From: Gammaproteobacteria bacterium
Lineage (GTDB): Bacteria; Pseudomonadota; Gammaproteobacteria; GCA-002705445; GCA-002716945
Direction: 5' to 3'
Length of the DNA: 64,000 bases
NCBI GenBank assembly: GCA_016779485.1
Contig: JADHNN010000004.1
Location: forward strand, 1 to 64,000
Shown: positions 1-64,000 of the stretch, piece after piece
Position numbering within the stretch: position 1 is the first letter of the stretch
How the letters are laid out: each line of letters begins with the position of its first letter
Position numbers and translations under genes: made by a program
Notes under the pieces: generated by a model
The model's input: the letters and a program-made list of their open reading frames with translations, nothing else
Databases searched by the model: none
Told to the model about the DNA's origin: nothing

Positions 1-1
1 A

Positions 2-646
2 GATTTACTCAAATTAGGAACATGGTCAAAACTAATATCTATTAATACAAAAAAAACCATTGCAGATTATAATTTGGAAAAATCTAGCTTTTATAAATTA
101 AAAATAAAAAATAAAACATATGCTTTGCCAGGCAACTTAATTGGGCATCATAATTATATTAATGCAGTATTTGCATTAGCAGCTTGCAATCAAATTAGTA
201 ACAAAATTACCAAACAAATTGAAAGCTTAAAATCATATAAAGGTGTTAAAAAAAGAATGGAATTCATAGATAAAATAAATAATATAGAAATATATGATGA
301 TTTTGCTCATCACCCTACTGCTATTAAAGCTGCCATTGATTCAATTAAAAATAGATATAAAAATAAGAAACTGCTGACGATATTTTTACCAAATTCAAAT
401 TCAATAAATCTAGGTGTACACAATGATAATTTATCGTCATCGCTAAAACATTCTAACTTTGTACTGGTAATAACCCATAACAAAAAATTACTAAAATATT
501 TCAGTAATAACATTAAAATAAATGTTATTGAATGTGAGTCACAAATAGGAGACTATCTGTCCAATATAAGTAAATTTGATAATATCTTGATATTGTCTAA
601 TAAGAATACAAAAAATGTTATTAAATATATAAAAAATGAATTATAG
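2..646 (+). CDS. mpl: UDP-N-acetylmuramate:L-Ala-gamma-D-Glu-mDAP ligase (Mpl), C-terminal part
   Basis: The reading frame is open through the left edge, so the tracked TTG start at 74 is not the true start; about 215 C-terminal residues are visible. Mpl is a cytoplasmic Mur-type ligase that joins recycled murein tripeptide to UDP-MurNAc. Seen here are the Mur-ligase motif around GNLIGHHNYINAVFALAA and the Mpl hallmarks GVKKRMEF, YDDFAHHPTAI and LGVHNDNLSSSL. The usual ATP-binding N-terminal domain lies outside the window. The 3' end overlaps msrB by 11 nt. AmpD, another murein-recycling enzyme, is encoded at 4.4 kb. Confidence 0.9.
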   Translation, partial: DLLKLGTWSKLISINTKKTIADYNLEKSSFYKLKIKNKTYALPGNLIGHHNYINAVFALAACNQISNKITKQIESLKSYKGVKKRMEFIDKINNIEIYDDFAHHPTAIKAAIDSIKNRYKNKKLLTIFLPNSNSINLGVHNDNLSSSLKHSNFVLVITHNKKLLKYFSNNIKINVIECESQIGDYLSNISKFDNILILSNKNTKNVIKYIKNEL

Positions 647-1025
647 CGATAAAGATAAGTTTAGAGAGGTTTTAAGTAACGAAGAGTATTCAGTGACACA
701 AAACAAAGGGACTGAACCGCCATTTTCAGGTAAATATTTGAATAATAAGAAATCAGGTGTCTACAGCTGCATATGCTGTAATACTGCACTCTTTTCATCA
801 GAACACAAATACGAATCACACTCAGGCTGGCCAAGCTTTTTTGATATTATAGATTCGGAAAACTTAAAACTCATCGAAGATAAATCCCATGGTATGTCAC
901 GAATAGAAGTTACTTGTAATAAATGTGGAGCCCATCTTGGCCATGTATTTGATGATGGACCAAAACCAACGAATAAAAGATATTGTATCAATTCAGTATC
1001 ATTAAGATTTAATAATGAAGAATAA
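636..1025 (+). CDS. msrB: Peptide-methionine (R)-S-oxide reductase MsrB
   Basis: This 129-aa protein matches the full single-domain MsrB length. MsrB repairs methionine-R-sulfoxide in proteins using thioredoxin. Visible features are two zinc CxxC pairs (Cys45/Cys48 and Cys94/Cys97), the SGWPSF motif near residue 63, GHVFDDGP near 102 and the catalytic Cys117 in RYCINS. No signal peptide is seen, so it is probably cytoplasmic. It overlaps mpl upstream and the LON-domain gene downstream by 11 nt each, which suggests one transcript with translational coupling. Confidence 0.96.
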   Translation: MNYSDKDKFREVLSNEEYSVTQNKGTEPPFSGKYLNNKKSGVYSCICCNTALFSSEHKYESHSGWPSFFDIIDSENLKLIEDKSHGMSRIEVTCNKCGAHLGHVFDDGPKPTNKRYCINSVSLRFNNEE

Positions 1026-1620
1026 TTATATCAATACAGCTATTTTCCCTCTTAAAAGTATCATTTTACCTGGTGGACAATTCCCCCTCAGAATATTTGA
1101 AAGAAGATACCTAGATATGGTTAAAGAATGCCTGAAAAAAAATGTAGGTTTTGTAATCGCATTGACAAAGAAAGACGCGGAATATATCTCTTCAGTATAC
1201 GAGTATGGATGTTATGTAGAGATAGTTGATTGGTCGCAATTAGATGGCGGGTTGTTAGGTATTACAGTAGAAGGTAAGAAAATTGTAACGTTAAATAACT
1301 ATAAACTTGATGAATCAAATTTATTGAAAGGTGATGCAATAGATATTGATATTAGTATCGATTATTTAATACCACAGAAATATCAGATATTATCAAAGTT
1401 CTATAGAAAAATTTATCCAGAAATTAAAGCTTATATATTTCATAATAAATCAAAATATAATGATGCAAATTGGATTAGTTTTCGGCTTATAGAATGTCTT
1501 CCAATTGAAATAAGTGACAAAGCTGATTTGATTTCTACACATGAGCCATTAGAAAGGTTAGAAAAAATTCTACATATTGTAAAAAGAATCTACCCTCAAG
1601 AACTTAACGTACTTGATTAA
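1015..1620 (+). CDS. LON substrate-binding domain protein (peptidase S16-like)
   Basis: The 201-aa protein consists of a stand-alone LON N-terminal domain without the ATPase or protease domains of Lon. The start matches the family: [25 protein letters not shown], followed by an FVIAL segment and a GCYVEIVDW strand. Members of this family are common in gammaproteobacteria but have no firmly established reaction, so I assign only the domain. It overlaps msrB by 11 nt, and its stop codon overlaps the stop of the convergent ilvD gene by 4 nt. Confidence 0.85.
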
Positions 1621-3281
1621 GTTGTTGTTGCACCTGTATTTGCTTGACTCACTAATTTAGCATATTTCGTAAGTGCACCATTATGGGTTTGAGTAGTAAA
1701 TTGTTTCAATTTTTTTCTACGAGATATTATCTCTTTATTGCTGACAAGTAGATTTATTTCCTTTCTTAAAGAGCATATTTCAATACTATCACCATTTTTT
1801 ATGATCGATAGAGGTCCGCCTACAGCAGCTTCTGGAGCGATATGACCAACTACAAATCCATGACTACCACCAGAAAACCTTCCATCTGTAATAAGTGCAA
1901 CATCATTACCTAAGCCTTGTCCCATAATAGCTGAGGTAGGAGATAGCATTTCTCTCATTCCAGGACCTCCCACAGGGCCTTCATTTTTTATTACTATTAC
2001 AGTGCCTTTTGAAATTTTACCGTTTAGGATATCTTTAAGACATTGTTCTTCAGAATTAAACACTCTTGCTTTTCCTTTGAAAGATGTACCCTCTTTGCCT
2101 GAAATTTTTGCTACTGCACCATCGGGTGCAATATTCCCTCTGAGGATAATTAGATGTCCGTCTTTCTTTATGGGTGATTTTAATGGCATTATAATTTTTT
2201 GATTTTTTGGATATGGCTTTATTTCTTTTAAATTTTCAGAGAGTGATTTACCTGTAACTGTTAAACAATCACCATCCATAAGCTTTTTACTTATTAACAT
2301 TTTCATTAATGGAGCAACGCCACCAATGTTCACTAAATCTGCCATTGAATATCGACCGCTTGGTTTTAAATCAGCTAATACTGGCGTTTTTTTACCTATT
2401 CTTTCAAAATCTTTAAGGGAGAGTTTTATTTTTGCTTCATTAGCAATAGCTAGAAGATGTAAAACTGCGTTAGTAGAACCTCCAAGAGCCATAACTATAG
2501 TTATTGCATTCTCTAGTGATTTTTTGGTTACTATGTCTCTTGGCTTAAGATCTTCTCTTATACATTTCATTAGCGCTATGGATGCATTTTTTGTATCAGT
2601 TGATTTAGATTTTGAAATTGCAGTTTGCGCTGAGCTATTTGTCAGGGATAATCCCATAGCTTCAATAGCACATGCCATAGTATTTGCAGTATACATTCCG
2701 CCACAAGAACCTGGACCTGGAATAGCTTTTTTTTCAATTTGCATAAGCTCTTTATCATTTAATTCGCCATTTGCATTTTTACCTACAGCTTCAAATACAG
2801 ATACAATATCAATTTTTTTATTTTGATGGATACCAGGAAGTATTGTGCCTCCATAAACAAATACTGAAGGACGGTTCAGTCTCAGCATAGCCATTACACA
2901 TGCGGGCATGTTCTTATCACATCCACCAAAACTAATAAATCCATCCAAGCCTTCTCCGCCAACTACTGCTTCAATTGAATCGGCAATAATTTCTCTTGAG
3001 ACCAAGGAGTATCTCATGCCATCTGAACCCATAGAAATTCCATCTGAGACAGTTATTGTATTAAAATTAACGGCTTTACCACCGTTTTTATCAATTGTAT
3101 TACTAGCAACTTTTGCTAAATCATTAATATGCATATTACATGGCGTGACCATGCTCCATGTAGAAGCGATTCCAATTTGCGGTTTGTGGAAATCTTTATC
3201 CTTAAAACCTACTGCCCTAAGCATTGATCTGCTTGGAGCTCTATCTTTACCGTCTACTAATTTTGAAGAATATTTTCTCAT
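1617..3281 (-). CDS. ilvD: Dihydroxy-acid dehydratase IlvD
   Basis: IlvD catalyses the dehydration step in branched-chain amino acid synthesis, giving 2-ketoisovalerate and 2-keto-3-methylvalerate, and uses an Fe-S cluster. The protein carries [20 protein letters not shown] and [20 protein letters not shown], which hold the cluster cysteines, plus [19 protein letters not shown] near the C-terminus. I chose the ATG at 3281 (MRKYSSKL, about 554 aa) over the tracked start at 3305 because it lies just after the rnd stop and fits the family's N-terminus. No other ilv gene is nearby. Confidence 0.95.
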
Positions 3282-3285
3282 AATA

Positions 3286-4338
3286 TTATTGTACCAGCTT
3301 ACCAAATATTTTATATCTCCATCCTTTCATGAATCGTGCTTTATCATGAAAATGAGAAAAGAATTCCAAGTCTCTCTTATTTGCTATTATAGTAGAATCA
3401 ATCTTAAATTCATCTGAGACATAATTCAGTATTTCACTGTATTTATTTTCAAGATCTTTATTAGGAGTGATATTTTTATTTTTATTTTGTTTTTTGTTTT
3501 TGAGAATATTTTTAATGATTTGAATTTCGCTATCTGAAAGCTGTTGTTTAATATTATATAAAATATCATCGGTCTTTTTGGTATTTGCCAACATAACTTT
3601 AATAACTAGTGAATCACTTAGTATCCATCTTTTAGGGATATTATATTTTATTGCTAACTGTTCTCTCCAACACGCAATGTCTTTTAAGATTTTTAAATCA
3701 TCTGTAGAAAAATATAAAGGATAATTAATTTTTTCCCAAGCATCTTTTGTATTAAGGATTATATTTGATTTTTCAAGTTCTCGTTCTTGTTCTTCATTGA
3801 ACCATGAAACCCTATCCATTTTAATCAATTCTTCTAAAAGAAATTTTTTTATTTCAATTAAATATCTTACATCATCTGCCGCATAATTAATTTTTTTATC
3901 ACTTAAGGGTCTTTCTAACCAGTTAGTTCTCCAAGAACCTTCCTTTATATCAGAATCACATGTGGTTTTTACTAACGATGAGTACCCTGGATTAGATTTT
4001 TCATATAAGAAATTTGAAGCAATTTGGGTATCGAATATATTTACAGGATAAGTGTCCGTAAAGCTATAAAGTGCTTCTATATCTTGTTTAGATGAATGGA
4101 TGATTTTTATTAGATTCTTGTTACATATAAAGTCACCTACTAATTCTCTTTTTTTAATGGATAGCGGGTCTATAAGATATATTTCTCCATTGGGTAGGGA
4201 AATTTGTATTAGTGCAAGTATAGGTCGATATGTTGATTCTCTAATAAACTCAGTATCAAGACCGATTTCAGTGATATCATGCAGCTTGGATGAAAGAATT
4301 GATAATTTTTTATCTGAATCAACGAGAAAGTTTGTCAT
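3286..4338 (-). CDS. rnd: Ribonuclease D
   Basis: RNase D is a cytoplasmic 3'-5' exoribonuclease that trims tRNA 3' ends. The 350-aa protein shows the DEDDy exonuclease motifs in order: IGLDTEF near residue 27, [10 protein letters not shown] near 86 and YAADDVRYL near 154. An HRDC-type helical region follows from about residue 210. Length is slightly below E. coli Rnd (375 aa). It ends 4 bp before the chosen ilvD start, and the 49-bp gap to divergent ampD must hold both promoters. Confidence 0.93.
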
Positions 4339-4387
4339 AATATTTAAGAGACTTAGATAATAACATAACTTAAGCGTTGATGTAGTA

Positions 4388-4915
4388 ATGAAGAATAAAT
4401 ATATACTAGAGAATGCAAACTATATTGAATCACATAACTGTGAAGATAGGCCAGATTATTCAATTATCGACAGCGTAATTATACATTGTATAAGTCTACC
4501 GGAGAATGAATATAACAATAATAATGTAATTAATTTGTTTACAAATAAACTTGATATTAATTTACATGATTCTTTTAAAGAATTAAAAAATATAAAAGTT
4601 TCATCTCATTTATTTATAAAAAGACATGGTGAGTTAATTCAGTTTGTACCTTTAGACAAAAAGGCTTGGCATGCAGGAAAGTCAGAATATATGAATCGGG
4701 AGAACTTTAACGATTTTTCAATAGGCATTGAAATGGAAGGTTCTGTAAATGATAGCTATACAGATGAACAATATTTAACGCTGAAAAATACTATTAATGA
4801 ATTAAAGAAGTTATTTCCATCAATACAAGATAGTAATATACTTGGGCATAGTGATATAGCTCCTGGGCGAAAAACTGATCCAGGAAAATATTTTGTATGG
4901 GATAAAATTAAATAA
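4388..4915 (+). CDS. ampD: 1,6-anhydro-N-acetylmuramyl-L-alanine amidase AmpD
   Basis: AmpD is a cytoplasmic zinc amidase that cleaves the stem peptide from anhydro-MurNAc during murein recycling. The predicted zinc ligands are His33 (IIHCISLP), His154 (GHSDIAPGRKTDPG) and Asp164, the same spacing as known AmpD enzymes. Other family motifs are VSSHLFIKRHGELIQFVPLD and WHAGKS. The 175-aa length is typical and there is no signal peptide. The stop codon abuts the ATG of ampE, so the pair should be co-transcribed. Confidence 0.96.
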   Translation: MKNKYILENANYIESHNCEDRPDYSIIDSVIIHCISLPENEYNNNNVINLFTNKLDINLHDSFKELKNIKVSSHLFIKRHGELIQFVPLDKKAWHAGKSEYMNRENFNDFSIGIEMEGSVNDSYTDEQYLTLKNTINELKKLFPSIQDSNILGHSDIAPGRKTDPGKYFVWDKIK

Positions 4916-5770
4916 ATGTTTGCATTATCAATAATTATTTTAGCTCTGACCATAGAATATTTTTACGATGATATAAAAAAGTTTAGGGACAATAGCATTA
5001 TCATTAATATATTTACTTTATATCAGGATAAATTCAGCAACGTTAACTTCATTGAAAAAAATACTTATCCAGCTTTCTTAATATTATTTCTACTCATAAG
5101 TATGATTATTATGACTTTCGTTAATTCGATATCTTCAGTTATTTTTTTTATTGTTTCAATATTGATAGTTTTGTATTGCCTAAGGACAAATCAGTATAAT
5201 AGGGATATCGAAGAGCTTAAGATTAAATTAGAATTTAATAAGGATGAAATTGATAAAAGTCTGTTATCTAAGTTATGTCCTAATCTAAAACAAACTCGAA
5301 TAAAATCTAATTTAAATAATTTAATAATTCAGAATTTATTTTTCAATTCTATTGCAAATACTTTTAGTATTTTATTTTATTTCTTACTCATAGGTCCAGC
5401 AGCTATTCTTACTTATACTGTATTAAATACTATGATTTATTCAGATAAGTTTAAAATAACAGCAAAAGTGAGACAAGAATTAAAAAAATATATGTACTTC
5501 ATTGATTATATTCCAGTGCGACTAACTTCATATACATTCTCAGTCATAAGTAACTACGATAATGTTATTGAAAAAATAAACAACTTAAAATTATCTAATA
5601 ATAATTACCTAAGTAATATAGAATTTATCAATCAAGTAGGTGGTTCAGTTTATGATAGTGAACTGAAGGAATCTGAACAAATAATACAAATTCAAAATAT
5701 TTTAGCAAGGACATTAATAGCTTGGGTTAGCGCTATCACTCTACTTTCTATTGCTGGTATCCTTGTTTAA
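4916..5770 (+). CDS. ampE: AmpE-like inner-membrane protein
   Basis: This 284-aa polytopic protein sits directly after ampD (TAA followed at once by ATG), the classical ampDE arrangement. It shows hydrophobic spans at the N-terminus ([16 protein letters not shown]), around residues 55-75, near 80-92, around 150-175 and at the C-terminal end. AmpE is described as an inner-membrane signalling partner related to the CobD/CbiB fold; its biochemical role is unclear. The call rests on position, topology and N-terminal resemblance. Its last 30 nt overlap convergent queH. Confidence 0.85.
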
Positions 5771-6400
5771 TTTAGAGTAGAACTTAATTCCAATTTCTAC
5801 ATCAGGACGATTATTTTTATTTCTCCATATATTTGTATCTCTTAGGGAATAGACGCAACCACAGTATTCTTGCATGTAAAACTCTTCATTTTTAGATACA
5901 TTGATCATGTTTTCTGAACCTTTATTCTTACGCCAATTAAAAGTCCAATAATCAATATTTTTAAAACTTGATGTAGCTCTTACTCCTGATTCATTAATTT
6001 GATTCATATTTTTCCATCTCGATATTCCAAGTGTACTTGAGATTAACCTGAAGTTATTACTATCGGCATACTGTGCTGTTTTATAAAATCTCATGTCAAA
6101 ACATGTTGTACATCTTTTTCCTCTCTCTGGCTCCCACTCTTGTCCTTTTGTTAAGTCAAACCAGTTGTGTGTATCATAGTCATCATCTATAAATGGAATA
6201 TTATGTTTCTTAGCAAACTCTAAGTTTTCCTCTTTTCTCAATAAATATTCTCTCTTAGGATGTATATTAGGATTATAAAAATATATCGTATAATCTATAT
6301 CTGACTCTTTTAATCTCAACATAATGTCTCCAGAGCATGGGGCGCAACAGCTATGCAATAGAAGTTTAGAGTGGCCGTCAGGTAATTTAAGCTTATTCAT
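5741..6400 (-). CDS. queH: Epoxyqueuosine reductase QueH
   Basis: QueH (DUF208) carries out the last step of tRNA queuosine synthesis, epoxyqueuosine to queuosine, and is non-homologous to QueG. The 219-aa protein has the diagnostic cysteine motifs HSCCAPCSG (residues 16-24), RCTTCFDMR in mid-protein and YCGCVYS near the C-terminus, plus [13 protein letters not shown]. These cysteines bind an Fe-S cluster and a second metal in the family. It overlaps ampE at the 3' end and is followed 2 bp upstream by tatD in the same orientation. Confidence 0.93.
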
Positions 6401-6402
6401 AT

Positions 6403-7200
6403 TTACAAATTAAAAAAATCATATGTATTATTGTATATCTCATTAGAAAGAACTTTCTTATCTTTTTTTAGTATTTTAGATATTGCATCCATAATATATA
6501 TTAAATTAGAAGGTTCATTATATTTTTTATTCGTTATAGGGTAGTCGAATGGTAATAAGTAAGGAGAATCTGTTTCTATCATGAGCTTGTCTGAAGGTAT
6601 ATACTTTATAATGTCATGTAAGTGATAACCTCTCTTTGGATCAGTTATCCATCCTGTTATTCCAATATAACATCCTAAATCAAGATAGTTTTCTAATTCT
6701 TGTTTGGAACCTGTAAAACAATGAACTACAACATTTTCAATTTTATGAATATATTCTTTAAGTAATATCAAAAAGTCATCATGAGCTTCTCTTTCATGCA
6801 AAAACATTGGGAGATTATTATTACTAGCAAGATCTAAATGTTTTCTAAAGCAATATATTTGATCAATAGGTCTTGAGTAATTTCTTCTGTAATCTAATCC
6901 ACATTCTCCAATTGCTTTTACTTCAGGAAGGTTGCACATATTATCCATTTCATCGTAATAATGATCTTTATAGTCTTTAGCATTATGAGGATGAAAACCT
7001 ACTGTTGTACAAAACATATTTGGCTCTTTATAAATGAGTTTTATAGCCTTTTTCGTATCATCAATATGGGATGAGGTAATAATTATTTTTTCCACATTAT
7101 TACTTTTACTTTTTTGTATAATTGAATCTATGTTTTGGTAAAGCTTTTTATCAAGAAGGTTTGCGCCAATATCAATCAACGGCAGAGAGTTGTTAGCCAT
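6403..7200 (-). CDS. tatD: TatD-family metal-dependent hydrolase (DNase)
   Basis: The 265-aa protein is an amidohydrolase-fold TatD nuclease. It has DIGANLLD at the N-terminus in place of the usual D-x-H-x-H spacing, then [35 protein letters not shown] and [17 protein letters not shown] is typical of the TatD branch proper rather than of YcfH/YjjV, whose motif is DTHCHL. TatD proteins act as DNA exonucleases in oxidative damage repair or DNA degradation. It overlaps mtkB by 8 nt and is likely the last or next-to-last gene of that operon. Confidence 0.9.
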
Positions 7201-8086
7201 TTATACTTTTAATGACTGATGCGATAGTTTCACCAATTACAGATGGATTTTTTGCTATTGTAATACCTGCAGCTTTAAGTATTTCTACTTTTTCTGCAGC
7301 TGATTCACCGCCAGCACTAACTATAGCTCCGGCATGACCCATTCTTTTGCCTTTAGGTGCAGTTAATCCAGCAATATATGCAACAACTGGTTTTGAAACA
7401 TTAGCTTTAGCATATTCTGCTGCTTCTGCTTCTTGTGGTCCACCGATTTCACCGATCATAAGTATCACTTTTGTTTCATCATCTTTTTCAAATTTTGCTA
7501 GATGATCTTTAAAAGCACTTCCATTGATAGGATCCCCACCAATTCCAACGCTTGTTGAAATTCCTATACCTAAATCTTTCATTTGTTGAGCAGCTTCATA
7601 TCCAAGTGTACCAGAACGTCCAATTACACCTACGTTACCCTCTTTATATATATGACCAGGCATGATTCCAAGCATGCATTTACCAGGACTGATTACGCCA
7701 GCACAGTTTGGTCCAACCATAGTCATTCTGTCTTCAGGCTCATATCTTTTTAGATATCTTTTAACTTTAGTCATGTCATGTGTAGGTATACCATCTGTTA
7801 TAGCTACAAGCGTTTTAATACCAGCATCAGCTGCTTCCATTGCTGAATCAGCTGCAAAAGCAGGAGGTACAAAAAGGATACTTGCATCAGCTCCTGTTTC
7901 TTCTACAGCTTCTCTAACTGTATTAAATACAGGGCGATCTAAATGTTTTTGTCCGCCTTTCCCTGGTGTAACGCCACCTACAACATTTGTTCCATATTCC
8001 ATCATTTCTTCAGCATGGAATGTACCAATTTTTCCAGTAAAGCCCTGAATGATTATTTTAGATTCTTTAGTAATAAGAATTGCCAT
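7193..8086 (-). CDS. mtkB: Malate--CoA ligase alpha subunit (MtkB; SucD family)
   Basis: The 297-aa protein has the SucD-type CoA-binding and ligase-CoA domains with the phospho-histidine region [12 protein letters not shown] near residue 245. It differs from ordinary SucD and resembles the methylotroph malate thiokinase alpha subunit, as I recall it, in [45 protein letters not shown] and [16 protein letters not shown]. Malate thiokinase makes malyl-CoA from malate, CoA and ATP. The ATG abuts the mtkA stop, and a malyl-CoA lyase gene heads the set, which supports this substrate. Succinyl-CoA synthetase alpha (sucD) is the main alternative name. Confidence 0.75.
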
Positions 8087-9262
8087 TTACTTATTCTCCA
8101 GGTCTTTTTGAGCTTTTACTGCTTTATTTGCAGCATCTTCAAGTGTTGATGCTTCTATGTATTCTATTTTACTATCTTTGAGTATTTTTATACCTTCATC
8201 AACATTTGTCCCTGCGAGTCTTATCACAAGTGGCTGTTCTATGTTGATTTGTGCAAGTGCATCTACAATTCCTTGTGCAACCCAATCACAGCGATTAATT
8301 CCAGCGAATATATTAATTAATATTACTTTAACGTTTGTATCGCCTGATATTAGTTTAAAAGCTTTTACAAATTTTTCCGGAGTAGCGCCTCCACCAACAT
8401 CTAAAAAGTTAGCAGGTTGACCGCCAGCAAGTTGTATCATGTCCATAGATGCCATAGCTAATCCAGCACCATTGATAATATTACCTATAGCTCCATCAAG
8501 TGGAATATAATTTAAACCCTGTTCTGCAGCATATGTTTCTTTTGGATCTTCTTGTGTTTTATCTTTTAGTTCTAAAAGATTTGAATTTCTAAATAGAGCA
8601 TTGTCATCAATTGTCATTTTACAATCTAAAGCAAGGATTTGATTATCACCTGTTAGAACTAAAGGATTGATTTCTGCCATCGTTGCCTCAGAAGAACAAA
8701 AAGCTTGATATGTTCCTAATATAGCTTGTGCACATCTATTAATTGCTTTGCCTTCTAGACCTAGACCAAAAGCAATTTCTCTAGCTTGAAAAGCTTGGAG
8801 GCCTACTGCAGCTTCAACTTTTGTTTTTACTATAGATTCTGGTTTTTCTTCAGCAATTTCTTCTATGCTCATGCCGCCTTCTGATGAAGTAATAACCATT
8901 ATACTTTCTGAGCTTCTATCGAATACTAATCCTAAATAGAATTCTTTTTTGATGTCTGTTCCTTCTTCTATATAAACCTTATGAACAGTTTTACCCTCTG
9001 GCCCTGTTTGATGTGTTACTAAAGTTTTTCCAAGAAGCTTATTTGTTGCATCAGATACATCTTGTTCATTTTTACAAACAATAATTCCACCAGCCTTTCC
9101 TCTGGCACCTGAGTGTATTTGAGCTTTTACAACCCACAAATCCCCGCCTAATTCATTCGCGCTGCTTTGAGCTGCTTCAGCACTATCAGCTACAAATCCT
9201 TTTGGGATGGGTACATTAAATTTAGATAGTATTTGTTTAGCTTGGTACTCGTGTATATTCAT
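8087..9262 (-). CDS. mtkA: Malate--CoA ligase beta subunit (MtkA; SucC family)
   Basis: The 391-aa protein is an ATP-grasp beta subunit of the succinyl-CoA synthetase family: NIHEYQAKQIL at the N-terminus, KAQIHSGARGKAGGI near residue 46, MAEINPLVLT near 200 and NFLDVGGGATPEK near 268. The segment VNIFAGINRCDWVAQG matches malate thiokinase beta rather than the VNIFGGIxRCDxIA of ordinary SucC, as I recall those families. Together with the adjacent alpha subunit and malyl-CoA lyase this favours malate as substrate. Spacing to the upstream lyase gene is only 2 bp. The product pair could still be annotated as sucC by homology alone. Confidence 0.75.
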   Translation of the reverse strand: MNIHEYQAKQILSKFNVPIPKGFVADSAEAAQSSANELGGDLWVVKAQIHSGARGKAGGIIVCKNEQDVSDATNKLLGKTLVTHQTGPEGKTVHKVYIEEGTDIKKEFYLGLVFDRSSESIMVITSSEGGMSIEEIAEEKPESIVKTKVEAAVGLQAFQAREIAFGLGLEGKAINRCAQAILGTYQAFCSSEATMAEINPLVLTGDNQILALDCKMTIDDNALFRNSNLLELKDKTQEDPKETYAAEQGLNYIPLDGAIGNIINGAGLAMASMDMIQLAGGQPANFLDVGGGATPEKFVKAFKLISGDTNVKVILINIFAGINRCDWVAQGIVDALAQINIEQPLVIRLAGTNVDEGIKILKDSKIEYIEASTLEDAANKAVKAQKDLENK

Positions 9263-9264
9263 TA

Positions 9265-10206
9265 TTATTTTTTAGATTGAATTAAATTATCTATGTTGAC
9301 GATATTTTCAGCCATACGTTCAGATGCTGCATCAATCATTCTACCATCTAATTGAGCTGCTCCTCTTCCCTCGGCTGCTGCTTTTGCAAGTTCTTCAATA
9401 ATTCTTTTTGCTTTATCTACCTCTGACTCAGGCGGAGAAAAAACATCATTTGCATGTTCAATTTGTGATGGATGAATTGCCCATTTGCCTTCAATGCCAA
9501 TTGCTGCTCCGCGTTTTGCAGCTTTAATGTATCCATCAGGATCTTGAATGTCTCCAAAAGGTCCGTCAATAGGTCTTAAACCAAATGCTCTACATGTTGC
9601 AACTAGCTTAGATAAACCATGATGCCACTGATCTCCAGGATAATCTGGATTTAGACCGCCTATTACAACTGTTCTTGCTCGGAGACTTGCTGCAAAATCT
9701 GCAACACCAAAATGGAGAGCTTCCAATCTATCAGAAGATTTTGCTATCTCCTCAATGTTAACCATGCCAAGAGCACTTTCAATCAAACACTCTAAGCCTA
9801 CTCTATTCTCTAATTCTCTTTCTTGCTCTATCTGAGTTACCATGCAATCAACCATATAAACATCGTCTCTAACTCCAACTTTAGGTATCAATAGAGTGTC
9901 TATATATTCTCCAGCCTGCATCATCAGCTCAACAACATCTCTGTACATGTAGTGAGTATCTAGTCCATTGATACGTACTGATATAGTTTTTCCGTGACCT
10001 CTCCAGTCAAATTCTTTAAGTGCTCTAATTACGTTTTCTCTTGCTGAAATTTTGTCATTTGGTGACACAGCATCCTCAAGGTCTAGGAAAATATAATCTG
10101 CACTAGAATTAAGTGCTTTTTCAAACATTTTAGGTGATGAACCAGGAACTGCTAGTTCACTTCTTTGTAATCTGGTTTTTGCGCTTTTGTATGATGTATG
10201 ACTCAT
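9265..10206 (-). CDS. mcl: L-malyl-CoA / beta-methylmalyl-CoA lyase (HpcH/CitE family)
   Basis: The protein belongs to the CitE-like aldolase family. Family motifs are LAVPGSSPKMFEKAL, FLDLEDAVSPNDK, SVRINGLDT, IPKVGVRDDVYMVD, LECLIESALGM, FGVADFAASL, IDGPFGDIQD and GKWAIHPSQI; the acidic metal ligands are Glu and Asp within these. INGLDT and the GPFGD..D stretch are typical of malyl-CoA lyases, which split malyl-CoA into acetyl-CoA and glyoxylate. I chose the ATG at 10206 (MSHTSYKSAKTRL, about 313 aa); the tracked ORF adds 34 residues without family resemblance. It is the first gene of the mcl-mtkA-mtkB-tatD operon. Confidence 0.88.
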   Translation of the reverse strand: MSHTSYKSAKTRLQRSELAVPGSSPKMFEKALNSSADYIFLDLEDAVSPNDKISARENVIRALKEFDWRGHGKTISVRINGLDTHYMYRDVVELMMQAGEYIDTLLIPKVGVRDDVYMVDCMVTQIEQERELENRVGLECLIESALGMVNIEEIAKSSDRLEALHFGVADFAASLRARTVVIGGLNPDYPGDQWHHGLSKLVATCRAFGLRPIDGPFGDIQDPDGYIKAAKRGAAIGIEGKWAIHPSQIEHANDVFSPPESEVDKAKRIIEELAKAAAEGRGAAQLDGRMIDAASERMAENIVNIDNLIQSKK

Positions 10207-10322
10207 AAATTTTATTTCAAATTTTGACTTGATATACCCCTGTATATTCGCTATAACTCGATAAGTTTTGGAAAAGTATATATTATAATTTTGCAATATG
10301 CAAAACACATAACCCTAGATAA

Positions 10323-11237
10323 ATGACTAAATACGCACTTGAAATAAACCAACTTAATAAAACATACAAAAATGGTGTTACCGCTTTAAAAAATATTAAT
10401 TTAAACGTTGAAGACGGCGACATATTTGCCTTTCTTGGCCCTAATGGAGCAGGAAAATCCACTGTTATAGGCATAATTACGACACTTGTGAATATTACGT
10501 CTGGAAGTGTACAAGTTTACGGAAAAGACATAGCTAAGTATCCGGAGTTCACCAAACATATGATTGGAGTAGTGCCGCAAGAATATAATTTGGACCAATT
10601 CATACCAATTATAGAAACAATGATTAACATTGGAGGATACTTTGGATTATCAAAAAAACAGGCATTAAAAAAAACACAAGAGTTATTTGAGGACTTGGGC
10701 ATTTGGCATAAAAGAAAGTCGACACCAAGAGAATTATCTGGAGGGATGAAAAGAAGACTAATGATTGCTAGAGCTCTTATTCATAACCCAAAACTGCTTA
10801 TACTAGATGAACCAACTGCTGGAGTAGATACGGAATTACGATTAACAATGTGGGATTTTTTTAAAAAAATAAATCATGATGGCGTTACGATCATTTTAAC
10901 AACACACTATCTAGAGGAAGCAGAACGATTATGTAAAAATCTTGCAATTATTCATCATGGTGAAGTAGTAAAAAGTTCGCCGATGTCGGATGTAATATCA
11001 TCAACTAGAAAACATACTTATATTATAAGAGCGGACTCAAATATTACGGATAAAAATATATTTAAGGATAATATCCATATTGTTGATGATAAAACATGTG
11101 AACTTACAGTTGATAATAAAATATCAATAACAGAAATAATTAACCACTTTAATGATAATAATATTAAAGTTATTGATATTTTAAGTAAAAGAAATAAGCT
11201 TGAGGAGCTTTTCATAGAACTTACTCAAACAAAATGA
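10323..11237 (+). CDS. ABC-2 type transporter ATP-binding protein (YadG-like)
   Basis: The 304-aa ATPase has a Walker A GPNGAGKST near residue 40, a Q-loop around GVVPQEY, the signature LSGGMKRRLMIARAL and Walker B LLILDEPTAGVD, followed by the switch His in TTHYLEEAERL. A C-terminal extension of about 80 residues follows the core, as in exporter ATPases of the DrrA/YadG type. It overlaps the permease gene by 4 nt. The substrate cannot be read from sequence. The 116-bp gap to divergent mcl should carry its promoter. Confidence 0.93.
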   Translation: MTKYALEINQLNKTYKNGVTALKNINLNVEDGDIFAFLGPNGAGKSTVIGIITTLVNITSGSVQVYGKDIAKYPEFTKHMIGVVPQEYNLDQFIPIIETMINIGGYFGLSKKQALKKTQELFEDLGIWHKRKSTPRELSGGMKRRLMIARALIHNPKLLILDEPTAGVDTELRLTMWDFFKKINHDGVTIILTTHYLEEAERLCKNLAIIHHGEVVKSSPMSDVISSTRKHTYIIRADSNITDKNIFKDNIHIVDDKTCELTVDNKISITEIINHFNDNNIKVIDILSKRNKLEELFIELTQTK

Positions 11238-12004
11238 ATAATTTATATCTAATACAAATTCTAACTATATTTAAAAAAGAATTTGCTCGTTGGTCAAGAA
11301 TATGGATTCAAACCATCTTACCTTCTGTAATAACAATGTTTTTATATATTACAATATTTGGAAATTTTATTGGAGAACGCATAGGAGAAATTAGTGGCCT
11401 GCCATACATACATTTCATTATTCCTGGTTTGATAATCATGCCTATTATCTCAAATTCATACATGAATGTAGTAGGTTCATTTTATAGTGGAAGATTTCAA
11501 AAAAGTATTGAAGAATTATTTGTTTCACCACTCTCTAGTCATATAATTTTAATCGGATATGTTCTCGGTGGTGTATCTAGAGCATTTGTAGTTGGGTTTG
11601 TTGTATATATTGTATCACTAAGCTTTACCACCATACCTATACACAATGTAGCGCTAGCTTTATTTCTAACTCTATTAATAAGTTTTTTATTCTCAATACT
11701 AGGATTTATAAATGCAGTGTATGCTAAAAGTTTTGATGGTATCAATATAATTCCAACTTTCGTTCTTACACCTCTTACTTATTTAGGAGGAACATTTTAC
11801 TCTATATACAATCTCCCAGAAGTATGGCAAACAGTTTCTATTTTCAATCCAATTGCATATATGGTTAGTGCTTATCGATATGCATTCATTGGCGTTGAGG
11901 AAATGAATACTTATACTGCTATATTAATGATGTTTATTTTAATATTTGTATTGTATTCTTTAGCTATATATTTACTCAATAAAGGTATTGGTGTAAAAAA
12001 TTAA
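11234..12004 (+). CDS. ABC-2 type transporter permease (YadH-like)
   Basis: This 256-aa inner-membrane protein has about six hydrophobic spans, beginning with TILPSVITMFLYITIFGNFIG. It has the YadH-like segments LPYIHFIIPGLIIMPII and FQKSIEELFVSPLS, and ends with a span and a short basic tail. With the upstream ATPase it would form a homodimeric export complex. The stop codon lies at the very edge of the cobalamin riboswitch, but that element reads into btuB downstream; nothing suggests these two genes are B12-regulated. Confidence 0.9.
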   Translation: MNNLYLIQILTIFKKEFARWSRIWIQTILPSVITMFLYITIFGNFIGERIGEISGLPYIHFIIPGLIIMPIISNSYMNVVGSFYSGRFQKSIEELFVSPLSSHIILIGYVLGGVSRAFVVGFVVYIVSLSFTTIPIHNVALALFLTLLISFLFSILGFINAVYAKSFDGINIIPTFVLTPLTYLGGTFYSIYNLPEVWQTVSIFNPIAYMVSAYRYAFIGVEEMNTYTAILMMFILIFVLYSLAIYLLNKGIGVKN

Positions 12005-12120
12005 CTCTCACGAGGTTGGGAAAGTCAGTGAATGCATAATCTGACACTGCCCCCGCAACGGTGAACAACAGTCCGAATGCCAACGAGGTGAGACCAACAT
12101 TAGCGGCGGTGCTATGAAAA
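12005..12120 (+). promoter_or_regulatory. Cobalamin riboswitch, short class-II-like aptamer
   Basis: The core CTGCCCCCGCAACGGTGA (from 12047) and GTCCGAATGCC (12071-12081) are hallmark B12 aptamer sequences. TCTCACGAGGTTGG (12006-12019) pairs with CCAACGAGGTGAGA (12080-12093), closing the junction. A downstream hairpin, CATTAGC-GGCGGT-GCTATG (12098-12116), presents a GCGG loop that can pair with CCGC in the core, which would be the L5-L13 kissing interaction. The compact layout, with no long peripheral arms, resembles class II (env8-type) cobalamin riboswitches. It lies upstream of btuB and would switch that gene off when B12 is plentiful. Confidence 0.92.
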
Positions 12121-12339
12121 TAATCTTAATCATATAAAAATATAAACTATTACTTTTTGAGAATTACTGTTATGCGTTATGCATAACTGTGATGCCCGTA
12201 TGTAATAAATAATAATTTTCATAAATGATGTTCCGAGATATCTATATGTGTTGTTGCATCTAAATGCAGAAAATATTTGTATCAAGCTACACAGAAAGAA
12301 TAGTTTTAAAAAAAATTTTAAATTAATTAACTTATTAAT
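12121..12339 (+). promoter_or_regulatory. btuB leader downstream of the aptamer (expression platform region)
   Basis: About 220 nt separate the aptamer from the btuB start. The stretch is AT-rich and holds one clear hairpin at 12169-12187, GTTATGC-GTTAT-GCATAAC, with no T-run after it. I see no intrinsic terminator and no strong Shine-Dalgarno sequence before the ATG. How the switch works, at transcription or translation, cannot be decided by eye. No ORF of note is present. Confidence 0.5.
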
Positions 12340-14112
12340 ATGAATACTATGAATTTTAAAAAAATTTTATTATTAAATATATTACTTATCTCTTTCACAT
12401 TCTCGAATGCAGGTGAAACTTTAAATCCAATTGTAGTAAGTAATTCTATCTCACCGATAGATCTTCACTCATCTCCTGCATCAATGGAGGTTTTCACTGC
12501 TTTAGATATTGAAGAAAGAGGTTTTGCAAACTTACAAGAGTTATTGGGATCAATCAGCTCTATAAATATAAGCAGTACAGGTGGAGTTGGACAATTGACT
12601 TCTGTTTTCACCAGAGGTACTGAGAGTAATCATACAAAAATTATATTAGATGGTGTTGAACTTAATCCAGGTACACTTGGCCTCGCGCCAATTCAAAACA
12701 TTTCAATTAATTCTATTGATAAAGTAGAAATTATAAAAGGTTCCTCGTCAGCTCTTCATGGAGCAAATACTATTGGTGGAATTATTAATATTAAAACAAA
12801 GGAAAATTTGAATTCTATTTCAATATCATCGGGGTCATGGTCAACTAATACAGCATCATTCACAAATAGTTTTGATAGAAATGGATTAAAAATAAATATT
12901 AATGCTAATAGTAATGAGTCGAAATCAATACCCGCTAAAGTCATGTCTTCACGAAGGCACTCTTATAATACAGAAAATATAGCGATAGGGTTAAGCAAGG
13001 AATTAAATGATTATGTGTTTACATCTAGATTATATAGTTCTAGAGGAAATACTCAGTATGATAACTACAATAGCTCAGTTGTGCTTAATCAAGATCATGA
13101 TGATTACTACTATACTTTAGGACTTAAAAAGTTTGTTAATAATGATATTATTGAAATGGTTTATAAAGGTTCTCAAAATAGAATCATTCAAGCAGCAATT
13201 GGTGCTACTGATTTTACAGATACTCTCAGAGATATATATGACTTCTCTTATACAAGTGTAGGAGTTAACCTAATACAAAAGGCTGGAGTAATTTATACAA
13301 AAGAACATATGAGTGAACTCTCGTATGGTAGTCGTTTCACGGTTCAAACAAATAATAAAGAATATTATTATCAAAGTGAGTTATCACACTCATCCTATCT
13401 TATTAATTATGGAGCAAGACATATTGATCATTCTCAATTTGGACATTTTACAACTGGAAATTTTGGACTCTCTATTCTGTCTGCAAATGATGTATATTCT
13501 TTTAATATTACGAGGTCTCTAAGGCCTGCAGATGCAACAGATCTATACTCAGAGTGGAGTGGTATTCCTACACTTGAACCTGAAGAATCATTTTCTTATG
13601 AGTTTGGTGTAAAGAGATATGTTAATGAAAATACTTTTATTCGTGGTACTGCATTTAAAACAACAATTAAAAACTTAATTGAAGCAGATAGCCTTTCTCA
13701 AGTATACATATCAGATTCTGAGGTAACTGGATTAGAGCTTAGGTTTCAGTCAATACTAAATCTAATTGAGTATGATATTGGTTACACATACATGGTGCCA
13801 AAAGATACAAAAAACAATCAGCCTCTTATAAACCGAAGTAAACATAAGCTTAATGCAGATTTAATATATACTATTGATCTAAGCAGTACCCTACGGGTTA
13901 ATATTTTGGCAGAAGGAACGAAAAAAGCTTCACCATACGGCGATATTAATTTAGGGTCATATTATATTGCTAATTTGAACTATAAATATAATTTTGATCA
14001 CAGTTCTATCAATTTTAGTATGAAAAATATTTTTGATAGACCATATAGGACCTCTCATAATTTTAATACTCTTGATAGATCGTTCTTTGCTACCTATTCT
14101 TTTAATTATTGA
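12340..14112 (+). CDS. btuB: TonB-dependent outer-membrane vitamin B12 receptor (BtuB-like)
   Basis: The 590-aa precursor has a signal peptide (KILLLNILLISFTFSNA), a TonB-box-like NPIVVSN segment near residue 28 and a plug domain with FTRGTESNHTKIILDGVEL and IEIIKGSSSALHGANTIGGI-type motifs. A 22-stranded barrel follows and ends in an aromatic residue (FFATYSFNY). These plug motifs match BtuB. The cobalamin riboswitch directly upstream is strong independent support for cobalamin as substrate. An internal ATG three codons downstream (12349) is an alternative start. The next gene begins about 20 bp downstream and likely shares the transcript. Confidence 0.9.
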   Translation: MNTMNFKKILLLNILLISFTFSNAGETLNPIVVSNSISPIDLHSSPASMEVFTALDIEERGFANLQELLGSISSINISSTGGVGQLTSVFTRGTESNHTKIILDGVELNPGTLGLAPIQNISINSIDKVEIIKGSSSALHGANTIGGIINIKTKENLNSISISSGSWSTNTASFTNSFDRNGLKININANSNESKSIPAKVMSSRRHSYNTENIAIGLSKELNDYVFTSRLYSSRGNTQYDNYNSSVVLNQDHDDYYYTLGLKKFVNNDIIEMVYKGSQNRIIQAAIGATDFTDTLRDIYDFSYTSVGVNLIQKAGVIYTKEHMSELSYGSRFTVQTNNKEYYYQSELSHSSYLINYGARHIDHSQFGHFTTGNFGLSILSANDVYSFNITRSLRPADATDLYSEWSGIPTLEPEESFSYEFGVKRYVNENTFIRGTAFKTTIKNLIEADSLSQVYISDSEVTGLELRFQSILNLIEYDIGYTYMVPKDTKNNQPLINRSKHKLNADLIYTIDLSSTLRVNILAEGTKKASPYGDINLGSYYIANLNYKYNFDHSSINFSMKNIFDRPYRTSHNFNTLDRSFFATYSFNY

Positions 14113-14129
14113 TATTATATAACCTGATA

Positions 14130-14627
14130 ATGAAAAAAATATCATATATAAGTTTATCGGTATTAGTGATACTCCTAGCAAGTAAGTTATCTTCTAGTTT
14201 TACAAATGTATCACCTTTTATTGCAACTATTATATTTTCAGTTTATTTGTTAAAAGATAAATATCATTTATTATTTATGATTTTTATCTCACAAGCTCTA
14301 TCCGATATAATTTATGGAACTCATATATCAAATATATTTGTGTACTTCTCATATGCTCTTATTGTTTTATTTTTATATAAGAGTAAAAAAGAAATCAATT
14401 TACTTAATAGCCTAGTTTCTTCTATATATGTCAATGGAATCTTTTTTACAGCAAGCAACTTAGGCCATTATGTTTTCTTTAGTGAATCTTATACAATTGC
14501 GGCACTACTTATGAGTTATGTTAAAGCTGTTCCTTTAGGATGGAACCTGATGCTTTCAACTTTTTTATTTATATTTATTTATCACATATTACTAGCCGTT
14601 AATAAAAAGCGGCTAGTAAAAGCATAG
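14130..14627 (+). CDS. DUF6580-like integral membrane protein, candidate B12 transporter component
   Basis: About 165 aa with roughly five hydrophobic spans. Elements resembling DUF6580/ECF S-component-like proteins are TNVSPFIATIIF near the N-terminus, SQALSDIIYGTHISNIFVYFSY, TASNLGHYVF and YVKAVPLGWNLM. I chose ATG 14130 (MKKISYISL) rather than 14109. The function is unknown; its place right after btuB under a cobalamin riboswitch suggests a role in moving cobalamin or a precursor across the inner membrane. No ATPase partner is adjacent. An 8-9 bp inverted repeat (TACTAGCCG/CGGCTAGTA) lies inside the last codons. Confidence 0.7.
   Translation: MKKISYISLSVLVILLASKLSSSFTNVSPFIATIIFSVYLLKDKYHLLFMIFISQALSDIIYGTHISNIFVYFSYALIVLFLYKSKKEINLLNSLVSSIYVNGIFFTASNLGHYVFFSESYTIAALLMSYVKAVPLGWNLMLSTFLFIFIYHILLAVNKKRLVKA
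14589..14619. terminator. Inverted repeat between the DUF6580 gene and nrdB, weak terminator candidate
   Basis: TTACTAGCCG and CGGCTAGTAA can form a perfect 10-bp stem with an 11-nt loop. It lies at the 3' ends of two convergent genes, which is a usual site for a bidirectional terminator, and overlaps the DUF6580 coding end. Neither strand has a clean T-run after the stem, so its strength as an intrinsic terminator is doubtful. Confidence 0.4.
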
Positions 14628-14643
14628 TCTAGATAAAAGAAAA

Positions 14644-15840
14644 TTAGAACTTAAGTTGTCCACCTGTTTTATATTCAGTAACACGTGTCTCAAAGAAATT
14701 CTTTTCTTTATTTAAATCCATCATTTCTGACATCCATTCAAATGGATTAGTTGCTCCAGGATATTGATGCGGTAACCCAATACGTTGAAATCTTCTGTTC
14801 GCAATGAACTTTATATACTCTTCAAACTGATTTGCATCCATACCGAGCATTGGCTTAGGCATAGTATCTCGTCCGTACTGAATTTCTAAATCAACACCTG
14901 TTTTAATAAGATCAATCATGTCTTGTTGAAAAGATTCTGTCCATAAATTAGGATTTTCATTCTTGATTTGATTTATGACATCCATACCAAAATTCATATG
15001 CATGGATTCATCCCTTAGTATGTATTGAAATTGTTGTGAAACTCCAGTCAATAGATTTCTTCTACCTAAAGATAGAATTTGTGTAAATCCAACGTAGAAG
15101 AATATCCCTTCAAATACAACATAGAACGCTATTAAATCTCTGAGAAGTCTTTGATCATCATCATGCGTTCCTGTTTTAAATGCAGGATCTCCAAGACTTT
15201 GTGTAAAAGGAAGTGCCCATTCAGCTTTTGTTGCTACTGCTGGTAACTCTCTGTACATATTAAATATTCTTGCTTCATCTAAACCTAGAGATTGAACGCA
15301 ATACTGATAAGCATGCGTATGAATTGCTTCTTCAAACGCTTGACGTAACAAGTACTGTCTGCATTCAGGGTTAGTTATATGTTTGTATACAGCTAAAACT
15401 AAATTATTAGCTACAAGCGAATCAGCTGTTGAAAAAAACCCAAGGTTTCTTTCGACCATTTCTCTTTCTTCTGGTCGAAGTGCATTTGGATCATTCCAGC
15501 ATTTAATATCATCATGCATTGGAATTTCTTCAGGCATCCAATGGTTTGCAGAACCATCAAGATACTTTTGCCATGCCCATTCATATTTAAACGGTACTAG
15601 TTGATTTAAATCAGCTCTGCAGTTGATAATTGCTTTATCATCAACCTGAATTCTTGCTGCGCCTTGTTCAATATCTTCCATCCCTGTAGATCCAACCCCA
15701 TTATCTTTTGAAGCAGGAAAGCTTTCCACATCAGCAGATGCTTGGGAAGAATCTGTGCTTATTTTAGGTGCTACTTTTTTTTCAGGCACTATATCAGGTT
15801 TACTAAGTGCATCATTTATTGGGTCATCCCAGTTATACAT
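14644..15840 (-). CDS. nrdB: Ribonucleoside-diphosphate reductase subunit beta (class Ia)
   Basis: The 398-aa protein holds the diiron-tyrosyl radical cofactor that class I reductase needs to make dNTP precursors. Visible are [13 protein letters not shown], which contains the radical Tyr and a His ligand, [20 protein letters not shown] and a C-terminal tail with VTEYKTGG that contacts NrdA. An N-terminal extension of about 65 residues, Ser/Asp-rich and probably disordered, precedes the core. A strong Shine-Dalgarno AAGGAG sits just before the ATG. The start overlaps the end of the 49-aa ORF by 8 nt, and it is last in the nrdA operon. Confidence 0.96.
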
Positions 15841-15982
15841 TTTTATCTCCTTCTAATTTCGTATCAGAACTTTTTGTTACTGATAATCTTTCTTTTTCTA
15901 GTTTATTTAGTTTTATAATTACAAAAACCATTGCTATAACCGCCATGATATAAATCATATAATCTGGTATATACAAGCTCAT
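15833..15982 (-). CDS. 49-aa single-span membrane protein between nrdA and nrdB
   Basis: This ORF is too short for the track. Its ATG shares one base with the nrdA stop (TAATG), with a GAGG Shine-Dalgarno about 10 nt upstream, and its TAA lies inside the nrdB start region, overlapping nrdB by 8 nt. It encodes MSLYIPDY, then one hydrophobic span of about 15-17 residues ([17 protein letters not shown]), then a charged tail rich in Lys, Glu and Ser. The N-terminus is probably periplasmic and the tail cytoplasmic by the positive-inside rule. I do not recognise a family. The exact fit between two genes argues that it is translated. Confidence 0.7.
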
Positions 15983-18834
15983 TATTGACAAGCCTCGCAT
16001 TCTGGATCATCAATCAAACACTGTTTAACTTCACTTGATCCTGATTGAACAGCATTCAGGTTAGATCCTGTATTATCAGATGTACTTTTCTCTACATGAG
16101 TTGCTCCTAGTGAGCGTAAATAATAAGTAGTTTTTAAACCTCTTATCCACGCAAGCTTGTAAGCACTATCAAGTTTCTTACCATCTGAATCAGGTATATA
16201 TAAGTTCAACGATTGTGATTGATCTATCCATTTCTGTCTCCTTGCAGCAGCTTCTACCAACCATCGAGTATCTATTTCAAAGCATGTCGAGTAGATAGAT
16301 TTCAAATCATCTGGGACTCGATTGATAGGTTGTAGCTGTCCATCAAAATACTTCAGATCTTTTATCATTACCTCGTCCCATAAATCTCTTTCTTTTAAAT
16401 CTCTAATTAAGTAAGGATTGATTACTGTAAATTCCCCGGACAAGTTAGATTTAACATAAAGATTTTGGTATGTGGGTTCTATTGATTGTGAAACACCACA
16501 AATATTTGATATTGTTGCAGTCGGTGCAATCGCAAGAGTGTTAGAATTACGGATACCGTTTTTCATTATTTTTTCTCTCAGATCATCCCACTTAAGAGTT
16601 TCATTAAGGTTGACGTCTAAATATTTTCCACGTATCTCTTTTAAGTTTTTCAGGCTATCTATTGGGAGAATGCCCTGGCTCCATAATGAACCATCGAATG
16701 TTTCATAAGCACCTCTTTCTTTTGCAAGTTCCATAGATGCTTCAATTGCAAAGTAACTGACATATTCCATACTTTTATCTGCAAACTCGACTGCTTCTTC
16801 AGATTCATATGGAACTCTAATTTTATAGAGAGCGTCTTGAAAGCCCATAATGCCGAGACCCACAGGACGATGTTTTAGATTGGAGTTTTTTGCCTTATCT
16901 ACACTGTAATAATTATACTCAATTACATTATCAAGCATTCTCATAGCAGTCGTAATTGTTTTCTTAAGTTTTTTAGTATCAATTTTACCTGCGTCTGTTA
17001 TGTGAGCTGCAAGATTGACAGACCCAAGATTACAGACAGCAATTTCATCTTTAGATGTGTTAAGAGTGATTTCAGTACACAAATTTGATGAATGAACAAC
17101 ACCTTTGTGTTGTTGAGGTGATCTAATATTGCAAGGATCTTTAAAAGTAATCCAGGGATGACCTGTTTCAAAAAGCATACTGAGTATTTTTCGCCAGATA
17201 TCTACAGCATTTACAGTTTTAAAATTCTTAATGCCTCCAGATTTAGCAAGCTCTTCATATTCTGTATATTTTTCCTCAAATTCTAATCCATAAAGATCAT
17301 GTAAGTCAGGCGTGTCTGAAGGAGAAAAAAGTGTCCATTCTTCGTTAGCATGTACCCTTTTCATGAATAAATCAGGAATCCAGTTGGCAGTGTTCATGTC
17401 ATGAGTTCTTCTTCTCTCATCACCTGTGTTTTTTCTCAGTTCAAGAAATTGTTCAATATCTAAGTGCCAAGTTTCTAGATATGCGCACATAGCGCCTTTT
17501 CTTTTTCCTCCTTGATTAACTGCTACTGCAGTATCATTAGCGACTTTAAGAAAAGGAATAACGCCTTGGCTTTTTCCATTTGTTCCTTTGATATATGAAC
17601 CCAGAGCTCTTACTTGTGACCAATCGTTGCCTAAACCTCCAGCAAACTTAGATAGCATTGCGTCATCACTTATACCCTCAAATATTCCACGTAGATCATC
17701 AGGTAAAGTTGATAGATAGCAAGATGATAGCTGTGGCTTCAAGGTAGCTGAATTAAATAATGTTGGAGTACTAGACATAAAGTCAAATGAAGAGAGTAAT
17801 TTATAAAACTCAATTGATTTTGACTCTCTATCTTCTTCATTAATTGCAAGACCCATTGCTACTCTCATAAAGAACGCCTGCGGCAATTCAAATCTTACTT
17901 CGTTGTGATGAATGAAGTATCTATCATATAAAGTTTGTAAACCTAAATATGTGAATTGCATGTCTCTTGAAAGTTCAATATTTTTTGCAAGCAATTCTAA
18001 GTCATAATTTAATAGTTCTGGATCTAAATGTTTTAGTTCTACCCCTTTTTTAATATAACTATTGAAGTAACTAGGATAACTTTTTTCCATTAAGCTGATA
18101 CTTAAGTCTTCAGAACTTAAACCTAGAAAGGTATATGCTTCGTCTGCCATGCTGTTTGATAAGAGTCTGGCTAACACATATGAGTAATTGGGATCTTTTT
18201 CTATTAACGGTCTGACTGATATTAAAATAGAATCTGATAAATCTGACTTTTTGATTCCATCGTAAATATTTTTATCGATTGTATCGAATATTAAATCTGC
18301 AGAAACATCTTCGATATTTAAACAGCTTTCTGCAATTAATGTTTTTAATTTTTTATAATCTATTGGAACAATTGAACCATCGTCAAGCTGCATATTCTTG
18401 GATATTGGCATATCATCTGTTTGCTCAACTCCAAGTTTTCTTGCTTTAGATCTATCTTCTCGATAGATAACGTACGCTCTAGCTACATCTTGATAGCCTG
18501 CTCTCATTATTGCTAGTTCAACTTGATCTTGAATATCTTCAATATGAATTACACCTCCATTTGGAAATCTCCTTTTAATTGTGTTATCCACTTTATCTGT
18601 TAAGTTCTCTACTTCTGTATGAATTCTAGATGATGCAGCTGCGCTGCTTCCTTCAACACTTAAAAATGCTTTAGTCATAGCAACGATAATTTTATGAGGA
18701 TCATAGGCGGTAACTTTACCGTTTCTTCTCATTACACGGTAGCGACCAGGTACAGGTTCTACTTGTGTGCTGTTGCTAATTACTGGTTCGTTAATAGGCG
18801 ATTCTATATTTATTTTTTCACTTTTTTCTGACAT
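15982..18834 (-). CDS. nrdA: Ribonucleoside-diphosphate reductase subunit alpha (class Ia), two ATP-cones
   Basis: The 950-aa catalytic subunit begins with a canonical ATP-cone (RYRVMRRNGKVTAYDPHKI to about residue 135). A second, degenerate cone follows (about 145-240). The barrel domain carries SSCYLSTLPDD and NLCTEITLNTS, which hold the active-site cysteines, and ends in the redox-relay pair CEAC at the C-terminus, reduced by thioredoxin. Two cones are known in Pseudomonas NrdA and serve allosteric overall-activity control by ATP/dATP. The promoter carries NrdR boxes and a DnaA box. The stop overlaps the next ATG. Confidence 0.96.
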   Translation of the reverse strand: MSEKSEKINIESPINEPVISNSTQVEPVPGRYRVMRRNGKVTAYDPHKIIVAMTKAFLSVEGSSAAASSRIHTEVENLTDKVDNTIKRRFPNGGVIHIEDIQDQVELAIMRAGYQDVARAYVIYREDRSKARKLGVEQTDDMPISKNMQLDDGSIVPIDYKKLKTLIAESCLNIEDVSADLIFDTIDKNIYDGIKKSDLSDSILISVRPLIEKDPNYSYVLARLLSNSMADEAYTFLGLSSEDLSISLMEKSYPSYFNSYIKKGVELKHLDPELLNYDLELLAKNIELSRDMQFTYLGLQTLYDRYFIHHNEVRFELPQAFFMRVAMGLAINEEDRESKSIEFYKLLSSFDFMSSTPTLFNSATLKPQLSSCYLSTLPDDLRGIFEGISDDAMLSKFAGGLGNDWSQVRALGSYIKGTNGKSQGVIPFLKVANDTAVAVNQGGKRKGAMCAYLETWHLDIEQFLELRKNTGDERRRTHDMNTANWIPDLFMKRVHANEEWTLFSPSDTPDLHDLYGLEFEEKYTEYEELAKSGGIKNFKTVNAVDIWRKILSMLFETGHPWITFKDPCNIRSPQQHKGVVHSSNLCTEITLNTSKDEIAVCNLGSVNLAAHITDAGKIDTKKLKKTITTAMRMLDNVIEYNYYSVDKAKNSNLKHRPVGLGIMGFQDALYKIRVPYESEEAVEFADKSMEYVSYFAIEASMELAKERGAYETFDGSLWSQGILPIDSLKNLKEIRGKYLDVNLNETLKWDDLREKIMKNGIRNSNTLAIAPTATISNICGVSQSIEPTYQNLYVKSNLSGEFTVINPYLIRDLKERDLWDEVMIKDLKYFDGQLQPINRVPDDLKSIYSTCFEIDTRWLVEAAARRQKWIDQSQSLNLYIPDSDGKKLDSAYKLAWIRGLKTTYYLRSLGATHVEKSTSDNTGSNLNAVQSGSSEVKQCLIDDPECEACQ

Positions 18835-18867
18835 TTTTTCTCTCTGGGTTGAGATGTTATGTGGTCA

Positions 18868-18873
18868 ATTATA
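18868..18873 (-). promoter_or_regulatory. nrdA promoter -10 hexamer
   Basis: On the minus strand this is a perfect TATAAT, 34 bp before the nrdA ATG and directly next to the proximal NrdR box. The expected -35 position holds a poor match (TTTCAT at a 17-bp spacing), so the NrdR box would fill the spacer. A repressor there should block RNA polymerase. Confidence 0.65.
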
Positions 18874-18889
18874 CCACTAAATATTGTGG
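18874..18889. promoter_or_regulatory. NrdR box, proximal
   Basis: CCACTAAATATTGTGG is a 16-bp imperfect palindrome that fits the NrdR consensus acaCWATATWGtgt. It lies between the likely -35 and -10 of the nrdA promoter and starts 32 bp from the distal box, about three helical turns, which is the spacing usual for NrdR pairs. NrdR represses ribonucleotide reductase genes when dATP is high. Confidence 0.85.
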
Positions 18890-18905
18890 TATGAAATTAC
18901 TAAAA

Positions 18906-18921
18906 ACACTATATATTGTGT
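18906..18921. promoter_or_regulatory. NrdR box, distal
   Basis: ACACTATATATTGTGT is a near-perfect palindrome and an almost ideal NrdR box. It is paired with the proximal box 32 bp away. The nrdR gene itself is not in the window. Confidence 0.9.
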
Positions 18922-18939
18922 TTAAGTTTGTTATTTAGT

Positions 18940-18948
18940 TGTGGATAA
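18940..18948 (-). promoter_or_regulatory. DnaA box upstream of nrdA
   Basis: TGTGGATAA is the exact complement of the consensus DnaA box TTATCCACA. It lies about 105 bp upstream of the nrdA start, behind the NrdR boxes. DnaA is known to act at the E. coli nrdAB promoter, so a regulatory role is plausible; a single 9-mer can also occur by chance. Confidence 0.6.
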
Positions 18949-19002
18949 CTTGTGAAAACGTTGAATTTACTTGTATATAAGATTATTGAAATATACTGAT
19001 AA

Positions 19003-20370
19003 TTACATGAGAAAAGTTGCAATTCCCAGTAATGAAACAAAACCCACGACATCAGTTATCGTTGTTAAAATTACACCGCCAGCAAGCGCTGGATCAATAT
19101 CTAGTTTTTCAAGAATGAGAGGTAGACTTACACCGCTTATCGCGCCAACGATTAGATTAATCATCAATGCTGCGGCAATCACACCTCCTAAGAATATACT
19201 GTCAAACCACAAATAAACGATACCTGCTACAACAGTTGACCAAATAATTCCATTCAATAATCCAATAGCAGATTCTTTATAAACTAGTAATTTGGAGTTT
19301 GTTGCTCCAATTTGATCTAATGCTTGCGCTCTTATTACAAGAGCAAGACTTTGGCTGCCTGCTATGCCACCCATACTGGCAACGATAGGCATCAATATGG
19401 CTAATGCGACAATTTTTTCAATCGTTGCTTCAAAAATTCCAATAGCTGCTGCTGCTAAAAGCGCAGTGAGGAAGTTTGCTCCAAGCCATAACGTTCTTCT
19501 TTTAGTACTTTGTATTACTGGTGCAAATATATCATCGTCTTTTTTAAGGCCGGCCATATTTAAAACACTTTCATCAACCTCCTCTCTAATGACATCGACA
19601 ACATCATCAACGGTAATTCTTCCTAACAAGAAACCTTGTTTATCTACAACCGCAGCAGATACCAAATCCGCATTTTCAAATCGTCTTGAGACTTCATGCT
19701 CTCCTAAATCAGGATCGATAGGGTCATCATCTTTTTTCATGATTTGGAAAACATAGGTAGAGGGTTCAGACACTAATACATCTTTTAATGAAACAAATCC
19801 GTGATACATATTTATTCTGTCAGTTACAAATATTTTATCTGTTTGATCAGGCAAGCTTTTCATTCGTCTCAAATATTTTAGTAGAACATCAACAGTAACA
19901 TTACTCCTTGTAGTAATTGTGTCCGTGTTCATGAGCCCACCTGCAGTTCCATCTTCAAAAGATAAAACTTTTTGGAGTCTTTCCTGGTTTTGTTTGGTAA
20001 GACTCTTTATAGCTTTTTTGGTTAACCCTTTTGGAAGAGACTGAATAATATCTGCAAGATCATCAGTATCAAGCTTCTCTGCAATTTTAGCTAAGCCCTC
20101 AGTTCCATCTCGATCAATAAGTTCATCAATTAAATTTTCTCGAACTTCGTCATTAAGTTCGGCAAGTGTCTCACCTTTATTCTCATCAGTAACTAATGTC
20201 CATAAAAGATCCCTTCTGTTACGAGGTGTGCTTTCTATGACATCAGCTATCTCAGATGGATATAGAGAATTAAGAAGATTTTTTGCTTTGATAACTGCAC
20301 CGCTATCAAGAACTTCGGAAAGTTGATCAAGAGTGACAGTATTATCTTTATTAATGCTTTCTGCAGGCAT
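19003..20370 (-). CDS. mgtE: Magnesium transporter MgtE
   Basis: The 455-aa protein has the MgtE layout: an N-terminal MgtE_N helical domain (to about residue 125), a CBS pair (MNTDTITTRSNVTVDVLL to about 255) and five transmembrane helices at the C-terminus. Pore-region motifs are GIAGSQSLALVIRA, GAISGVSLPLILEKLDIDPALAGGVILTTITDVVGF. It is an inner-membrane Mg2+ channel gated by cytoplasmic Mg2+. It appears monocistronic, with about 175 bp upstream that hold a Shine-Dalgarno AGAGGTCAG but no riboswitch I can recognise. Confidence 0.95.
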   Translation of the reverse strand: MPAESINKDNTVTLDQLSEVLDSGAVIKAKNLLNSLYPSEIADVIESTPRNRRDLLWTLVTDENKGETLAELNDEVRENLIDELIDRDGTEGLAKIAEKLDTDDLADIIQSLPKGLTKKAIKSLTKQNQERLQKVLSFEDGTAGGLMNTDTITTRSNVTVDVLLKYLRRMKSLPDQTDKIFVTDRINMYHGFVSLKDVLVSEPSTYVFQIMKKDDDPIDPDLGEHEVSRRFENADLVSAAVVDKQGFLLGRITVDDVVDVIREEVDESVLNMAGLKKDDDIFAPVIQSTKRRTLWLGANFLTALLAAAAIGIFEATIEKIVALAILMPIVASMGGIAGSQSLALVIRAQALDQIGATNSKLLVYKESAIGLLNGIIWSTVVAGIVYLWFDSIFLGGVIAAALMINLIVGAISGVSLPLILEKLDIDPALAGGVILTTITDVVGFVSLLGIATFLM

Positions 20371-20492
20371 TGGTCTGACCTCTCTTGATTTTATTTATTT
20401 TTTACATATTCCTGAGGTAAAGATAACACAAAAGACCCTAATTTGGTAAGTAAGGTCTGTATATATATATGATTTAGATGAAAAATCTTAAA

Positions 20493-20518
20493 AAGCAATA
20501 ACCAACTGATTATTGCTT
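20493..20518 (-). terminator. Rho-independent terminator after the small secreted-protein gene
   Basis: AAGCAATAA and TTATTGCTT form a perfect 9-bp stem with an 8-nt loop. Read on the minus strand, the stem is followed by TTTTTAAGATTTTT. It lies 28 bp past the stop of the 122-aa gene, so it should end that transcript before mgtE. Confidence 0.8.
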
Positions 20519-20545
20519 ATATAATTTAGCTGTGTGTTTTATTTA

Positions 20546-20914
20546 CTAAAATTCCCATTTAGTCTTAATTTCAATCTTGTGTGAATTTTTAGCATTATGA
20601 TTCTCTAGCCCTTCCCACTTTCCTTTCCAAGAAAATGCATCTGTAATTTTTTTGCTGAACCCAAACTCATATGATTTACCAGCAACTCCATCTAAGATAT
20701 CTTTTCCATGACTAACAGATTCTGCTGCACCAATTTCACCATATAGCTTTAAGCCACCTTCTGTTTTCCAAGAATGTCCAAATCTTATATGATTGATAGT
20801 ACTGCTGTAATCTGTGTCTTTCATTTTAAATTCATGTTTAGACATCAAATATGGACCTGCGTGTATATTATTTGAAATTATAAAAAATAAAGACAGTATT
20901 AATATTTTTTTCAT
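20546..20914 (-). CDS. Small secreted protein, possibly outer-membrane beta-barrel-like
   Basis: I do not recognise a family. From the ATG at 20914 the product is 122 aa, with a clear signal peptide (MKKILILSLFFIISNNIHA) likely cleaved before GPYLMSKHEF. The mature part is about 100 residues of alternating polar and aromatic residues (RFGHSWKTEGGLKLYGEIG, KTKWEF at the end), and a terminal Phe is typical of beta-barrels, though the length allows only a few strands. I chose this start over 20971 for its GGGAGAAA Shine-Dalgarno and signal peptide. It has its own terminator. Confidence 0.65.
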   Translation of the reverse strand: MKKILILSLFFIISNNIHAGPYLMSKHEFKMKDTDYSSTINHIRFGHSWKTEGGLKLYGEIGAAESVSHGKDILDGVAGKSYEFGFSKKITDAFSWKGKWEGLENHNAKNSHKIEIKTKWEF

Positions 20915-21020
20915 TAGTTTCTCCCTGTGTTTAAGTATTATGAGTTTTAGAAGAATACTGTTAGCGAACAATTATGCAAGTATAGTTTTCTTCTTAAATT
21001 TTTGCCCAAGATAACATAGA

Positions 21021-21043
21021 GGGGCTACTTTGGAAATAGCCCC
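21021..21043. other. Strong GC-rich hairpin in the intergenic region
   Basis: GGGGCTA and TAGCCCC form a perfect 7-bp stem around a 9-nt loop in an otherwise AT-rich gap. No T-run follows on either strand. It could be part of a transcript end, a processing site or a small RNA; I cannot tell which. Confidence 0.5.
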
Positions 21044-21081
21044 CAGGGTATATATATAAATGAAAAGTTTATAGTGAGATA

Positions 21082-21140
21082 AGAGACTAGTTTTAAATTA
21101 GGTTGGTGTTAACGTCAAACTAATAGGGAAACTAGCCTCT
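21082..21140. other. Long nested inverted repeat downstream of the porin gene
   Basis: AGAGACTAGTTT pairs with AAACTAGCCTCT (one mismatch), enclosing a second imperfect palindrome, TTAGGTTGGTGTTAACG followed by TCAAACTAA. It begins about 20 bp past the porin stop. It may stabilise the 3' end of the porin mRNA or act as a terminator, but no T-run follows on the minus strand. Confidence 0.5.
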
Positions 21141-21161
21141 ACTATCCAATCTCAAAGAGGA

Positions 21162-22265
21162 TTAGAAGTCATGTCTTAGTCCAAAAATATATGTTCGATA
21201 ATCAGCATCTCCTGCAGCTGACTCACCATCATAATCTGAATAACCAGCATAGAACCTACTTGTTTTAGATAACTTATATTGCATGCCTAAGCTGTATGCA
21301 TCGCCGCCAGCATTTGCAATTGTGTCATGCTCTGAATCAGATATTGTATACATTAATTTCATAGGTCCCGTTGAATATGTAATCCCATACCAATCGACTT
21401 CACCATTACCTGTTGTCTTAAACATGCTTGTATCAAGTTCAACATCTTCATGCATGTACCATACCTTTACTTTCTGCTTGTCACCAAGTTTTGTATTGTA
21501 TGTAAGTGTGTATTTTTTATTAGCTTCATCAGCTCCTTGATCATGGTTATATGCGTAGACAACTTCAAAACCTTTTATTAAGAAGTTTTTGTATTCAATA
21601 CCGTAACCATAATCTCCTTTGTCACCTCCTGTGTGTTCGAAAGTATCACCATCATGATCGGTTACACCCTTAATTGCAGCAAATTTAAGATCACCCATTT
21701 TTAGTTCATAGTAAGCTGAACCTCTCCAATAACCAGAGTGAGACATTTCACCTGCAGATATACCATTGGTATCTCTCATTTGAGCAAGTGTGTCATGCAA
21801 GATGTCATGTTTTGCCATAAATTTGTATGGCGATTCCATAGAGCCAAATTTAAATTGACCATATGGAGTTAACATTCCTAACCAGCCTTGTTTTAAGGTA
21901 AATGCATTAGACTTTTCGCTGCTACTTTCTTTCAAGCCAGAGGCATCACCATCACCAAGATCGATTGCCCATTCAACTTTATAGTTAACTGCATAGCCAT
22001 TACCTATTGAAGATTTTCCTTTAATACCAACTCGGGCCATACCCTCGTCATCCATAATTGCAGTTTGTGCATTTCCGCCTGATGTTTTTTCATTGCTGTA
22101 CTGAGTCCAAAGACGTCCATAAACCTTTGCACTAGAACCTTTTTTACCCTGTGCCGCCACAGCTTCATTTGATTTAATGACAGGATTTGTAACATACCCG
22201 CCTGTAAAACCAACTAAAGGAACTGCTACTAACGCAAGAACAAGATATTTATGTAATTGTTTCAT
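21162..22265 (-). CDS. Outer-membrane porin, probably phosphate-starvation induced
   Basis: From the ATG at 22265 (Shine-Dalgarno AGAGGA) the precursor is 367 aa with a signal peptide (MKQLHKYLVLALVAVPLVGF). The barrel shows KVYGRLWTQYSNE, GMARVGIKGKSSIGNGYAVNYKVEWA, a GWLGMLTPYGQFKFGSMESPY segment with the L3-like constriction, and a terminal LRHDF. This is the Gram-negative general porin pattern. A Pho box 116 bp upstream, matching that before pstS, suggests PhoB induction and a role in phosphate entry like PhoE. Ion preference cannot be read from sequence. Confidence 0.85.
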   Translation of the reverse strand: MKQLHKYLVLALVAVPLVGFTGGYVTNPVIKSNEAVAAQGKKGSSAKVYGRLWTQYSNEKTSGGNAQTAIMDDEGMARVGIKGKSSIGNGYAVNYKVEWAIDLGDGDASGLKESSSEKSNAFTLKQGWLGMLTPYGQFKFGSMESPYKFMAKHDILHDTLAQMRDTNGISAGEMSHSGYWRGSAYYELKMGDLKFAAIKGVTDHDGDTFEHTGGDKGDYGYGIEYKNFLIKGFEVVYAYNHDQGADEANKKYTLTYNTKLGDKQKVKVWYMHEDVELDTSMFKTTGNGEVDWYGITYSTGPMKLMYTISDSEHDTIANAGGDAYSLGMQYKLSKTSRFYAGYSDYDGESAAGDADYRTYIFGLRHDF

Positions 22266-22380
22266 TATTTCCTCTTTGTTTAATAACGTTAAATTTTTCC
22301 TTAAGTAAGGATTAGACAAATGATATAAAACTAAAGTGAAAAGTTTTAATAAATGTATGTGAAAGATTTATATATGAAAT

Positions 22381-22398
22381 ATGACAGAATTATGAATT
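22381..22398 (-). promoter_or_regulatory. Pho box upstream of the porin gene
   Basis: On the minus strand this reads AATTCAT-AATT-CTGTCAT, two 7-bp PhoB half-sites with an 11-bp period and one half-site perfect. It shares the core ATTCATAA(A/T)TCTGTCATA with the pstS site at 32480. It lies just past the arsC stop. A TATA-like -10 (CATATATAAAT) follows about 10 bp downstream, the usual PhoB promoter geometry. Confidence 0.75.
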
Positions 22399-22401
22399 AT
22401 G

Positions 22402-22842
22402 TTAGGTAACATTTTTTTTTAATATAGCGTTTAACCTTATGCCTATATCTTGATAAATTTCGAGTAATTTTTGTTTTCTCTCATTAAAGTCTACGATATC
22501 TGCAGGGTCTGAATAACTCCAGTGAAGATTATTCAAACAGTTTGTATAGAGAGGGCATGCGTCTTTAGCGTTATCACAAACTGTAATTGCATAATCAAAT
22601 TTATTGTTATTGCTCTCACGAAAAATATTAATGCTTTTAGATTTAAGCCTATTTATTGGATACCCCAACTCTTTTGCAATTTCTAAAGCTGCAGGATTAA
22701 TTATACCTGTAGGGCTGGAGCCTGCAGAAAAACCTATGAAATATTCATTGGTCAGAAGATTAGCAGCCATTTCTCCCATAATAGAGCGTGCAGAGTTACC
22801 AGTGCAGATAAATAAAACACTATGTTGTTTGGTATAGCTCAT
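22402..22842 (-). CDS. arsC: Arsenate reductase ArsC, thioredoxin-coupled low-MW phosphatase family
   Basis: The 146-aa protein has the low-molecular-weight phosphatase P-loop (ICTGNSARS, nucleophile Cys13) and the pair Cys89/Cys96 in VCDNAKDACP, seven residues apart as in the pI258-type ArsC Cys82/Cys89 relay. HWSYSDPAD matches the conserved HW-x-DP segment. It would reduce arsenate to arsenite with thioredoxin. It overlaps ppx by 23 nt and is last in the phosphate operon. A plain protein-tyrosine phosphatase is less likely because of the relay cysteines. Confidence 0.85.
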   Translation of the reverse strand: MSYTKQHSVLFICTGNSARSIMGEMAANLLTNEYFIGFSAGSSPTGIINPAALEIAKELGYPINRLKSKSINIFRESNNNKFDYAITVCDNAKDACPLYTNCLNNLHWSYSDPADIVDFNERKQKLLEIYQDIGIRLNAILKKNVT

Positions 22843-23731
22843 CTATTACACCTTCTCTTATCCCGCCATTAGATTTATAAATATCAGATATATTGATTGT
22901 ATTAATTATACAATTAAGAATAACTAGGCTAGCTGGTAGAACGTTCATCCGATAGGAATCAATATAATTTTTTAATTCACTATTTTTTGATTGTATTTTT
23001 TTTGGATTATTCATTAGATCTAGAAAGTTTTCTTTAATTACAGCGCCTTTTGGTTTTTGTAATATTTGACAAGCGCGATAGGCTGTTTTAAATGATCCTG
23101 ATGTCCCATAGACCGCTTTATTATTTTTAAATGAAAGTTCAGAGACATTTTCTTTAGCCAAATGACTCTTAATGTAATCATTCGCTTCATTATATGGAAA
23201 AGTATTATAGCCTGAGTACATCTTTGTCAATGATGCACTTCCAATTTGGAGACTTATAATTTTAGATATTTTATTTGCACTAACTTTTATAATTTCTGTA
23301 CTTGATCCTCCAATATCTAAAATAAAATATTTTTTTTCTTTCAAATGATTGGTGGATGAAACACCCCTAAACGCTAGATACCCCTCTTCATCAGGACTGA
23401 TGACATTAATTTGATGTCCTAAAATATTTTCAACATTTTTTACAAAAGATTGATCCTTTATGTTTCTAAAAGAATTAGTGGCAATAATTCTAAAGGTATC
23501 AGGTTTCTGATTATCGATGATCTCCTTAAATTTACTGAAAAGTTGGAAGAATTTTTTTTCTTTGTATTTATTAATATGTCCCTTGAGGGTAGTTGAGGCG
23601 ATAATATCTATATATTCCTTATATTTGAATACACTTTTGACTTCATTTTTCTTAAATGTAACAAATTTAATATTAAATGTGTTTGAACCCAAATCAAGCA
23701 CGCCTACTTTCTTTTCTAATCTTTCAGTCAA
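22820..23731 (-). CDS. ppx: Exopolyphosphatase, Ppx/GppA family
   Basis: The 303-aa protein has the ASKHA ATPase-type motifs of Ppx/GppA: VGVLDLGSNTFNIKFV at residues 9-24, ATNSFR near 85, the catalytic region SPDEEGYLAFRGV and DIGGSSTEII near 140. It stops after the two ribonuclease-H-like domains and lacks the C-terminal HD-like domain of E. coli Ppx (513 aa); short forms are common. It would release phosphate from polyphosphate or act on pppGpp. Overlaps with ppk1 (8 nt) and arsC (23 nt) mark it as an operon member. Confidence 0.88.
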   Translation of the reverse strand: MTERLEKKVGVLDLGSNTFNIKFVTFKKNEVKSVFKYKEYIDIIASTTLKGHINKYKEKKFFQLFSKFKEIIDNQKPDTFRIIATNSFRNIKDQSFVKNVENILGHQINVISPDEEGYLAFRGVSSTNHLKEKKYFILDIGGSSTEIIKVSANKISKIISLQIGSASLTKMYSGYNTFPYNEANDYIKSHLAKENVSELSFKNNKAVYGTSGSFKTAYRACQILQKPKGAVIKENFLDLMNNPKKIQSKNSELKNYIDSYRMNVLPASLVILNCIINTINISDIYKSNGGIREGVIDELYQTT

Positions 23732-25811
23732 CTAACTCTCCATGTATTTTGCATAGCATATGTTGTGAGTGTTTCTTTTTATTTCCTTTTAATGGCAGTT
23801 TTTTAATGTATTTTCCAGATGAATCAAGCTTCCATAGCTTAAAATTATCATTTCTTTGAAGTTCAAATGCTTCAAAAATGATGCGGTCCATTTTTTCTTG
23901 TTCTAAAATTGGGAAAAAAATCTCTATTCTATTGTGAATATTTCTAGTCATCCAATCTGCGCTTGATAAATAAAGTTTAGGTCTATTTTTATTACAAAAA
24001 AATAACACTCGTGAATGTTCTAAAAATCTTCCGATAGTTGAGTATACTTTAATATTTTCAGACAAACCAGAAATGCCAGGTTTTAATATACATTCTCCTC
24101 TCACGTAGAGTTCGATTTTTACACCTACCTGAGATGCCTCATAGAGTTTATTGATAATTTTCCTTTCCGTGAGCTGATTCATCTTTATTTTTATGTAAGC
24201 ATCATGTTTATTTTTTTTATTTTCTATTTCATTTGATATTAATTTTATAACTTTCTTGCTACTGTCAATTGGTGATAAAAATAGATGATTATATTTGACA
24301 TCTTTGTTTGAACCCGTCAACTGAAGGAAAAATTTGTTTACATCAGCAGCAATTTCTTTATTGGCAGATATTAAACTGAAGTCAGTATATAATTTAGCTG
24401 TGTTTTCATGATAATTGCCCGTTCCTAAATGAAAGTAATTAACAAGAGTCCCATTCTCCTTTCTAACTATTAATAGTGCTTTTGCATGAGTTTTAAATTT
24501 TTTAAGTCCATAAGTTACTTGAACGCCTGCATCTTCAAGTTTTTTGGCTATTTTAATATTTGTTTCTTCACTAAATTTTGCTCTCAGCTCTATAACGACA
24601 GTGACAGCTATATCTTTTTTTGCAGCTTTCACAAGAGCATTAATAATCTTGGATTTAATCGTCGTTCTATATAATGTCTGTTTTATAGCGATAGTATTTT
24701 TATCTTTGACAGCTGCCTTGATGAAATCATTAATATGATTGAAGTCATTGAATGGGTGATGTAACAAGATATCTTGATCCTTGATGTTATTGAAATAATC
24801 TTTATTATTTTTGAAACTAGATATGACAGGCTTTGGTTTATAAATCGGAAATTTAAGATTTTTTTTGTCAATATCCTCATAGATAGAATAGAAACGAGAT
24901 AAATTGACTGGTCCATTAATTTTATAAATATCTAAGTCACTTAAGGAATATTGGTTTTTAAGAAATTTTAGAATATCATTAGGACAATCTTTAACTACCT
25001 CAAGTCTTACAGCTTCACTATACTTTCTATCAGGCAACAGTCTAGTGAGAGACTTCTTAATATCATTTAAATCTTCATCATCAAAAACCAAGTTACTATT
25101 CATTGTTACTCTGAATTGATGGCAGCCTCTAACTTTTAAGCCCGGGAAAAGTTTATCTATGTTTTCATGGATTATTGAAGAGAGAAACATATAACAATCT
25201 TTATTATACGATATCTTTTTTGGTAGCTGTATGTATCTTGATAAAATTCTTGGCGCCGGGACAACGGCTAGTTTGGGACTGTTGCCAAAATCATCAGTTC
25301 CTTTAAGTTTAATCATAAAATTTAAACTTTTATTTTGTATTTTTGGAAAAGGATGACTACCAACAATTTCTGGAGAATCTCCCTCAAGAATCATTGGATT
25401 AATTATAGGTAAAATATGTTCATCAAAATATTTATTTGCCCACTCTCTTTGATTAGAATTAAGCTCTCTCCGTCTTAAAAAAATGATATTTTTTGTCCTT
25501 AGTGCTCTAAATACACTTTTTTGAAGAAGATCATATTGTAGTGTAATAACAGAATTTACTTTACGCCTAACATCTTTAAAAAGCTTAAGGTTACTCTGAT
25601 CTGAAGCAGTTAAAAGACCATCAGAATATTTCAATTTCTTTCTAATAAAAGCTACTTTTATTTCAAAAAATTCGTCTAAATTACTATCTGCAATACACAA
25701 ATATTTCAGTCTTTCTAGAATAGGCACTGATTTATCAGATGCTTGTAATACTACTCTCTTGTTGAACTCCAATAGACTGAGTTCTCTTATAAAGAAATTA
25801 TTATCGGACAT
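23724..25811 (-). CDS. ppk1: Polyphosphate kinase 1
   Basis: Ppk1 reversibly makes polyphosphate from ATP. The 695-aa length is typical. N-domain motifs are RELSLLEFNKRVL-like at residue 8 and DSNLDEFFEIKVAF. The catalytic half shows LLHHPFNDFN, IKQTLYRT, KTHAKALLIVR with the phosphorylated His, HLGTGNYHENTAKLYTDFSL, GECILKPGISGLSENI and SADWMTRNIHNRIE. It is cytoplasmic or membrane-associated. It lies 12 bp downstream of phoB in the phosphate operon, with ppx overlapping its end. Confidence 0.96.
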   Translation of the reverse strand: MSDNNFFIRELSLLEFNKRVVLQASDKSVPILERLKYLCIADSNLDEFFEIKVAFIRKKLKYSDGLLTASDQSNLKLFKDVRRKVNSVITLQYDLLQKSVFRALRTKNIIFLRRRELNSNQREWANKYFDEHILPIINPMILEGDSPEIVGSHPFPKIQNKSLNFMIKLKGTDDFGNSPKLAVVPAPRILSRYIQLPKKISYNKDCYMFLSSIIHENIDKLFPGLKVRGCHQFRVTMNSNLVFDDEDLNDIKKSLTRLLPDRKYSEAVRLEVVKDCPNDILKFLKNQYSLSDLDIYKINGPVNLSRFYSIYEDIDKKNLKFPIYKPKPVISSFKNNKDYFNNIKDQDILLHHPFNDFNHINDFIKAAVKDKNTIAIKQTLYRTTIKSKIINALVKAAKKDIAVTVVIELRAKFSEETNIKIAKKLEDAGVQVTYGLKKFKTHAKALLIVRKENGTLVNYFHLGTGNYHENTAKLYTDFSLISANKEIAADVNKFFLQLTGSNKDVKYNHLFLSPIDSSKKVIKLISNEIENKKNKHDAYIKIKMNQLTERKIINKLYEASQVGVKIELYVRGECILKPGISGLSENIKVYSTIGRFLEHSRVLFFCNKNRPKLYLSSADWMTRNIHNRIEIFFPILEQEKMDRIIFEAFELQRNDNFKLWKLDSSGKYIKKLPLKGNKKKHSQHMLCKIHGELVD

Positions 25812-25823
25812 AGTGAAGATTGA

Positions 25824-26510
25824 TTATGATTGAGAATCTAAACTGTAGCCGGATGAGCGTATTGTCCTTATTACTTTGCATTCTTCGGTATTACTGAGTG
25901 CCTTTCTGAGACGCCTTATATGAACATCAATAGTTCTATCCGTCACATAAACATTCGTTCCCCATACTGAATCTAAGATTTGCTGGCGAGAATAGACCCT
26001 TCCTGGGTGCCTCATCAAAAACTCTAATATACGATATTCTCTCGGTCCTAATTTTGCCTCTTCATCGCAACAGTAAACTCGATGAGTTCCGGTATCCATT
26101 TTTATGTTGCCATATGATAGAACTGCATCTTGAGAACTGTCTATACTTCTTCTCAGAAGCGCTTTTATTCTAGCTATTAACTCTGCAGGACTAAATGGTT
26201 TGGTTAAATAGTCATCACAACCCATATCAAAACCAGATAACAGATCTTGCTCTTCTCCTTTGGCTGTAAGCATTATTATAGGTGTACTTTTTAAATCTTT
26301 ATGACTCCTAACAAACTTACATACTTCTGTGCCAGATATATCTGGTAGCATCCAATCTAGTATTATTAAGTCTGGTTTTGATTTTTGAAGTTTGATCATC
26401 CCATCATATCCATTTGGAGAATGTTGAAATTTATAACCTGCCGATTGAATATTGTATTCTAAAAGTGATACCAACGCTTCTTCATCTTCAATAGAAAATA
26501 TAGTTGTCAT
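25824..26510 (-). CDS. phoB: Phosphate regulon response regulator PhoB
   Basis: The 228-aa OmpR-family regulator has a receiver domain with acidic residues near the N-terminus (IEDEEAL), the phospho-acceptor Asp in LIILDWMLPDISG and Lys in LTKPFSPAEL. A winged-helix DNA-binding domain follows (GPREYRILEFLMRHPGRVYSRQQILDSVWG, RTIDVHIRRLRKAL). It would bind the Pho boxes before pstS and the porin. It overlaps phoU by 4 nt. Its partner phoR is not adjacent but lies at the other end of the cluster. Confidence 0.96.
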   Translation of the reverse strand: MTTIFSIEDEEALVSLLEYNIQSAGYKFQHSPNGYDGMIKLQKSKPDLIILDWMLPDISGTEVCKFVRSHKDLKSTPIIMLTAKGEEQDLLSGFDMGCDDYLTKPFSPAELIARIKALLRRSIDSSQDAVLSYGNIKMDTGTHRVYCCDEEAKLGPREYRILEFLMRHPGRVYSRQQILDSVWGTNVYVTDRTIDVHIRRLRKALSNTEECKVIRTIRSSGYSLDSQS

Positions 26511-27235
26511 TTATTAGAATCCTCGAGTGCATCTTCTAGATTATTTTCTTTACTGTCAGGTTTAAGGTCTATATGTTCACCAGTGACTATGAAATGGATT
26601 TCCTCAGCAATATTACCAATGTGATCTCCCGCTCTTTCCAGTGTTTTTATTGCAAACAATAACTTTGTATATGTAAGCAATCTAAGTTTAGAGACTTTAC
26701 CTTTTATAACGTCAACAATCTCCTCATAGATTACATTGTAGTTATTATCTATCTCAAGATCATTTTTCAAAACTTCTTGTGCTTTTTTAATGTCTTTCGA
26801 GACATAAGCGTCTATTACTTTTTTAAGTTGGACTTGAACTAGATTGAGAAGTCTTAAAATATCATTTTTTATATGAGTCTCTGGAATTTCTTCAAGTGAC
26901 GCAACTCTCATGGCTATGTTTTTTGCATAATCACCGAGTCTTTCTAAATCAGTAGAGATTCTCAAAGAGGTCAGGATATCTCGCAGATCAACAGCAACAG
27001 GCGACCTTAGAGTAATTAGTGTGATAACAGCATCTCTAATCTCTGCGTCATAATTATCAAGCTTAGGTTCATTTTCTAGTATATCCTCAGTCGTTGATGG
27101 AGAACCTGTATCGACAACGTGATAGAGCAATTTATATTGCTCTTCAACCAATGTCGCCATCTTTGTAGTTAGATGGATAACGTTAGATATCTCTTCGTCA
27201 AATGATTTAACTATGTGTTCTCTATAATCAGTCAT
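26507..27235 (-). CDS. phoU: Phosphate transport system regulator PhoU
   Basis: The 242-aa protein consists of two PhoU three-helix repeats. Signature segments are RDILTSLRISTDLERLGDYAKNIA in the first repeat and FAIKTLERAGDHIGNIAEEIHF in the second; their acidic and Arg residues bind metal clusters in the family. PhoU links PstB to PhoR and keeps signalling off when phosphate is sufficient. It sits between pstB and phoB, in the usual operon order. Confidence 0.96.
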   Translation of the reverse strand: MTDYREHIVKSFDEEISNVIHLTTKMATLVEEQYKLLYHVVDTGSPSTTEDILENEPKLDNYDAEIRDAVITLITLRSPVAVDLRDILTSLRISTDLERLGDYAKNIAMRVASLEEIPETHIKNDILRLLNLVQVQLKKVIDAYVSKDIKKAQEVLKNDLEIDNNYNVIYEEIVDVIKGKVSKLRLLTYTKLLFAIKTLERAGDHIGNIAEEIHFIVTGEHIDLKPDSKENNLEDALEDSNK

Positions 27236-27267
27236 AATATTTATTATATATTAAATTTTTTATCATA

Positions 27268-28032
27268 TTACCCAATTCTGCCTGTAATATAATCCTGAGT
27301 TTTTTCATGCTGAGGATTTGAAAAAATAGTTTTAGTTAATCCTGTTTCTACTAATTCGCCCATATGCATATAAGCAGTCCTGTCTGAAACTCTTGCTGCT
27401 TGTTGCATAGAGTGGGTAACAATCACTATTGTGTATTGCTGTTTTAGCTCTGCTATTAGGTCTTCTATTTTAGCAGTAGCAATTGGATCCAATGCAGAAC
27501 AAGGCTCATCCATCAAAAGTATCTCAGGATTAATAGCTAACGCACGAGCAATGCATAATCTTTGCTGTTGGCCACCTGATAGGCTTGTCCCAGGCTCGAA
27601 TAATCTATCTTTAACTTCCTCGTACAATCCCGATTTAGATAAACTTTGAATGACAACATTATCCAGTTGTTCTTTTGATTTTGTCATACCATGTAGTTTT
27701 GGGCCAAATGCAACGTTGTCATATATTGATTTAGGGAATGGATTGGGCTTTTGAAAAACCATGCCTACTTTCATTCTTAAGAGCACAGGATCTTGTGAAG
27801 CTTCATTTATATCTTGAGAGTCTAATAAAATCTGTCCACGTATTTTACAAATCTCAACTAGATCGTTCATTCTATTAATACATTTTAATAATGTAGACTT
27901 CCCACAACCTGATGGACCAATGAGTGAAGTGACCTCTTTTTCCATTATATTTAGATTAACATTAAATAAAGCCTGCTTGTCACCATAGTGAACGTCTAAA
28001 TTTTTAATTGATAATTTTAATTTTTCAGTCAT
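27268..28032 (-). CDS. pstB: Phosphate ABC transporter ATP-binding protein PstB
   Basis: The 254-aa ATPase has Walker [10 protein letters not shown] near residue 37, the PstB-typical CINRMNDL and [18 protein letters not shown], signature [15 protein letters not shown] and Walker [16 protein letters not shown], then the switch His in [16 protein letters not shown]. It powers the PstSCAB high-affinity phosphate importer. A 6-bp gap separates it from pstA and 32 bp from phoU. Confidence 0.97.
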
Positions 28033-28038
28033 ATATTT

Positions 28039-29256
28039 TTACCATTTTTTTTCAAGTTTTTTACGTAAATAAATCGCAGTAAGATTAAGCAAAATTAGAA
28101 AAGCAAGTAACACCATAATGGCAGCAGAGGTTCGCTCAGTGAAGGCTCGTTCAGGACTATCGGCCCACAAATAAATTTGAACAGGTAATGCAGTTGATGC
28201 ATCCATAGGTCCACCTGGGACATCTACTACAAAGGCAACCATGCCTATCATTAATAAAGGAGCAGTCTCGCCTATCGCTTGTGCTATACCTATAATCGTC
28301 CCTGTCAATATACCAGGCATCGCCAAGGGAAGCGTAAATCCAAATATTGTTTGTACTTTGCTAGCCCCCATTCCTATAGCTGCTTCTTCTATAGAAGGAG
28401 GAACAGATTTAATAGCGGCTCTTGCTGCAATAACTATTGTTGGCAAGGTCATTAAAGCAAGAGTTAATCCTCCAACTAAAGGAGCAGATCTGGGTAATTC
28501 AAAAAAATTTAAAAAAATTGCGAGCCCGAGCAAACCAAATACTATGGATGGAACCGCTGCTAAATTATTTATATTTGTTTCTATCAAATCAGAAAATTTA
28601 TTTTTGGATGCTATTTTTTCTAGATAAACGGCAGCCATGACAGCTATAGGAAATGAGACTAGAAATGCGATTAATATAGAATATAAAGAGCCTATGATAG
28701 CACCTTTAATGCCTGCCATTTCCGGCTCTCGACTATCAGCTGATGATAGTAGATATTTATTGGACTGGAGTTCTATCAAATTTTTTGATTCGAGCTGATC
28801 AACAAATTTCATTTGATTTTCATCAATTCTTCCTGCGGTATCCCCTTGTCTTTTGACGGTACCTTTTATGTACATATCTAAATCTGCAGAAGCTAAAAAC
28901 CAATGGTACCCTTCAATGATTTTACCTTCATTTTTGTCTAGGAGTTCTTCAAATTCATATTTTGCACCCTTACTAAGGAGTGATAATGCAGCTCTTCTCT
29001 CAGTCCGCGATTGTATTTCAGGAAACATTTTTAAAAAACTTTTATTTAATTCAGCTCGAGGATTAATTTCACTTTTGTTTACATCAAGAGGAATATTTAA
29101 ATTGACTGCAACATAAGTTTGTTTAAAAGCAGAAATTCCCGTTGAAAATATATTAAAAAGAAGAATGGCTAAAAAACTTATTGCAACCAAAACGGCAGTC
29201 TTTCCATATAATTGAAATCTTTTTTCTTTTTTATTTCTTAGAGAGATCTTATTCAT
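28039..29256 (-). CDS. pstA: Phosphate ABC transporter permease PstA
   Basis: At 405 aa this is longer than E. coli PstA (296 aa). One N-terminal span (VLVAISFLAILLFNIFSTGISAF) is followed by a soluble region of about 130 residues, then the permease core from about residue 185. The core carries the EAA-like loop ESIEEAAIGMGASKVQTIFGFTLPLAMPGI-type segment. Such long PstA forms are known in other gammaproteobacteria. It overlaps pstC by 8 nt. Confidence 0.93.
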   Translation of the reverse strand: MNKISLRNKKEKRFQLYGKTAVLVAISFLAILLFNIFSTGISAFKQTYVAVNLNIPLDVNKSEINPRAELNKSFLKMFPEIQSRTERRAALSLLSKGAKYEFEELLDKNEGKIIEGYHWFLASADLDMYIKGTVKRQGDTAGRIDENQMKFVDQLESKNLIELQSNKYLLSSADSREPEMAGIKGAIIGSLYSILIAFLVSFPIAVMAAVYLEKIASKNKFSDLIETNINNLAAVPSIVFGLLGLAIFLNFFELPRSAPLVGGLTLALMTLPTIVIAARAAIKSVPPSIEEAAIGMGASKVQTIFGFTLPLAMPGILTGTIIGIAQAIGETAPLLMIGMVAFVVDVPGGPMDASTALPVQIYLWADSPERAFTERTSAAIMVLLAFLILLNLTAIYLRKKLEKKW

Positions 29257-30616
29257 ATTCTTCTCTATATTTTTTAACTATTGTTAGTGATATAACATTC
29301 AAGACTAAAGTGATGAAAAATAATACGAAGGCTAACGCAAAAGCAGATAATGTTTTTGGGCTATCAAACTCTTGGTCACCTGTAAGTAATCCAACTATTT
29401 GCACTGTAACAGTACTTACGCTATCAAAGGGATTGAAGGTGAGATTTGCAGCAAAACCTGCAGCCATCACAACTATCATAGTCTCACCTATTGCACGAGA
29501 AAAAGCTAACAAGAAGCTTCCTACAATGCCGTGGAATGAAGCTGGAATAATTACTTGTTTTGTAGTCTCTGATAGTGTTGCTCCCATTGCAAGTGAACCC
29601 TCTTTAAGTGAGCGAGGCACGGCTGTTAATGCATCATCAGTTAATGATGCCACAAAAGGTATAATCATAATTCCAAGAACAGAACCAGCAATCAGCGCAC
29701 TTTCTGAACTCATATTCGTAAAAGATAAGAATGCTCCCATATCTCTAAAGAATGGAGCGACAGTTATCACGGCAAAGAACCCGTAGACTACTGTTGGAAT
29801 ACCAGCAAGTATCTCAATAATTGGTTTTGCATAACTTCTTACTCTATCAGAGGCATATTGAGATAGATAAATTGCAGAAAACATACCTATGGGGGCAGCC
29901 ACTGCCATTGCAATAAATGCAATAAGAAGTGTTCCTGTAAAAACTGGTATAGCACCAAAGCTACCTGAAGATCCGACTTGGTCAGCTCTTATTGCCATTT
30001 GAGGACTCCAATGTAATCCAAATAAAAAATCAAATACATTTACAGAGTCAAAAAATCTAAGAGTTTCAAATAATAATGACAAAACAATACCAATGGTTAC
30101 AAATATTGCAAAAACTGCAGAGGCTCGCATGACATAAATGACTACTTTTTCTATATAATCTCTAGCTTTAAATTGAACCTCAACAAATTTTAATGAGTAT
30201 CTAAAAAACATTAGGGTTAGCGTCAAGATAACAATGAACTGCAATATCTTATTGTTGTATTGCAATGATTGATAATGTTCTACCGCTGGCAAAAAGCCGA
30301 CATGATCAATTATGCTTTCTGATGATCCTTCTACATAAGCTATAACCCCATCTGTATAAAATCTTACTAGCCCACTGTCAGTTACATCTGAAAAAAATTC
30401 TTTGAGAGTAATATTGGTTATTATATTTACAATAAATGACCAGGAGATTAATAATATAATTGCAGGGACTAGAGTCATAAAAGCTGAATATAGACCATGA
30501 TAATGTGGTTGAGAATGCATTATGTTAACCTCAGATAATGCATTGGCCTTACTCTTATTGAGTACAAAGCCATATAAAGCAAGAGCAATAATTAAGATGA
30601 GTAGGAATTCAGTCAT
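29249..30616 (-). CDS. pstC: Phosphate ABC transporter permease PstC
   Basis: The 455-aa permease is longer than E. coli PstC (319 aa) and, like the PstA here, has an extra N-terminal portion of about 170 residues with two or three spans and a soluble segment. The core holds GIFSAIYLSQYASDRVR, LAGIPTVVYGFFAV and the EAA loop SLKEGSLAMGATLSETTKQVI. It forms the inner-membrane channel with PstA. The gap to the upstream aquaporin gene is 55 bp. Confidence 0.93.
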   Translation of the reverse strand: MTEFLLILIIALALYGFVLNKSKANALSEVNIMHSQPHYHGLYSAFMTLVPAIILLISWSFIVNIITNITLKEFFSDVTDSGLVRFYTDGVIAYVEGSSESIIDHVGFLPAVEHYQSLQYNNKILQFIVILTLTLMFFRYSLKFVEVQFKARDYIEKVVIYVMRASAVFAIFVTIGIVLSLLFETLRFFDSVNVFDFLFGLHWSPQMAIRADQVGSSGSFGAIPVFTGTLLIAFIAMAVAAPIGMFSAIYLSQYASDRVRSYAKPIIEILAGIPTVVYGFFAVITVAPFFRDMGAFLSFTNMSSESALIAGSVLGIMIIPFVASLTDDALTAVPRSLKEGSLAMGATLSETTKQVIIPASFHGIVGSFLLAFSRAIGETMIVVMAAGFAANLTFNPFDSVSTVTVQIVGLLTGDQEFDSPKTLSAFALAFVLFFITLVLNVISLTIVKKYREEYE

Positions 30617-30671
30617 ATCTTTTAGTTAACTTATGCTAAATCTTCAATGTTACAGTTGTGTTAAATATCCC

Positions 30672-31313
30672 TTAACTTCTGATGTAATTATATGTCTTGG
30701 TTGCTAAATAAGCTCCAATGAGCTGAGCGAAGATGAATCCAATTATATTGGCAGGATCAATCCCTGTATAGGTGTCAGTAAACGAACGCGCAATTGTAAT
30801 TGCTGGATTAGCAAATGAGGTTGAAGAAGTGAAAAAATATCCCGCCCCTATATAAACACCAACAATAACACCCACTGATAAATCATTTCTTTTCTGGGAC
30901 ATGCAAATGATAAAAACCAATAAAAATGAAGCAATGATTTCTGAAAATATAATATTGCCTCCACTTCTGTCTTTCGTACTAAAATCAAGAATGCTCATAT
31001 CAAACATGATATGAACAAAAACTACACCTACTATAGCCCCCAACACATGACTAAGAACATATCTAAAAAAATCTATTTTTTCTAACTTGCCTTGCATATA
31101 AAAACTAAAGGAGAGTGCAGGATTAAAATGAGCTCCGGATATTTCTCTAAAAGTCATGATAATCACAATAAGGATAGCTGCTGTTGAAACTGAGTTTATT
31201 AACAAAGTGATGCCCTCAATACCTTCGCTTATGTTTTGAGCCATTATGCCACTGCCTACTACACCCATAGTAAGGATCATCATGCCAAGAAACTCTGATA
31301 TTATTTTTTTCAT
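30672..31313 (-). CDS. MIP-family aquaporin, AqpS-like channel
   Basis: The 213-aa protein has six hydrophobic spans and both MIP half-helix motifs: HFNPAL near residue 62 and FANPAI near 170, in two inverted halves. N-terminal SEFLGMMILTMGVVGSG is typical of the MIP family. Its place between pstS and pstC, with arsC at the end of the same cluster, resembles aqpS-arsC arsenic systems in which the channel lets arsenite out. Water or glycerol transport cannot be excluded. It lies just after the pstS stem-loop and presumably uses the same transcript. Confidence 0.8.
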   Translation of the reverse strand: MKKIISEFLGMMILTMGVVGSGIMAQNISEGIEGITLLINSVSTAAILIVIIMTFREISGAHFNPALSFSFYMQGKLEKIDFFRYVLSHVLGAIVGVVFVHIMFDMSILDFSTKDRSGGNIIFSEIIASFLLVFIICMSQKRNDLSVGVIVGVYIGAGYFFTSSTSFANPAITIARSFTDTYTGIDPANIIGFIFAQLIGAYLATKTYNYIRS

Positions 31314-31323
31314 AAATATAATG

Positions 31324-31354
31324 AAGTATCGCCTGGTTTAATCAGGCGATACTT
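31324..31354 (-). terminator. Stem-loop between pstS and the aquaporin gene, likely attenuator
   Basis: AAGTATCGCCTG and CAGGCGATACTT form a perfect 12-bp stem with a 7-nt loop, about 20 bp past the pstS stop. The run after it on the minus strand is TCATTATATTT, only moderately T-rich, so it may be leaky. Such an element would let PstS, needed in excess, be made at higher levels than the downstream permease genes. Confidence 0.75.
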
Positions 31355-31373
31355 TTAAGTTATATGGAGTTGG

Positions 31374-32411
31374 TTAACGAACCAGTTTTGCAAGTGATTT
31401 TGCATCACTTTGAAACTTAGCTCGTGTACTAGCTGGTAAAGGTATTAAACCTTTATCGACTAAGTAGCCACCCTCTCCTACAGCATCGTCTTTCATGAAA
31501 AATTCCATGTATTCTTGAACTCCAGGAATAACACCCACGTGATCATTTTTCACATAAAAGAATAGTGAGCGTGATACTTTATAATCACCAGATGCAATAG
31601 CATCAAATGTTGGAGCTACTCCATCGATAACTGCTCCTTTTACTTTGTCTTTATTCTGATCTAAGAAACTGAATCCAAACACACCGAATGAGTCTTTATT
31701 TGAAGTAAGTTTTTGGATAATTAAGTTATCATTCTCACCTGCTTCAACGTATGGTCCATCTTCACGAACTGTACGGCAAAGTTTTTTCCATGCTTTTTTA
31801 TCTTTTTTCTTTAATGCCTTGATCCAAGCAATTTCACTGCATCCACCGCTTAGCGCAATTTCAGCAAACGCATCTCTTGTACCAGATGTAGGCGGAGGTC
31901 CATAAACCACTATAGGTATATTAGGAAGCCCAGCTCTAACTTGATTCCATGTTTTGTATGGATTTGGGCCAGTGACACCGTCCATGATACCAATGGGAAC
32001 TTCTTTAGCTAGTGCTAAATATAAATCCTTTCTTGTAAGCTGCACTGTTGGACCGCTTTTTGCATTCGCTACAACGATACCATCAAAACCAATTTTCATC
32101 TCAGTAATATCTGTAATTCCATTTTTTGCACACAGCTTTACTTCTTTCATCTTAATTCTTCTTGATGCATTAGTAATGTCCGGTGTTGATGGGCCTTTAC
32201 CTGCACAGAATAATTTAAGACCGCCACCAGAACCTGTAGATTCAATGATGGGCGCCTTAAAACCATTGTCAGCTCTTCCGAATTCTTCAGCTACAACAGT
32301 CGCAAAAGGATAAACGGTAGAGGATCCAACGATCTTGATTGTATCTCTTGCTTCGACACTTGATACACCTAGTGCAACCAAAAATGTCAGTGCTGTTGAT
32401 AAATTTTTCAT
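31374..32411 (-). CDS. pstS: Phosphate ABC transporter substrate-binding protein PstS
   Basis: The 345-aa precursor has a signal peptide (MKNLSTALTFLVALGVSSVEA) and the PstS start DTIKIVGSSTVYPFA, then STGSGGGLKLFCAG, DITNASRRIK, FDGIVVANAKSG and PPPTSGTRDAFAE, which supply phosphate ligands (Ser, Asp, Arg, Thr). It is periplasmic and feeds PstCAB. The subtype resembles SphX-like PstS proteins of marine and cyanobacterial genomes more than E. coli PstS. A Pho box lies about 70 bp upstream and a stem-loop about 20 bp downstream. Confidence 0.95.
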   Translation of the reverse strand: MKNLSTALTFLVALGVSSVEARDTIKIVGSSTVYPFATVVAEEFGRADNGFKAPIIESTGSGGGLKLFCAGKGPSTPDITNASRRIKMKEVKLCAKNGITDITEMKIGFDGIVVANAKSGPTVQLTRKDLYLALAKEVPIGIMDGVTGPNPYKTWNQVRAGLPNIPIVVYGPPPTSGTRDAFAEIALSGGCSEIAWIKALKKKDKKAWKKLCRTVREDGPYVEAGENDNLIIQKLTSNKDSFGVFGFSFLDQNKDKVKGAVIDGVAPTFDAIASGDYKVSRSLFFYVKNDHVGVIPGVQEYMEFFMKDDAVGEGGYLVDKGLIPLPASTRAKFQSDAKSLAKLVR

Positions 32412-32479
32412 GTTGTCTCCATATATAAATTAAGTAGTATGATTACACAAGATGCGCATGAAGTAGAAATTAAATATTT

Positions 32480-32497
32480 ATGACAGATTTATGAATC
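32480..32497 (-). promoter_or_regulatory. Pho box upstream of pstS
   Basis: On the minus strand this reads GATTCAT-AAAT-CTGTCAT, two 7-bp half-sites with an 11-bp period, one perfect. It overlaps the last codons of phoR, so phoR is upstream of the PhoB-driven promoter. The core matches the porin site at 22381. Confidence 0.82.
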
Positions 32498-33712
32498 TGA
32501 GCTAAACTTGGGTAAATCTACTGTAAAAGTAGAGCCAACACCTTCTTCGCTAGAGATAGATAGATTACCAGCATGTCTGTTTACTATATGTTTTACTATA
32601 GATAATCCAAGGCCTGAACTATTTTTTTTATATTTATTTGCTGTTTTGGATCTGAAGAATCTCTCAGAAACTCTCAATATGTCATCTTTGGGTATTCCAT
32701 GTCCTTGATCGGTAATTTTAAATTCTATGTTCTTATCTTTATTGGATAGCGATATCTTAATCTCAGTACCAGAATCACTATAGGTGATAGCATTATCTAA
32801 TAAATTTTCAAAAATTTCTGTAATTTGATCTTGATTACCCTTTACATAAAAATTTTCTTGATTGTAGTCTCTATCGAATGAAATACTGATCTTTTTCTTG
32901 CCTGCTATTGATTGAACAGAATCGCATGCTGAGCTGCAGCATAGCCACAAGTCAACTTTTTCATTTGGTATTTGATACTCTGACTCTTCTACACGGGATA
33001 ATGAAAGCGTATCATTTACCAGTCTCTGCATTCTCTCTGCTTCTGTCTGAATAATATTCAAGAATTTTTCTTTTTTTGATTCATCATTTTTAGCAGGTCC
33101 ATTGATAGTTTCAATGAATCCTATTATGGCAGTCAGGGGTGTTTTAAGCTCATGGCTCACATTTGAGACAAAATCAGATTTAACTTTTTCTGCCATCTTT
33201 TGAGACGTTTTATCTATCATCAGTACTAGAGCATATTTATCTTTTTTAATTGTCAGAGGAAATACTTGAGCCTGCATATATTTATGTACTTGATCATAAA
33301 TTATGAAATCAATATCACCCTTTTTGTTGTTGACGAGAGCATCGCTAAGTGCAGTATTAAGTTCATTTGATCTCAAACATAACGATAAATTCATGCCATT
33401 AGCATCTTTGCCAATGTATGAGTTAAATGCAACATTTGATTGAGTTATAGTATATGAACTGTCAATAATTATCATTGGAAATGTATTTTGATTAAATACG
33501 CTTTTATCTTTTTCTGATAAAAAGAAATTCTTCTTTATATTTTTATTATCGATTCTTACAACAAATTTTTTATTTTTGTCTTCTTTTTTTAATGCTAGGG
33601 AATATATTAAGATATAAAAAAATGATACAACAAAAACAAAAGTTAAAGAGACATCATTAAGTAAAGCAAGTGACAAGGTAATAAGTATTATCGATATAAT
33701 GCCTGCAATCAT
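32489..33712 (-). CDS. phoR: Phosphate regulon sensor histidine kinase PhoR
   Basis: The 407-aa kinase has two N-terminal membrane spans (to about residue 42), a PAS-like region (about 75-170), a HisKA domain with the phospho-acceptor His in SNVSHELKTPLTAIIGF and an ATPase domain with ENLLDNAITYS, ITDQGHGIPKDD and SSGLGLSIVKHIVNRHAG. It would phosphorylate PhoB under low phosphate, with PstSCAB and PhoU as the sensing partners. It is separated from phoB by the whole pst block. A 71-bp gap divides it from a divergent gene. Confidence 0.93.
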   Translation of the reverse strand: MIAGIISIILITLSLALLNDVSLTFVFVVSFFYILIYSLALKKEDKNKKFVVRIDNKNIKKNFFLSEKDKSVFNQNTFPMIIIDSSYTITQSNVAFNSYIGKDANGMNLSLCLRSNELNTALSDALVNNKKGDIDFIIYDQVHKYMQAQVFPLTIKKDKYALVLMIDKTSQKMAEKVKSDFVSNVSHELKTPLTAIIGFIETINGPAKNDESKKEKFLNIIQTEAERMQRLVNDTLSLSRVEESEYQIPNEKVDLWLCCSSACDSVQSIAGKKKISISFDRDYNQENFYVKGNQDQITEIFENLLDNAITYSDSGTEIKISLSNKDKNIEFKITDQGHGIPKDDILRVSERFFRSKTANKYKKNSSGLGLSIVKHIVNRHAGNLSISSEEGVGSTFTVDLPKFSSDS

Positions 33713-33783
33713 AATAGCTAGCTGATTTTTACTATTGAATATAACGAGTTCATGATAATATTTAAAACCATAATATCAGATAT

Positions 33784-34899
33784 ATGACAGATATAATATT
33801 CCATAAATCAAGCAAATATATTGATGATGACATAGACTATTATGCATCAGACACTAGAGACAAACATGGTGCTGTGAAGCCCAGCAAAGACATTAAAAGC
33901 TACACTCTAGATTCAATAAATTTTGATAATGACACAGAGCTTCCCTCTTTATATTTCCCGTTTCAGAAAGAATCTATAGACAGAATATATTTAGGCATCA
34001 GTTTCCCGCTCTATGCTAATAACTGGGGGGCAGAATTTCTCAGATATTTGATGTACGTAATCAAAAGAGATGGTGCGGTGATTTTTCCAGTTTATGCTGA
34101 AAGACAAGGCGTAGAAAAAAACTATTGGTCGAGAAGTATTCTAGAAGTTGCGTTTCAAAGCAGGCAAAAATGGTGGGGGATGAGTAATATATGGGCTGAA
34201 AATGATGGCGTGATGTCAATGAGAATTGGGAAGAAAGAGCCTAAAGTCCGTAACAGTACTTTTACATATTTTATTGATAAAAAATTGCCTGAATTTTACC
34301 GAAATAATGATTTTGATAATCTAAAAACTGAAATTAATAATCACAATGAAAATTTAAGACTCAGTGCAGTTGTAGAGAAGATTATTCTTGATAACCATGG
34401 AAGGAATAAAAAAATCAATCTAGTGGTTGTAAGTGATAATACGTTACTTGGTATGGAATTAGCTTGTAGCGATTATATGAATATAAAAAGTACAAAAGTA
34501 TACTCTAATATAAATAATAATATTGATGCAAAGCAGGAATACTTACCTGAACAAATAAACGATTACTATAATCATGTTGCAACAACTTTGAATGAGAATT
34601 TTTTTGTTTCAAAGCATAATGTAGTTTTAATTGACCAGAAATATTTTAATCAAGAGCTGAGTGATCATATCATAGCTAATGCATTGAACAACCTGGATAA
34701 AGACGGATTTATTATTCTAGTTAATCGTCATTTGGAAAATAACTATAAATCATCTGACTATTCTCATACGGTTGGAACAAAACTTAAAGATGGGTATGAT
34801 ATACCGCATTATTCTGATTTAATATTTGAAGAGCTCAAGATAGAAAACACAAATAGAGACTCGGCGGTTAAAGTCATTCACAAAAAAGATAATGCATGA
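33784..34899 (+). CDS. Conserved-looking hypothetical protein, possible two-lobed alpha/beta fold
   Basis: I do not recognise this 371-aa soluble protein. The first half contains YLGISFPLYANNWGAEFLRYLMY and IKRDGAVIFPVYAER, which look like the end of a Rossmann-type fold. The second half has KINLVVVSDNTLLGMELACSDY and NALNNLDKDGFIILVNRH, which recall SAM-methyltransferase strands beta1 and beta5 without a clear GxGxG. No signal peptide or membrane span is seen. It starts 71 bp from divergent phoR, overlaps alsT by 8 nt and is therefore probably translated with that transporter. Confidence 0.75.
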   Translation: MTDIIFHKSSKYIDDDIDYYASDTRDKHGAVKPSKDIKSYTLDSINFDNDTELPSLYFPFQKESIDRIYLGISFPLYANNWGAEFLRYLMYVIKRDGAVIFPVYAERQGVEKNYWSRSILEVAFQSRQKWWGMSNIWAENDGVMSMRIGKKEPKVRNSTFTYFIDKKLPEFYRNNDFDNLKTEINNHNENLRLSAVVEKIILDNHGRNKKINLVVVSDNTLLGMELACSDYMNIKSTKVYSNINNNIDAKQEYLPEQINDYYNHVATTLNENFFVSKHNVVLIDQKYFNQELSDHIIANALNNLDKDGFIILVNRHLENNYKSSDYSHTVGTKLKDGYDIPHYSDLIFEELKIENTNRDSAVKVIHKKDNA

Positions 34900-36223
34900 T
34901 TTACTAAATACAGTAAGTAGTTTTATTTGGGGACCGTTTACACTAATACTGATTTTGGGTACAGGAGTTTTTCTAAGTCTTGGTCTTAAAGGTTTTACTT
35001 TTTCATATATTCTTTTTGCTTTTAAACAGATTTTTAAAAATGATGAGGATAAAACAGATGGACAAATTACATCATTTCAATCTTTAACAACTGCTTTATC
35101 TGCAACAATTGGTACTGGAAATATTGCCGGTGTAGCGACAGCTATTTATATTGGAGGCCCAGGCGCTATTTTTTGGATGTGGATTTCAGCATTATTTGGG
35201 ATGGCAACAAAATATGCTGAAGCATTTCTGGCAATTAAATACAGAGAAAAAAATATCAATGGTGAAACTGTCGGTGGACCAATGTATTACATTAAAAATG
35301 GACTATCGCAGAATTATATAATTTTTGCCTATCTTTTTGCCTTAGCAGGGATGATTGCTGCTCTGGGCATAGGTAATGGCGTACAGGTTAATTCTGTGTC
35401 GCAAGTTATCGAAAATGAATTTGGTATTTCATCACTTACAGTTGGATTTTTTATAGCAGTCTTTGTTGCTTTGGTAATAATCGGCGGAATACAATCTATA
35501 GGAAAAATTACATCAACTTTAGTTCCATTAATGTCGGCTATTTATATTCTTGGTGGATTGTTAATTATAATTATCAATCACGATAATATTTTATATATAT
35601 TTAATTTGATAGTTACCTCAGCTTTCACATCTACAGCCGCATCAGGAGGCTTTGCTGGAGCAACTGTTTGGATGGCATTAAGATATGGTGTTGCTCGTGG
35701 TGTATTTTCAAATGAAGCAGGATTGGGCAGCTCTCCAATTGCTCATGCAGCAGCAAATACAAATAATCCAACTAAGCAAGGAATGATTTCTATGTTGGAA
35801 CCGCTCATAGATACACTAGTAGTATGCACAATTACAGCTTTTGTTATACTAATGAGTAATCAATGGATAGAAGAGGTAAATGGAGCAGTTCTTACCGTAA
35901 CATCTTTTGAGAATTTACTTCATAACGGAAAGTACATTGTAATTTTTGGATTAATTCTATTTTCTTTCAGCACCATTATAGGCTGGAGTTATTATGGAGA
36001 AAAATGTGCCGAGTTTTTATTTGGCTCAAGCATAATAATCTATTACAGAATTTTATGGATAGTAATTATTCCTATTGCAGCCATCACTGAATTAAATTTA
36101 ATGTGGTTGATAGCTGATATAATGAATGGGCTGATGGCAATTCCTAATCTAATCGCACTTATATTGTTAGGTCCTATGATTTTTGCGAAAACTAAACAGT
36201 ATAAGGATACTTTGAAAGCTTAA
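34892..36223 (+). CDS. alsT: Sodium:alanine symporter family protein (AGCS)
   Basis: The 443-aa inner-membrane protein has about eleven spans. Family motifs are TALSATIGTGNIAGVATAI near residue 65, GPGAIFWMWISALFGMATKYAE, GETVGGPMYYIKNGL and YGVARGVFSNEAGLGSSPIAHAAA near 270. AGCS members import alanine or glycine with Na+. The partly overlapping upstream gene of unknown function and the nadC gene 6 bp downstream suggest a shared transcript, but no metabolic link is evident. Confidence 0.93.
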   Translation: MHDLLNTVSSFIWGPFTLILILGTGVFLSLGLKGFTFSYILFAFKQIFKNDEDKTDGQITSFQSLTTALSATIGTGNIAGVATAIYIGGPGAIFWMWISALFGMATKYAEAFLAIKYREKNINGETVGGPMYYIKNGLSQNYIIFAYLFALAGMIAALGIGNGVQVNSVSQVIENEFGISSLTVGFFIAVFVALVIIGGIQSIGKITSTLVPLMSAIYILGGLLIIIINHDNILYIFNLIVTSAFTSTAASGGFAGATVWMALRYGVARGVFSNEAGLGSSPIAHAAANTNNPTKQGMISMLEPLIDTLVVCTITAFVILMSNQWIEEVNGAVLTVTSFENLLHNGKYIVIFGLILFSFSTIIGWSYYGEKCAEFLFGSSIIIYYRILWIVIIPIAAITELNLMWLIADIMNGLMAIPNLIALILLGPMIFAKTKQYKDTLKA

Positions 36224-36229
36224 TACGGT

Positions 36230-37036
36230 ATGAAAATCAATGAACACATCAATATGGCTTTGAAGGAGGATGGTTATAAAAAAGATATCACTACGAATTT
36301 AGTTCCTTTGATAAATAAATGTAAAGCGATAATAAAAATAAAAGAAAACTCTCATGTATATGGATTGAAATGGCTCAAACAAGTATTTAAACAGGTTGAT
36401 AAAAAAATAAAATTCAAAACCTATGTAAATGACGGAGATTATGTAAATAAAAATAAAATTATAATTGATATATATGGGACAAACCATTCGATTCTCAAGG
36501 GAGAACGTGTCGCTTTGAATTATCTTCAAGCAATGTCTGGAACTTATGACCTATGCAAAAAATTCCAAAAGAAAGTAAAAGATAAAAATATTAAATTACT
36601 TCATACAAGAAAAACATTGCCATTATTTAGAGCTCCATTAATAGAATCTTGTAAAGCGGCTGGCTGTAACGCACATCGAGAAAATTTATCATCTGCTGTA
36701 CTAATTAAAGAGAATCATCTTAAGTTCATGGAAAACCCAAATGATATTATAAACCAAGCTATAAAAAATAATAAAATTGTTGTTGTTGAGGCAAAAACAA
36801 TTAAATTTGCTAAAACTTTAGATCAATACAAAATAAACCGGATACTGCTTGATAATTTTACCGCTGCTATGTTGAGAAAAATTGTTAAATATAAACTTAA
36901 ATCAAAACTAGAAGTCTCTGGGTCAGTCAATCTTAAGAATATAAATAACTTTGCTGTTAAAGGTGTAGATTATATATCTATTGGTGCACTTACAAAAAAT
37001 ATTGAATCACGAGACTTCTCTTTGTTGATAGTTTAA
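36230..37036 (+). CDS. nadC: Nicotinate-nucleotide pyrophosphorylase (carboxylating)
   Basis: NadC converts quinolinate and PRPP to nicotinate mononucleotide in NAD synthesis. The 268-aa protein keeps GERVALNYLQAMSG, the TRKT motif, a His-Arg pair (NAHRENL), VLIKENHL and the C-terminal LEVSGSVNL, DYISIGALT. It is divergent: HTRKTLP replaces DTRKTLP and the usual GGGxNHR is AGCNAHR, though the charged substrate contacts remain. An alternative is a ModD-like enzyme, but no molybdate genes are near. nadD, of the same pathway, is at 45.5 kb. Confidence 0.87.
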   Translation: MKINEHINMALKEDGYKKDITTNLVPLINKCKAIIKIKENSHVYGLKWLKQVFKQVDKKIKFKTYVNDGDYVNKNKIIIDIYGTNHSILKGERVALNYLQAMSGTYDLCKKFQKKVKDKNIKLLHTRKTLPLFRAPLIESCKAAGCNAHRENLSSAVLIKENHLKFMENPNDIINQAIKNNKIVVVEAKTIKFAKTLDQYKINRILLDNFTAAMLRKIVKYKLKSKLEVSGSVNLKNINNFAVKGVDYISIGALTKNIESRDFSLLIV

Positions 37037-37076
37037 AAGTATGTGCTACTCTTACAAGCTGATATAATAAGTGCGA

Positions 37077-38261
37077 ATGAATAACACCTTCGATCTATCA
37101 CACGCTATTAAAAACTTTTTCTCAAGAGAGGAAAAATCAGGTGTTTTGTTATTATTGTTTGCCATGTTGGCGTTAATTATTGTTAACAGCCCACTGCAAT
37201 CTTTATATTTTGAAATTAAATATACATACATTCCTATTAACATAGGTGATTTCTCATTTACCAAAAATGTCTCTCATTGGGTAAATGATGGTTTGATGGC
37301 GATATTTTTCTTTGTCATAGGCTTAGAATTAAAAAGAGAAATTCTAGAAGGTGAATTATCAAGTTTTGATAGAATGGTTTTACCTGCTATCGCTGCAATT
37401 GGAGGTATGCTTGCGCCAGCTGTTGTTTATGTACTAATAAATTATTCCAATCCAGAAAATATGTCAGGTTGGGCAATTCCAACAGCAACAGATATAGCTT
37501 TTTCACTTGCTGTTCTTATCCTCTTAGGAAAGAGCGTACCATTAAGTTTAAAAGTGTTTCTTTTATCACTGGCAATAATTGATGATTTAGGCGCTGTACT
37601 GATTATCGCCTTCTTTTACACATCAGAAATAAGTATGATTTATTTATCATACTCAGCTGCGGTATTAGCCCTTTTGATATTATTAAATCTATCTGGATCA
37701 CAAAAAATGTATATTTATATATTACTAGGAATATTTCTTTGGTATTTTGTTCTGAAGTCAGGGGTACATGCAACTATTGCAGGTGTTTTGTTAGCTACAA
37801 CGATACCTAATAATCATAAAAATAGCATCGATGATTCTATGCTTAAACAATTAGAGCATAAGCTACATAATTTTGTAGGTATCCTAGTTCTTCCTATGTT
37901 TGCATTCTTCAATAGTGATATAAATTTTTCTGATGTGACTTTAGATAGTCTTTATAGTCCGCTCTCACTAGGTATTGTTCTAGGCCTATTGTTAGGAAAG
38001 CCGATAGGAATCACTTTCTTTACATACATTGGTATGAAGACGAAACTATTTAAACTACCAGATGATGTCACTTTAAAAGATATTTTTGGTTTATCTTTTT
38101 TGTGTGGCATTGGATTTACCATGAGTTTATTTATAAACGGATTAGCTTTCAGTGATCCTGTATTAGTAGATAGTAGCAAATTAGGAATATTTATTGGTTC
38201 TATAGTTTCTGCAGTAGCTGGTTACTTAATACTTAAATCAAGATATCAAACTAACAGCTAG
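37077..38261 (+). CDS. nhaA: Na+/H+ antiporter NhaA
   Basis: The protein of about 394 aa has twelve spans with the NhaA signatures WVNDGLMAIFFFVIGLELKRE near residue 65, WAIPTATDIAFSLAVL with the conserved Asp, and LLSLAIIDDLGAVLIIAFFY with the double Asp that binds Na+. GIGFTMSLFINGLAF lies near the C-terminus. I chose the ATG at 37077 (MNNTFDL) over the tracked GTG at 37071. It exports Na+ in exchange for protons, which suits a marine cell. The stop overlaps the convergent small gene by 4 nt. Confidence 0.95.
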   Translation: MNNTFDLSHAIKNFFSREEKSGVLLLLFAMLALIIVNSPLQSLYFEIKYTYIPINIGDFSFTKNVSHWVNDGLMAIFFFVIGLELKREILEGELSSFDRMVLPAIAAIGGMLAPAVVYVLINYSNPENMSGWAIPTATDIAFSLAVLILLGKSVPLSLKVFLLSLAIIDDLGAVLIIAFFYTSEISMIYLSYSAAVLALLILLNLSGSQKMYIYILLGIFLWYFVLKSGVHATIAGVLLATTIPNNHKNSIDDSMLKQLEHKLHNFVGILVLPMFAFFNSDINFSDVTLDSLYSPLSLGIVLGLLLGKPIGITFFTYIGMKTKLFKLPDDVTLKDIFGLSFLCGIGFTMSLFINGLAFSDPVLVDSSKLGIFIGSIVSAVAGYLILKSRYQTNS

Positions 38262-38575
38262 TTTATTGTACAATCCATAGTAAGAGGTTCTGATGCTCTA
38301 GTAGGTATCACATTCAGAACAAAATTATGTGAATCAAACTTAACAAGTAAATCAGGAGCAACAAGTTCAATAGAATTCTCAGTTCTTTTTACAACAGCTA
38401 AGTTCATGCTATTCAATTTTTCATTATCTTTAGTAAGATCTAGCATGAATACAATACGTTCTTCATAATTGTAGCAAGTTAATTTATCAGTCATTGTTCG
38501 CCCATCGGAAGCAAACGAGTTAAAGGTGGATATGATAAATATGAAAGGGATTAGAAGTGCCTTTATAGGATGCAT
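38258..38575 (-). CDS. Small secreted protein of unknown function
   Basis: I do not recognise a family. The 105-aa product begins with a signal peptide (MHPIKALLIPFIFIISTFNSFA) likely cut before SDGRTMTD. The mature part of about 83 residues contains two cysteines (LTCYNYEE and TMDCTIN) that could form a disulfide across a small beta-rich domain. It is encoded alone between convergent nhaA and pmbA. Confidence 0.65.
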   Translation of the reverse strand: MHPIKALLIPFIFIISTFNSFASDGRTMTDKLTCYNYEERIVFMLDLTKDNEKLNSMNLAVVKRTENSIELVAPDLLVKFDSHNFVLNVIPTRASEPLTMDCTIN

Positions 38576-38616
38576 GATTTAATATTACATGTATTATCTA
38601 ATTAGACAATACTTAA

Positions 38617-39933
38617 TTAGTTACCGCCTACAGTCATATCATTAATCATGAGTGAGCCGCATTTTATTTTTGAGTTCAAATAGTAGTCATTTCCAATCTC
38701 TTCAATATTTTTAAACATTTCAATCATATTTGACGCAATAGTAAAGTTGGTAACTGGATATGATATTTTTCCATTCTCAATTAGATAGCCGAAGGCTCCT
38801 CTTGAATAATCGCCTGTTAACATGTTTGCTCCGGAACCCATTAATTCTGTAACCAATATGCCGTTATCTATTGACTCAACAAGTTTACTCATCATAGGTT
38901 TAGTTGAATCAATTAATATATTACTGTACCCGCTGTTACCTGTAGATTTTAAACTTAATTGGCTTGCTGAGTATGTATCTAATAAATAAGTGTTAAGCAC
39001 TCCACCCTCAACTATTAATTTATCTGATGTAATAACTCCCTCGCTATCAAATGGCCTAGAGCCAAGTCCTTCTTTTACATTAGGCTGCTCAGAGATACTA
39101 ATATGATCAGAAAAAACTTTTTTATTTATAAAGTCACGCAAGAAACTGTTCTTTTTGTAGATATTATTGCCATTAATGGCAGATAAAAATGATGAAAATA
39201 ACCCCACTGATAATTCTGGTGTAAGAATTATCGGACACTTTCTAGTGGATATCGATTTTGCCCCAAGTCTTGAAATAGCTTTTTTGGCACTCTCATGACC
39301 AATTGTTTTTGGATCCCCTATTTGGTTAAAACTCCTTCGAGTTGAGTATGCATAATCTCTTTCTTTGAGTCCTTCTTCTTCTGCAATTACAACGCAAGAG
39401 AGCGTATAACTCGTCGAAGAATAAGAACCGGCAGCACCATGAGAATTTAATATTAAATTATTAGACTGCGAATATGCGTACTCAGATCCTTCACTATTAT
39501 TTATTCTTTTGTCATACTCTAATGCTGATTTTTCACATTCTATTGTTATATTGATAAGCTCTTCAGTTGAGAGTTCTTTCGGAAAATTAATACCACAATC
39601 TATATCAAATTCATTAATAAGGTTTTCTTTTGCTAAGCCTTGATGCTTATCTGTTTCTAGAAAAGAAGCAATAGTCTTACTTTTTTCAATCGTAAGTTCA
39701 ATGCTTTCATCTGATAGGTTATTGGTGCTTGCAACACCTTTCCTTTTTCCGTCTATACAAGTGACGGTTAATGCCTCGTCATTATGATATTGAATATTTT
39801 CTACGTCACCAAACCTTGAAGTTACATCAGCTCCGTCTGCTGAATGAAAGTGGAACTCGTATTCTCTTTTCTTGTCTAGATTGTCTATTATTTCTTTAAG
39901 ATTTTTTGTAGTCTCTTCAAAATTATTGGGCAT
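38617..39933 (-). CDS. pmbA: Metalloprotease PmbA (TldE)
   Basis: PmbA/TldE is the non-catalytic partner of the TldD protease, which acts in microcin maturation and CcdA turnover in E. coli. From the ATG at 39933 (MPNNFEETTKNL, with CGGAAG upstream) it is 438 aa. Family segments include SHGAAGSYSSTSYTLS, RDYAYSTRR, CPIILTPELSVGLFSSFLSAING, GVLNTYLLDTYSASQL and TELMGSGANMLTGDYSRGAFGYLIENG. The start lies inside the end of tldD (11-nt overlap), so the two subunits should be made together. The tracked 39966 start would add 11 residues. Confidence 0.93.
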   Translation of the reverse strand: MPNNFEETTKNLKEIIDNLDKKREYEFHFHSADGADVTSRFGDVENIQYHNDEALTVTCIDGKRKGVASTNNLSDESIELTIEKSKTIASFLETDKHQGLAKENLINEFDIDCGINFPKELSTEELINITIECEKSALEYDKRINNSEGSEYAYSQSNNLILNSHGAAGSYSSTSYTLSCVVIAEEEGLKERDYAYSTRRSFNQIGDPKTIGHESAKKAISRLGAKSISTRKCPIILTPELSVGLFSSFLSAINGNNIYKKNSFLRDFINKKVFSDHISISEQPNVKEGLGSRPFDSEGVITSDKLIVEGGVLNTYLLDTYSASQLSLKSTGNSGYSNILIDSTKPMMSKLVESIDNGILVTELMGSGANMLTGDYSRGAFGYLIENGKISYPVTNFTIASNMIEMFKNIEEIGNDYYLNSKIKCGSLMINDMTVGGN

Positions 39934-41365
39934 TATTAACTTCCGTACCACCAACAGTGATGTCATCGATTTTTAATGTAGGTTGGCCTACTCCTACAGG
40001 GACACTCTGCCCCTCCTTACCGCATGTGCCGACTCCATCGTCAAGCTTCATGTCATCGGCAACCATAGAGACTTTTTTAAGAACATTCGGACCGTTCCCG
40101 ATTAATGTCATTCCTTTGATTGCATTTTTAATTTTTCCAGATTCAATTCTATATGCCTCTGAAGCTGTAAAAACAAATTGGCCACTTGTAATATCAACCT
40201 GACCTCCAGAAAAATTAACAGCATAGATGCCATCATCAACGCTATTAATTATCTCTTCAGCATTTGATGTGCCACCAAGCATGTATGTATTTGTCATCCT
40301 TGGCATAGGTAAATGCGCATAGCTCTCTCTTCTGCCATTACCAGTTGGTTTTACATTCATCAACTTTGCATTCATCAAATCTTGCATATAACCTTTTAAG
40401 ATACCATTTTCAATAAGTACATTTTTTGCTGTGGGCGTTCCTTCATCATCAATCGATAAAGAACCTCTTCTATCTTCTATAGTTCCATCGTCAATAACTG
40501 TACATAATTCTGATGCAACTTTTTGTCCTATCAAATCAGAAAAATTAGATGTTTTTTTTCTATTAAAATCACCCTCAAGACCGTGACCAACAGCTTCATG
40601 AAGCAAAACGCCCGGCCAGCCTGAGCCAAGGACAACTGTAGTATTACCTGCTTTACAGGGTTTTGAGTTTAAATTCACATCAGCAATTCTTATTGCTTCA
40701 TCAGCCAGTTCAAAAGGTTTTCTTGTATTAATAAGAGTTGGATAAGAATATCTCCCTCCACAGCCAGCGCTACCTCTTTCAACGCGATCACCAGATTTTA
40801 GAATAACCATTACATTGAATCTAACGAGAGGTCTATCGTCAAAACTATATGTTCCATATGAATTTGCAACAAAAATAGAGTCGAAACTAGAACTAAGATT
40901 AATAATTACTTGTTGTACTCTTTTGTCTTTTTCTTTTATGTAACTGTCGATTTCTCTTAAAAAATTTACTTTATCCTCGTCTGTAACAGAAGTTAGCGGT
41001 GATTCTGAAATATATAATTTTTTATAATTAGAGTTTTCCTTAAGATTAATTGATTTTGATTTGTTTGATGCAACTATTGATCTAGATAACTGAGCAGATT
41101 TTATGATTTCACTAAAGCTGAAGTTATTACCATAAGCAAAACCAGTTTTCTCATTACTGATTGATCTAATGCCGTACCCACTATCTATATCCTGAGAGCC
41201 ACTTTTGACTATGCCGTCTTCACATGTCCAACTTTCTACAGTGGTATATTGCATATATAAGTCAGATAAATCTATTGAAGGGCCAGATGACTCTGCAATA
41301 ACATTACTAATCTTTTCAAAATCAAGATTATTATCTGGAAAAATACATTCTTTTATTATATTCAT
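39923..41365 (-). CDS. tldD: Metalloprotease TldD
   Basis: The 480-aa protein has the zinc site HEAVGHGLEGDFNRK near residue 258 and a downstream Cys in GTCGKEGQSVPVG. Other family stretches are GYGIRSISNEKTGFAYG and TNTYMLGGT. With PmbA it forms a ring-shaped cytoplasmic protease for unfolded peptides. It overlaps the nitrilase gene by 4 nt and pmbA by 11 nt. The order yhdP, nitrilase, tldD, pmbA is familiar from other gammaproteobacteria. Confidence 0.95.
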   Translation of the reverse strand: MNIIKECIFPDNNLDFEKISNVIAESSGPSIDLSDLYMQYTTVESWTCEDGIVKSGSQDIDSGYGIRSISNEKTGFAYGNNFSFSEIIKSAQLSRSIVASNKSKSINLKENSNYKKLYISESPLTSVTDEDKVNFLREIDSYIKEKDKRVQQVIINLSSSFDSIFVANSYGTYSFDDRPLVRFNVMVILKSGDRVERGSAGCGGRYSYPTLINTRKPFELADEAIRIADVNLNSKPCKAGNTTVVLGSGWPGVLLHEAVGHGLEGDFNRKKTSNFSDLIGQKVASELCTVIDDGTIEDRRGSLSIDDEGTPTAKNVLIENGILKGYMQDLMNAKLMNVKPTGNGRRESYAHLPMPRMTNTYMLGGTSNAEEIINSVDDGIYAVNFSGGQVDITSGQFVFTASEAYRIESGKIKNAIKGMTLIGNGPNVLKKVSMVADDMKLDDGVGTCGKEGQSVPVGVGQPTLKIDDITVGGTEVNNAQ

Positions 41366-42183
41366 TTTTTATTAATTAATTTCATATGATCAAGTACTGG
41401 AAAATTTTCTCTTATGGATCTAAGTTGTGTAAGATCGATAGCAGCACTTATGAAACCTTTTCCTTTCTCAATGATGTCTAATGTTTGACCCCATGGATTT
41501 ACAATCATTGAATGACCATAAGTTTTTTTCCCATTAATATGGTAGCCACCTTGGCATGAGGAGACAACAAAAGATAAGTTTTCAATCGCTCTAGCTTTCA
41601 CAAGAGTCTCCCAATGGACTTTACCAGTCTGCTCCGTAAATGATGCGGGTAATATTATTACATCAATATTTTTCTCATGTTGTAGTCTAAATAATTCCGG
41701 AAACCTTAAATCATAACAACAGGCTATGCCAGCACGCCCAATTGGAGTATCTATCACTTCAATTTTTTCACCAGGCATAAAATATTTTGACTCATTATAT
41801 GATTCCTTAGATTTTGGTAACGTTACATCAAAGAGATGGATTTTATTGTAAAGCGATACTCGTTCTCCATTATCGTTATAAGTAATTGTGCTCGCCATTA
41901 CTCTATTATCATCGCTAGATTTAATAGGAATAGTCCCGCCGACAATCCATAGTTTATATTTACTTGCAAGCTCAGATAGATGATTTTGTATTTGTCCATC
42001 ATCTAGTTCTTCTGAAGATTTGATGTAATCCTCATCATTCTCAGGCATGAGTGCAAAGTTTTCAGGTAGCACAACCATTTTAGAATTTGTATCAGCTATC
42101 TGTTCTATTAGAGTACTCACATCATAAAGATTAACCTTAATGTTTGGACCAGAATTTAATTGTATAGCTGAGACTTTTGACAT
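41362..42183 (-). CDS. Carbon-nitrogen hydrolase (nitrilase/omega-amidase family)
   Basis: The 273-aa protein shows the nitrilase triad: Glu in VVLPENFALMP near residue 41, Lys in YNKIHLFDV near 113 and Cys in GIACCYDLRFPELFR near 148. The closest subtype is the Nit1/YbeM-like branch, deaminated-glutathione amidase, which is often encoded next to yhdP and tldD. Substrate cannot be settled from sequence. It overlaps tldD by 4 nt and lies 14 bp after yhdP. Confidence 0.9.
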   Translation of the reverse strand: MSKVSAIQLNSGPNIKVNLYDVSTLIEQIADTNSKMVVLPENFALMPENDEDYIKSSEELDDGQIQNHLSELASKYKLWIVGGTIPIKSSDDNRVMASTITYNDNGERVSLYNKIHLFDVTLPKSKESYNESKYFMPGEKIEVIDTPIGRAGIACCYDLRFPELFRLQHEKNIDVIILPASFTEQTGKVHWETLVKARAIENLSFVVSSCQGGYHINGKKTYGHSMIVNPWGQTLDIIEKGKGFISAAIDLTQLRSIRENFPVLDHMKLINKK

Positions 42184-42197
42184 CTCTTTAGGATATC

Positions 42198-45188
42198 TTA
42201 ATTGATGATCGGTTTAAATGATTGAGTGACTTTAATTTTAGGGTCAGCCCAAGGACCTTTAATAGAATACTCTATTCCTGCAAGCTTATTCGTATCTACT
42301 CCAAATTCCTTCAGTAATTTATCATAGAAAATTGAAGCAGCAGCACCAATTGGACCACCCAATACAGCTCCAGTAACAAGGCTTGTAGATGAAAGATCTG
42401 GAATAAATATCAGAACTTGATCATGAGTTTTATTTATAAGGTCCGATTCTCCTGATAATCTCATTTCGCCGAAGCTGCCAATAATTATCATCTTTTTGGT
42501 GTTAGCAATACCAGAATTTAAGGAAATATTTGCATTGAGATTATCAAAACTAAGACCTTTGGAAAAAAAATCTGAGAAATCTAACGATAGTCGTTTCGGT
42601 ATTGATGCAATACTAAATAATCCAAGTACTTGACCAATAGCTTGTGTTCCTTTATCAAGCTGATTAATTTGTCCATTTTCAACATCAAAATCTAACTTTC
42701 CATTTATTTGAGAAAATGAAAAATCTGATAATGCGCCTTTCCAATTACCATTTAAGTTAGCGTTAAGAACCCCACCTCTAATTGCATCTGGATATTTAAG
42801 TGATTTAAGAGCTAGCCCAAAATTATCACTTTTAATTTGCGCAGTTATCTCAGTGGATTGTACTTTACCAATATACCATTTACCTGATGATTTTATTTGT
42901 AGGTGAGGGTTTTTAAAATTAAGTTTATCAATAGCAATATGATCATTTTTATTCGTTAAAATTATATGCACATTATCAAAGACAATTTCATTAGCCTTGA
43001 TATGTCTAGATTTAATATTTATATTTGGCAGAGACGTAGGCGTATTAGTATTTTTGAAAATTGTTGCATCTATAAATTCAAAAGAGCCATGAATATCTAG
43101 GTGATTATTGAATACCTTTGGTGTTTTTATTAAACCTCGAACGATTGGTGACTTAATTTTTAAATAGATATTGTCTTCATCATGCTTGATATTCATTTCG
43201 TGTTTATCTATTGAGATTTTCAGAGGATATACCATTGCTGGGAGATATTGATATTTTAAAGATAAATCTACTTTTTCTTCAGAAGTCTTGCTTATAAGAT
43301 CAAAAATATTGGCAGATAGCCCATGCATATCACTAGATAAAAACAAAGTAAGCTTTTGCTGATTTTCATTCATATCATAAATAATATTAGATTTAGCCAA
43401 TGATTCTCCATCAAAACTATCAGTATCTATTCGAAAAATATCTTCAATAAATTTACTATTTATCATGCCAACAGACGTTAATTTATATCTCAATGAATTC
43501 GAGGTAGTGATAGTGGTTAATTTAGATTTTTGAACCTTATCATTTATTCCTATATTGAAATTATCAGTAGTTATCAATCTAGACGTAGTTGATAAATTAA
43601 TATTATTTGATGACAAATAAATCGAATCAGAATATTTAATATAAAGTTTATTTATTCTAGTATCTGAGAATAAAGTATTTTTATGAAAATAAATACTACT
43701 TGTTACGTTACCATCTAATTCTGGTAATTTTGTTTTTAACATTGAACCGAGTGAGTTTTTTATTGTTTTTAAAGTGCTATCAACTGACAACTTCAGCGAA
43801 GGTCTTTGTGAGGTTTTATTACCGTTCAATTTAAAGATAGTTCCGTGATCATCAAGAAGATCTGAACTACTGAAATAAATAGACTTACCTTTTAGATTAT
43901 ATGTTAATGAACCTCTTAGGTTATTAATAAGATTGTCTTCTTGAAGATATAAAGATAGATTATGAATCTGAATTTTACCTTTACTCATGTTGCCAAAAAC
44001 ATCAACTGACGTATCCGATAACTGGTATTTTTTATAAAAATTTAACGAAGGTAATTTAACAGAGAAACGGTAATAGTCTGGTATTCCAGAATTTGATAGA
44101 TTCAACTGAATATTATTAATATGCATGTTATTAATATTCGCTATATCACTTTCATTGAAAATTCCCATTTTCTGTGAAAAATATTTAAGTATTTGATAAT
44201 CGCTTTTTTGGACAAATAGCTTAACCTCTTTTGATTTTGATTTATTGATTATGATTTTGTTATTATTAATTTTTTTATTACCAATATCATAGTTCAATTT
44301 AAGAAGACTTAGCGTATCTGAGAACTGGTCTTTGGTGTATAAAATATCACTATTAAAATTCTTTAGTTCTAGGTCTAATTTAGGGAGATTGATACTGAGA
44401 TTATGTGAGGATATGTTTCCAGAAATTTTCTCTATGGTTGTGTTCTTTAAATCAATCCAAAGTCTCATAGATAATCGATCTACCGAGATTTGATTAAGTA
44501 CAGTTGGAAGTAATGTGTATGGTAATTTTACTGAATTACCACTTAGATAGATACGGCTAACAAGATTACTTGAATCATAATCTCCTCTATAGATTAATGT
44601 AAGAGGTTGTGGACTAGACTCATGAAAAAATTTTGCATTTATTTTATATCCATTATTATAAGTTGCTCTAATATTTTTTATTTTAAGATTTGTGATATTA
44701 TTCGATACCTTATCGGTGATACTTATCTCAGAGTTGTTTAATGTTATTTTTGGAAATAATGTATTTTCTTTATTAGCTTCACTTGCACCTAGCAGGTCTA
44801 AATTATTGATTAATATTTTTGATTTATCACGAATAAGAATAAGTGAAGTGTTATTAATTATAATTTCATCAACAGAAATATCCTTGTTGTACAAACTCTT
44901 GAATAGATTAATTTTTATTTCACTAATAGGAGTTCGTAATAATGTTTTATTTTCATTGTCATTAAGTTCTATGTTTTTTATAAAAATGCTCGGACGGAAA
45001 CCTTTCCATTCTATTTTTATTGATTCTATTTTTGCATTTACATCATAATTATCTGTAAGGCCATTAATAATTTTATCTGAAATTGGTTTATTTAATGTTG
45101 ATGTGTTCTCTGAATAAACAATGATTAAAAAAAATAAAATTAAAACAAGTAATGAGAAATTAAAGAATAGTTTTACAATATATCTCAT
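42198..45188 (-). CDS. yhdP: AsmA-like envelope protein YhdP
   Basis: The 996-aa protein begins with one membrane anchor (FFNFSLLVLILFFLIIVYS) and continues as a long periplasmic beta-rich chain typical of the AsmA/TamB/YhdP group, which helps move phospholipids to the outer membrane. The C-terminal region contains GQINQLDKGTQAIGQVLGLFSIASIPKRLSLDF and LVTGAVLGGPIGAAASIFYDKLL, characteristic of the YhdP C-terminal domain. It is shorter than E. coli YhdP (about 1270 aa). It lies 2 bp from rsfS and 14 bp from the nitrilase gene. Confidence 0.9.
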   Translation of the reverse strand: MRYIVKLFFNFSLLVLILFFLIIVYSENTSTLNKPISDKIINGLTDNYDVNAKIESIKIEWKGFRPSIFIKNIELNDNENKTLLRTPISEIKINLFKSLYNKDISVDEIIINNTSLILIRDKSKILINNLDLLGASEANKENTLFPKITLNNSEISITDKVSNNITNLKIKNIRATYNNGYKINAKFFHESSPQPLTLIYRGDYDSSNLVSRIYLSGNSVKLPYTLLPTVLNQISVDRLSMRLWIDLKNTTIEKISGNISSHNLSINLPKLDLELKNFNSDILYTKDQFSDTLSLLKLNYDIGNKKINNNKIIINKSKSKEVKLFVQKSDYQILKYFSQKMGIFNESDIANINNMHINNIQLNLSNSGIPDYYRFSVKLPSLNFYKKYQLSDTSVDVFGNMSKGKIQIHNLSLYLQEDNLINNLRGSLTYNLKGKSIYFSSSDLLDDHGTIFKLNGNKTSQRPSLKLSVDSTLKTIKNSLGSMLKTKLPELDGNVTSSIYFHKNTLFSDTRINKLYIKYSDSIYLSSNNINLSTTSRLITTDNFNIGINDKVQKSKLTTITTSNSLRYKLTSVGMINSKFIEDIFRIDTDSFDGESLAKSNIIYDMNENQQKLTLFLSSDMHGLSANIFDLISKTSEEKVDLSLKYQYLPAMVYPLKISIDKHEMNIKHDEDNIYLKIKSPIVRGLIKTPKVFNNHLDIHGSFEFIDATIFKNTNTPTSLPNINIKSRHIKANEIVFDNVHIILTNKNDHIAIDKLNFKNPHLQIKSSGKWYIGKVQSTEITAQIKSDNFGLALKSLKYPDAIRGGVLNANLNGNWKGALSDFSFSQINGKLDFDVENGQINQLDKGTQAIGQVLGLFSIASIPKRLSLDFSDFFSKGLSFDNLNANISLNSGIANTKKMIIIGSFGEMRLSGESDLINKTHDQVLIFIPDLSSTSLVTGAVLGGPIGAAASIFYDKLLKEFGVDTNKLAGIEYSIKGPWADPKIKVTQSFKPIIN

Positions 45189-45190
45189 TA

Positions 45191-45526
45191 TTAATTCATA
45201 TTTTCATTACTCAAACTCTCATCCCATAGCTTTTCTAAAGAGTAGAACTCTCTCGTTTCAGGATGCATTACATGCACGAGTACATCACCAAAATCAATTA
45301 AAATCCATTCTGATTTCGAGTAGCCTTCGATGCCAAGAGGCTTTATCTTAATTTTTTTAAGTTTTTTTATTATGTTATCTGATATAGATTTAACATGCCT
45401 AGTAGATCTCCCAGATGCGATTATCATCATATCAGTAACAGATGATTTATTTTTTACGTTCAAAGATATTATATCTTCAGCCTTAAGATCTTCTAATATA
45501 GTACTTATTTCTTTATCTAAAATCAT
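45191..45526 (-). CDS. rsfS: Ribosomal silencing factor RsfS
   Basis: RsfS binds ribosomal protein uL14 and blocks subunit joining when nutrients are scarce. The 111-aa protein has DIISLNVKNKSSVTDMMIIASGRSTRHV in the first half and EGYSKSEWILIDFGDVLVHVMHPETREFYSLEKLW in the second, both diagnostic. Length is normal. It overlaps nadD by 4 nt, in the standard nadD-rsfS order. Confidence 0.95.
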   Translation of the reverse strand: MILDKEISTILEDLKAEDIISLNVKNKSSVTDMMIIASGRSTRHVKSISDNIIKKLKKIKIKPLGIEGYSKSEWILIDFGDVLVHVMHPETREFYSLEKLWDESLSNENMN

Positions 45527-46179
45527 TTATACAATTTTTTTTCTAAAATATATTTATGGTTGTCAGCTAAAACATACTTTTCAATAGGTTTATTATCTCT
45601 AATTTTATTTCTTATCATTGTCGATGATATATTAGATTTAAGACCGTTAAAATAGTGTATCATCTTTGAATTAGATTCATTAAATTGATTAATATCATCT
45701 GTGATGAACTCTTGCAATGATCTCATATTATCACAGCTTTTAGCATTATCCCTAATAAGTATTATGATATTAAGTAAATCAATTATATTTGAATATTTAT
45801 GCCATTTTTCAAATGACTCAAAATTATCCTCTCCAATAATTAGTCGTAACTTGTCTTGCGGATACTGTTTTTTAAAGTACTTGATTGTATTGATAGAATA
45901 ACAAATAGTTTTAAGCTTTAATTCATAATCACTTATGCTCAAATATTTATATTGATGTAAAGCATTTTCAAGCATTTTCAATCGGTCTGAATTACTTATA
46001 TGGGGCTTTTTACCAACAGGTGATAATCCAGTAGGAATATAAATTATTCTATCAAATTTATAAGTTGAAAATATCTTAACAGGTATTTGGACATGTGCAT
46101 TATGAACTGGATCGAAGCTTCCTAAATACAAACCTATAACCGACTGATTAATTTCGAATTGCTCCTTTACTATTAACAA
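45523..46179 (-). CDS. nadD: Nicotinate-nucleotide adenylyltransferase NadD
   Basis: The 218-aa enzyme adenylates NaMN to deamido-NAD. The nucleotidyltransferase motif GLYLGSFDPVHNAHVQI is at residues 16-32 (GxFxPxHxxH), YIPTGLSPVGKK follows, and SSTMIRNKI carries the C-terminal ISSTxIR-type motif. The start at 46179 overlaps proA by 32 nt; a later non-ATG start would shorten the overlap, but none is clearly better. nadC lies at 36.2 kb. Confidence 0.93.
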   Translation of the reverse strand: MLIVKEQFEINQSVIGLYLGSFDPVHNAHVQIPVKIFSTYKFDRIIYIPTGLSPVGKKPHISNSDRLKMLENALHQYKYLSISDYELKLKTICYSINTIKYFKKQYPQDKLRLIIGEDNFESFEKWHKYSNIIDLLNIIILIRDNAKSCDNMRSLQEFITDDINQFNESNSKMIHYFNGLKSNISSTMIRNKIRDNKPIEKYVLADNHKYILEKKLYK

Positions 46180-47410
46180 TATATTTCAAGTTTGTTAACC
46201 CTTCCAGCCCAACTGGTCCTCTGGCATGAAATTTATCTGTACTAATTCCAATTTCAGCTCCTAAGCCATACTCGTACCCATCAGCAAATCTTGTAGATGT
46301 ATTTACCATCACAGAGCTAGAATCTACTTCTCTTAAAAATCTTTCTTGAGCATTAATATCTTCTGAGATTATAGACTCAGTATGCATGCTTCCATACTCT
46401 TCAATATGCTTAATAGCTTCATCAATATCTTTGATAATTTTTACAGAAATTATTGGCCTTAAATATTCTTCATACCAATCAGAATTTTTAGCAATCTTAG
46501 CTCTACTGAATATTTTCTTCGTGTTTTTACAGCCTCGTATCTGGACTTTATGATCATCCAAAGATTGGAGTATTTCTAAAATATGTTTTTTTGAGAAATC
46601 TTTATGAATAAGTAATGACTCTGCAGCGTTACACACTCCATATCTTTGTGTTTTAGAGTTAATAGTACATGACAAGGCTATTTTAGGATTAGCATCTTTA
46701 TCAATATAAACATGACAATTACCATCGAGATGCTTAATTACCGGAATCTTAGATTCACGAGATATTTTTTTTATTAATCCTTTTCCTCCCCTAGGTATAA
46801 TAACATCAATGTAATGGTCCATTTTCATAAGTTTGCTTACTGCATTTCTATCTGTAGTGTTGATAATTTGAACAATATTAGGTGATACGTTACAGGCTAA
46901 AAGAGATTTTTTTATTATCTTCGATAGCAATATATTAGTATTGATAGACTCACTTCCTCCTCTCAAAATAATACTGTTCCCAGACTTTAATGCTAAACCA
47001 GTAGCATCTATTGTAACATTTGGTCTAGATTCATAAATCATTGCTATAACACCTAAAGGGACTCTCATTTGCTCAACAACGATACCGCTAGGCTGCTTAG
47101 ATTTATTAATTTTTTGAAAAAGTATATCTGGTATTGTAAGGATCTTGTTAAGACCATCAATCATAGTTGATATTCTCTTATTATTTATGAGTAGTCTGTC
47201 AATAAGTGCATCAGAGAGATTATTTTTTTGTGCAGCCTTAATATCAATATCATTTTCTCTAATTATTAATTTTGAATCTTTCTTTAAGTTAGAAATAATT
47301 TTTTTTAATATTTTCAGTCTTTGAGAATGAGAGAGTAATTTTGCATCTACAGAAGCGCGTTTTGATGCTAAACAAAGATTTGTTATATATTTTTCGATTT
47401 TTGTATTCAT
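46148..47410 (-). CDS. proA: Gamma-glutamyl phosphate reductase ProA
   Basis: ProA makes glutamate-5-semialdehyde from gamma-glutamyl phosphate with NADPH in proline synthesis. The 420-aa protein shows MIYESRPNVTIDATGLALKSGN, ILRGGSESINTN, IIPRGGKGLI, and NSKTQRYGVCNAAESLL with the catalytic Cys. EYGLGAEIGISTDKFHARGPVGLEGLTNLKY forms the diagnostic C-terminus. It overlaps holA by 4 nt. The proA-nadD-rsfS order is also found in Pseudomonas. Confidence 0.97.
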   Translation of the reverse strand: MNTKIEKYITNLCLASKRASVDAKLLSHSQRLKILKKIISNLKKDSKLIIRENDIDIKAAQKNNLSDALIDRLLINNKRISTMIDGLNKILTIPDILFQKINKSKQPSGIVVEQMRVPLGVIAMIYESRPNVTIDATGLALKSGNSIILRGGSESINTNILLSKIIKKSLLACNVSPNIVQIINTTDRNAVSKLMKMDHYIDVIIPRGGKGLIKKISRESKIPVIKHLDGNCHVYIDKDANPKIALSCTINSKTQRYGVCNAAESLLIHKDFSKKHILEILQSLDDHKVQIRGCKNTKKIFSRAKIAKNSDWYEEYLRPIISVKIIKDIDEAIKHIEEYGSMHTESIISEDINAQERFLREVDSSSVMVNTSTRFADGYEYGLGAEIGISTDKFHARGPVGLEGLTNLKYIVNSKGAIRN

Positions 47411-48378
47411 ATTTGATTATTATTAATTATATTCAAGAATAAATCATTAAAACTTACCCAAGGAGAGGAATATCTTGCATTATATTTAGAGTTAAGATCC
47501 AAACCACTAATACTTTTAAGTCCTTGGAGCAAAGTGTTTACCTCGTAGTTTAAACACGTACTATTGTATTTTGAATTAAGGAATTGTGGTATATAAGGTT
47601 TATTGTTAACTGACTGTTTAACCGAGTAAATCTTTTCTAATTCTGAACTCATTAAAAAAATTATATATGAAAGAGGAGTATTAATATTTTCCAAATATTT
47701 ACTTACTTTTAAAAAACCAACTGAATCATGTTTATGAAGCATATCAACTAAGTCGTACTCTGTATATTTTGATTGATCAATATTTTTAGCTGCAAAGTTT
47801 TTATCTAATAAGCTTCTTTGGTAAATAACTTGAGAAATAGCTAAACTATTATTAAAGTTTGAATTAATTAAATCATTTATTACATCATCATCATAGGCAA
47901 CTTTGTTAATTTTACATTTATTTATAACCCATGTTTCTAGCATTTTGCCTTTAAGTTCATAAAGCTCTATTACACAATCGTTTGTGGATAATAATTTATA
48001 AAGTTTTGTATTTTTAAATGAGGATGCTTGACGATCAATTTTAATAATGATTTTGTTATCAGTAGGTTTATTATTAATAGACTCAAGAAAGTTTTTGAGG
48101 TTCTTTGGAATAGAATTACAGACAATATTTAATGTTGTTATTTTTTTTTCGTCAAAAAGTGATTGCTCATAAAAAGCAATTTCTATCGAACTGGTTTGTG
48201 TGTCATCATCAATAACATAACTTATATGATTATAATTGAGCTTTCGATAAAAATTAGTAATATCATGCTCAAGCTCATTACTTAGATTTCTAGGATTTCC
48301 ATGAATCATAAATAATCTATTCTCTGATGTGAATGAAAGATTCTTAAATTTAATATAATCAACTATCATCAGATACAT
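47407..48378 (-). CDS. holA: DNA polymerase III subunit delta HolA
   Basis: HolA is the clamp-opening subunit of the DNA polymerase III clamp loader. The 323-aa protein is divergent but keeps the layout: MIHGNPRNLSNELEHDI at the N-terminus, SLFDEKKITTLNIV, DNKIIIKIDR, the linker IELYELKGKMLETWVINKC and NSLAISQVIYQRSLL, then a helical C-terminal domain. In many gammaproteobacteria holA follows leuS and lptE; here those two lie 7 kb away without it. It is first in the holA-proA-nadD-rsfS-yhdP run, so this may be one long operon. Confidence 0.85.
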   Translation of the reverse strand: MYLMIVDYIKFKNLSFTSENRLFMIHGNPRNLSNELEHDITNFYRKLNYNHISYVIDDDTQTSSIEIAFYEQSLFDEKKITTLNIVCNSIPKNLKNFLESINNKPTDNKIIIKIDRQASSFKNTKLYKLLSTNDCVIELYELKGKMLETWVINKCKINKVAYDDDVINDLINSNFNNSLAISQVIYQRSLLDKNFAAKNIDQSKYTEYDLVDMLHKHDSVGFLKVSKYLENINTPLSYIIFLMSSELEKIYSVKQSVNNKPYIPQFLNSKYNSTCLNYEVNTLLQGLKSISGLDLNSKYNARYSSPWVSFNDLFLNIINNNQI

Positions 48379-48396
48379 TATACTATATTAGTTACC

Positions 48397-49284
48397 ATGA
48401 TTAGAGTTAAAAAATATAAAGTTGGTTTTGTTGGCCTTGGAATAATGGGTAAACCGATGGTTCATAATTTATTAGAGAATAAGGTCCAGGTATATTTCTA
48501 TGCAAGAAAACAAAAAATAATTAAATCTATTGAAAAACGCGGTGGGATATTTGTTTCTTCAGTTAGTGACTTGCCGAAGCATGCAAATATTTTAATTACA
48601 AATTTGCCAAAAACAAAAGATGTAGAATTAGTTACAACTGGAAAAGTAGGAATGCTTGATAATTTGAAAAAAGGTTCTTGTGTTATAGACATGAGTACTA
48701 TATCACCCAAAGGCGCGATCCAAATAAACACCGAGTTAAATAAAAAAGGTGCTTTCTTTATAGATGCACCGGTATCTGGTGGAGAAGCCGGCGCGATATC
48801 AGGTAATTTATCAATTATGGTAGGTGGAGATAGAAAGTCTTTTCATAAAGTTAAACCTATTCTTAAAATGTTGGGCGAAAAAATTACATACATCGGCAAC
48901 AGTGGATCTGGCCAAATATGTAAGATGTGCAATCAAGTTCTTGTTGCTCAGACCATTCAGGCTGTAAGTGATATTATCAATATTTCCAGTAAATCTAGAG
49001 TAGATCCAAATAGAATAAGAGAAGCTCTGCTGGGCGGGTACGCAAATAGTAAAATCTTAGAAATTCATGGAAAACGCATGATTGATAATGATTTCAAACC
49101 TGGATTTAAATTATCACTACATCATAAAGACTTAAAAATAGCTAAATCTTTTCTATCAAATATAGGAATACAACTCAAAAGTTTAAACCAGGTAAAAAAG
49201 CTAATGAATCTTGCAGAAAGTGCGGGATTATCTGACTTAGATTCATCTGCAATTCATAGTATATTAGAAAAAACTTATAAATAA
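48397..49284 (+). CDS. Beta-hydroxyacid dehydrogenase, likely tartronate semialdehyde reductase
   Basis: The 295-aa protein has the NAD-binding VGFVGLGIMGKPMVHNL at residues 9-25, DMSTISPKGAIQI, the substrate motif DAPVSGGEAGAISGNLSIMVGG and the catalytic Lys in GQICKMCNQVLVAQ. The GGEAGA version and the C-terminal HHKDLKIA resemble 2-hydroxy-3-oxopropionate reductase (GarR/GlxR) more than 3-hydroxyisobutyrate dehydrogenase. If so, it would act downstream of glyoxylate, which the malyl-CoA lyase at 9.3 kb could supply. Substrate is not proven. Confidence 0.82.
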   Translation: MIRVKKYKVGFVGLGIMGKPMVHNLLENKVQVYFYARKQKIIKSIEKRGGIFVSSVSDLPKHANILITNLPKTKDVELVTTGKVGMLDNLKKGSCVIDMSTISPKGAIQINTELNKKGAFFIDAPVSGGEAGAISGNLSIMVGGDRKSFHKVKPILKMLGEKITYIGNSGSGQICKMCNQVLVAQTIQAVSDIINISSKSRVDPNRIREALLGGYANSKILEIHGKRMIDNDFKPGFKLSLHHKDLKIAKSFLSNIGIQLKSLNQVKKLMNLAESAGLSDLDSSAIHSILEKTYK

Positions 49285-49322
49285 TTATTAAGCTTTATCC
49301 ATTTATATATTATAATATTGCC

Positions 49323-49721
49323 ATGGAAACAAGGTACGAGAAGCTATACAGAAAACTTGATGTAACCCCTACGAAACAAAGGGTTGATTTAGCACATTTG
49401 ATATTTGCTAAAAAACAACATTTTACTGCTACAGATTTAATAAATATAGTAGACAAGAAAAAACTGAATATCTCGATGGCTACTGTCTACAATACATTAT
49501 CTCTTTTGGAGGACAAAGGAATGCTGAAGACTATTAATATAGATAACGAAGTGAAATTTTATGATACTAACCTAGAGAATCATCACCACCTATACAATAC
49601 TACGATGAGTACTCTTACAGATATCGCTCATGATAAAGTTGTATTTGCTGAGTTACCAGAATTACCAAAAACATTGGAAATTGAAAGTACAGAACTCTTA
49701 ATAAAAGCTAGGAATAAATAA
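49323..49721 (+). CDS. Fur-family regulator, Irr-like, cysteine-free
   Basis: The 132-aa protein has the Fur winged helix: VTPTKQRVDLAHLIFAKKQHFTATDLI and the recognition helix SMATVYNTLSLLEDKGML. FYDTNLENHHHLYN holds the His cluster, and the C-terminal segment resembles alphaproteobacterial Irr. There is not a single cysteine, so the structural zinc site of typical Fur, Zur and PerR is absent. It probably senses iron, haem or peroxide. It converges with the DUF3501-rubrerythrin operon (2-bp gap), whose upstream palindrome fits an Irr/PerR-type operator. Confidence 0.82.
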   Translation: METRYEKLYRKLDVTPTKQRVDLAHLIFAKKQHFTATDLINIVDKKKLNISMATVYNTLSLLEDKGMLKTINIDNEVKFYDTNLENHHHLYNTTMSTLTDIAHDKVVFAELPELPKTLEIESTELLIKARNK

Positions 49722-49723
49722 AT

Positions 49724-50305
49724 TCAGTTAGTGTTTAGATCTTTAGATAGGCTATCTTTTGTTGCTTCAGACAGGGCAACTTCATCTGTATATTCATCAT
49801 GAGAAACACCAACTAGTACACGATCATTAGATAAAAAGTCTGTAATATCAGTTTGATCAAGTTCAAATCTTAAAAAATGTACCGCTGATGTTTTGTTATC
49901 AGTACTTCTTTCAAGGTCTTCATCTGCTAGAGCGACTATTTTCTTAGACCCGCAATTTAGATAAATGTTATTTTCAATATCATGTAATTTAGATAACATT
50001 ATTTTTCTTTCTTCAACATCAGGATACATTATAAGCATCGTTGCCTTAAAGTTTGTTCCATCCGGTATCAATGGGTTATAAGCATCAATCTCTTCTTGAA
50101 TCTCTTTTTTATTAAATATCTTCTCTATCCTGAGCATTTCTTGGACCTGATATTTAATTGTAGAATAATCCTCAAAAATAAGAACAATATGCTCCCCAAT
50201 AGATACAGTTCTATTTTTTTTATGAATAATTAATGCTTTTTTTATAGCATCTCTTTCATTATCATACTCTTCGAGAGATAGGAGATCTGATGTTTTTAGC
50301 TTCAT
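49724..50305 (-). CDS. DUF3501 family protein
   Basis: The 193-aa protein matches DUF3501: it begins LKTSDLLSLEEYDNERDAIKK, then RTVSIGEHIVLIFEDYSTIKYQVQEMLRIEKIF, with LIPDGTNFKATMLIMYPDVEER. Function is unknown. In many proteobacteria it is encoded with a CCG-domain Fe-S protein and a rubrerythrin, exactly as here, so it is presumed to serve the same redox or peroxide-stress system. It overlaps the Fe-S gene by 4 nt. Confidence 0.88.
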   Translation of the reverse strand: MKLKTSDLLSLEEYDNERDAIKKALIIHKKNRTVSIGEHIVLIFEDYSTIKYQVQEMLRIEKIFNKKEIQEEIDAYNPLIPDGTNFKATMLIMYPDVEERKIMLSKLHDIENNIYLNCGSKKIVALADEDLERSTDNKTSAVHFLRFELDQTDITDFLSNDRVLVGVSHDEYTDEVALSEATKDSLSKDLNTN

Positions 50306-51630
50306 TGTTTTATTCCGTATGCTTTTTTAATTAATGTAATTGGATGTTGTGGAGCTTTTAAATTACCTAGAGAATTTTCAATGTGGTGAGCTGCTAAAGA
50401 GCAGTCACTTGTAAAACTATCAAACGAGGAAGCTTTGAATTCTCTAGTAATTGGCCTGGCAATTTTAATGGCTATTTCATGTGTTTCGGCTTTTACCCCA
50501 TAAGTTCCATCATGCCCAGAACATTTTTCAATTGCGTTTATTTTTGTTCCAGGAACAAGTTCAAGGACTTTCTTTGTTAACATTCCCATATTTTGCACTC
50601 TCTGATGACAGGCCACTTGATAAGACACATCACCAAGTTTATTTCTAAAATCTTTTTTTAGTTTTCCTTGATCATTTATGAAATTGAGAAATTCAAATGG
50701 GTCTCTAAAAGCTTGTGAAACAACTGCCAGATCTTTATTGTCAGGGAACAGTAACGGTAATTCCTGTTTGTACATCAAGACACACGATGGAATAGGTGCA
50801 ATTATGACATAGCCTTGGTCAACATATTTTTTAAATCCAGGTAGGTTCTTCATCATCATCTTTTCAACTAGCTTGATATCTCCAAGCTCAAGCTTTGGCA
50901 TACCACAGCAGTTATCATCAGAAATTATATCAACTGTAATATTGTTATGTTTTAGTATGTCATAAAAATCTTCTATAACACCTGGCTCATTATAGTTATG
51001 ATAACATGTTGTAAAAATAGCAACCTTGAGATTAGGATCTCCATTGTATCTTTGTAGACCAAGCTTCTTTGCTGTTTTAGACACAAAATTCGGTAATTTA
51101 GCGTTGATATGGATACCAAAAAATTTACTAAGAAATTTTCTAAATATTTTTATATTATTAAAAAAATTTACTATTGGTGCAACTAGCGCTCTAGAGAAAA
51201 TTTTACCTAAATTATCTGTTGATGTAAGCACTTTATCTCTAAATGAATTTTTATTGTTTGCATTCTTTATTGCCTTACCTCTTAACATAAGATGTGGAAA
51301 GTCAATTTCCCATTCGTGTGGAGGTACATAAGGGCATTTGGTCATAAAACATAAATCGCACAGATAACAGTGATCGATCACAGAGCTAAATTCATCATAT
51401 TTAACACCATCAACTTCAAATGTTTTTGATTCATCAATGAGATCGAATAAGGTTGGGAACGAATTACACAAGCTTACACACCTTCTACAGCCATGACACG
51501 CATCTGCTACTCTTCTTAATTCTTCTTCAAACTTTTCCTCATTAAGAAAATCAGGATTATTCCAATCAATGATATGGCGAGTAGGTTTTTCTAATCCACC
51601 CTCACCTTTAGGCATCTGTCCTGTGCTCAT
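50302..51630 (-). CDS. Heterodisulfide reductase-like Fe-S oxidoreductase
   Basis: The 442-aa protein has two 4Fe-4S ferredoxin clusters near the N-terminus (CHGCRRCVSLC near residue 43 and CYLCDLCFMTKCP near 88), then two CCG-type cysteine-rich segments (FTTCYHNYNEPG to DNCCGMPKLELGD, and QVACHQRVQNMG to EKCSGHDGTYG). The layout resembles GlpC and HdrD. Substrate is unknown; electrons may go to or from the rubrerythrin encoded 68 bp upstream. No membrane span is clear. Confidence 0.9.
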   Translation of the reverse strand: MSTGQMPKGEGGLEKPTRHIIDWNNPDFLNEEKFEEELRRVADACHGCRRCVSLCNSFPTLFDLIDESKTFEVDGVKYDEFSSVIDHCYLCDLCFMTKCPYVPPHEWEIDFPHLMLRGKAIKNANNKNSFRDKVLTSTDNLGKIFSRALVAPIVNFFNNIKIFRKFLSKFFGIHINAKLPNFVSKTAKKLGLQRYNGDPNLKVAIFTTCYHNYNEPGVIEDFYDILKHNNITVDIISDDNCCGMPKLELGDIKLVEKMMMKNLPGFKKYVDQGYVIIAPIPSCVLMYKQELPLLFPDNKDLAVVSQAFRDPFEFLNFINDQGKLKKDFRNKLGDVSYQVACHQRVQNMGMLTKKVLELVPGTKINAIEKCSGHDGTYGVKAETHEIAIKIARPITREFKASSFDSFTSDCSLAAHHIENSLGNLKAPQHPITLIKKAYGIKQ

Positions 51631-51659
51631 ATTCTTTCTCTTTTTTTGTAAAATAATTC

Positions 51660-51686
51660 GTGGACGTTTTTTATAAAAACGCCCAC
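51660..51686. other. Stem-loop between rubrerythrin and the Fe-S gene
   Basis: GTGGACGTTTTT pairs with AAAAACGCCCAC (one mismatch) around a 3-nt loop. It lies 13 bp past the rubrerythrin stop. On the minus strand only a weak T-rich stretch follows, so it may be an attenuator or an mRNA-stabilising hairpin that raises rubrerythrin over its operon partners. Confidence 0.55.
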
Positions 51687-51698
51687 AACTTGTCTAAA

Positions 51699-52118
51699 TT
51701 AAGATATTGACTCTAATGCTTTTGTAAAACGGTTTGCATGAGATCTTTCAGCTTTAGCTAAAGTCTCAAACCAATCTGCAATTTCGTCATGACCTTCATC
51801 TCTTGCAGTTTTTGCCATCCCAGGATACATATCTGTGTATTCATGAGTTTCCCCTGCAATAGCTGCTTTGAGATTAAGAACACTGTCACCGATAGGTTCG
51901 CCAGTAGCTGGATCGCCGCATTCTTTTTCTAGGTACTCTAAATGACCGTGAGCATGCCCAGTCTCACCCTCTGCTGTTGAACGAAATACTGTAGCAATAT
52001 CATTTTGACCTTCTACATCTGCTTTTGCTGCAAAATAAAGATATCTTCTATTTGCTTGAGACTCCCCTGCAAACGCATCTTTGAGATTTTGTTCTGTTTT
52101 TGAACCTTTTAAACTCAT
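51699..52118 (-). CDS. Rubrerythrin (diiron domain only)
   Basis: The 139-aa protein is a ferritin-like four-helix bundle with two E-x(2)-H-type ligand sets: AFAGESQANRRYLYFAAKA and TAEGETGHAHGHLEYL in the first half, and AIAGETHEYTDMYPGMA and LAKAERSHANRF in the second. It lacks the C-terminal rubredoxin domain, so electrons must come from a partner, plausibly the Fe-S protein of the same operon. Rubrerythrins reduce hydrogen peroxide. The operon promoter region has a perfect palindrome at 52138. Confidence 0.93.
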   Translation of the reverse strand: MSLKGSKTEQNLKDAFAGESQANRRYLYFAAKADVEGQNDIATVFRSTAEGETGHAHGHLEYLEKECGDPATGEPIGDSVLNLKAAIAGETHEYTDMYPGMAKTARDEGHDEIADWFETLAKAERSHANRFTKALESIS

Positions 52119-52137
52119 TACATTCTCCTAAGTGATT

Positions 52138-52156
52138 ATTTAGAATGATTCTAAAT
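52138..52156. promoter_or_regulatory. Palindromic operator, Irr (ICE) or PerR type
   Basis: ATTTAGAATGATTCTAAAT is a perfect 19-bp palindrome centred on one G, 20 bp upstream of the rubrerythrin ATG. It fits the iron control element bound by Irr as I recall it (TTTAGAA-N3-TTCTAAA) and also resembles PerR boxes (TTATAATNATTATAA). The Irr-like gene at the far end of the operon is the natural candidate to bind it. Confidence 0.75.
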
Positions 52157-52235
52157 TTATAAAGCATATATGTCAATATTTTTCTGTTAGAATAGTCATG
52201 ATGATAATGATTCTTGTTATCTTTTGAGAGAGACT

Positions 52236-53246
52236 TTGGACGATATATTTTTTCAACTGTATAAAAAAATTGCTTTTCTGGGTGACCCTGAAAAGGTGCA
52301 TGATATTTCACTACCCATTCTAGAATTTATCTATAAAAGTTATTTAGGAAAGGTACTGCACAAAAAAATCATTAGTAAAAAAACTAAACAACTGAATATT
52401 GATTTTGATAATCCATTAGGTTTGGCTGCAGGCTTTGATAAAAATGCTGACTACTTAAATTTTATATCAAATGTAGGTTTTGGTTATGTAGAAGTAGGAA
52501 CCCTAACGCCAAAACCTCAAGCAGGAAACCCTAAACCAAGAATCTTTAGACTCATAAAAGATGAGGCGATAATTAATCACTTAGGTTTTAACAATAAAGG
52601 AATTGACTACGCAATAAATAAAATTAAAAAGTTTAATCGCAACATACCGATAGGTATTAATATAGGTAAAAACGCATATACGCAAATAAAAGATGCATTT
52701 AGAGATTATGAATATTGTTTAAGAAAGTCATATGCTATCGCAGATTATATTACCTTGAATATTTCTTCACCAAATACAAAAGGCCTAAGACAGCTTCAAT
52801 CTGGACAAAATATAAATGAATTTATTCGCTCTATAAAGGGATTGCATGATAACTTAAAAAAAGTTTATAAGAAACATACGCCGTTAGTTATAAAAATTGC
52901 ACCTGATATTTCCATTGAAGATATTGGTGGAATCATAGATTTAATAAATTCGTATGATGTGGACGGCATAATCTGTACCAACACCACCATAGATAAGTCA
53001 TCAATAGATGAATCCTATAAAAATTTACAAGGAGGTTTAAGTGGTAGACCTTTATACAAACAATCAAATAATATACTCAAAGAAGTGTGTCGTCAGATGT
53101 CCAAAGATAAAACTGTCATAGGTGTAGGTGGAGTGGATTCTCCGCAAGCTGCAAAAGAAAAAATAAATCTTGGAGCTAATCTAATTCAAATATACACAGG
53201 ATTAGTTTTTAAAGGGCCAGGATTAATTGAGAGTATCCTGCGTTAA
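52236..53246 (+). CDS. pyrD: Dihydroorotate dehydrogenase, class 2 (quinone)
   Basis: PyrD oxidises dihydroorotate to orotate with FMN and passes electrons to quinone at the inner membrane. Motifs are DNPLGLAAGFDKNADYL, GYVEVGTLTPKPQAGNPKPRIFRL, NISSPNTKGLRQLQ with the catalytic Ser, IKIAPDIS, CTNTT and GVGGVDSPQAA. No ATG is available upstream: both candidates are TTG. I prefer 52236 (336 aa) because GAGAGAG lies 5 nt before it and length then equals E. coli PyrD; the tracked start is 52224. It is divergent from rubrerythrin. Confidence 0.93.
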   Translation: MDDIFFQLYKKIAFLGDPEKVHDISLPILEFIYKSYLGKVLHKKIISKKTKQLNIDFDNPLGLAAGFDKNADYLNFISNVGFGYVEVGTLTPKPQAGNPKPRIFRLIKDEAIINHLGFNNKGIDYAINKIKKFNRNIPIGINIGKNAYTQIKDAFRDYEYCLRKSYAIADYITLNISSPNTKGLRQLQSGQNINEFIRSIKGLHDNLKKVYKKHTPLVIKIAPDISIEDIGGIIDLINSYDVDGIICTNTTIDKSSIDESYKNLQGGLSGRPLYKQSNNILKEVCRQMSKDKTVIGVGGVDSPQAAKEKINLGANLIQIYTGLVFKGPGLIESILR

Positions 53247-53247
53247 T

Positions 53248-53538
53248 TTATTCTGGGGTCCATTTACCGTAAGCATCTTCATTAGGTTTTACTGAAGATG
53301 TTTCCCCCTGTTTGAGAGTATCGGTTTGTTGATCATAAACATACTGTGTGAACTCAATTAGTTGTTTTAGAATATCATCTCTATCTTTTTTAGGAATTTC
53401 TGCTGTTGCTACAATTGAACCAACGACAGCCGATAGGTATTGTGATGCTAGAATAGGATCTTCATTTTTAGGTTCATATTCAACAAGGACTTTCTGCAAT
53501 CCTTTTAATAATTCAGGTTTTAATACAATTTCTGTCAT
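53248..53538 (-). CDS. Small acidic hypothetical protein
   Basis: I do not recognise this 96-aa soluble protein. It is helix-rich by appearance (LLKGLQKVLVEYE, DDILKQLIEFTQYVYDQQ) with a polar tail (VKPNEDAYGKWTPE) and has no cysteine, signal peptide or span. It converges with pyrD, leaving one base between the stop codons, and is divergent from the MBL hydrolase gene 34 bp away, which gives it a separate promoter. Tight packing and a clean frame favour a real gene. Confidence 0.65.
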   Translation of the reverse strand: MTEIVLKPELLKGLQKVLVEYEPKNEDPILASQYLSAVVGSIVATAEIPKKDRDDILKQLIEFTQYVYDQQTDTLKQGETSSVKPNEDAYGKWTPE

Positions 53539-53572
53539 TATGCTTGTTCAAATTATATTATAATGACGTTGT

Positions 53573-54268
53573 ATGCAAGATAATTCTAATTTATCAGTAA
53601 AAACTTTTGATGTAGGGCCTATGCAAAATATTGTTTACCTTATTTGGAACAATAAAACAAAAGAAGGCGCAATAGTTGATCCTGCGTGGGACCTTGATGC
53701 GGTATTAACTTTTATTAAAAATAATCATATTAAATTAACAAGTATTCTGCTGACTCATAGTCATCATGATCATGTCAATTCTATTGATAAATTATTAGAG
53801 ATATATGATGTACCTATTTTTATCAATAAATTAGAAGCAGAATTTTGGAATAAAACTTATGACAATTTAATTAGTTTAGATTCACAAGCTGAAATATTTC
53901 TGGGGGAAAAACATCTTCAGTCCATTCATACACCTGGTCATACACCAGGCTCCTGTTGCTATACATTTGATGATAAACTTATCGCTGGTGACACTCTTTT
54001 TGTTTTTGGATGCGGAAGATGTGATTTACATGGCGGAAATCCTGAACAAATGTTCAACTCTCTGAAGATTCTTAAAAGTAATTTTCACAAAGATACCATC
54101 ATCATGCCTGGTCATAACTACTCTGTTACAAGGCAGTCTACTCTAGAAAAAGAAATTAGTGGTAATCCTTTTTTTAGTTTCGATAATTTAAAAGATTTTG
54201 TGAGATATCGCATGGTCGATCATGATAGATCTAGAGACGAACCATACGGACCAATTAATTTGTTTTAG
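53573..54268 (+). CDS. MBL-fold metallo-hydrolase (GloB/YcbL-like)
   Basis: The 231-aa protein carries the metallo-beta-lactamase motif THSHHDHV near residue 62, HTPGHTPGSC near 118, LIAGDTLFVFGCGRCDL near 138 and MPGHNY near 180. These supply the two-metal site. FGCGRCDLHGGNPEQMFNSL is typical of GloB-like and persulfide-dioxygenase-like relatives. It may hydrolyse S-lactoylglutathione or a similar thioester; the C-terminal GloB domain is only partly apparent. Its last 14 nt overlap convergent lptE. Confidence 0.85.
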   Translation: MQDNSNLSVKTFDVGPMQNIVYLIWNNKTKEGAIVDPAWDLDAVLTFIKNNHIKLTSILLTHSHHDHVNSIDKLLEIYDVPIFINKLEAEFWNKTYDNLISLDSQAEIFLGEKHLQSIHTPGHTPGSCCYTFDDKLIAGDTLFVFGCGRCDLHGGNPEQMFNSLKILKSNFHKDTIIMPGHNYSVTRQSTLEKEISGNPFFSFDNLKDFVRYRMVDHDRSRDEPYGPINLF

Positions 54269-54749
54269 ATTTAAGCGCTGCTTTTAATTTCAATATTAAT
54301 TTCCTAAGTAATCTCTGGTCTATGCTATTACTAGCAATAATCTCTTTTTCTCTTGTGCCTTGCATTTGCGATTCATTAAAATCATAAGATGCGCTTGCCT
54401 TAAGTGATCCTTTTAGTATTTCTGTTTCTGATAATATAAGTTCATAGTCTAGTTTTTTGCTAATTTCATATTCGTCTACTCGTCCTGATGAATTAACCGA
54501 AAGTTGTCTAGTTTCACTCTTAAGGTTACTTATCTTAACTACGGGATACGTCGAGTCAATGAAACTATTGTCATTTTTATATGAGAGAATTTTTTGCTCA
54601 AGTAACATGGCTATTTTATTTGAATCACTAGCAATAACTTTTATATTTTTTAGCTCATCTATATCTAATGATCCTCTGAGCTGATAGCCACATGAACTAA
54701 AAGAAGTGATTAAAAAAGAAATCAAGAATATAGATTTAATTGTTTTCAT
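54255..54749 (-). CDS. lptE: LPS-assembly lipoprotein LptE
   Basis: The 164-aa lipoprotein has a signal peptide and lipobox (LITSFSSCGYQLRG) with Cys20 as the lipidation site; CGYQLRG is the family's opening. The rest fits the LptE fold (KISNLKSETRQLSVNSSGRVDEYE, SASYDFNESQMQGTREKEI). LptE plugs the LptD barrel and helps insert LPS in the outer membrane. It overlaps leuS by 4 nt, the usual leuS-lptE order, but holA is not next. Confidence 0.93.
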   Translation of the reverse strand: MKTIKSIFLISFLITSFSSCGYQLRGSLDIDELKNIKVIASDSNKIAMLLEQKILSYKNDNSFIDSTYPVVKISNLKSETRQLSVNSSGRVDEYEISKKLDYELILSETEILKGSLKASASYDFNESQMQGTREKEIIASNSIDQRLLRKLILKLKAALKSKTN

Positions 54750-57166
54750 TTAATTACAAAATTGATAAGTTTATTTGGAACATATATTAATTTGACAATT
54801 TCTTTGTCATTTATGTATTCTTGAACCTTACTGTCATCTTTAGCAAGCTTTATAACATCCTCTTTTCTAAGTTTAGTATTAATATCAACTCTACTTCTCA
54901 GTTTACCATTAATTTGAATAATTATCTGAACTTCCTGGTTCTCGTCAACTGTATCAAAGATTTCTGGCCATACAGGATTTAATGCTTGATCTTCATTAAA
55001 TTCTGATAAAACTGCATAGCATATATGGGGTGTAATTGGATATAATAATTTAGCTATAGTTTCAATGCTCTTTGTTGCGGTATGACTGCTCATAGTTTTT
55101 GCTTCAAAATTTTTTGATATGAAGTTGAGCAGTTCCATTATAGCTGCAATAGCGGTATTATAAGATTTTCTCTCAAAAATATCCGTTGTGACTTTATTTA
55201 TTATATTGTTAGTTTTGATTAATATATTATTATCATTTGAAGTATCCTCATTTTTATGAGAAGTTTTAATTAGATAAGATAATTTCCAAAATCTCTTCAG
55301 AAACTTATAGCCGCCTTCAATAGCTGAGTCTGACCACTCTAGATTCTGTTCTGGTGGGGCTGCGAATAAGATAAAGAATCTGATTGTATCTGCGCCATAT
55401 TTATTAATAATCATATCTGGATCAACCGTATTGCCTTTGGATTTTGACATTTTAGCGCCATCTTTGAGAACCATACCCTGAGAAAGTAATGCATTGAATG
55501 GTTCGTCATTATCTACTAACCCTTCATCTTTAAGTAATTTGAAAAAAAACCTAGCATATAAAAGATGGAGAATAGCATGCTCTATGCCGCCAACATATTG
55601 ATCAACCGGCAGCCATGGTTTTAATTTTTTATCAAATATTTCATCTTTGTTATTAGGATCTAAAAATCTTAGATAATACCAAGAAGACTCGAAAAACGTA
55701 TCGAAGGTATCGGTCTCTCTAGTAGCTCTTTTTCCTGTGCGAGGACAAATAATATTTTTCCATTTTTCGTTTTTATCAAGAGGATTACCTTCACCACTAA
55801 GATCCACGTCTTTAGGGAGCTTGATAGGCAAATCTTCTTCGGGTACAGGATGTACTGTGCCATCATCTAGATAATATACCGGAATAGGACATCCCCAATA
55901 CCTTTGTCTTGATATTCCCCAGTCGCGTAATCGAAAAGATGTAACTTCTTCCCCTAATTTATTTTTAACAAAATATTCTGATATTTTGTTCAAGGCTTCT
56001 TGAGAGTTGACCCCATTAAACATATCAGAATTAATTAATGTACCTTGATCTAGAAAAGGTAAATCAGATTTTTTATTTTCACTTTCTATAACTCTAGTAA
56101 TCTCTAGATTAAACTGATTTGCAAATTCATAATCTCGCGTATCGTGGGCCGGCACGCCCATAACTACACCTGTGCCATATCCATCCACTATATAATTTGC
56201 TATCCATATAGGTATTTTCTTTTTTGTAATAGGATGATAGCAATATTGATCTGTAAAAATGCCATCTTTATCTATTTTTGCCATTGCTTCTTCTGATACT
56301 TTTGATGACTGATATTTTTTAATAAATTCTTTTATATACTTATTGCTCTCAGAGAGACTTTTTGCTGTCGGATGATTAATACTAATAGCTATAAATGAAA
56401 CTCCAAAAATAGTATCGGGCCTTGTTGTAAATGCAGTGTATAGATAGTCGTTATTACAAGATTTAAAATTTATATTCAATCCTTTTGATTTACCTATCCA
56501 ATTCTTTTGCATTAATTTAACTGATTCGGGCCAACCAGAGAGTTTATCAAGGTCATTTAATAATACATCTGCATACTCTGTTATTTTCAAAAACCATTGG
56601 GGTATTTCTTTTCTTTCTACCTTTGCTCCTGATCTCCATCCTTTTCCATCAATGACTTGCTCATTTGCCAGTACTGTTTGATCAACAGGATCCCAATTAA
56701 CCTCTGATAACTTCCTGTAAACAAGCCCTTTCTTTAAAAGTTTAATAAAGAACCATTGTTCCCAGTGGAAATATTCTGGATCAGCTGTAGATAGCTCGTT
56801 TTGCCAATCATACAAGATACCGATATTTTGAAGCTGTTCTCTCATATGATTAATATTTTTTTTAGTCCATTCTTCTGGATGAACATTATTTTTAATGGCA
56901 GCATTCTCTGCAGGTAAGCCAAAAGCATCCCATCCCATCGGTTGAAATACATTTTTTCCTAACATTTTATTGGATCTTGATATTACATCTCCAATTGTAT
57001 AATTTCTTACATGGCCAATATGGAGTTTGCCACTCGGATAAGGGAACATACTAAGCACATAATATTTATTCTTAGAATTTAGAAGTTTATTCTTTTCAGG
57101 TTCTGTTTTTCTCCATATCGATTGAACAGCTTTTTCTATACTAGATGGGTGATAATCTTTGTTCAT
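54746..57166 (-). CDS. leuS: Leucyl-tRNA synthetase
   Basis: The 806-aa class I synthetase has the HIGH motif in FPYPSGKLHIGHVRNYTIGD near residue 45 and KMSKSKGN near 575. An editing domain carries TTRPDTIFGVSFIA and the GTGVVMGVPAHDTRDYEF Asp site. Length is slightly below E. coli LeuS (860 aa). It overlaps lnt by 4 nt and lptE by 4 nt. Confidence 0.97.
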   Translation of the reverse strand: MNKDYHPSSIEKAVQSIWRKTEPEKNKLLNSKNKYYVLSMFPYPSGKLHIGHVRNYTIGDVISRSNKMLGKNVFQPMGWDAFGLPAENAAIKNNVHPEEWTKKNINHMREQLQNIGILYDWQNELSTADPEYFHWEQWFFIKLLKKGLVYRKLSEVNWDPVDQTVLANEQVIDGKGWRSGAKVERKEIPQWFLKITEYADVLLNDLDKLSGWPESVKLMQKNWIGKSKGLNINFKSCNNDYLYTAFTTRPDTIFGVSFIAISINHPTAKSLSESNKYIKEFIKKYQSSKVSEEAMAKIDKDGIFTDQYCYHPITKKKIPIWIANYIVDGYGTGVVMGVPAHDTRDYEFANQFNLEITRVIESENKKSDLPFLDQGTLINSDMFNGVNSQEALNKISEYFVKNKLGEEVTSFRLRDWGISRQRYWGCPIPVYYLDDGTVHPVPEEDLPIKLPKDVDLSGEGNPLDKNEKWKNIICPRTGKRATRETDTFDTFFESSWYYLRFLDPNNKDEIFDKKLKPWLPVDQYVGGIEHAILHLLYARFFFKLLKDEGLVDNDEPFNALLSQGMVLKDGAKMSKSKGNTVDPDMIINKYGADTIRFFILFAAPPEQNLEWSDSAIEGGYKFLKRFWKLSYLIKTSHKNEDTSNDNNILIKTNNIINKVTTDIFERKSYNTAIAAIMELLNFISKNFEAKTMSSHTATKSIETIAKLLYPITPHICYAVLSEFNEDQALNPVWPEIFDTVDENQEVQIIIQINGKLRSRVDINTKLRKEDVIKLAKDDSKVQEYINDKEIVKLIYVPNKLINFVIK

Positions 57167-58611
57167 AGTCTCTTCGATGTTTTATATAACTTAAAAAGTA
57201 ATGACAAAAATAGTAACATCAAAATGCCTAGATCCCCAAATTGAGAATATATTGACTTATTAAGCCCAATATAGGCAAATCCATTCATCTCTCCTTCACT
57301 ATTATTGGAAATTTGATCAACAATAACTCCATTATTATTAATTACAGCACTTATACCCGTGTTTGTTGCTCTCAAAATATATCTATTAAACTCTAAAGCT
57401 CTTATTTGTGTTATTTGAAGGTGCTGATAAGGAGCAAGACTCTCACCAAACCAACTATCATTACTAATATTAATGATGATCTCATTTCTCATAGTGGAGT
57501 CAATAATATTTGAGAATGTGCTTTCAAAACAAATAATTGGTATTATTTTTAACCTATTTACATAGATTTCATCTTGTTCATCAGAGCCATGTGTAATATT
57601 TGACAGAGGTATAGCAAGTGATTGAGATAACTTAATGAGGGTGTCGTACCATGGTGTATATTCGCCGAATGGTACTAGTTTACGTTTATTATATAATGCA
57701 ATACTGTCTGAGAAGACGACCATACTATTATGAATATTTTCCTTTGATTGAGTAAAGAAGCCAGCAATAATAATTTTTTTATCATTAGAATATTTAATGA
57801 TTTCTCTAAGTAACTCATTATTTTTCATGAGAACGTAAGGAGTTATTGTTTCGGGCAGAATTGTGATATCTGTAGAATCTTTCTTCCTAATATAATTTAT
57901 ATATTTCTGTGATATTTTTTTATACTCTTTAGGGTCATATGATTGATTAGGATATATATTAGGTTGATAAATTGAATAGCTAATTTTCTTTTCGTTGAAT
58001 TCTTCATGATATTTAATATTTGCAGGATATAATAAATAGGTTACAAGAAAGATAAATGATAAATAAATATATTTTTTATCCTGATTAATTAAGGTTTTAT
58101 AAAAAAAAGCACTAATTAATACACATAAGTAAGTAACGAAATAGTTACCAAATATTGGATATATATAATTAAATATAGATGCATTTTGAGAATGTCCAAT
58201 CAAGAGCCATGGAAAGCCTCCTAGAATAATTGATTTAATGTATTCAGCCAATAAAAAAACAAGAGCTATTACATTTAAATTATAAAAACCATTATTACTG
58301 ATAGATTTGTGGAAAAATCCTATTAATATATATGGTGTACTTACTATTAATAACAAAATTATTGTGACAATAAGGCTACTCAAAATATTCATAGACCCAT
58401 AAGAAATTAGACTAATGTTAATCCACGAAATACCAATAATATGTATAAAAAAGAAATATAGAAATGAATATATTACTTTCTTTCTTGTTGAAAGATTTTC
58501 TATAATCATTAGAAATATTATTAAGGATAAAAATATTAATATTTTGAAGTCTAACGGCGAGTATGCTGCCATATAAATAAGAGCTGAAATAAATAAGTAG
58601 AAATAATTCAA
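57163..58611 (-). CDS. lnt: Apolipoprotein N-acyltransferase Lnt
   Basis: Lnt adds the third acyl chain to lipoproteins at the periplasmic face of the inner membrane. The 482-aa protein starts with six to seven spans, including GGFPWLLIGHSQ, then a nitrilase-like domain with the triad Glu in TILPETITP, Lys in NKRKLVPFGEYTPW and Cys in PIICFESTF. A final span lies near the C-terminus. It overlaps corC by 4 nt. Confidence 0.95.
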   Translation of the reverse strand: MNYFYLFISALIYMAAYSPLDFKILIFLSLIIFLMIIENLSTRKKVIYSFLYFFFIHIIGISWINISLISYGSMNILSSLIVTIILLLIVSTPYILIGFFHKSISNNGFYNLNVIALVFLLAEYIKSIILGGFPWLLIGHSQNASIFNYIYPIFGNYFVTYLCVLISAFFYKTLINQDKKYIYLSFIFLVTYLLYPANIKYHEEFNEKKISYSIYQPNIYPNQSYDPKEYKKISQKYINYIRKKDSTDITILPETITPYVLMKNNELLREIIKYSNDKKIIIAGFFTQSKENIHNSMVVFSDSIALYNKRKLVPFGEYTPWYDTLIKLSQSLAIPLSNITHGSDEQDEIYVNRLKIIPIICFESTFSNIIDSTMRNEIIINISNDSWFGESLAPYQHLQITQIRALEFNRYILRATNTGISAVINNNGVIVDQISNNSEGEMNGFAYIGLNKSIYSQFGDLGILMLLFLSLLFKLYKTSKRL

Positions 58612-59444
58612 GTGCTGTTATTATCTTTTTTAATTACTAATTGTACTCTATTAATTTTTTTAGAATCTGCTGAGATAACAGTAAAAACTAAATTATTAAT
58701 TTCAATAATTTCTTGTTTTTTAGGAACTCGCTCAAATTTGTTAATGAGAAAACCGCCTATAGTTTCTATGTCCTCATCTATAAGTGATGATCTAAATCTT
58801 TCATTAAAGTCATCTAAAGTAAGCAGAGCATCAATAATATATTTATTTGAAGCCTGCTGAATTATGAACTCTTTTGAGAACACATCATGTTCATCGTCTA
58901 TTTCGCCAATTATTTCTTCAATCAAGTCCTCAAGAGTAACTAGTCCAGACACATTACTGTGTTCATCAATAACTATAGCAATATGATTTCTACTTGCTTT
59001 AAAATCATTTAACAGTACATTCAACCTTTTACTTTCGGGTATAAAAGTTGCCTGCCTCATATAATCATGGAGGTCAAAGTCATCCATCATATTGATTTGG
59101 TTTTTTAGCAAATCTTTCGCATGAAGTATTCCTATAATCTCATCAAGCTTACCGTTGATTACAGGAAACCTAGAATGCCCAGATTCTATAACTTTTGTAA
59201 TTACTGTATTTAACTCATCATTTACATCAATGGCTATCATATGTGGCCTTGGAATCATTATCTCTCTCACTGGTATTTCTGATACGCTGAATACACCTAA
59301 TATCATCTGGTAAGAATCTTGTGTTATAAGATTATCCTTTGCAGCTGTCTCAAGTAATGATATAAGATCTTTTTTATCTTTTGGGTTATCTGCCAAAAGA
59401 TCCTTAATTCTATTAATCCATGAAATATCTTTAGATTCTTTCAT
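58608..59444 (-). CDS. corC: CorC/HlyC-type CBS domain protein (YbeX)
   Basis: The soluble protein of about 278 aa has two CBS domains (SVSEIPVREIMIPRPHMIAIDVND near residue 50, and IAIVIDEHSNVSGLVTLEDLIEEIIGEIDDEHD near 155) and a C-terminal CorC_HlyC transporter-associated domain (TIGGFLINKFERVPKKQE). E. coli CorC is linked to Mg2+/Co2+ efflux and envelope function. I prefer the ATG at 59444 (MKESKDISW) over 59456; both overlap ybeY slightly. It sits in the miaB-phoH-ybeY-corC-lnt run. Confidence 0.92.
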   Translation of the reverse strand: MKESKDISWINRIKDLLADNPKDKKDLISLLETAAKDNLITQDSYQMILGVFSVSEIPVREIMIPRPHMIAIDVNDELNTVITKVIESGHSRFPVINGKLDEIIGILHAKDLLKNQINMMDDFDLHDYMRQATFIPESKRLNVLLNDFKASRNHIAIVIDEHSNVSGLVTLEDLIEEIIGEIDDEHDVFSKEFIIQQASNKYIIDALLTLDDFNERFRSSLIDEDIETIGGFLINKFERVPKKQEIIEINNLVFTVISADSKKINRVQLVIKKDNNST

Positions 59445-59889
59445 AAGGGTTACCATAGTTCATATCTTGTAATATTTTAACTTCTATACTTTCCATGCAT
59501 AAACGATCTTTTTTTATTTTATGATCATATCCTTGAAGATGAAGCATCGAATGTATAATCATATGTGCCCAACGTAAATTTGTAGATAATTCATATTTTT
59601 TAGATTCATAGTTAATGATTTCTGGACATAAGACTATATCACCAGATAATAATTCAGAATCATTGTTAGGAAAAGTAAGTACGTTTGTTGGATAATCATT
59701 ATTCAAGTACTTATTATTCAACGTTCTTATTCTTTTTTTCCCAGCGAAAATTATATTAATCTGAGAAGACAGTTCTGCTAAAAGACTTTTTAATATCCAT
59801 TTCTTCATATTAACTGTGGTAGGTATGTAATGATTTTTAATATAAGTTATATAGTTAATTTTTATTTTTTTTTCTTTTTTCATATTCAT
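59431..59889 (-). CDS. ybeY: Endoribonuclease YbeY
   Basis: YbeY is a zinc RNase for 16S rRNA 3'-end maturation and ribosome quality control. The 152-aa protein has the His motif HSMLHLQGYDH near residue 113 (HxxLHLxGYDH), with TNVLTFPN and GDIVLCPEII upstream. It overlaps phoH by 35 nt at the tracked start; a later Met would shorten the overlap. It overlaps corC at the other end. Confidence 0.94.
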   Translation of the reverse strand: MNMKKEKKIKINYITYIKNHYIPTTVNMKKWILKSLLAELSSQINIIFAGKKRIRTLNNKYLNNDYPTNVLTFPNNDSELLSGDIVLCPEIINYESKKYELSTNLRWAHMIIHSMLHLQGYDHKIKKDRLCMESIEVKILQDMNYGNPYERI

Positions 59890-60826
59890 TAATTATCGAT
59901 GTGACAATTTTATGTCTCATCACATCTTTTGGTTCAAAGTGTACCGCATCGATTCCTTTGATGTTCAAAATAAACTCAAGACAGTCTTTAAGGCCTGATT
60001 GAGCTTCACGGGGTAAGTCAATTTGACTTACGTCACCCGTAACTACAGTAGAAGAACCGTAGCCTATTCTCGTAAGAAACATTTGCATTTGAGATGTAGT
60101 AGTGTTTTGCGCTTCATCTAATATAATAAATGCATCATTTAAGGTCCTACCTCTCATATATGCAAGTGGAGCTATTTCGATTATATTTTTCTCTAGTAAC
60201 TTATTAACATTTTCAAATCCTAAGCATTCATACAATGAATCATATAAAGGCTGTAAGTATGGATCAATTTTCTCAGCAAGATCGCCCGGTAAAAATCCAA
60301 GCTTTTCACCTGCTTCTATGGCTGGTCTAACAAGAACAATTTTTTTAACTTCTCTCTGTTCTAATGCGTCCACTGCGCATGCAACTGCAAGAAATGTTTT
60401 ACCTGTTCCCGCAGCTCCAATACCAAAGGTTATGGTATTTTTTTTGATGGTTTCAATAAACTTTTTTTGATTATTAGATTTTGGTTTGATAGTATTTTTT
60501 TTTAAATTTAAATCTGTCTTACTACTTTCATCATTAGTAGATAAAAACTCAATAGAATTATTAAGATACAAGTGAAGTTGCTTAGGAGTAATCTCTTCTT
60601 TTTCAGAAAGATCATATATTTTTTCGATAAAGTTAGAGGTACTTGCCACGTTTTCAATTCCACCTGTTATCTTAAATGAATTACCACGATTTGATATTTC
60701 AACATCAAAAAATGATTCTATCTGTCTTATATTTTTATCGAGAAGTCCACATAGATTAATTAGTCGGTCATTATCTATTGGTTCTAACTTAATATGTTGA
60801 TTTGTACTTTTCTTGTTTACTCTCAT
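59855..60826 (-). CDS. ybeZ: PhoH-like ATPase (YbeZ)
   Basis: The protein of about 323 aa has an N-terminal KH-like region (IESFFDVEISNRGNSFKITGG) and the PhoH ATPase with Walker A GAAGTGKTFLAVACAV near residue 135 and Walker B FIILDEAQNTT near 235, plus VTGDVSQIDLP. It acts with YbeY in RNA metabolism; despite the PhoH name it is not tied to the Pho cluster here. I chose the ATG at 60826 (MRVNKKS, GGAAG upstream), 4 bp after the miaB stop, over the tracked TTG at 60844. Confidence 0.94.
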   Translation of the reverse strand: MRVNKKSTNQHIKLEPIDNDRLINLCGLLDKNIRQIESFFDVEISNRGNSFKITGGIENVASTSNFIEKIYDLSEKEEITPKQLHLYLNNSIEFLSTNDESSKTDLNLKKNTIKPKSNNQKKFIETIKKNTITFGIGAAGTGKTFLAVACAVDALEQREVKKIVLVRPAIEAGEKLGFLPGDLAEKIDPYLQPLYDSLYECLGFENVNKLLEKNIIEIAPLAYMRGRTLNDAFIILDEAQNTTTSQMQMFLTRIGYGSSTVVTGDVSQIDLPREAQSGLKDCLEFILNIKGIDAVHFEPKDVMRHKIVTSIINEYEKRKKNKN

Positions 60827-60830
60827 ATAG

Positions 60831-62156
60831 TTATATTCTTCCAATTAAAGAACTTCTGTTTGCGCTTACAATATCCAATTCAATTGTCTTTCCTACGAGT
60901 GACTTTGGTGCTTTAAAATGAACAATTTTATTTGTAAATGTTCTTCCAAAAAGTTCGCCAGATTTTTTCTTCGATTCGCCCTCAACTAATACCTCTTGTT
61001 TGGTGTTAATTAATTTTTCTAGATACTTTCTAGAGTTTTTTCTAATGATATCTTGCACAACTGATAGTCTTTCCTTTTTTATACTTAAAGGAACATCATC
61101 ACCTTCATAAGCAGCGGGTGTTCCAGGTCTTTTACTATAGATAAAACTATAACCATCATCAAAACCAACTTCATCAATAAGATTTATGGTCTCTTCAAAA
61201 TATTGCTTAGTCTCCCCTGGATATCCAACAATAAAATCTGACGTTATACTAATGTCAGGTCTTACCAATCTTACCTTTCTTATCATTTTTTTATACTCAA
61301 GCGTAGTATGTTTGCGTTTCATTCTTGACAAAATAAAATCAGATCCTGATTGCACGGGTAAATGAAGATTGCTACATAACTTATTATTTCTATATTCCTC
61401 AATTAGGTCGTCGGTGAAATCTATGGGGTGAGATGTCGTGTGTCTAATTCTCTGTACACCTTTTATATTTGAAACATATCTTATAAGTTCTGAAAAGTTT
61501 ATTGATTTATTATCTTTTAATCTTATTCCTTTATATGCATTCACATTCTGTCCAAGTAATATTATTTCTTTAACACCATTTTTAACAAGATTAGATATTT
61601 CAAAAATAATTTCATCTAATGTTCTGCTTACTTCCTCGCCTCGAGTATATGGAACAACACAAAAGGTACAATACTTACTACATCCTTCCATAATTGATAC
61701 ATACGCAGATACGCTAGACGAATGAGATTGTGGTAAGTAATCAAACTTTTCTATCAAAGGAAAAGAAACATCAATAGGTTTATGTTCTTTTTCAAGAACG
61801 TCTTCTATCATTTTAGGTAAACGATGCAATGTCTGTGGTCCAAATACTATATCTACTTCTGGTGCCCTGCTACGTATATTTTTTCCCTCTTGTGAGGCAA
61901 CACAACCTCCCACAGCAATCAAAGTTTTTGGTCTGATATTTTTAATTTTTCTCCATCTTCCTAATTCAGAAAATACTTTTTCTTGAGCTTTTTCCCTGAT
62001 AGAACATGTATTTAAAATAAGTAAATCTGCTTTTTGAGGCTCATCAATAGGGGTCATATTAAAATGATGAGAGAGCAGATCTGCAATTTTATTAGAATCA
62101 TACGAATTCATCTGACATCCTTGTGATTTGATGAAATACTTTTTGTTATTTAACAT
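60831..62156 (-). CDS. miaB: tRNA-2-methylthio-N6-dimethylallyladenosine synthase MiaB
   Basis: MiaB adds the methylthio group at A37 of certain tRNAs. The 441-aa radical-SAM enzyme has an N-terminal UPF0004 domain with three cluster cysteines (SQGCQMNSYDS, LNTCSIREKA, AVGGCVASQEG), the radical-SAM motif EGCSKYCTFCVVPYTRGEE and a C-terminal TRAM domain (EVLVEGESKKKSGELFGRT). The 3-bp gap to ssb upstream and the 4-bp gap to ybeZ downstream suggest a common transcript. Confidence 0.97.
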   Translation of the reverse strand: MLNNKKYFIKSQGCQMNSYDSNKIADLLSHHFNMTPIDEPQKADLLILNTCSIREKAQEKVFSELGRWRKIKNIRPKTLIAVGGCVASQEGKNIRSRAPEVDIVFGPQTLHRLPKMIEDVLEKEHKPIDVSFPLIEKFDYLPQSHSSSVSAYVSIMEGCSKYCTFCVVPYTRGEEVSRTLDEIIFEISNLVKNGVKEIILLGQNVNAYKGIRLKDNKSINFSELIRYVSNIKGVQRIRHTTSHPIDFTDDLIEEYRNNKLCSNLHLPVQSGSDFILSRMKRKHTTLEYKKMIRKVRLVRPDISITSDFIVGYPGETKQYFEETINLIDEVGFDDGYSFIYSKRPGTPAAYEGDDVPLSIKKERLSVVQDIIRKNSRKYLEKLINTKQEVLVEGESKKKSGELFGRTFTNKIVHFKAPKSLVGKTIELDIVSANRSSLIGRI

Positions 62157-62159
62157 CTA

Positions 62160-62585
62160 TTAGAAAGGAATATCTTCATCCTTAATGATATCTTGATTTG
62201 AAAAATCATTATTATCTTGCCTTTCTTGAGATCCAAAGTTATCTGAAGTATCAGCCTTGCTACCTACGAATGTGAAATTATCTGAAATGATATCTGTAGA
62301 ATACTTTTCTATACCATCTTTGTCTTGCCACTTTCTAGTTTGTAGTCTTCCTTCAACATACAATTGCTGTCCTTTGCGCACATACTGGCCTATAGTTTCA
62401 GCAGGTTTATTAAAAAATACTACCCTGTGCCATTCTGTTTTATCCTCATAAGATCCAGATTCTTGGTTTTTAAACTTCCTGTTAGTTGCTAACGATAGAT
62501 TTACAACAGCATTTCCGCTAGGCATAAATTTTACTTCAGGATCATTACCCACTCTACCTAACAATATAACTTTATTTACTGACAA
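62160..62585 (-). CDS. ssb: Single-stranded DNA-binding protein
   Basis: The 141-aa SSB has an N-terminal OB-fold ([56 protein letters not shown]). A short polar linker leads to the acidic partner-binding tail DEDIPF. It overlaps the MFS gene by 14 nt. The uvrA-MFS-ssb neighbourhood is like that in Pseudomonas. Confidence 0.97.
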
Positions 62586-63738
62586 TATCTGCTCCTATGA
62601 AATTTCGTGAAAGACAAATTAACACCCACATAACAGATATTACAGCAGTAAAAAAGAAAATGCCACTTAATCCATATACATCATAAAGATAGCCTCCTAT
62701 AAAACCACCGAGAAACGTTCCAAAGAACTGGAATGATGTATAAATACTCATCGTCAAACCGCGTGTTTCTTGATTGGTTTGTTTTGAAAGTGATGATGGT
62801 ATACTTGCTTCTAGTACACTGAACGACCCAATATAAAATATTAAAGCAATCATAATTATAAATAAATTAGTATTATAGAATTGGAATGAAAATATTAATG
62901 AAAATGAAAGTATTATTAGAGAAATGTTTTTAACTAGGACAGGATTTTTTCTATCATATCCCAATAAAGGTAAAGTAATTATTAGAGATAATATAAATAT
63001 CGATGAATAAAGCTGAGGGAATTCACTTACTGAAATCAAATATACATCAGTCATCATTACAGGAATAGCAATAAATAACGATGTAAGTACAGTATGTAGA
63101 ACTAAAATATCTATGTAATGAGGTTTTAGCCTTTTATCAAAAACTAAATTCATTATACTAAAATTGAATTGTGCATTTTTAGCAGGTGTGTTTTTAAACG
63201 ATAACATTAAAAAAATACTTAGCATTGTTAACAAGATAATAAATATGAACAAGCCAGACAATTCAAAATATTTAGACAATAATGGTCCAATAATAAATGA
63301 ACTGAAAAAAGCAGTACCAATTGATATGCCAACTATTGCCATGAATATTGTTCTATTATTTTCTGAAGTGCTATCAGATAAAAGAGCCATAAGAGCTCCT
63401 GAAATTGCACCAGCTCCTTGTAATGCTCTACCTATAATAAGATAGTAAATATTGTCTGTTATTGCGCATATAAATGACCCTAAAAGAAATATGGTCAATC
63501 CAATCAATATAATATTTTTCCTTCCAAAAAAATCAGATAACAAACCGAATGGGATTTGCATAATAGCGTTGGTTAAACCGTAGATACCCAGCGTTAGTCC
63601 AATCAGAAAAGGGGTGGACATATTGTACGAATCAGCAAAAACAGATAGGACAGGAAATATCATGAATGCACCTAACATTCTGAAAAAATATATTAAGGTA
63701 ATTAATATAACTGATTTTTTTTCTACACTCGTAAACAT
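62572..63738 (-). CDS. MFS transporter
   Basis: The inner-membrane protein of about 388 aa has twelve predicted spans. The MFS loop 2-3 motif is [14 protein letters not shown], near residue 70, and [21 protein letters not shown] follows in the fourth and fifth spans. I chose the ATG at 63738 ([12 protein letters not shown]), because the 34 extra tracked residues do not fit an MFS start. The substrate is unknown; relatives between uvrA and ssb are drug-efflux-like. It is divergent from uvrA. Confidence 0.9.
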
Positions 63739-63801
63739 CAAACAATTATAGCATATGCAAAGTGTTGAGTTTATGGATATAAAAAATGTTATTATTGTCC
63801 G

Positions 63802-64000
63802 ATGGATAAGTTTATCAAAATAAAAGGCGCTCGTACCCATAACCTTAAAAATATTGATCTCAAACTTCCAAAAAATAATCTGATTACTATTACAGGTCTA
63901 TCTGGTTCAGGAAAATCCTCTCTTGCATTCGATACAATATTTGCTGAAGGCCAGAGAAGATATGTCGAATCATTATCTACTTATGCTAGACAATTTTTAT
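63802..64000 (+). CDS. uvrA: Excinuclease ABC subunit A (N-terminal fragment)
   Basis: Only about 66 codons lie in the window; the frame is open at the right edge. [20 protein letters not shown] and the Walker [21 protein letters not shown] followed by [15 protein letters not shown] are unmistakable for UvrA, the damage-recognition ATPase of nucleotide excision repair. The ORF track omits it. I find no LexA-type CTG-N10-CAG box in the 63-bp gap before it. Confidence 0.97.

Follow-up and report, generated by a model that had tools for sequence, protein, structure and literature searches.

After its passage through BtuB, cobalamin is imported across the inner membrane of E. coli by BtuCDF, an ABC importer with a FecCD-type permease. 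Other described importers are built on S-components or S-component-like proteins. For CbrT, a role as B12 S-component was predicted from gene context and subsequently demonstrated; structure 6FNP is that of ECF-CbrT from Lactobacillus delbrueckii, and CbrT on its own, with no ECF module, gives no uptake in E. coli (PMC5997447). BtuM, a solitary S-component-like protein, supports B12 uptake in E. coli with no ECF module (PMC6072759). Here, we compare these systems with a locus from a tiny free-living gammaproteobacterium, in which a cobalamin riboswitch and a btuB-like gene are followed by the gene of a DUF6580 membrane protein, a family of which we found no mention in the literature searched.

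The riboswitch and the btuB-like receptor gene

The window, by which we mean the whole 64-kb stretch of DNA analysed, belongs to a 912-kb genome that is 90% complete. A preliminary description of this DNA had proposed a cobalamin riboswitch with a kissing loop that controls a btuB gene and a DUF6580-like gene, and our searches bear out the riboswitch, the gene pair and its coordinates. The gene set consists of the riboswitch, the btuB-like gene and the DUF6580 gene, and convergent nrdBA genes close the unit. The features referred to below are:

5741-6400 of the window: QueH, recognised by reading the sequence by eye
10323..12004, + strand: ABC-2 ATPase and permease pair, YadG/YadH-like (PRK15066, 336 bits; ABC_tran)
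12002..12090, + strand: AdoCbl-II (class II cobalamin) riboswitch aptamer (RF01689)
about 12101..12114, + strand: expression-platform hairpin L13 (its presence and its loop-loop pairs were counted across 20 genomes)
12114..12137, + strand: leader open reading frame of 7 codons, MKIILII and stop (seven-genome alignment)
12340..14112, + strand: btuB-like gene for a TonB-dependent cobalamin receptor, 590 aa (TIGR01779, PF07715, PDB match)
14130..14627, + strand: gene for a DUF6580 membrane protein, 165 aa (PF20221), the proposed solitary S-component-like B12 importer

The only Rfam match across the 64-kb window is RF01689, the AdoCbl-II riboswitch, at 12002-12090 on the + strand, which scores 52.2 bits (gathering score 36.5) with an E-value of 7.9e-10. 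A SECIS_3 candidate at 12039 scored far under its gathering threshold and was disregarded. Loop L5 of the aptamer is the C-rich CCCGC at 12052-12056 (CCCGC or CCCGU within the order), and opposite it lies the G-rich loop of the L13 hairpin just 3' of the aptamer. The two loops are complementary in the 20 sequences from the order, in which three pairs of the kissing contact are invariant and one varies between C-G (14), U-G (2) and U-A (4), so that this contact shows some covariation. The L13 loop overlaps a sequence resembling a ribosome-binding site. In one genome of the order (G021, locus L034) the riboswitch was missed by the search, yet the motif can be discerned by eye upstream of btuB; here the L13 loop reads ACGGGAGG and includes GGAGG, which resembles a Shine-Dalgarno sequence and lies about 9 nt ahead of the start of btuB; this suggests that binding of B12 shuts off translation by docking L5 onto the ribosome site.

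The 5' end of the riboswitch coincides with the stop codon of the ABC-2 permease gene, and the promoter would therefore have to be located within the ABC genes or ahead of them. An alignment of seven genomes of the genus shows that the aptamer and the L13 hairpin are near-invariant and that the DNA 3' of both diverges fast. Directly 3' of the hairpin, the MKIILII open reading frame is kept throughout the genus and the differences in its codons 4-6 are synonymous; conservation drops right after it, and the roughly 200 bases up to btuB are poorly conserved. In this genus, the leader open reading frame and, by coupling or Rho-dependent termination, btuB may both be targets of the switch.

Among families, the receptor is matched best by TIGR01779 (195.8 bits, E 1.2e-57), and as this score stays below the equivalog cut-off of 599.7 bits, we refer to the protein as BtuB-like. 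Its plug domain is matched by PF07715 with 80.3 bits, and among PDB entries the structures of E. coli BtuB match it best, at 102 bits versus 54 for the next receptor.

Gene order was compared in 25 genomes of the order, all from one family and 0.7-1.2 Mb in size. DUF6580 is present as a single copy in 21 of them and the AdoCbl-II riboswitch in 20, and the 11 high-quality genomes all have the riboswitch, btuB and DUF6580 once, joined in conserved synteny. Nearly all of the 20 loci read share the arrangement malyl-CoA-lyase-like gene, ABC-2 pair, riboswitch, btuB, DUF6580, nrdBA. In two genomes of one genus, a gene for a 529-aa radical SAM protein is inserted between btuB and DUF6580 (L025:6932-8521 and L035:1891-3480); the copy scanned (L128, from the same genome as L025) has a B12-binding domain. 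A YadGH-like ABC-2 pair also adjoins DUF6580, convergently, in other Gammaproteobacteria (L212-L214, L216, L217, L219, L224 and L088).

The ABC-2 pair might be thought to energise DUF6580 as an improvised ECF-like module, since in the order it lies immediately upstream of the riboswitch, on the same strand and in conserved synteny, and since it neighbours DUF6580 in several other Gammaproteobacteria. Outside the order, however, the pair is convergent instead of co-directional, and it is missing from most DUF6580 loci elsewhere; moreover, ABC-2 permeases are typically exporters and share no kinship with EcfT. We therefore regard such a role as very improbable, and the pair is probably a syntenic neighbour outside the uptake unit.

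DUF6580 and the inner-membrane step

The window protein matches PF20221 (DUF6580) with 56.9 bits against a gathering cut-off of 27. Within the family, the genus of the window represents one of the most divergent branches: it scores 56 bits, compared with values that mostly exceed 100 in sister genera. The preliminary description had guessed that the protein might be a solitary ECF-type S-component and had asked for profile searches of the 165-aa protein; these confirmed the DUF6580 assignment, whereas the curated ECF S-component profiles gave no match to the window protein. At the level of the family, a profile of 89 proteins had a single sequence match in the PDB, namely CbrT (6FNP chain A, E 2.3e-4); this match came from the profile of alignment A3 alone, CbrT being missed by the A4 profile. 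Aligning a second DUF6580 alignment to the CbrT stretch with hhalign gave an E-value of 1.9e-5 and a probability of 78. CbrT itself belongs to the ECF families PF12822 and PF07155 according to a profile search, and each of these is matched weakly by three DUF6580 members (for PF12822 3 of 64, best E-value 1.1e-4).

The predicted structures point the same way. AlphaFold2 gives confident models for the window protein (pLDDT 92.1, pTM 0.85) and for a DUF6580 protein from Levybacteria (pLDDT 94.5), and both have the six-helix S-component fold. With both models, S-components rank best in Foldseek (FolT, RibU, ThiT, 4huq_S), with probabilities of up to 0.99-1.00 and TM-scores of about 0.5-0.66 but E-values of only 0.1-1; 6FNP is absent among the matches listed. 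Taking profile matches and predicted folds together, we read DUF6580 as remote but real kin of the ECF S-components. Because CbrT fails without its ECF module, kinship with CbrT is by itself no proof of solitary transport.

These bacteria were also searched for other inner-membrane transporters. As the preliminary description had stated, the open reading frames of the 64-kb window include no btuC, btuD or btuF. A complete btuCDF set elsewhere in the genome, together with a lack of co-occurrence of the family with B12 riboswitches, had been named as what would refute an importer role of DUF6580; no FecCD permease, the family of BtuC, was found in the 912-kb genome even at E<=10, in a search that was positive in 14 of 14 reference genomes, and none of the 25 genomes of the order has FecCD above the cut-off. 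The same holds for CbiQ/EcfT (PF02361, 0 of 25). Since EcfT is missing, DUF6580 does not appear to be part of an ECF transporter, and the guess of a solitary S-component is supported by the CbrT match, the structural ranking and the EcfT search. It is not a BtuM either, because the cysteine of BtuM is essential and the window protein has none; no cysteine is invariant among the 89 family members. Invariant residues of DUF6580 are Asn26, Asp59, Asn110 and Pro135.

In a sample of 369 gammaproteobacterial genomes, DUF6580 is present in 57 and absent from 312. Full-length FecCD proteins (E<1e-20) occur in 196 of the 369, that is in 2 of the 57 genomes with DUF6580 versus 194 of the 312 without it; the Fisher p-value of 2e-18 overstates this separation, since kinship among the genomes breaks their independence and since FecCD permeases serve siderophores too. 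This strong mutual exclusion is expected of a replacement transporter, as are the solo riboswitch-DUF6580 units found elsewhere, and both argue against the idea that DUF6580 has an accessory or cobalamin-handling role in the membrane while cobalamin is imported through another unrecognised transporter, such as a BacA-type ABC protein or BtuM. That idea draws on the ability of BtuM to modify its own substrate (PMC6072759) and on cobalamin import by BacA in mycobacteria (PMC10960864); we consider it improbable.

Regarding the use of the vitamin, searches with PF02310, PF02867 and QueG found no B12-dependent enzyme in the window's genome at its completeness of 90%. Its sole PF02310 match is weak and is an IMPDH and not a B12-binding protein. 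NrdJ was not found there, and the one NrdA per genome is the only ribonucleotide reductase. Full-length QueG was found in genome G018 alone and hence not in that of the window. QueH, for which a gene was read in the window, is a B12-independent alternative to QueG. Some relatives have B12-binding radical SAM proteins. The window's genome has a conserved B12 uptake unit, yet no MetH- or MCM-type B12-binding domain, NrdJ or QueG was found in it.

DUF6580 loci in other bacteria and on phage contigs

A survey for co-occurrence of DUF6580 with cobalamin riboswitches had been suggested beforehand, and it strongly supports the link. Outside the order, 36 of the 52 DUF6580 genomes of the class carry an RF00174 riboswitch, and in 17 of the 52 a cobalamin riboswitch is found no more than 5 kb from DUF6580, against about 0.25 expected (computed with a rough total of 122 Mb). 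Its neighbours in these genomes are BtuB, a PduO-type adenosyltransferase (215 bits in the profile search) and, in some, MetH. At least 574 relatives from many phyla turned up when GTDB species genomes were scanned. A cobalamin-class riboswitch lies within the locus in 28 of 40 loci scanned, which come mostly from other phyla and were picked, non-randomly, for long flanks; in L223, L228, L238, L258 and L282 it stands directly upstream of DUF6580. Beyond riboswitches, the family adjoins btuB, pduO, metH and nrdJ. No DUF6580 gene was found in the plasmids of PLSDB.

The loci of Levybacteria (Patescibacteria; L222 and L282) have the order nrdR, nrdJ, AdoCbl-II riboswitch, DUF6580, pduO and contain no btuB, and their NrdJ proteins match TIGR02504 above the cut-off (559 and 590 bits). 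This arrangement mirrors nrdJ-cbrS-cbrT-pduO of L. delbrueckii (PMC5997447). These loci also bear on the question of whether DUF6580 might import not cobalamin but a different compound of the pathway, for instance cobinamide, cobalt or a lower-ligand base. Cobalt transporters are likewise found under B12 riboswitches (PMC2667541), and cobinamide is also taken by CbrT (PMC5997447) and bound by BtuM (PMC6072759). In Levybacteria, however, nrdJ and pduO are the only partners of DUF6580, while in the window it is joined by a BtuB-like receptor, a protein that delivers corrinoids whole, and the nearest relative of DUF6580 in the PDB, CbrT, binds cobalamin. A different substrate thus seems unlikely to us, and we continue to favour cobalamin.

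In Lysobacteraceae/Xanthomonadaceae, DUF6580 was seen directly beside pduO (L259, L272 and L290); a 2009 listing gives Xanthomonas as a B12 user without BtuFCD. In Gemmata (L258:5635-8288), a cobalamin riboswitch is followed by DUF6580 and a gene for a PF01497 periplasmic binding protein, which possibly works together with DUF6580.

DUF6580 was also found on 70 contigs of IMG/VR (L142-L211). Bacterial contamination was considered and rejected for the contigs checked, as DUF6580 has phage genes as neighbours: a terminase and a RecA/UvsX-like gene (L144), a tail sheath gene (L156), a major head protein gene (L147), and DnaB and UvsX genes (L184 and L181). A BtuB-like receptor gene adjoins DUF6580 in 18 of the 70 loci, and each of the four receptors scanned has the B12 receptor family as its top match (140-214 bits). 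An AdoCbl-II riboswitch was detected in 3 of 14 phage loci scanned, with 71.7-80.7 bits. These three DUF6580 cassettes with riboswitch, from marine T4-like phages, are:

L144:4797-7360
L146:3034-5555
L199:5001-7365

Marine T4-like phage contigs thus apparently carry B12-regulated cassettes that are predicted to serve B12 uptake. If functional, they would represent a vitamin uptake route and its regulator that viruses acquired together. Two other phage loci with a BtuB-like gene and DUF6580 contain glutamine riboswitches (L167:2674-2721 and L171:2669-2716). DUF6580 was found neither in the annotated phage genomes of INPHARED nor in PHROGs, and no report of a DUF6580-btuB phage cassette was found in the literature searched.

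Proposed function and comparison with known systems

We propose that the locus of the window is a B12-repressible corrinoid uptake operon in which DUF6580 replaces BtuCDF as a solitary S-component-like importer. We consider this reading likely; in it, we infer the substrate, the transport, the lack of an energising partner and the direction of switching. Counting against it are the failure to find a B12-dependent enzyme in the genome, the dependence of CbrT on its ECF module, the high Foldseek E-values, the missing CbrT match with alignment A4 and the divergence of the window's genus. At low intracellular cobalamin, the kissing contact between L5 and L13 would be open and the ribosome site free, so that btuB and DUF6580 are produced. 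The TonB-powered BtuB-like receptor would then move cobalamin through the outer membrane, and DUF6580, with its six-helix S-component fold, would alone carry it through the inner membrane in place of BtuCDF. The drive of such a solitary protein could be metabolic trapping, for example by adenosylation, PduO being a neighbour elsewhere.

Judged from genes and genomes, the computational case for a putative B12-importer role is strong across the family, and the initial suggestion that DUF6580 is a candidate inner-membrane B12 transporter is supported as a prediction. A broader reading, which we hold somewhat more probable than its opposite, is that DUF6580 represents a widespread further class of B12 importer, solitary, cysteine-independent and with an S-component fold, in B12 users of many phyla that lack BtuCDF, and that marine T4-like phages carry riboswitch-controlled DUF6580-btuB cassettes which raise the B12 uptake of infected cells. 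DUF6580 is thus a concrete candidate for part of the gap of missing B12 transporters, and whether it is an importer can be tested with the existing E. coli assay.

Compared with the known systems, the outer-membrane half of the unit resembles the standard one, BtuB under an AdoCbl riboswitch. There, the riboswitch is the long RF00174 form, whereas the unit of the window has a small class II riboswitch and a receptor that scores below the curated BtuB cut-off. For the inner membrane, DUF6580 would perform the same step as BtuCDF of E. coli, but no permease of the FecCD type is found above the cut-off in the order, and in the class such permeases and DUF6580 are nearly exclusive. With CbrT, DUF6580 shares the S-component fold; the two belong to different Pfam families and are remote homologues, and CbrT requires an ECF module, whereas the DUF6580 genomes of the order have no EcfT above the cut-off. 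In its proposed function, DUF6580 would work like BtuM of Thiobacillus denitrificans, which is, as proposed for DUF6580, a small solitary B12 importer of the S-component type in a Gram-negative bacterium with no ECF module (PMC6072759). BtuM differs in its invariant and essential Cys80, for which DUF6580 has no counterpart, neither in the window protein nor as an invariant residue of the family.
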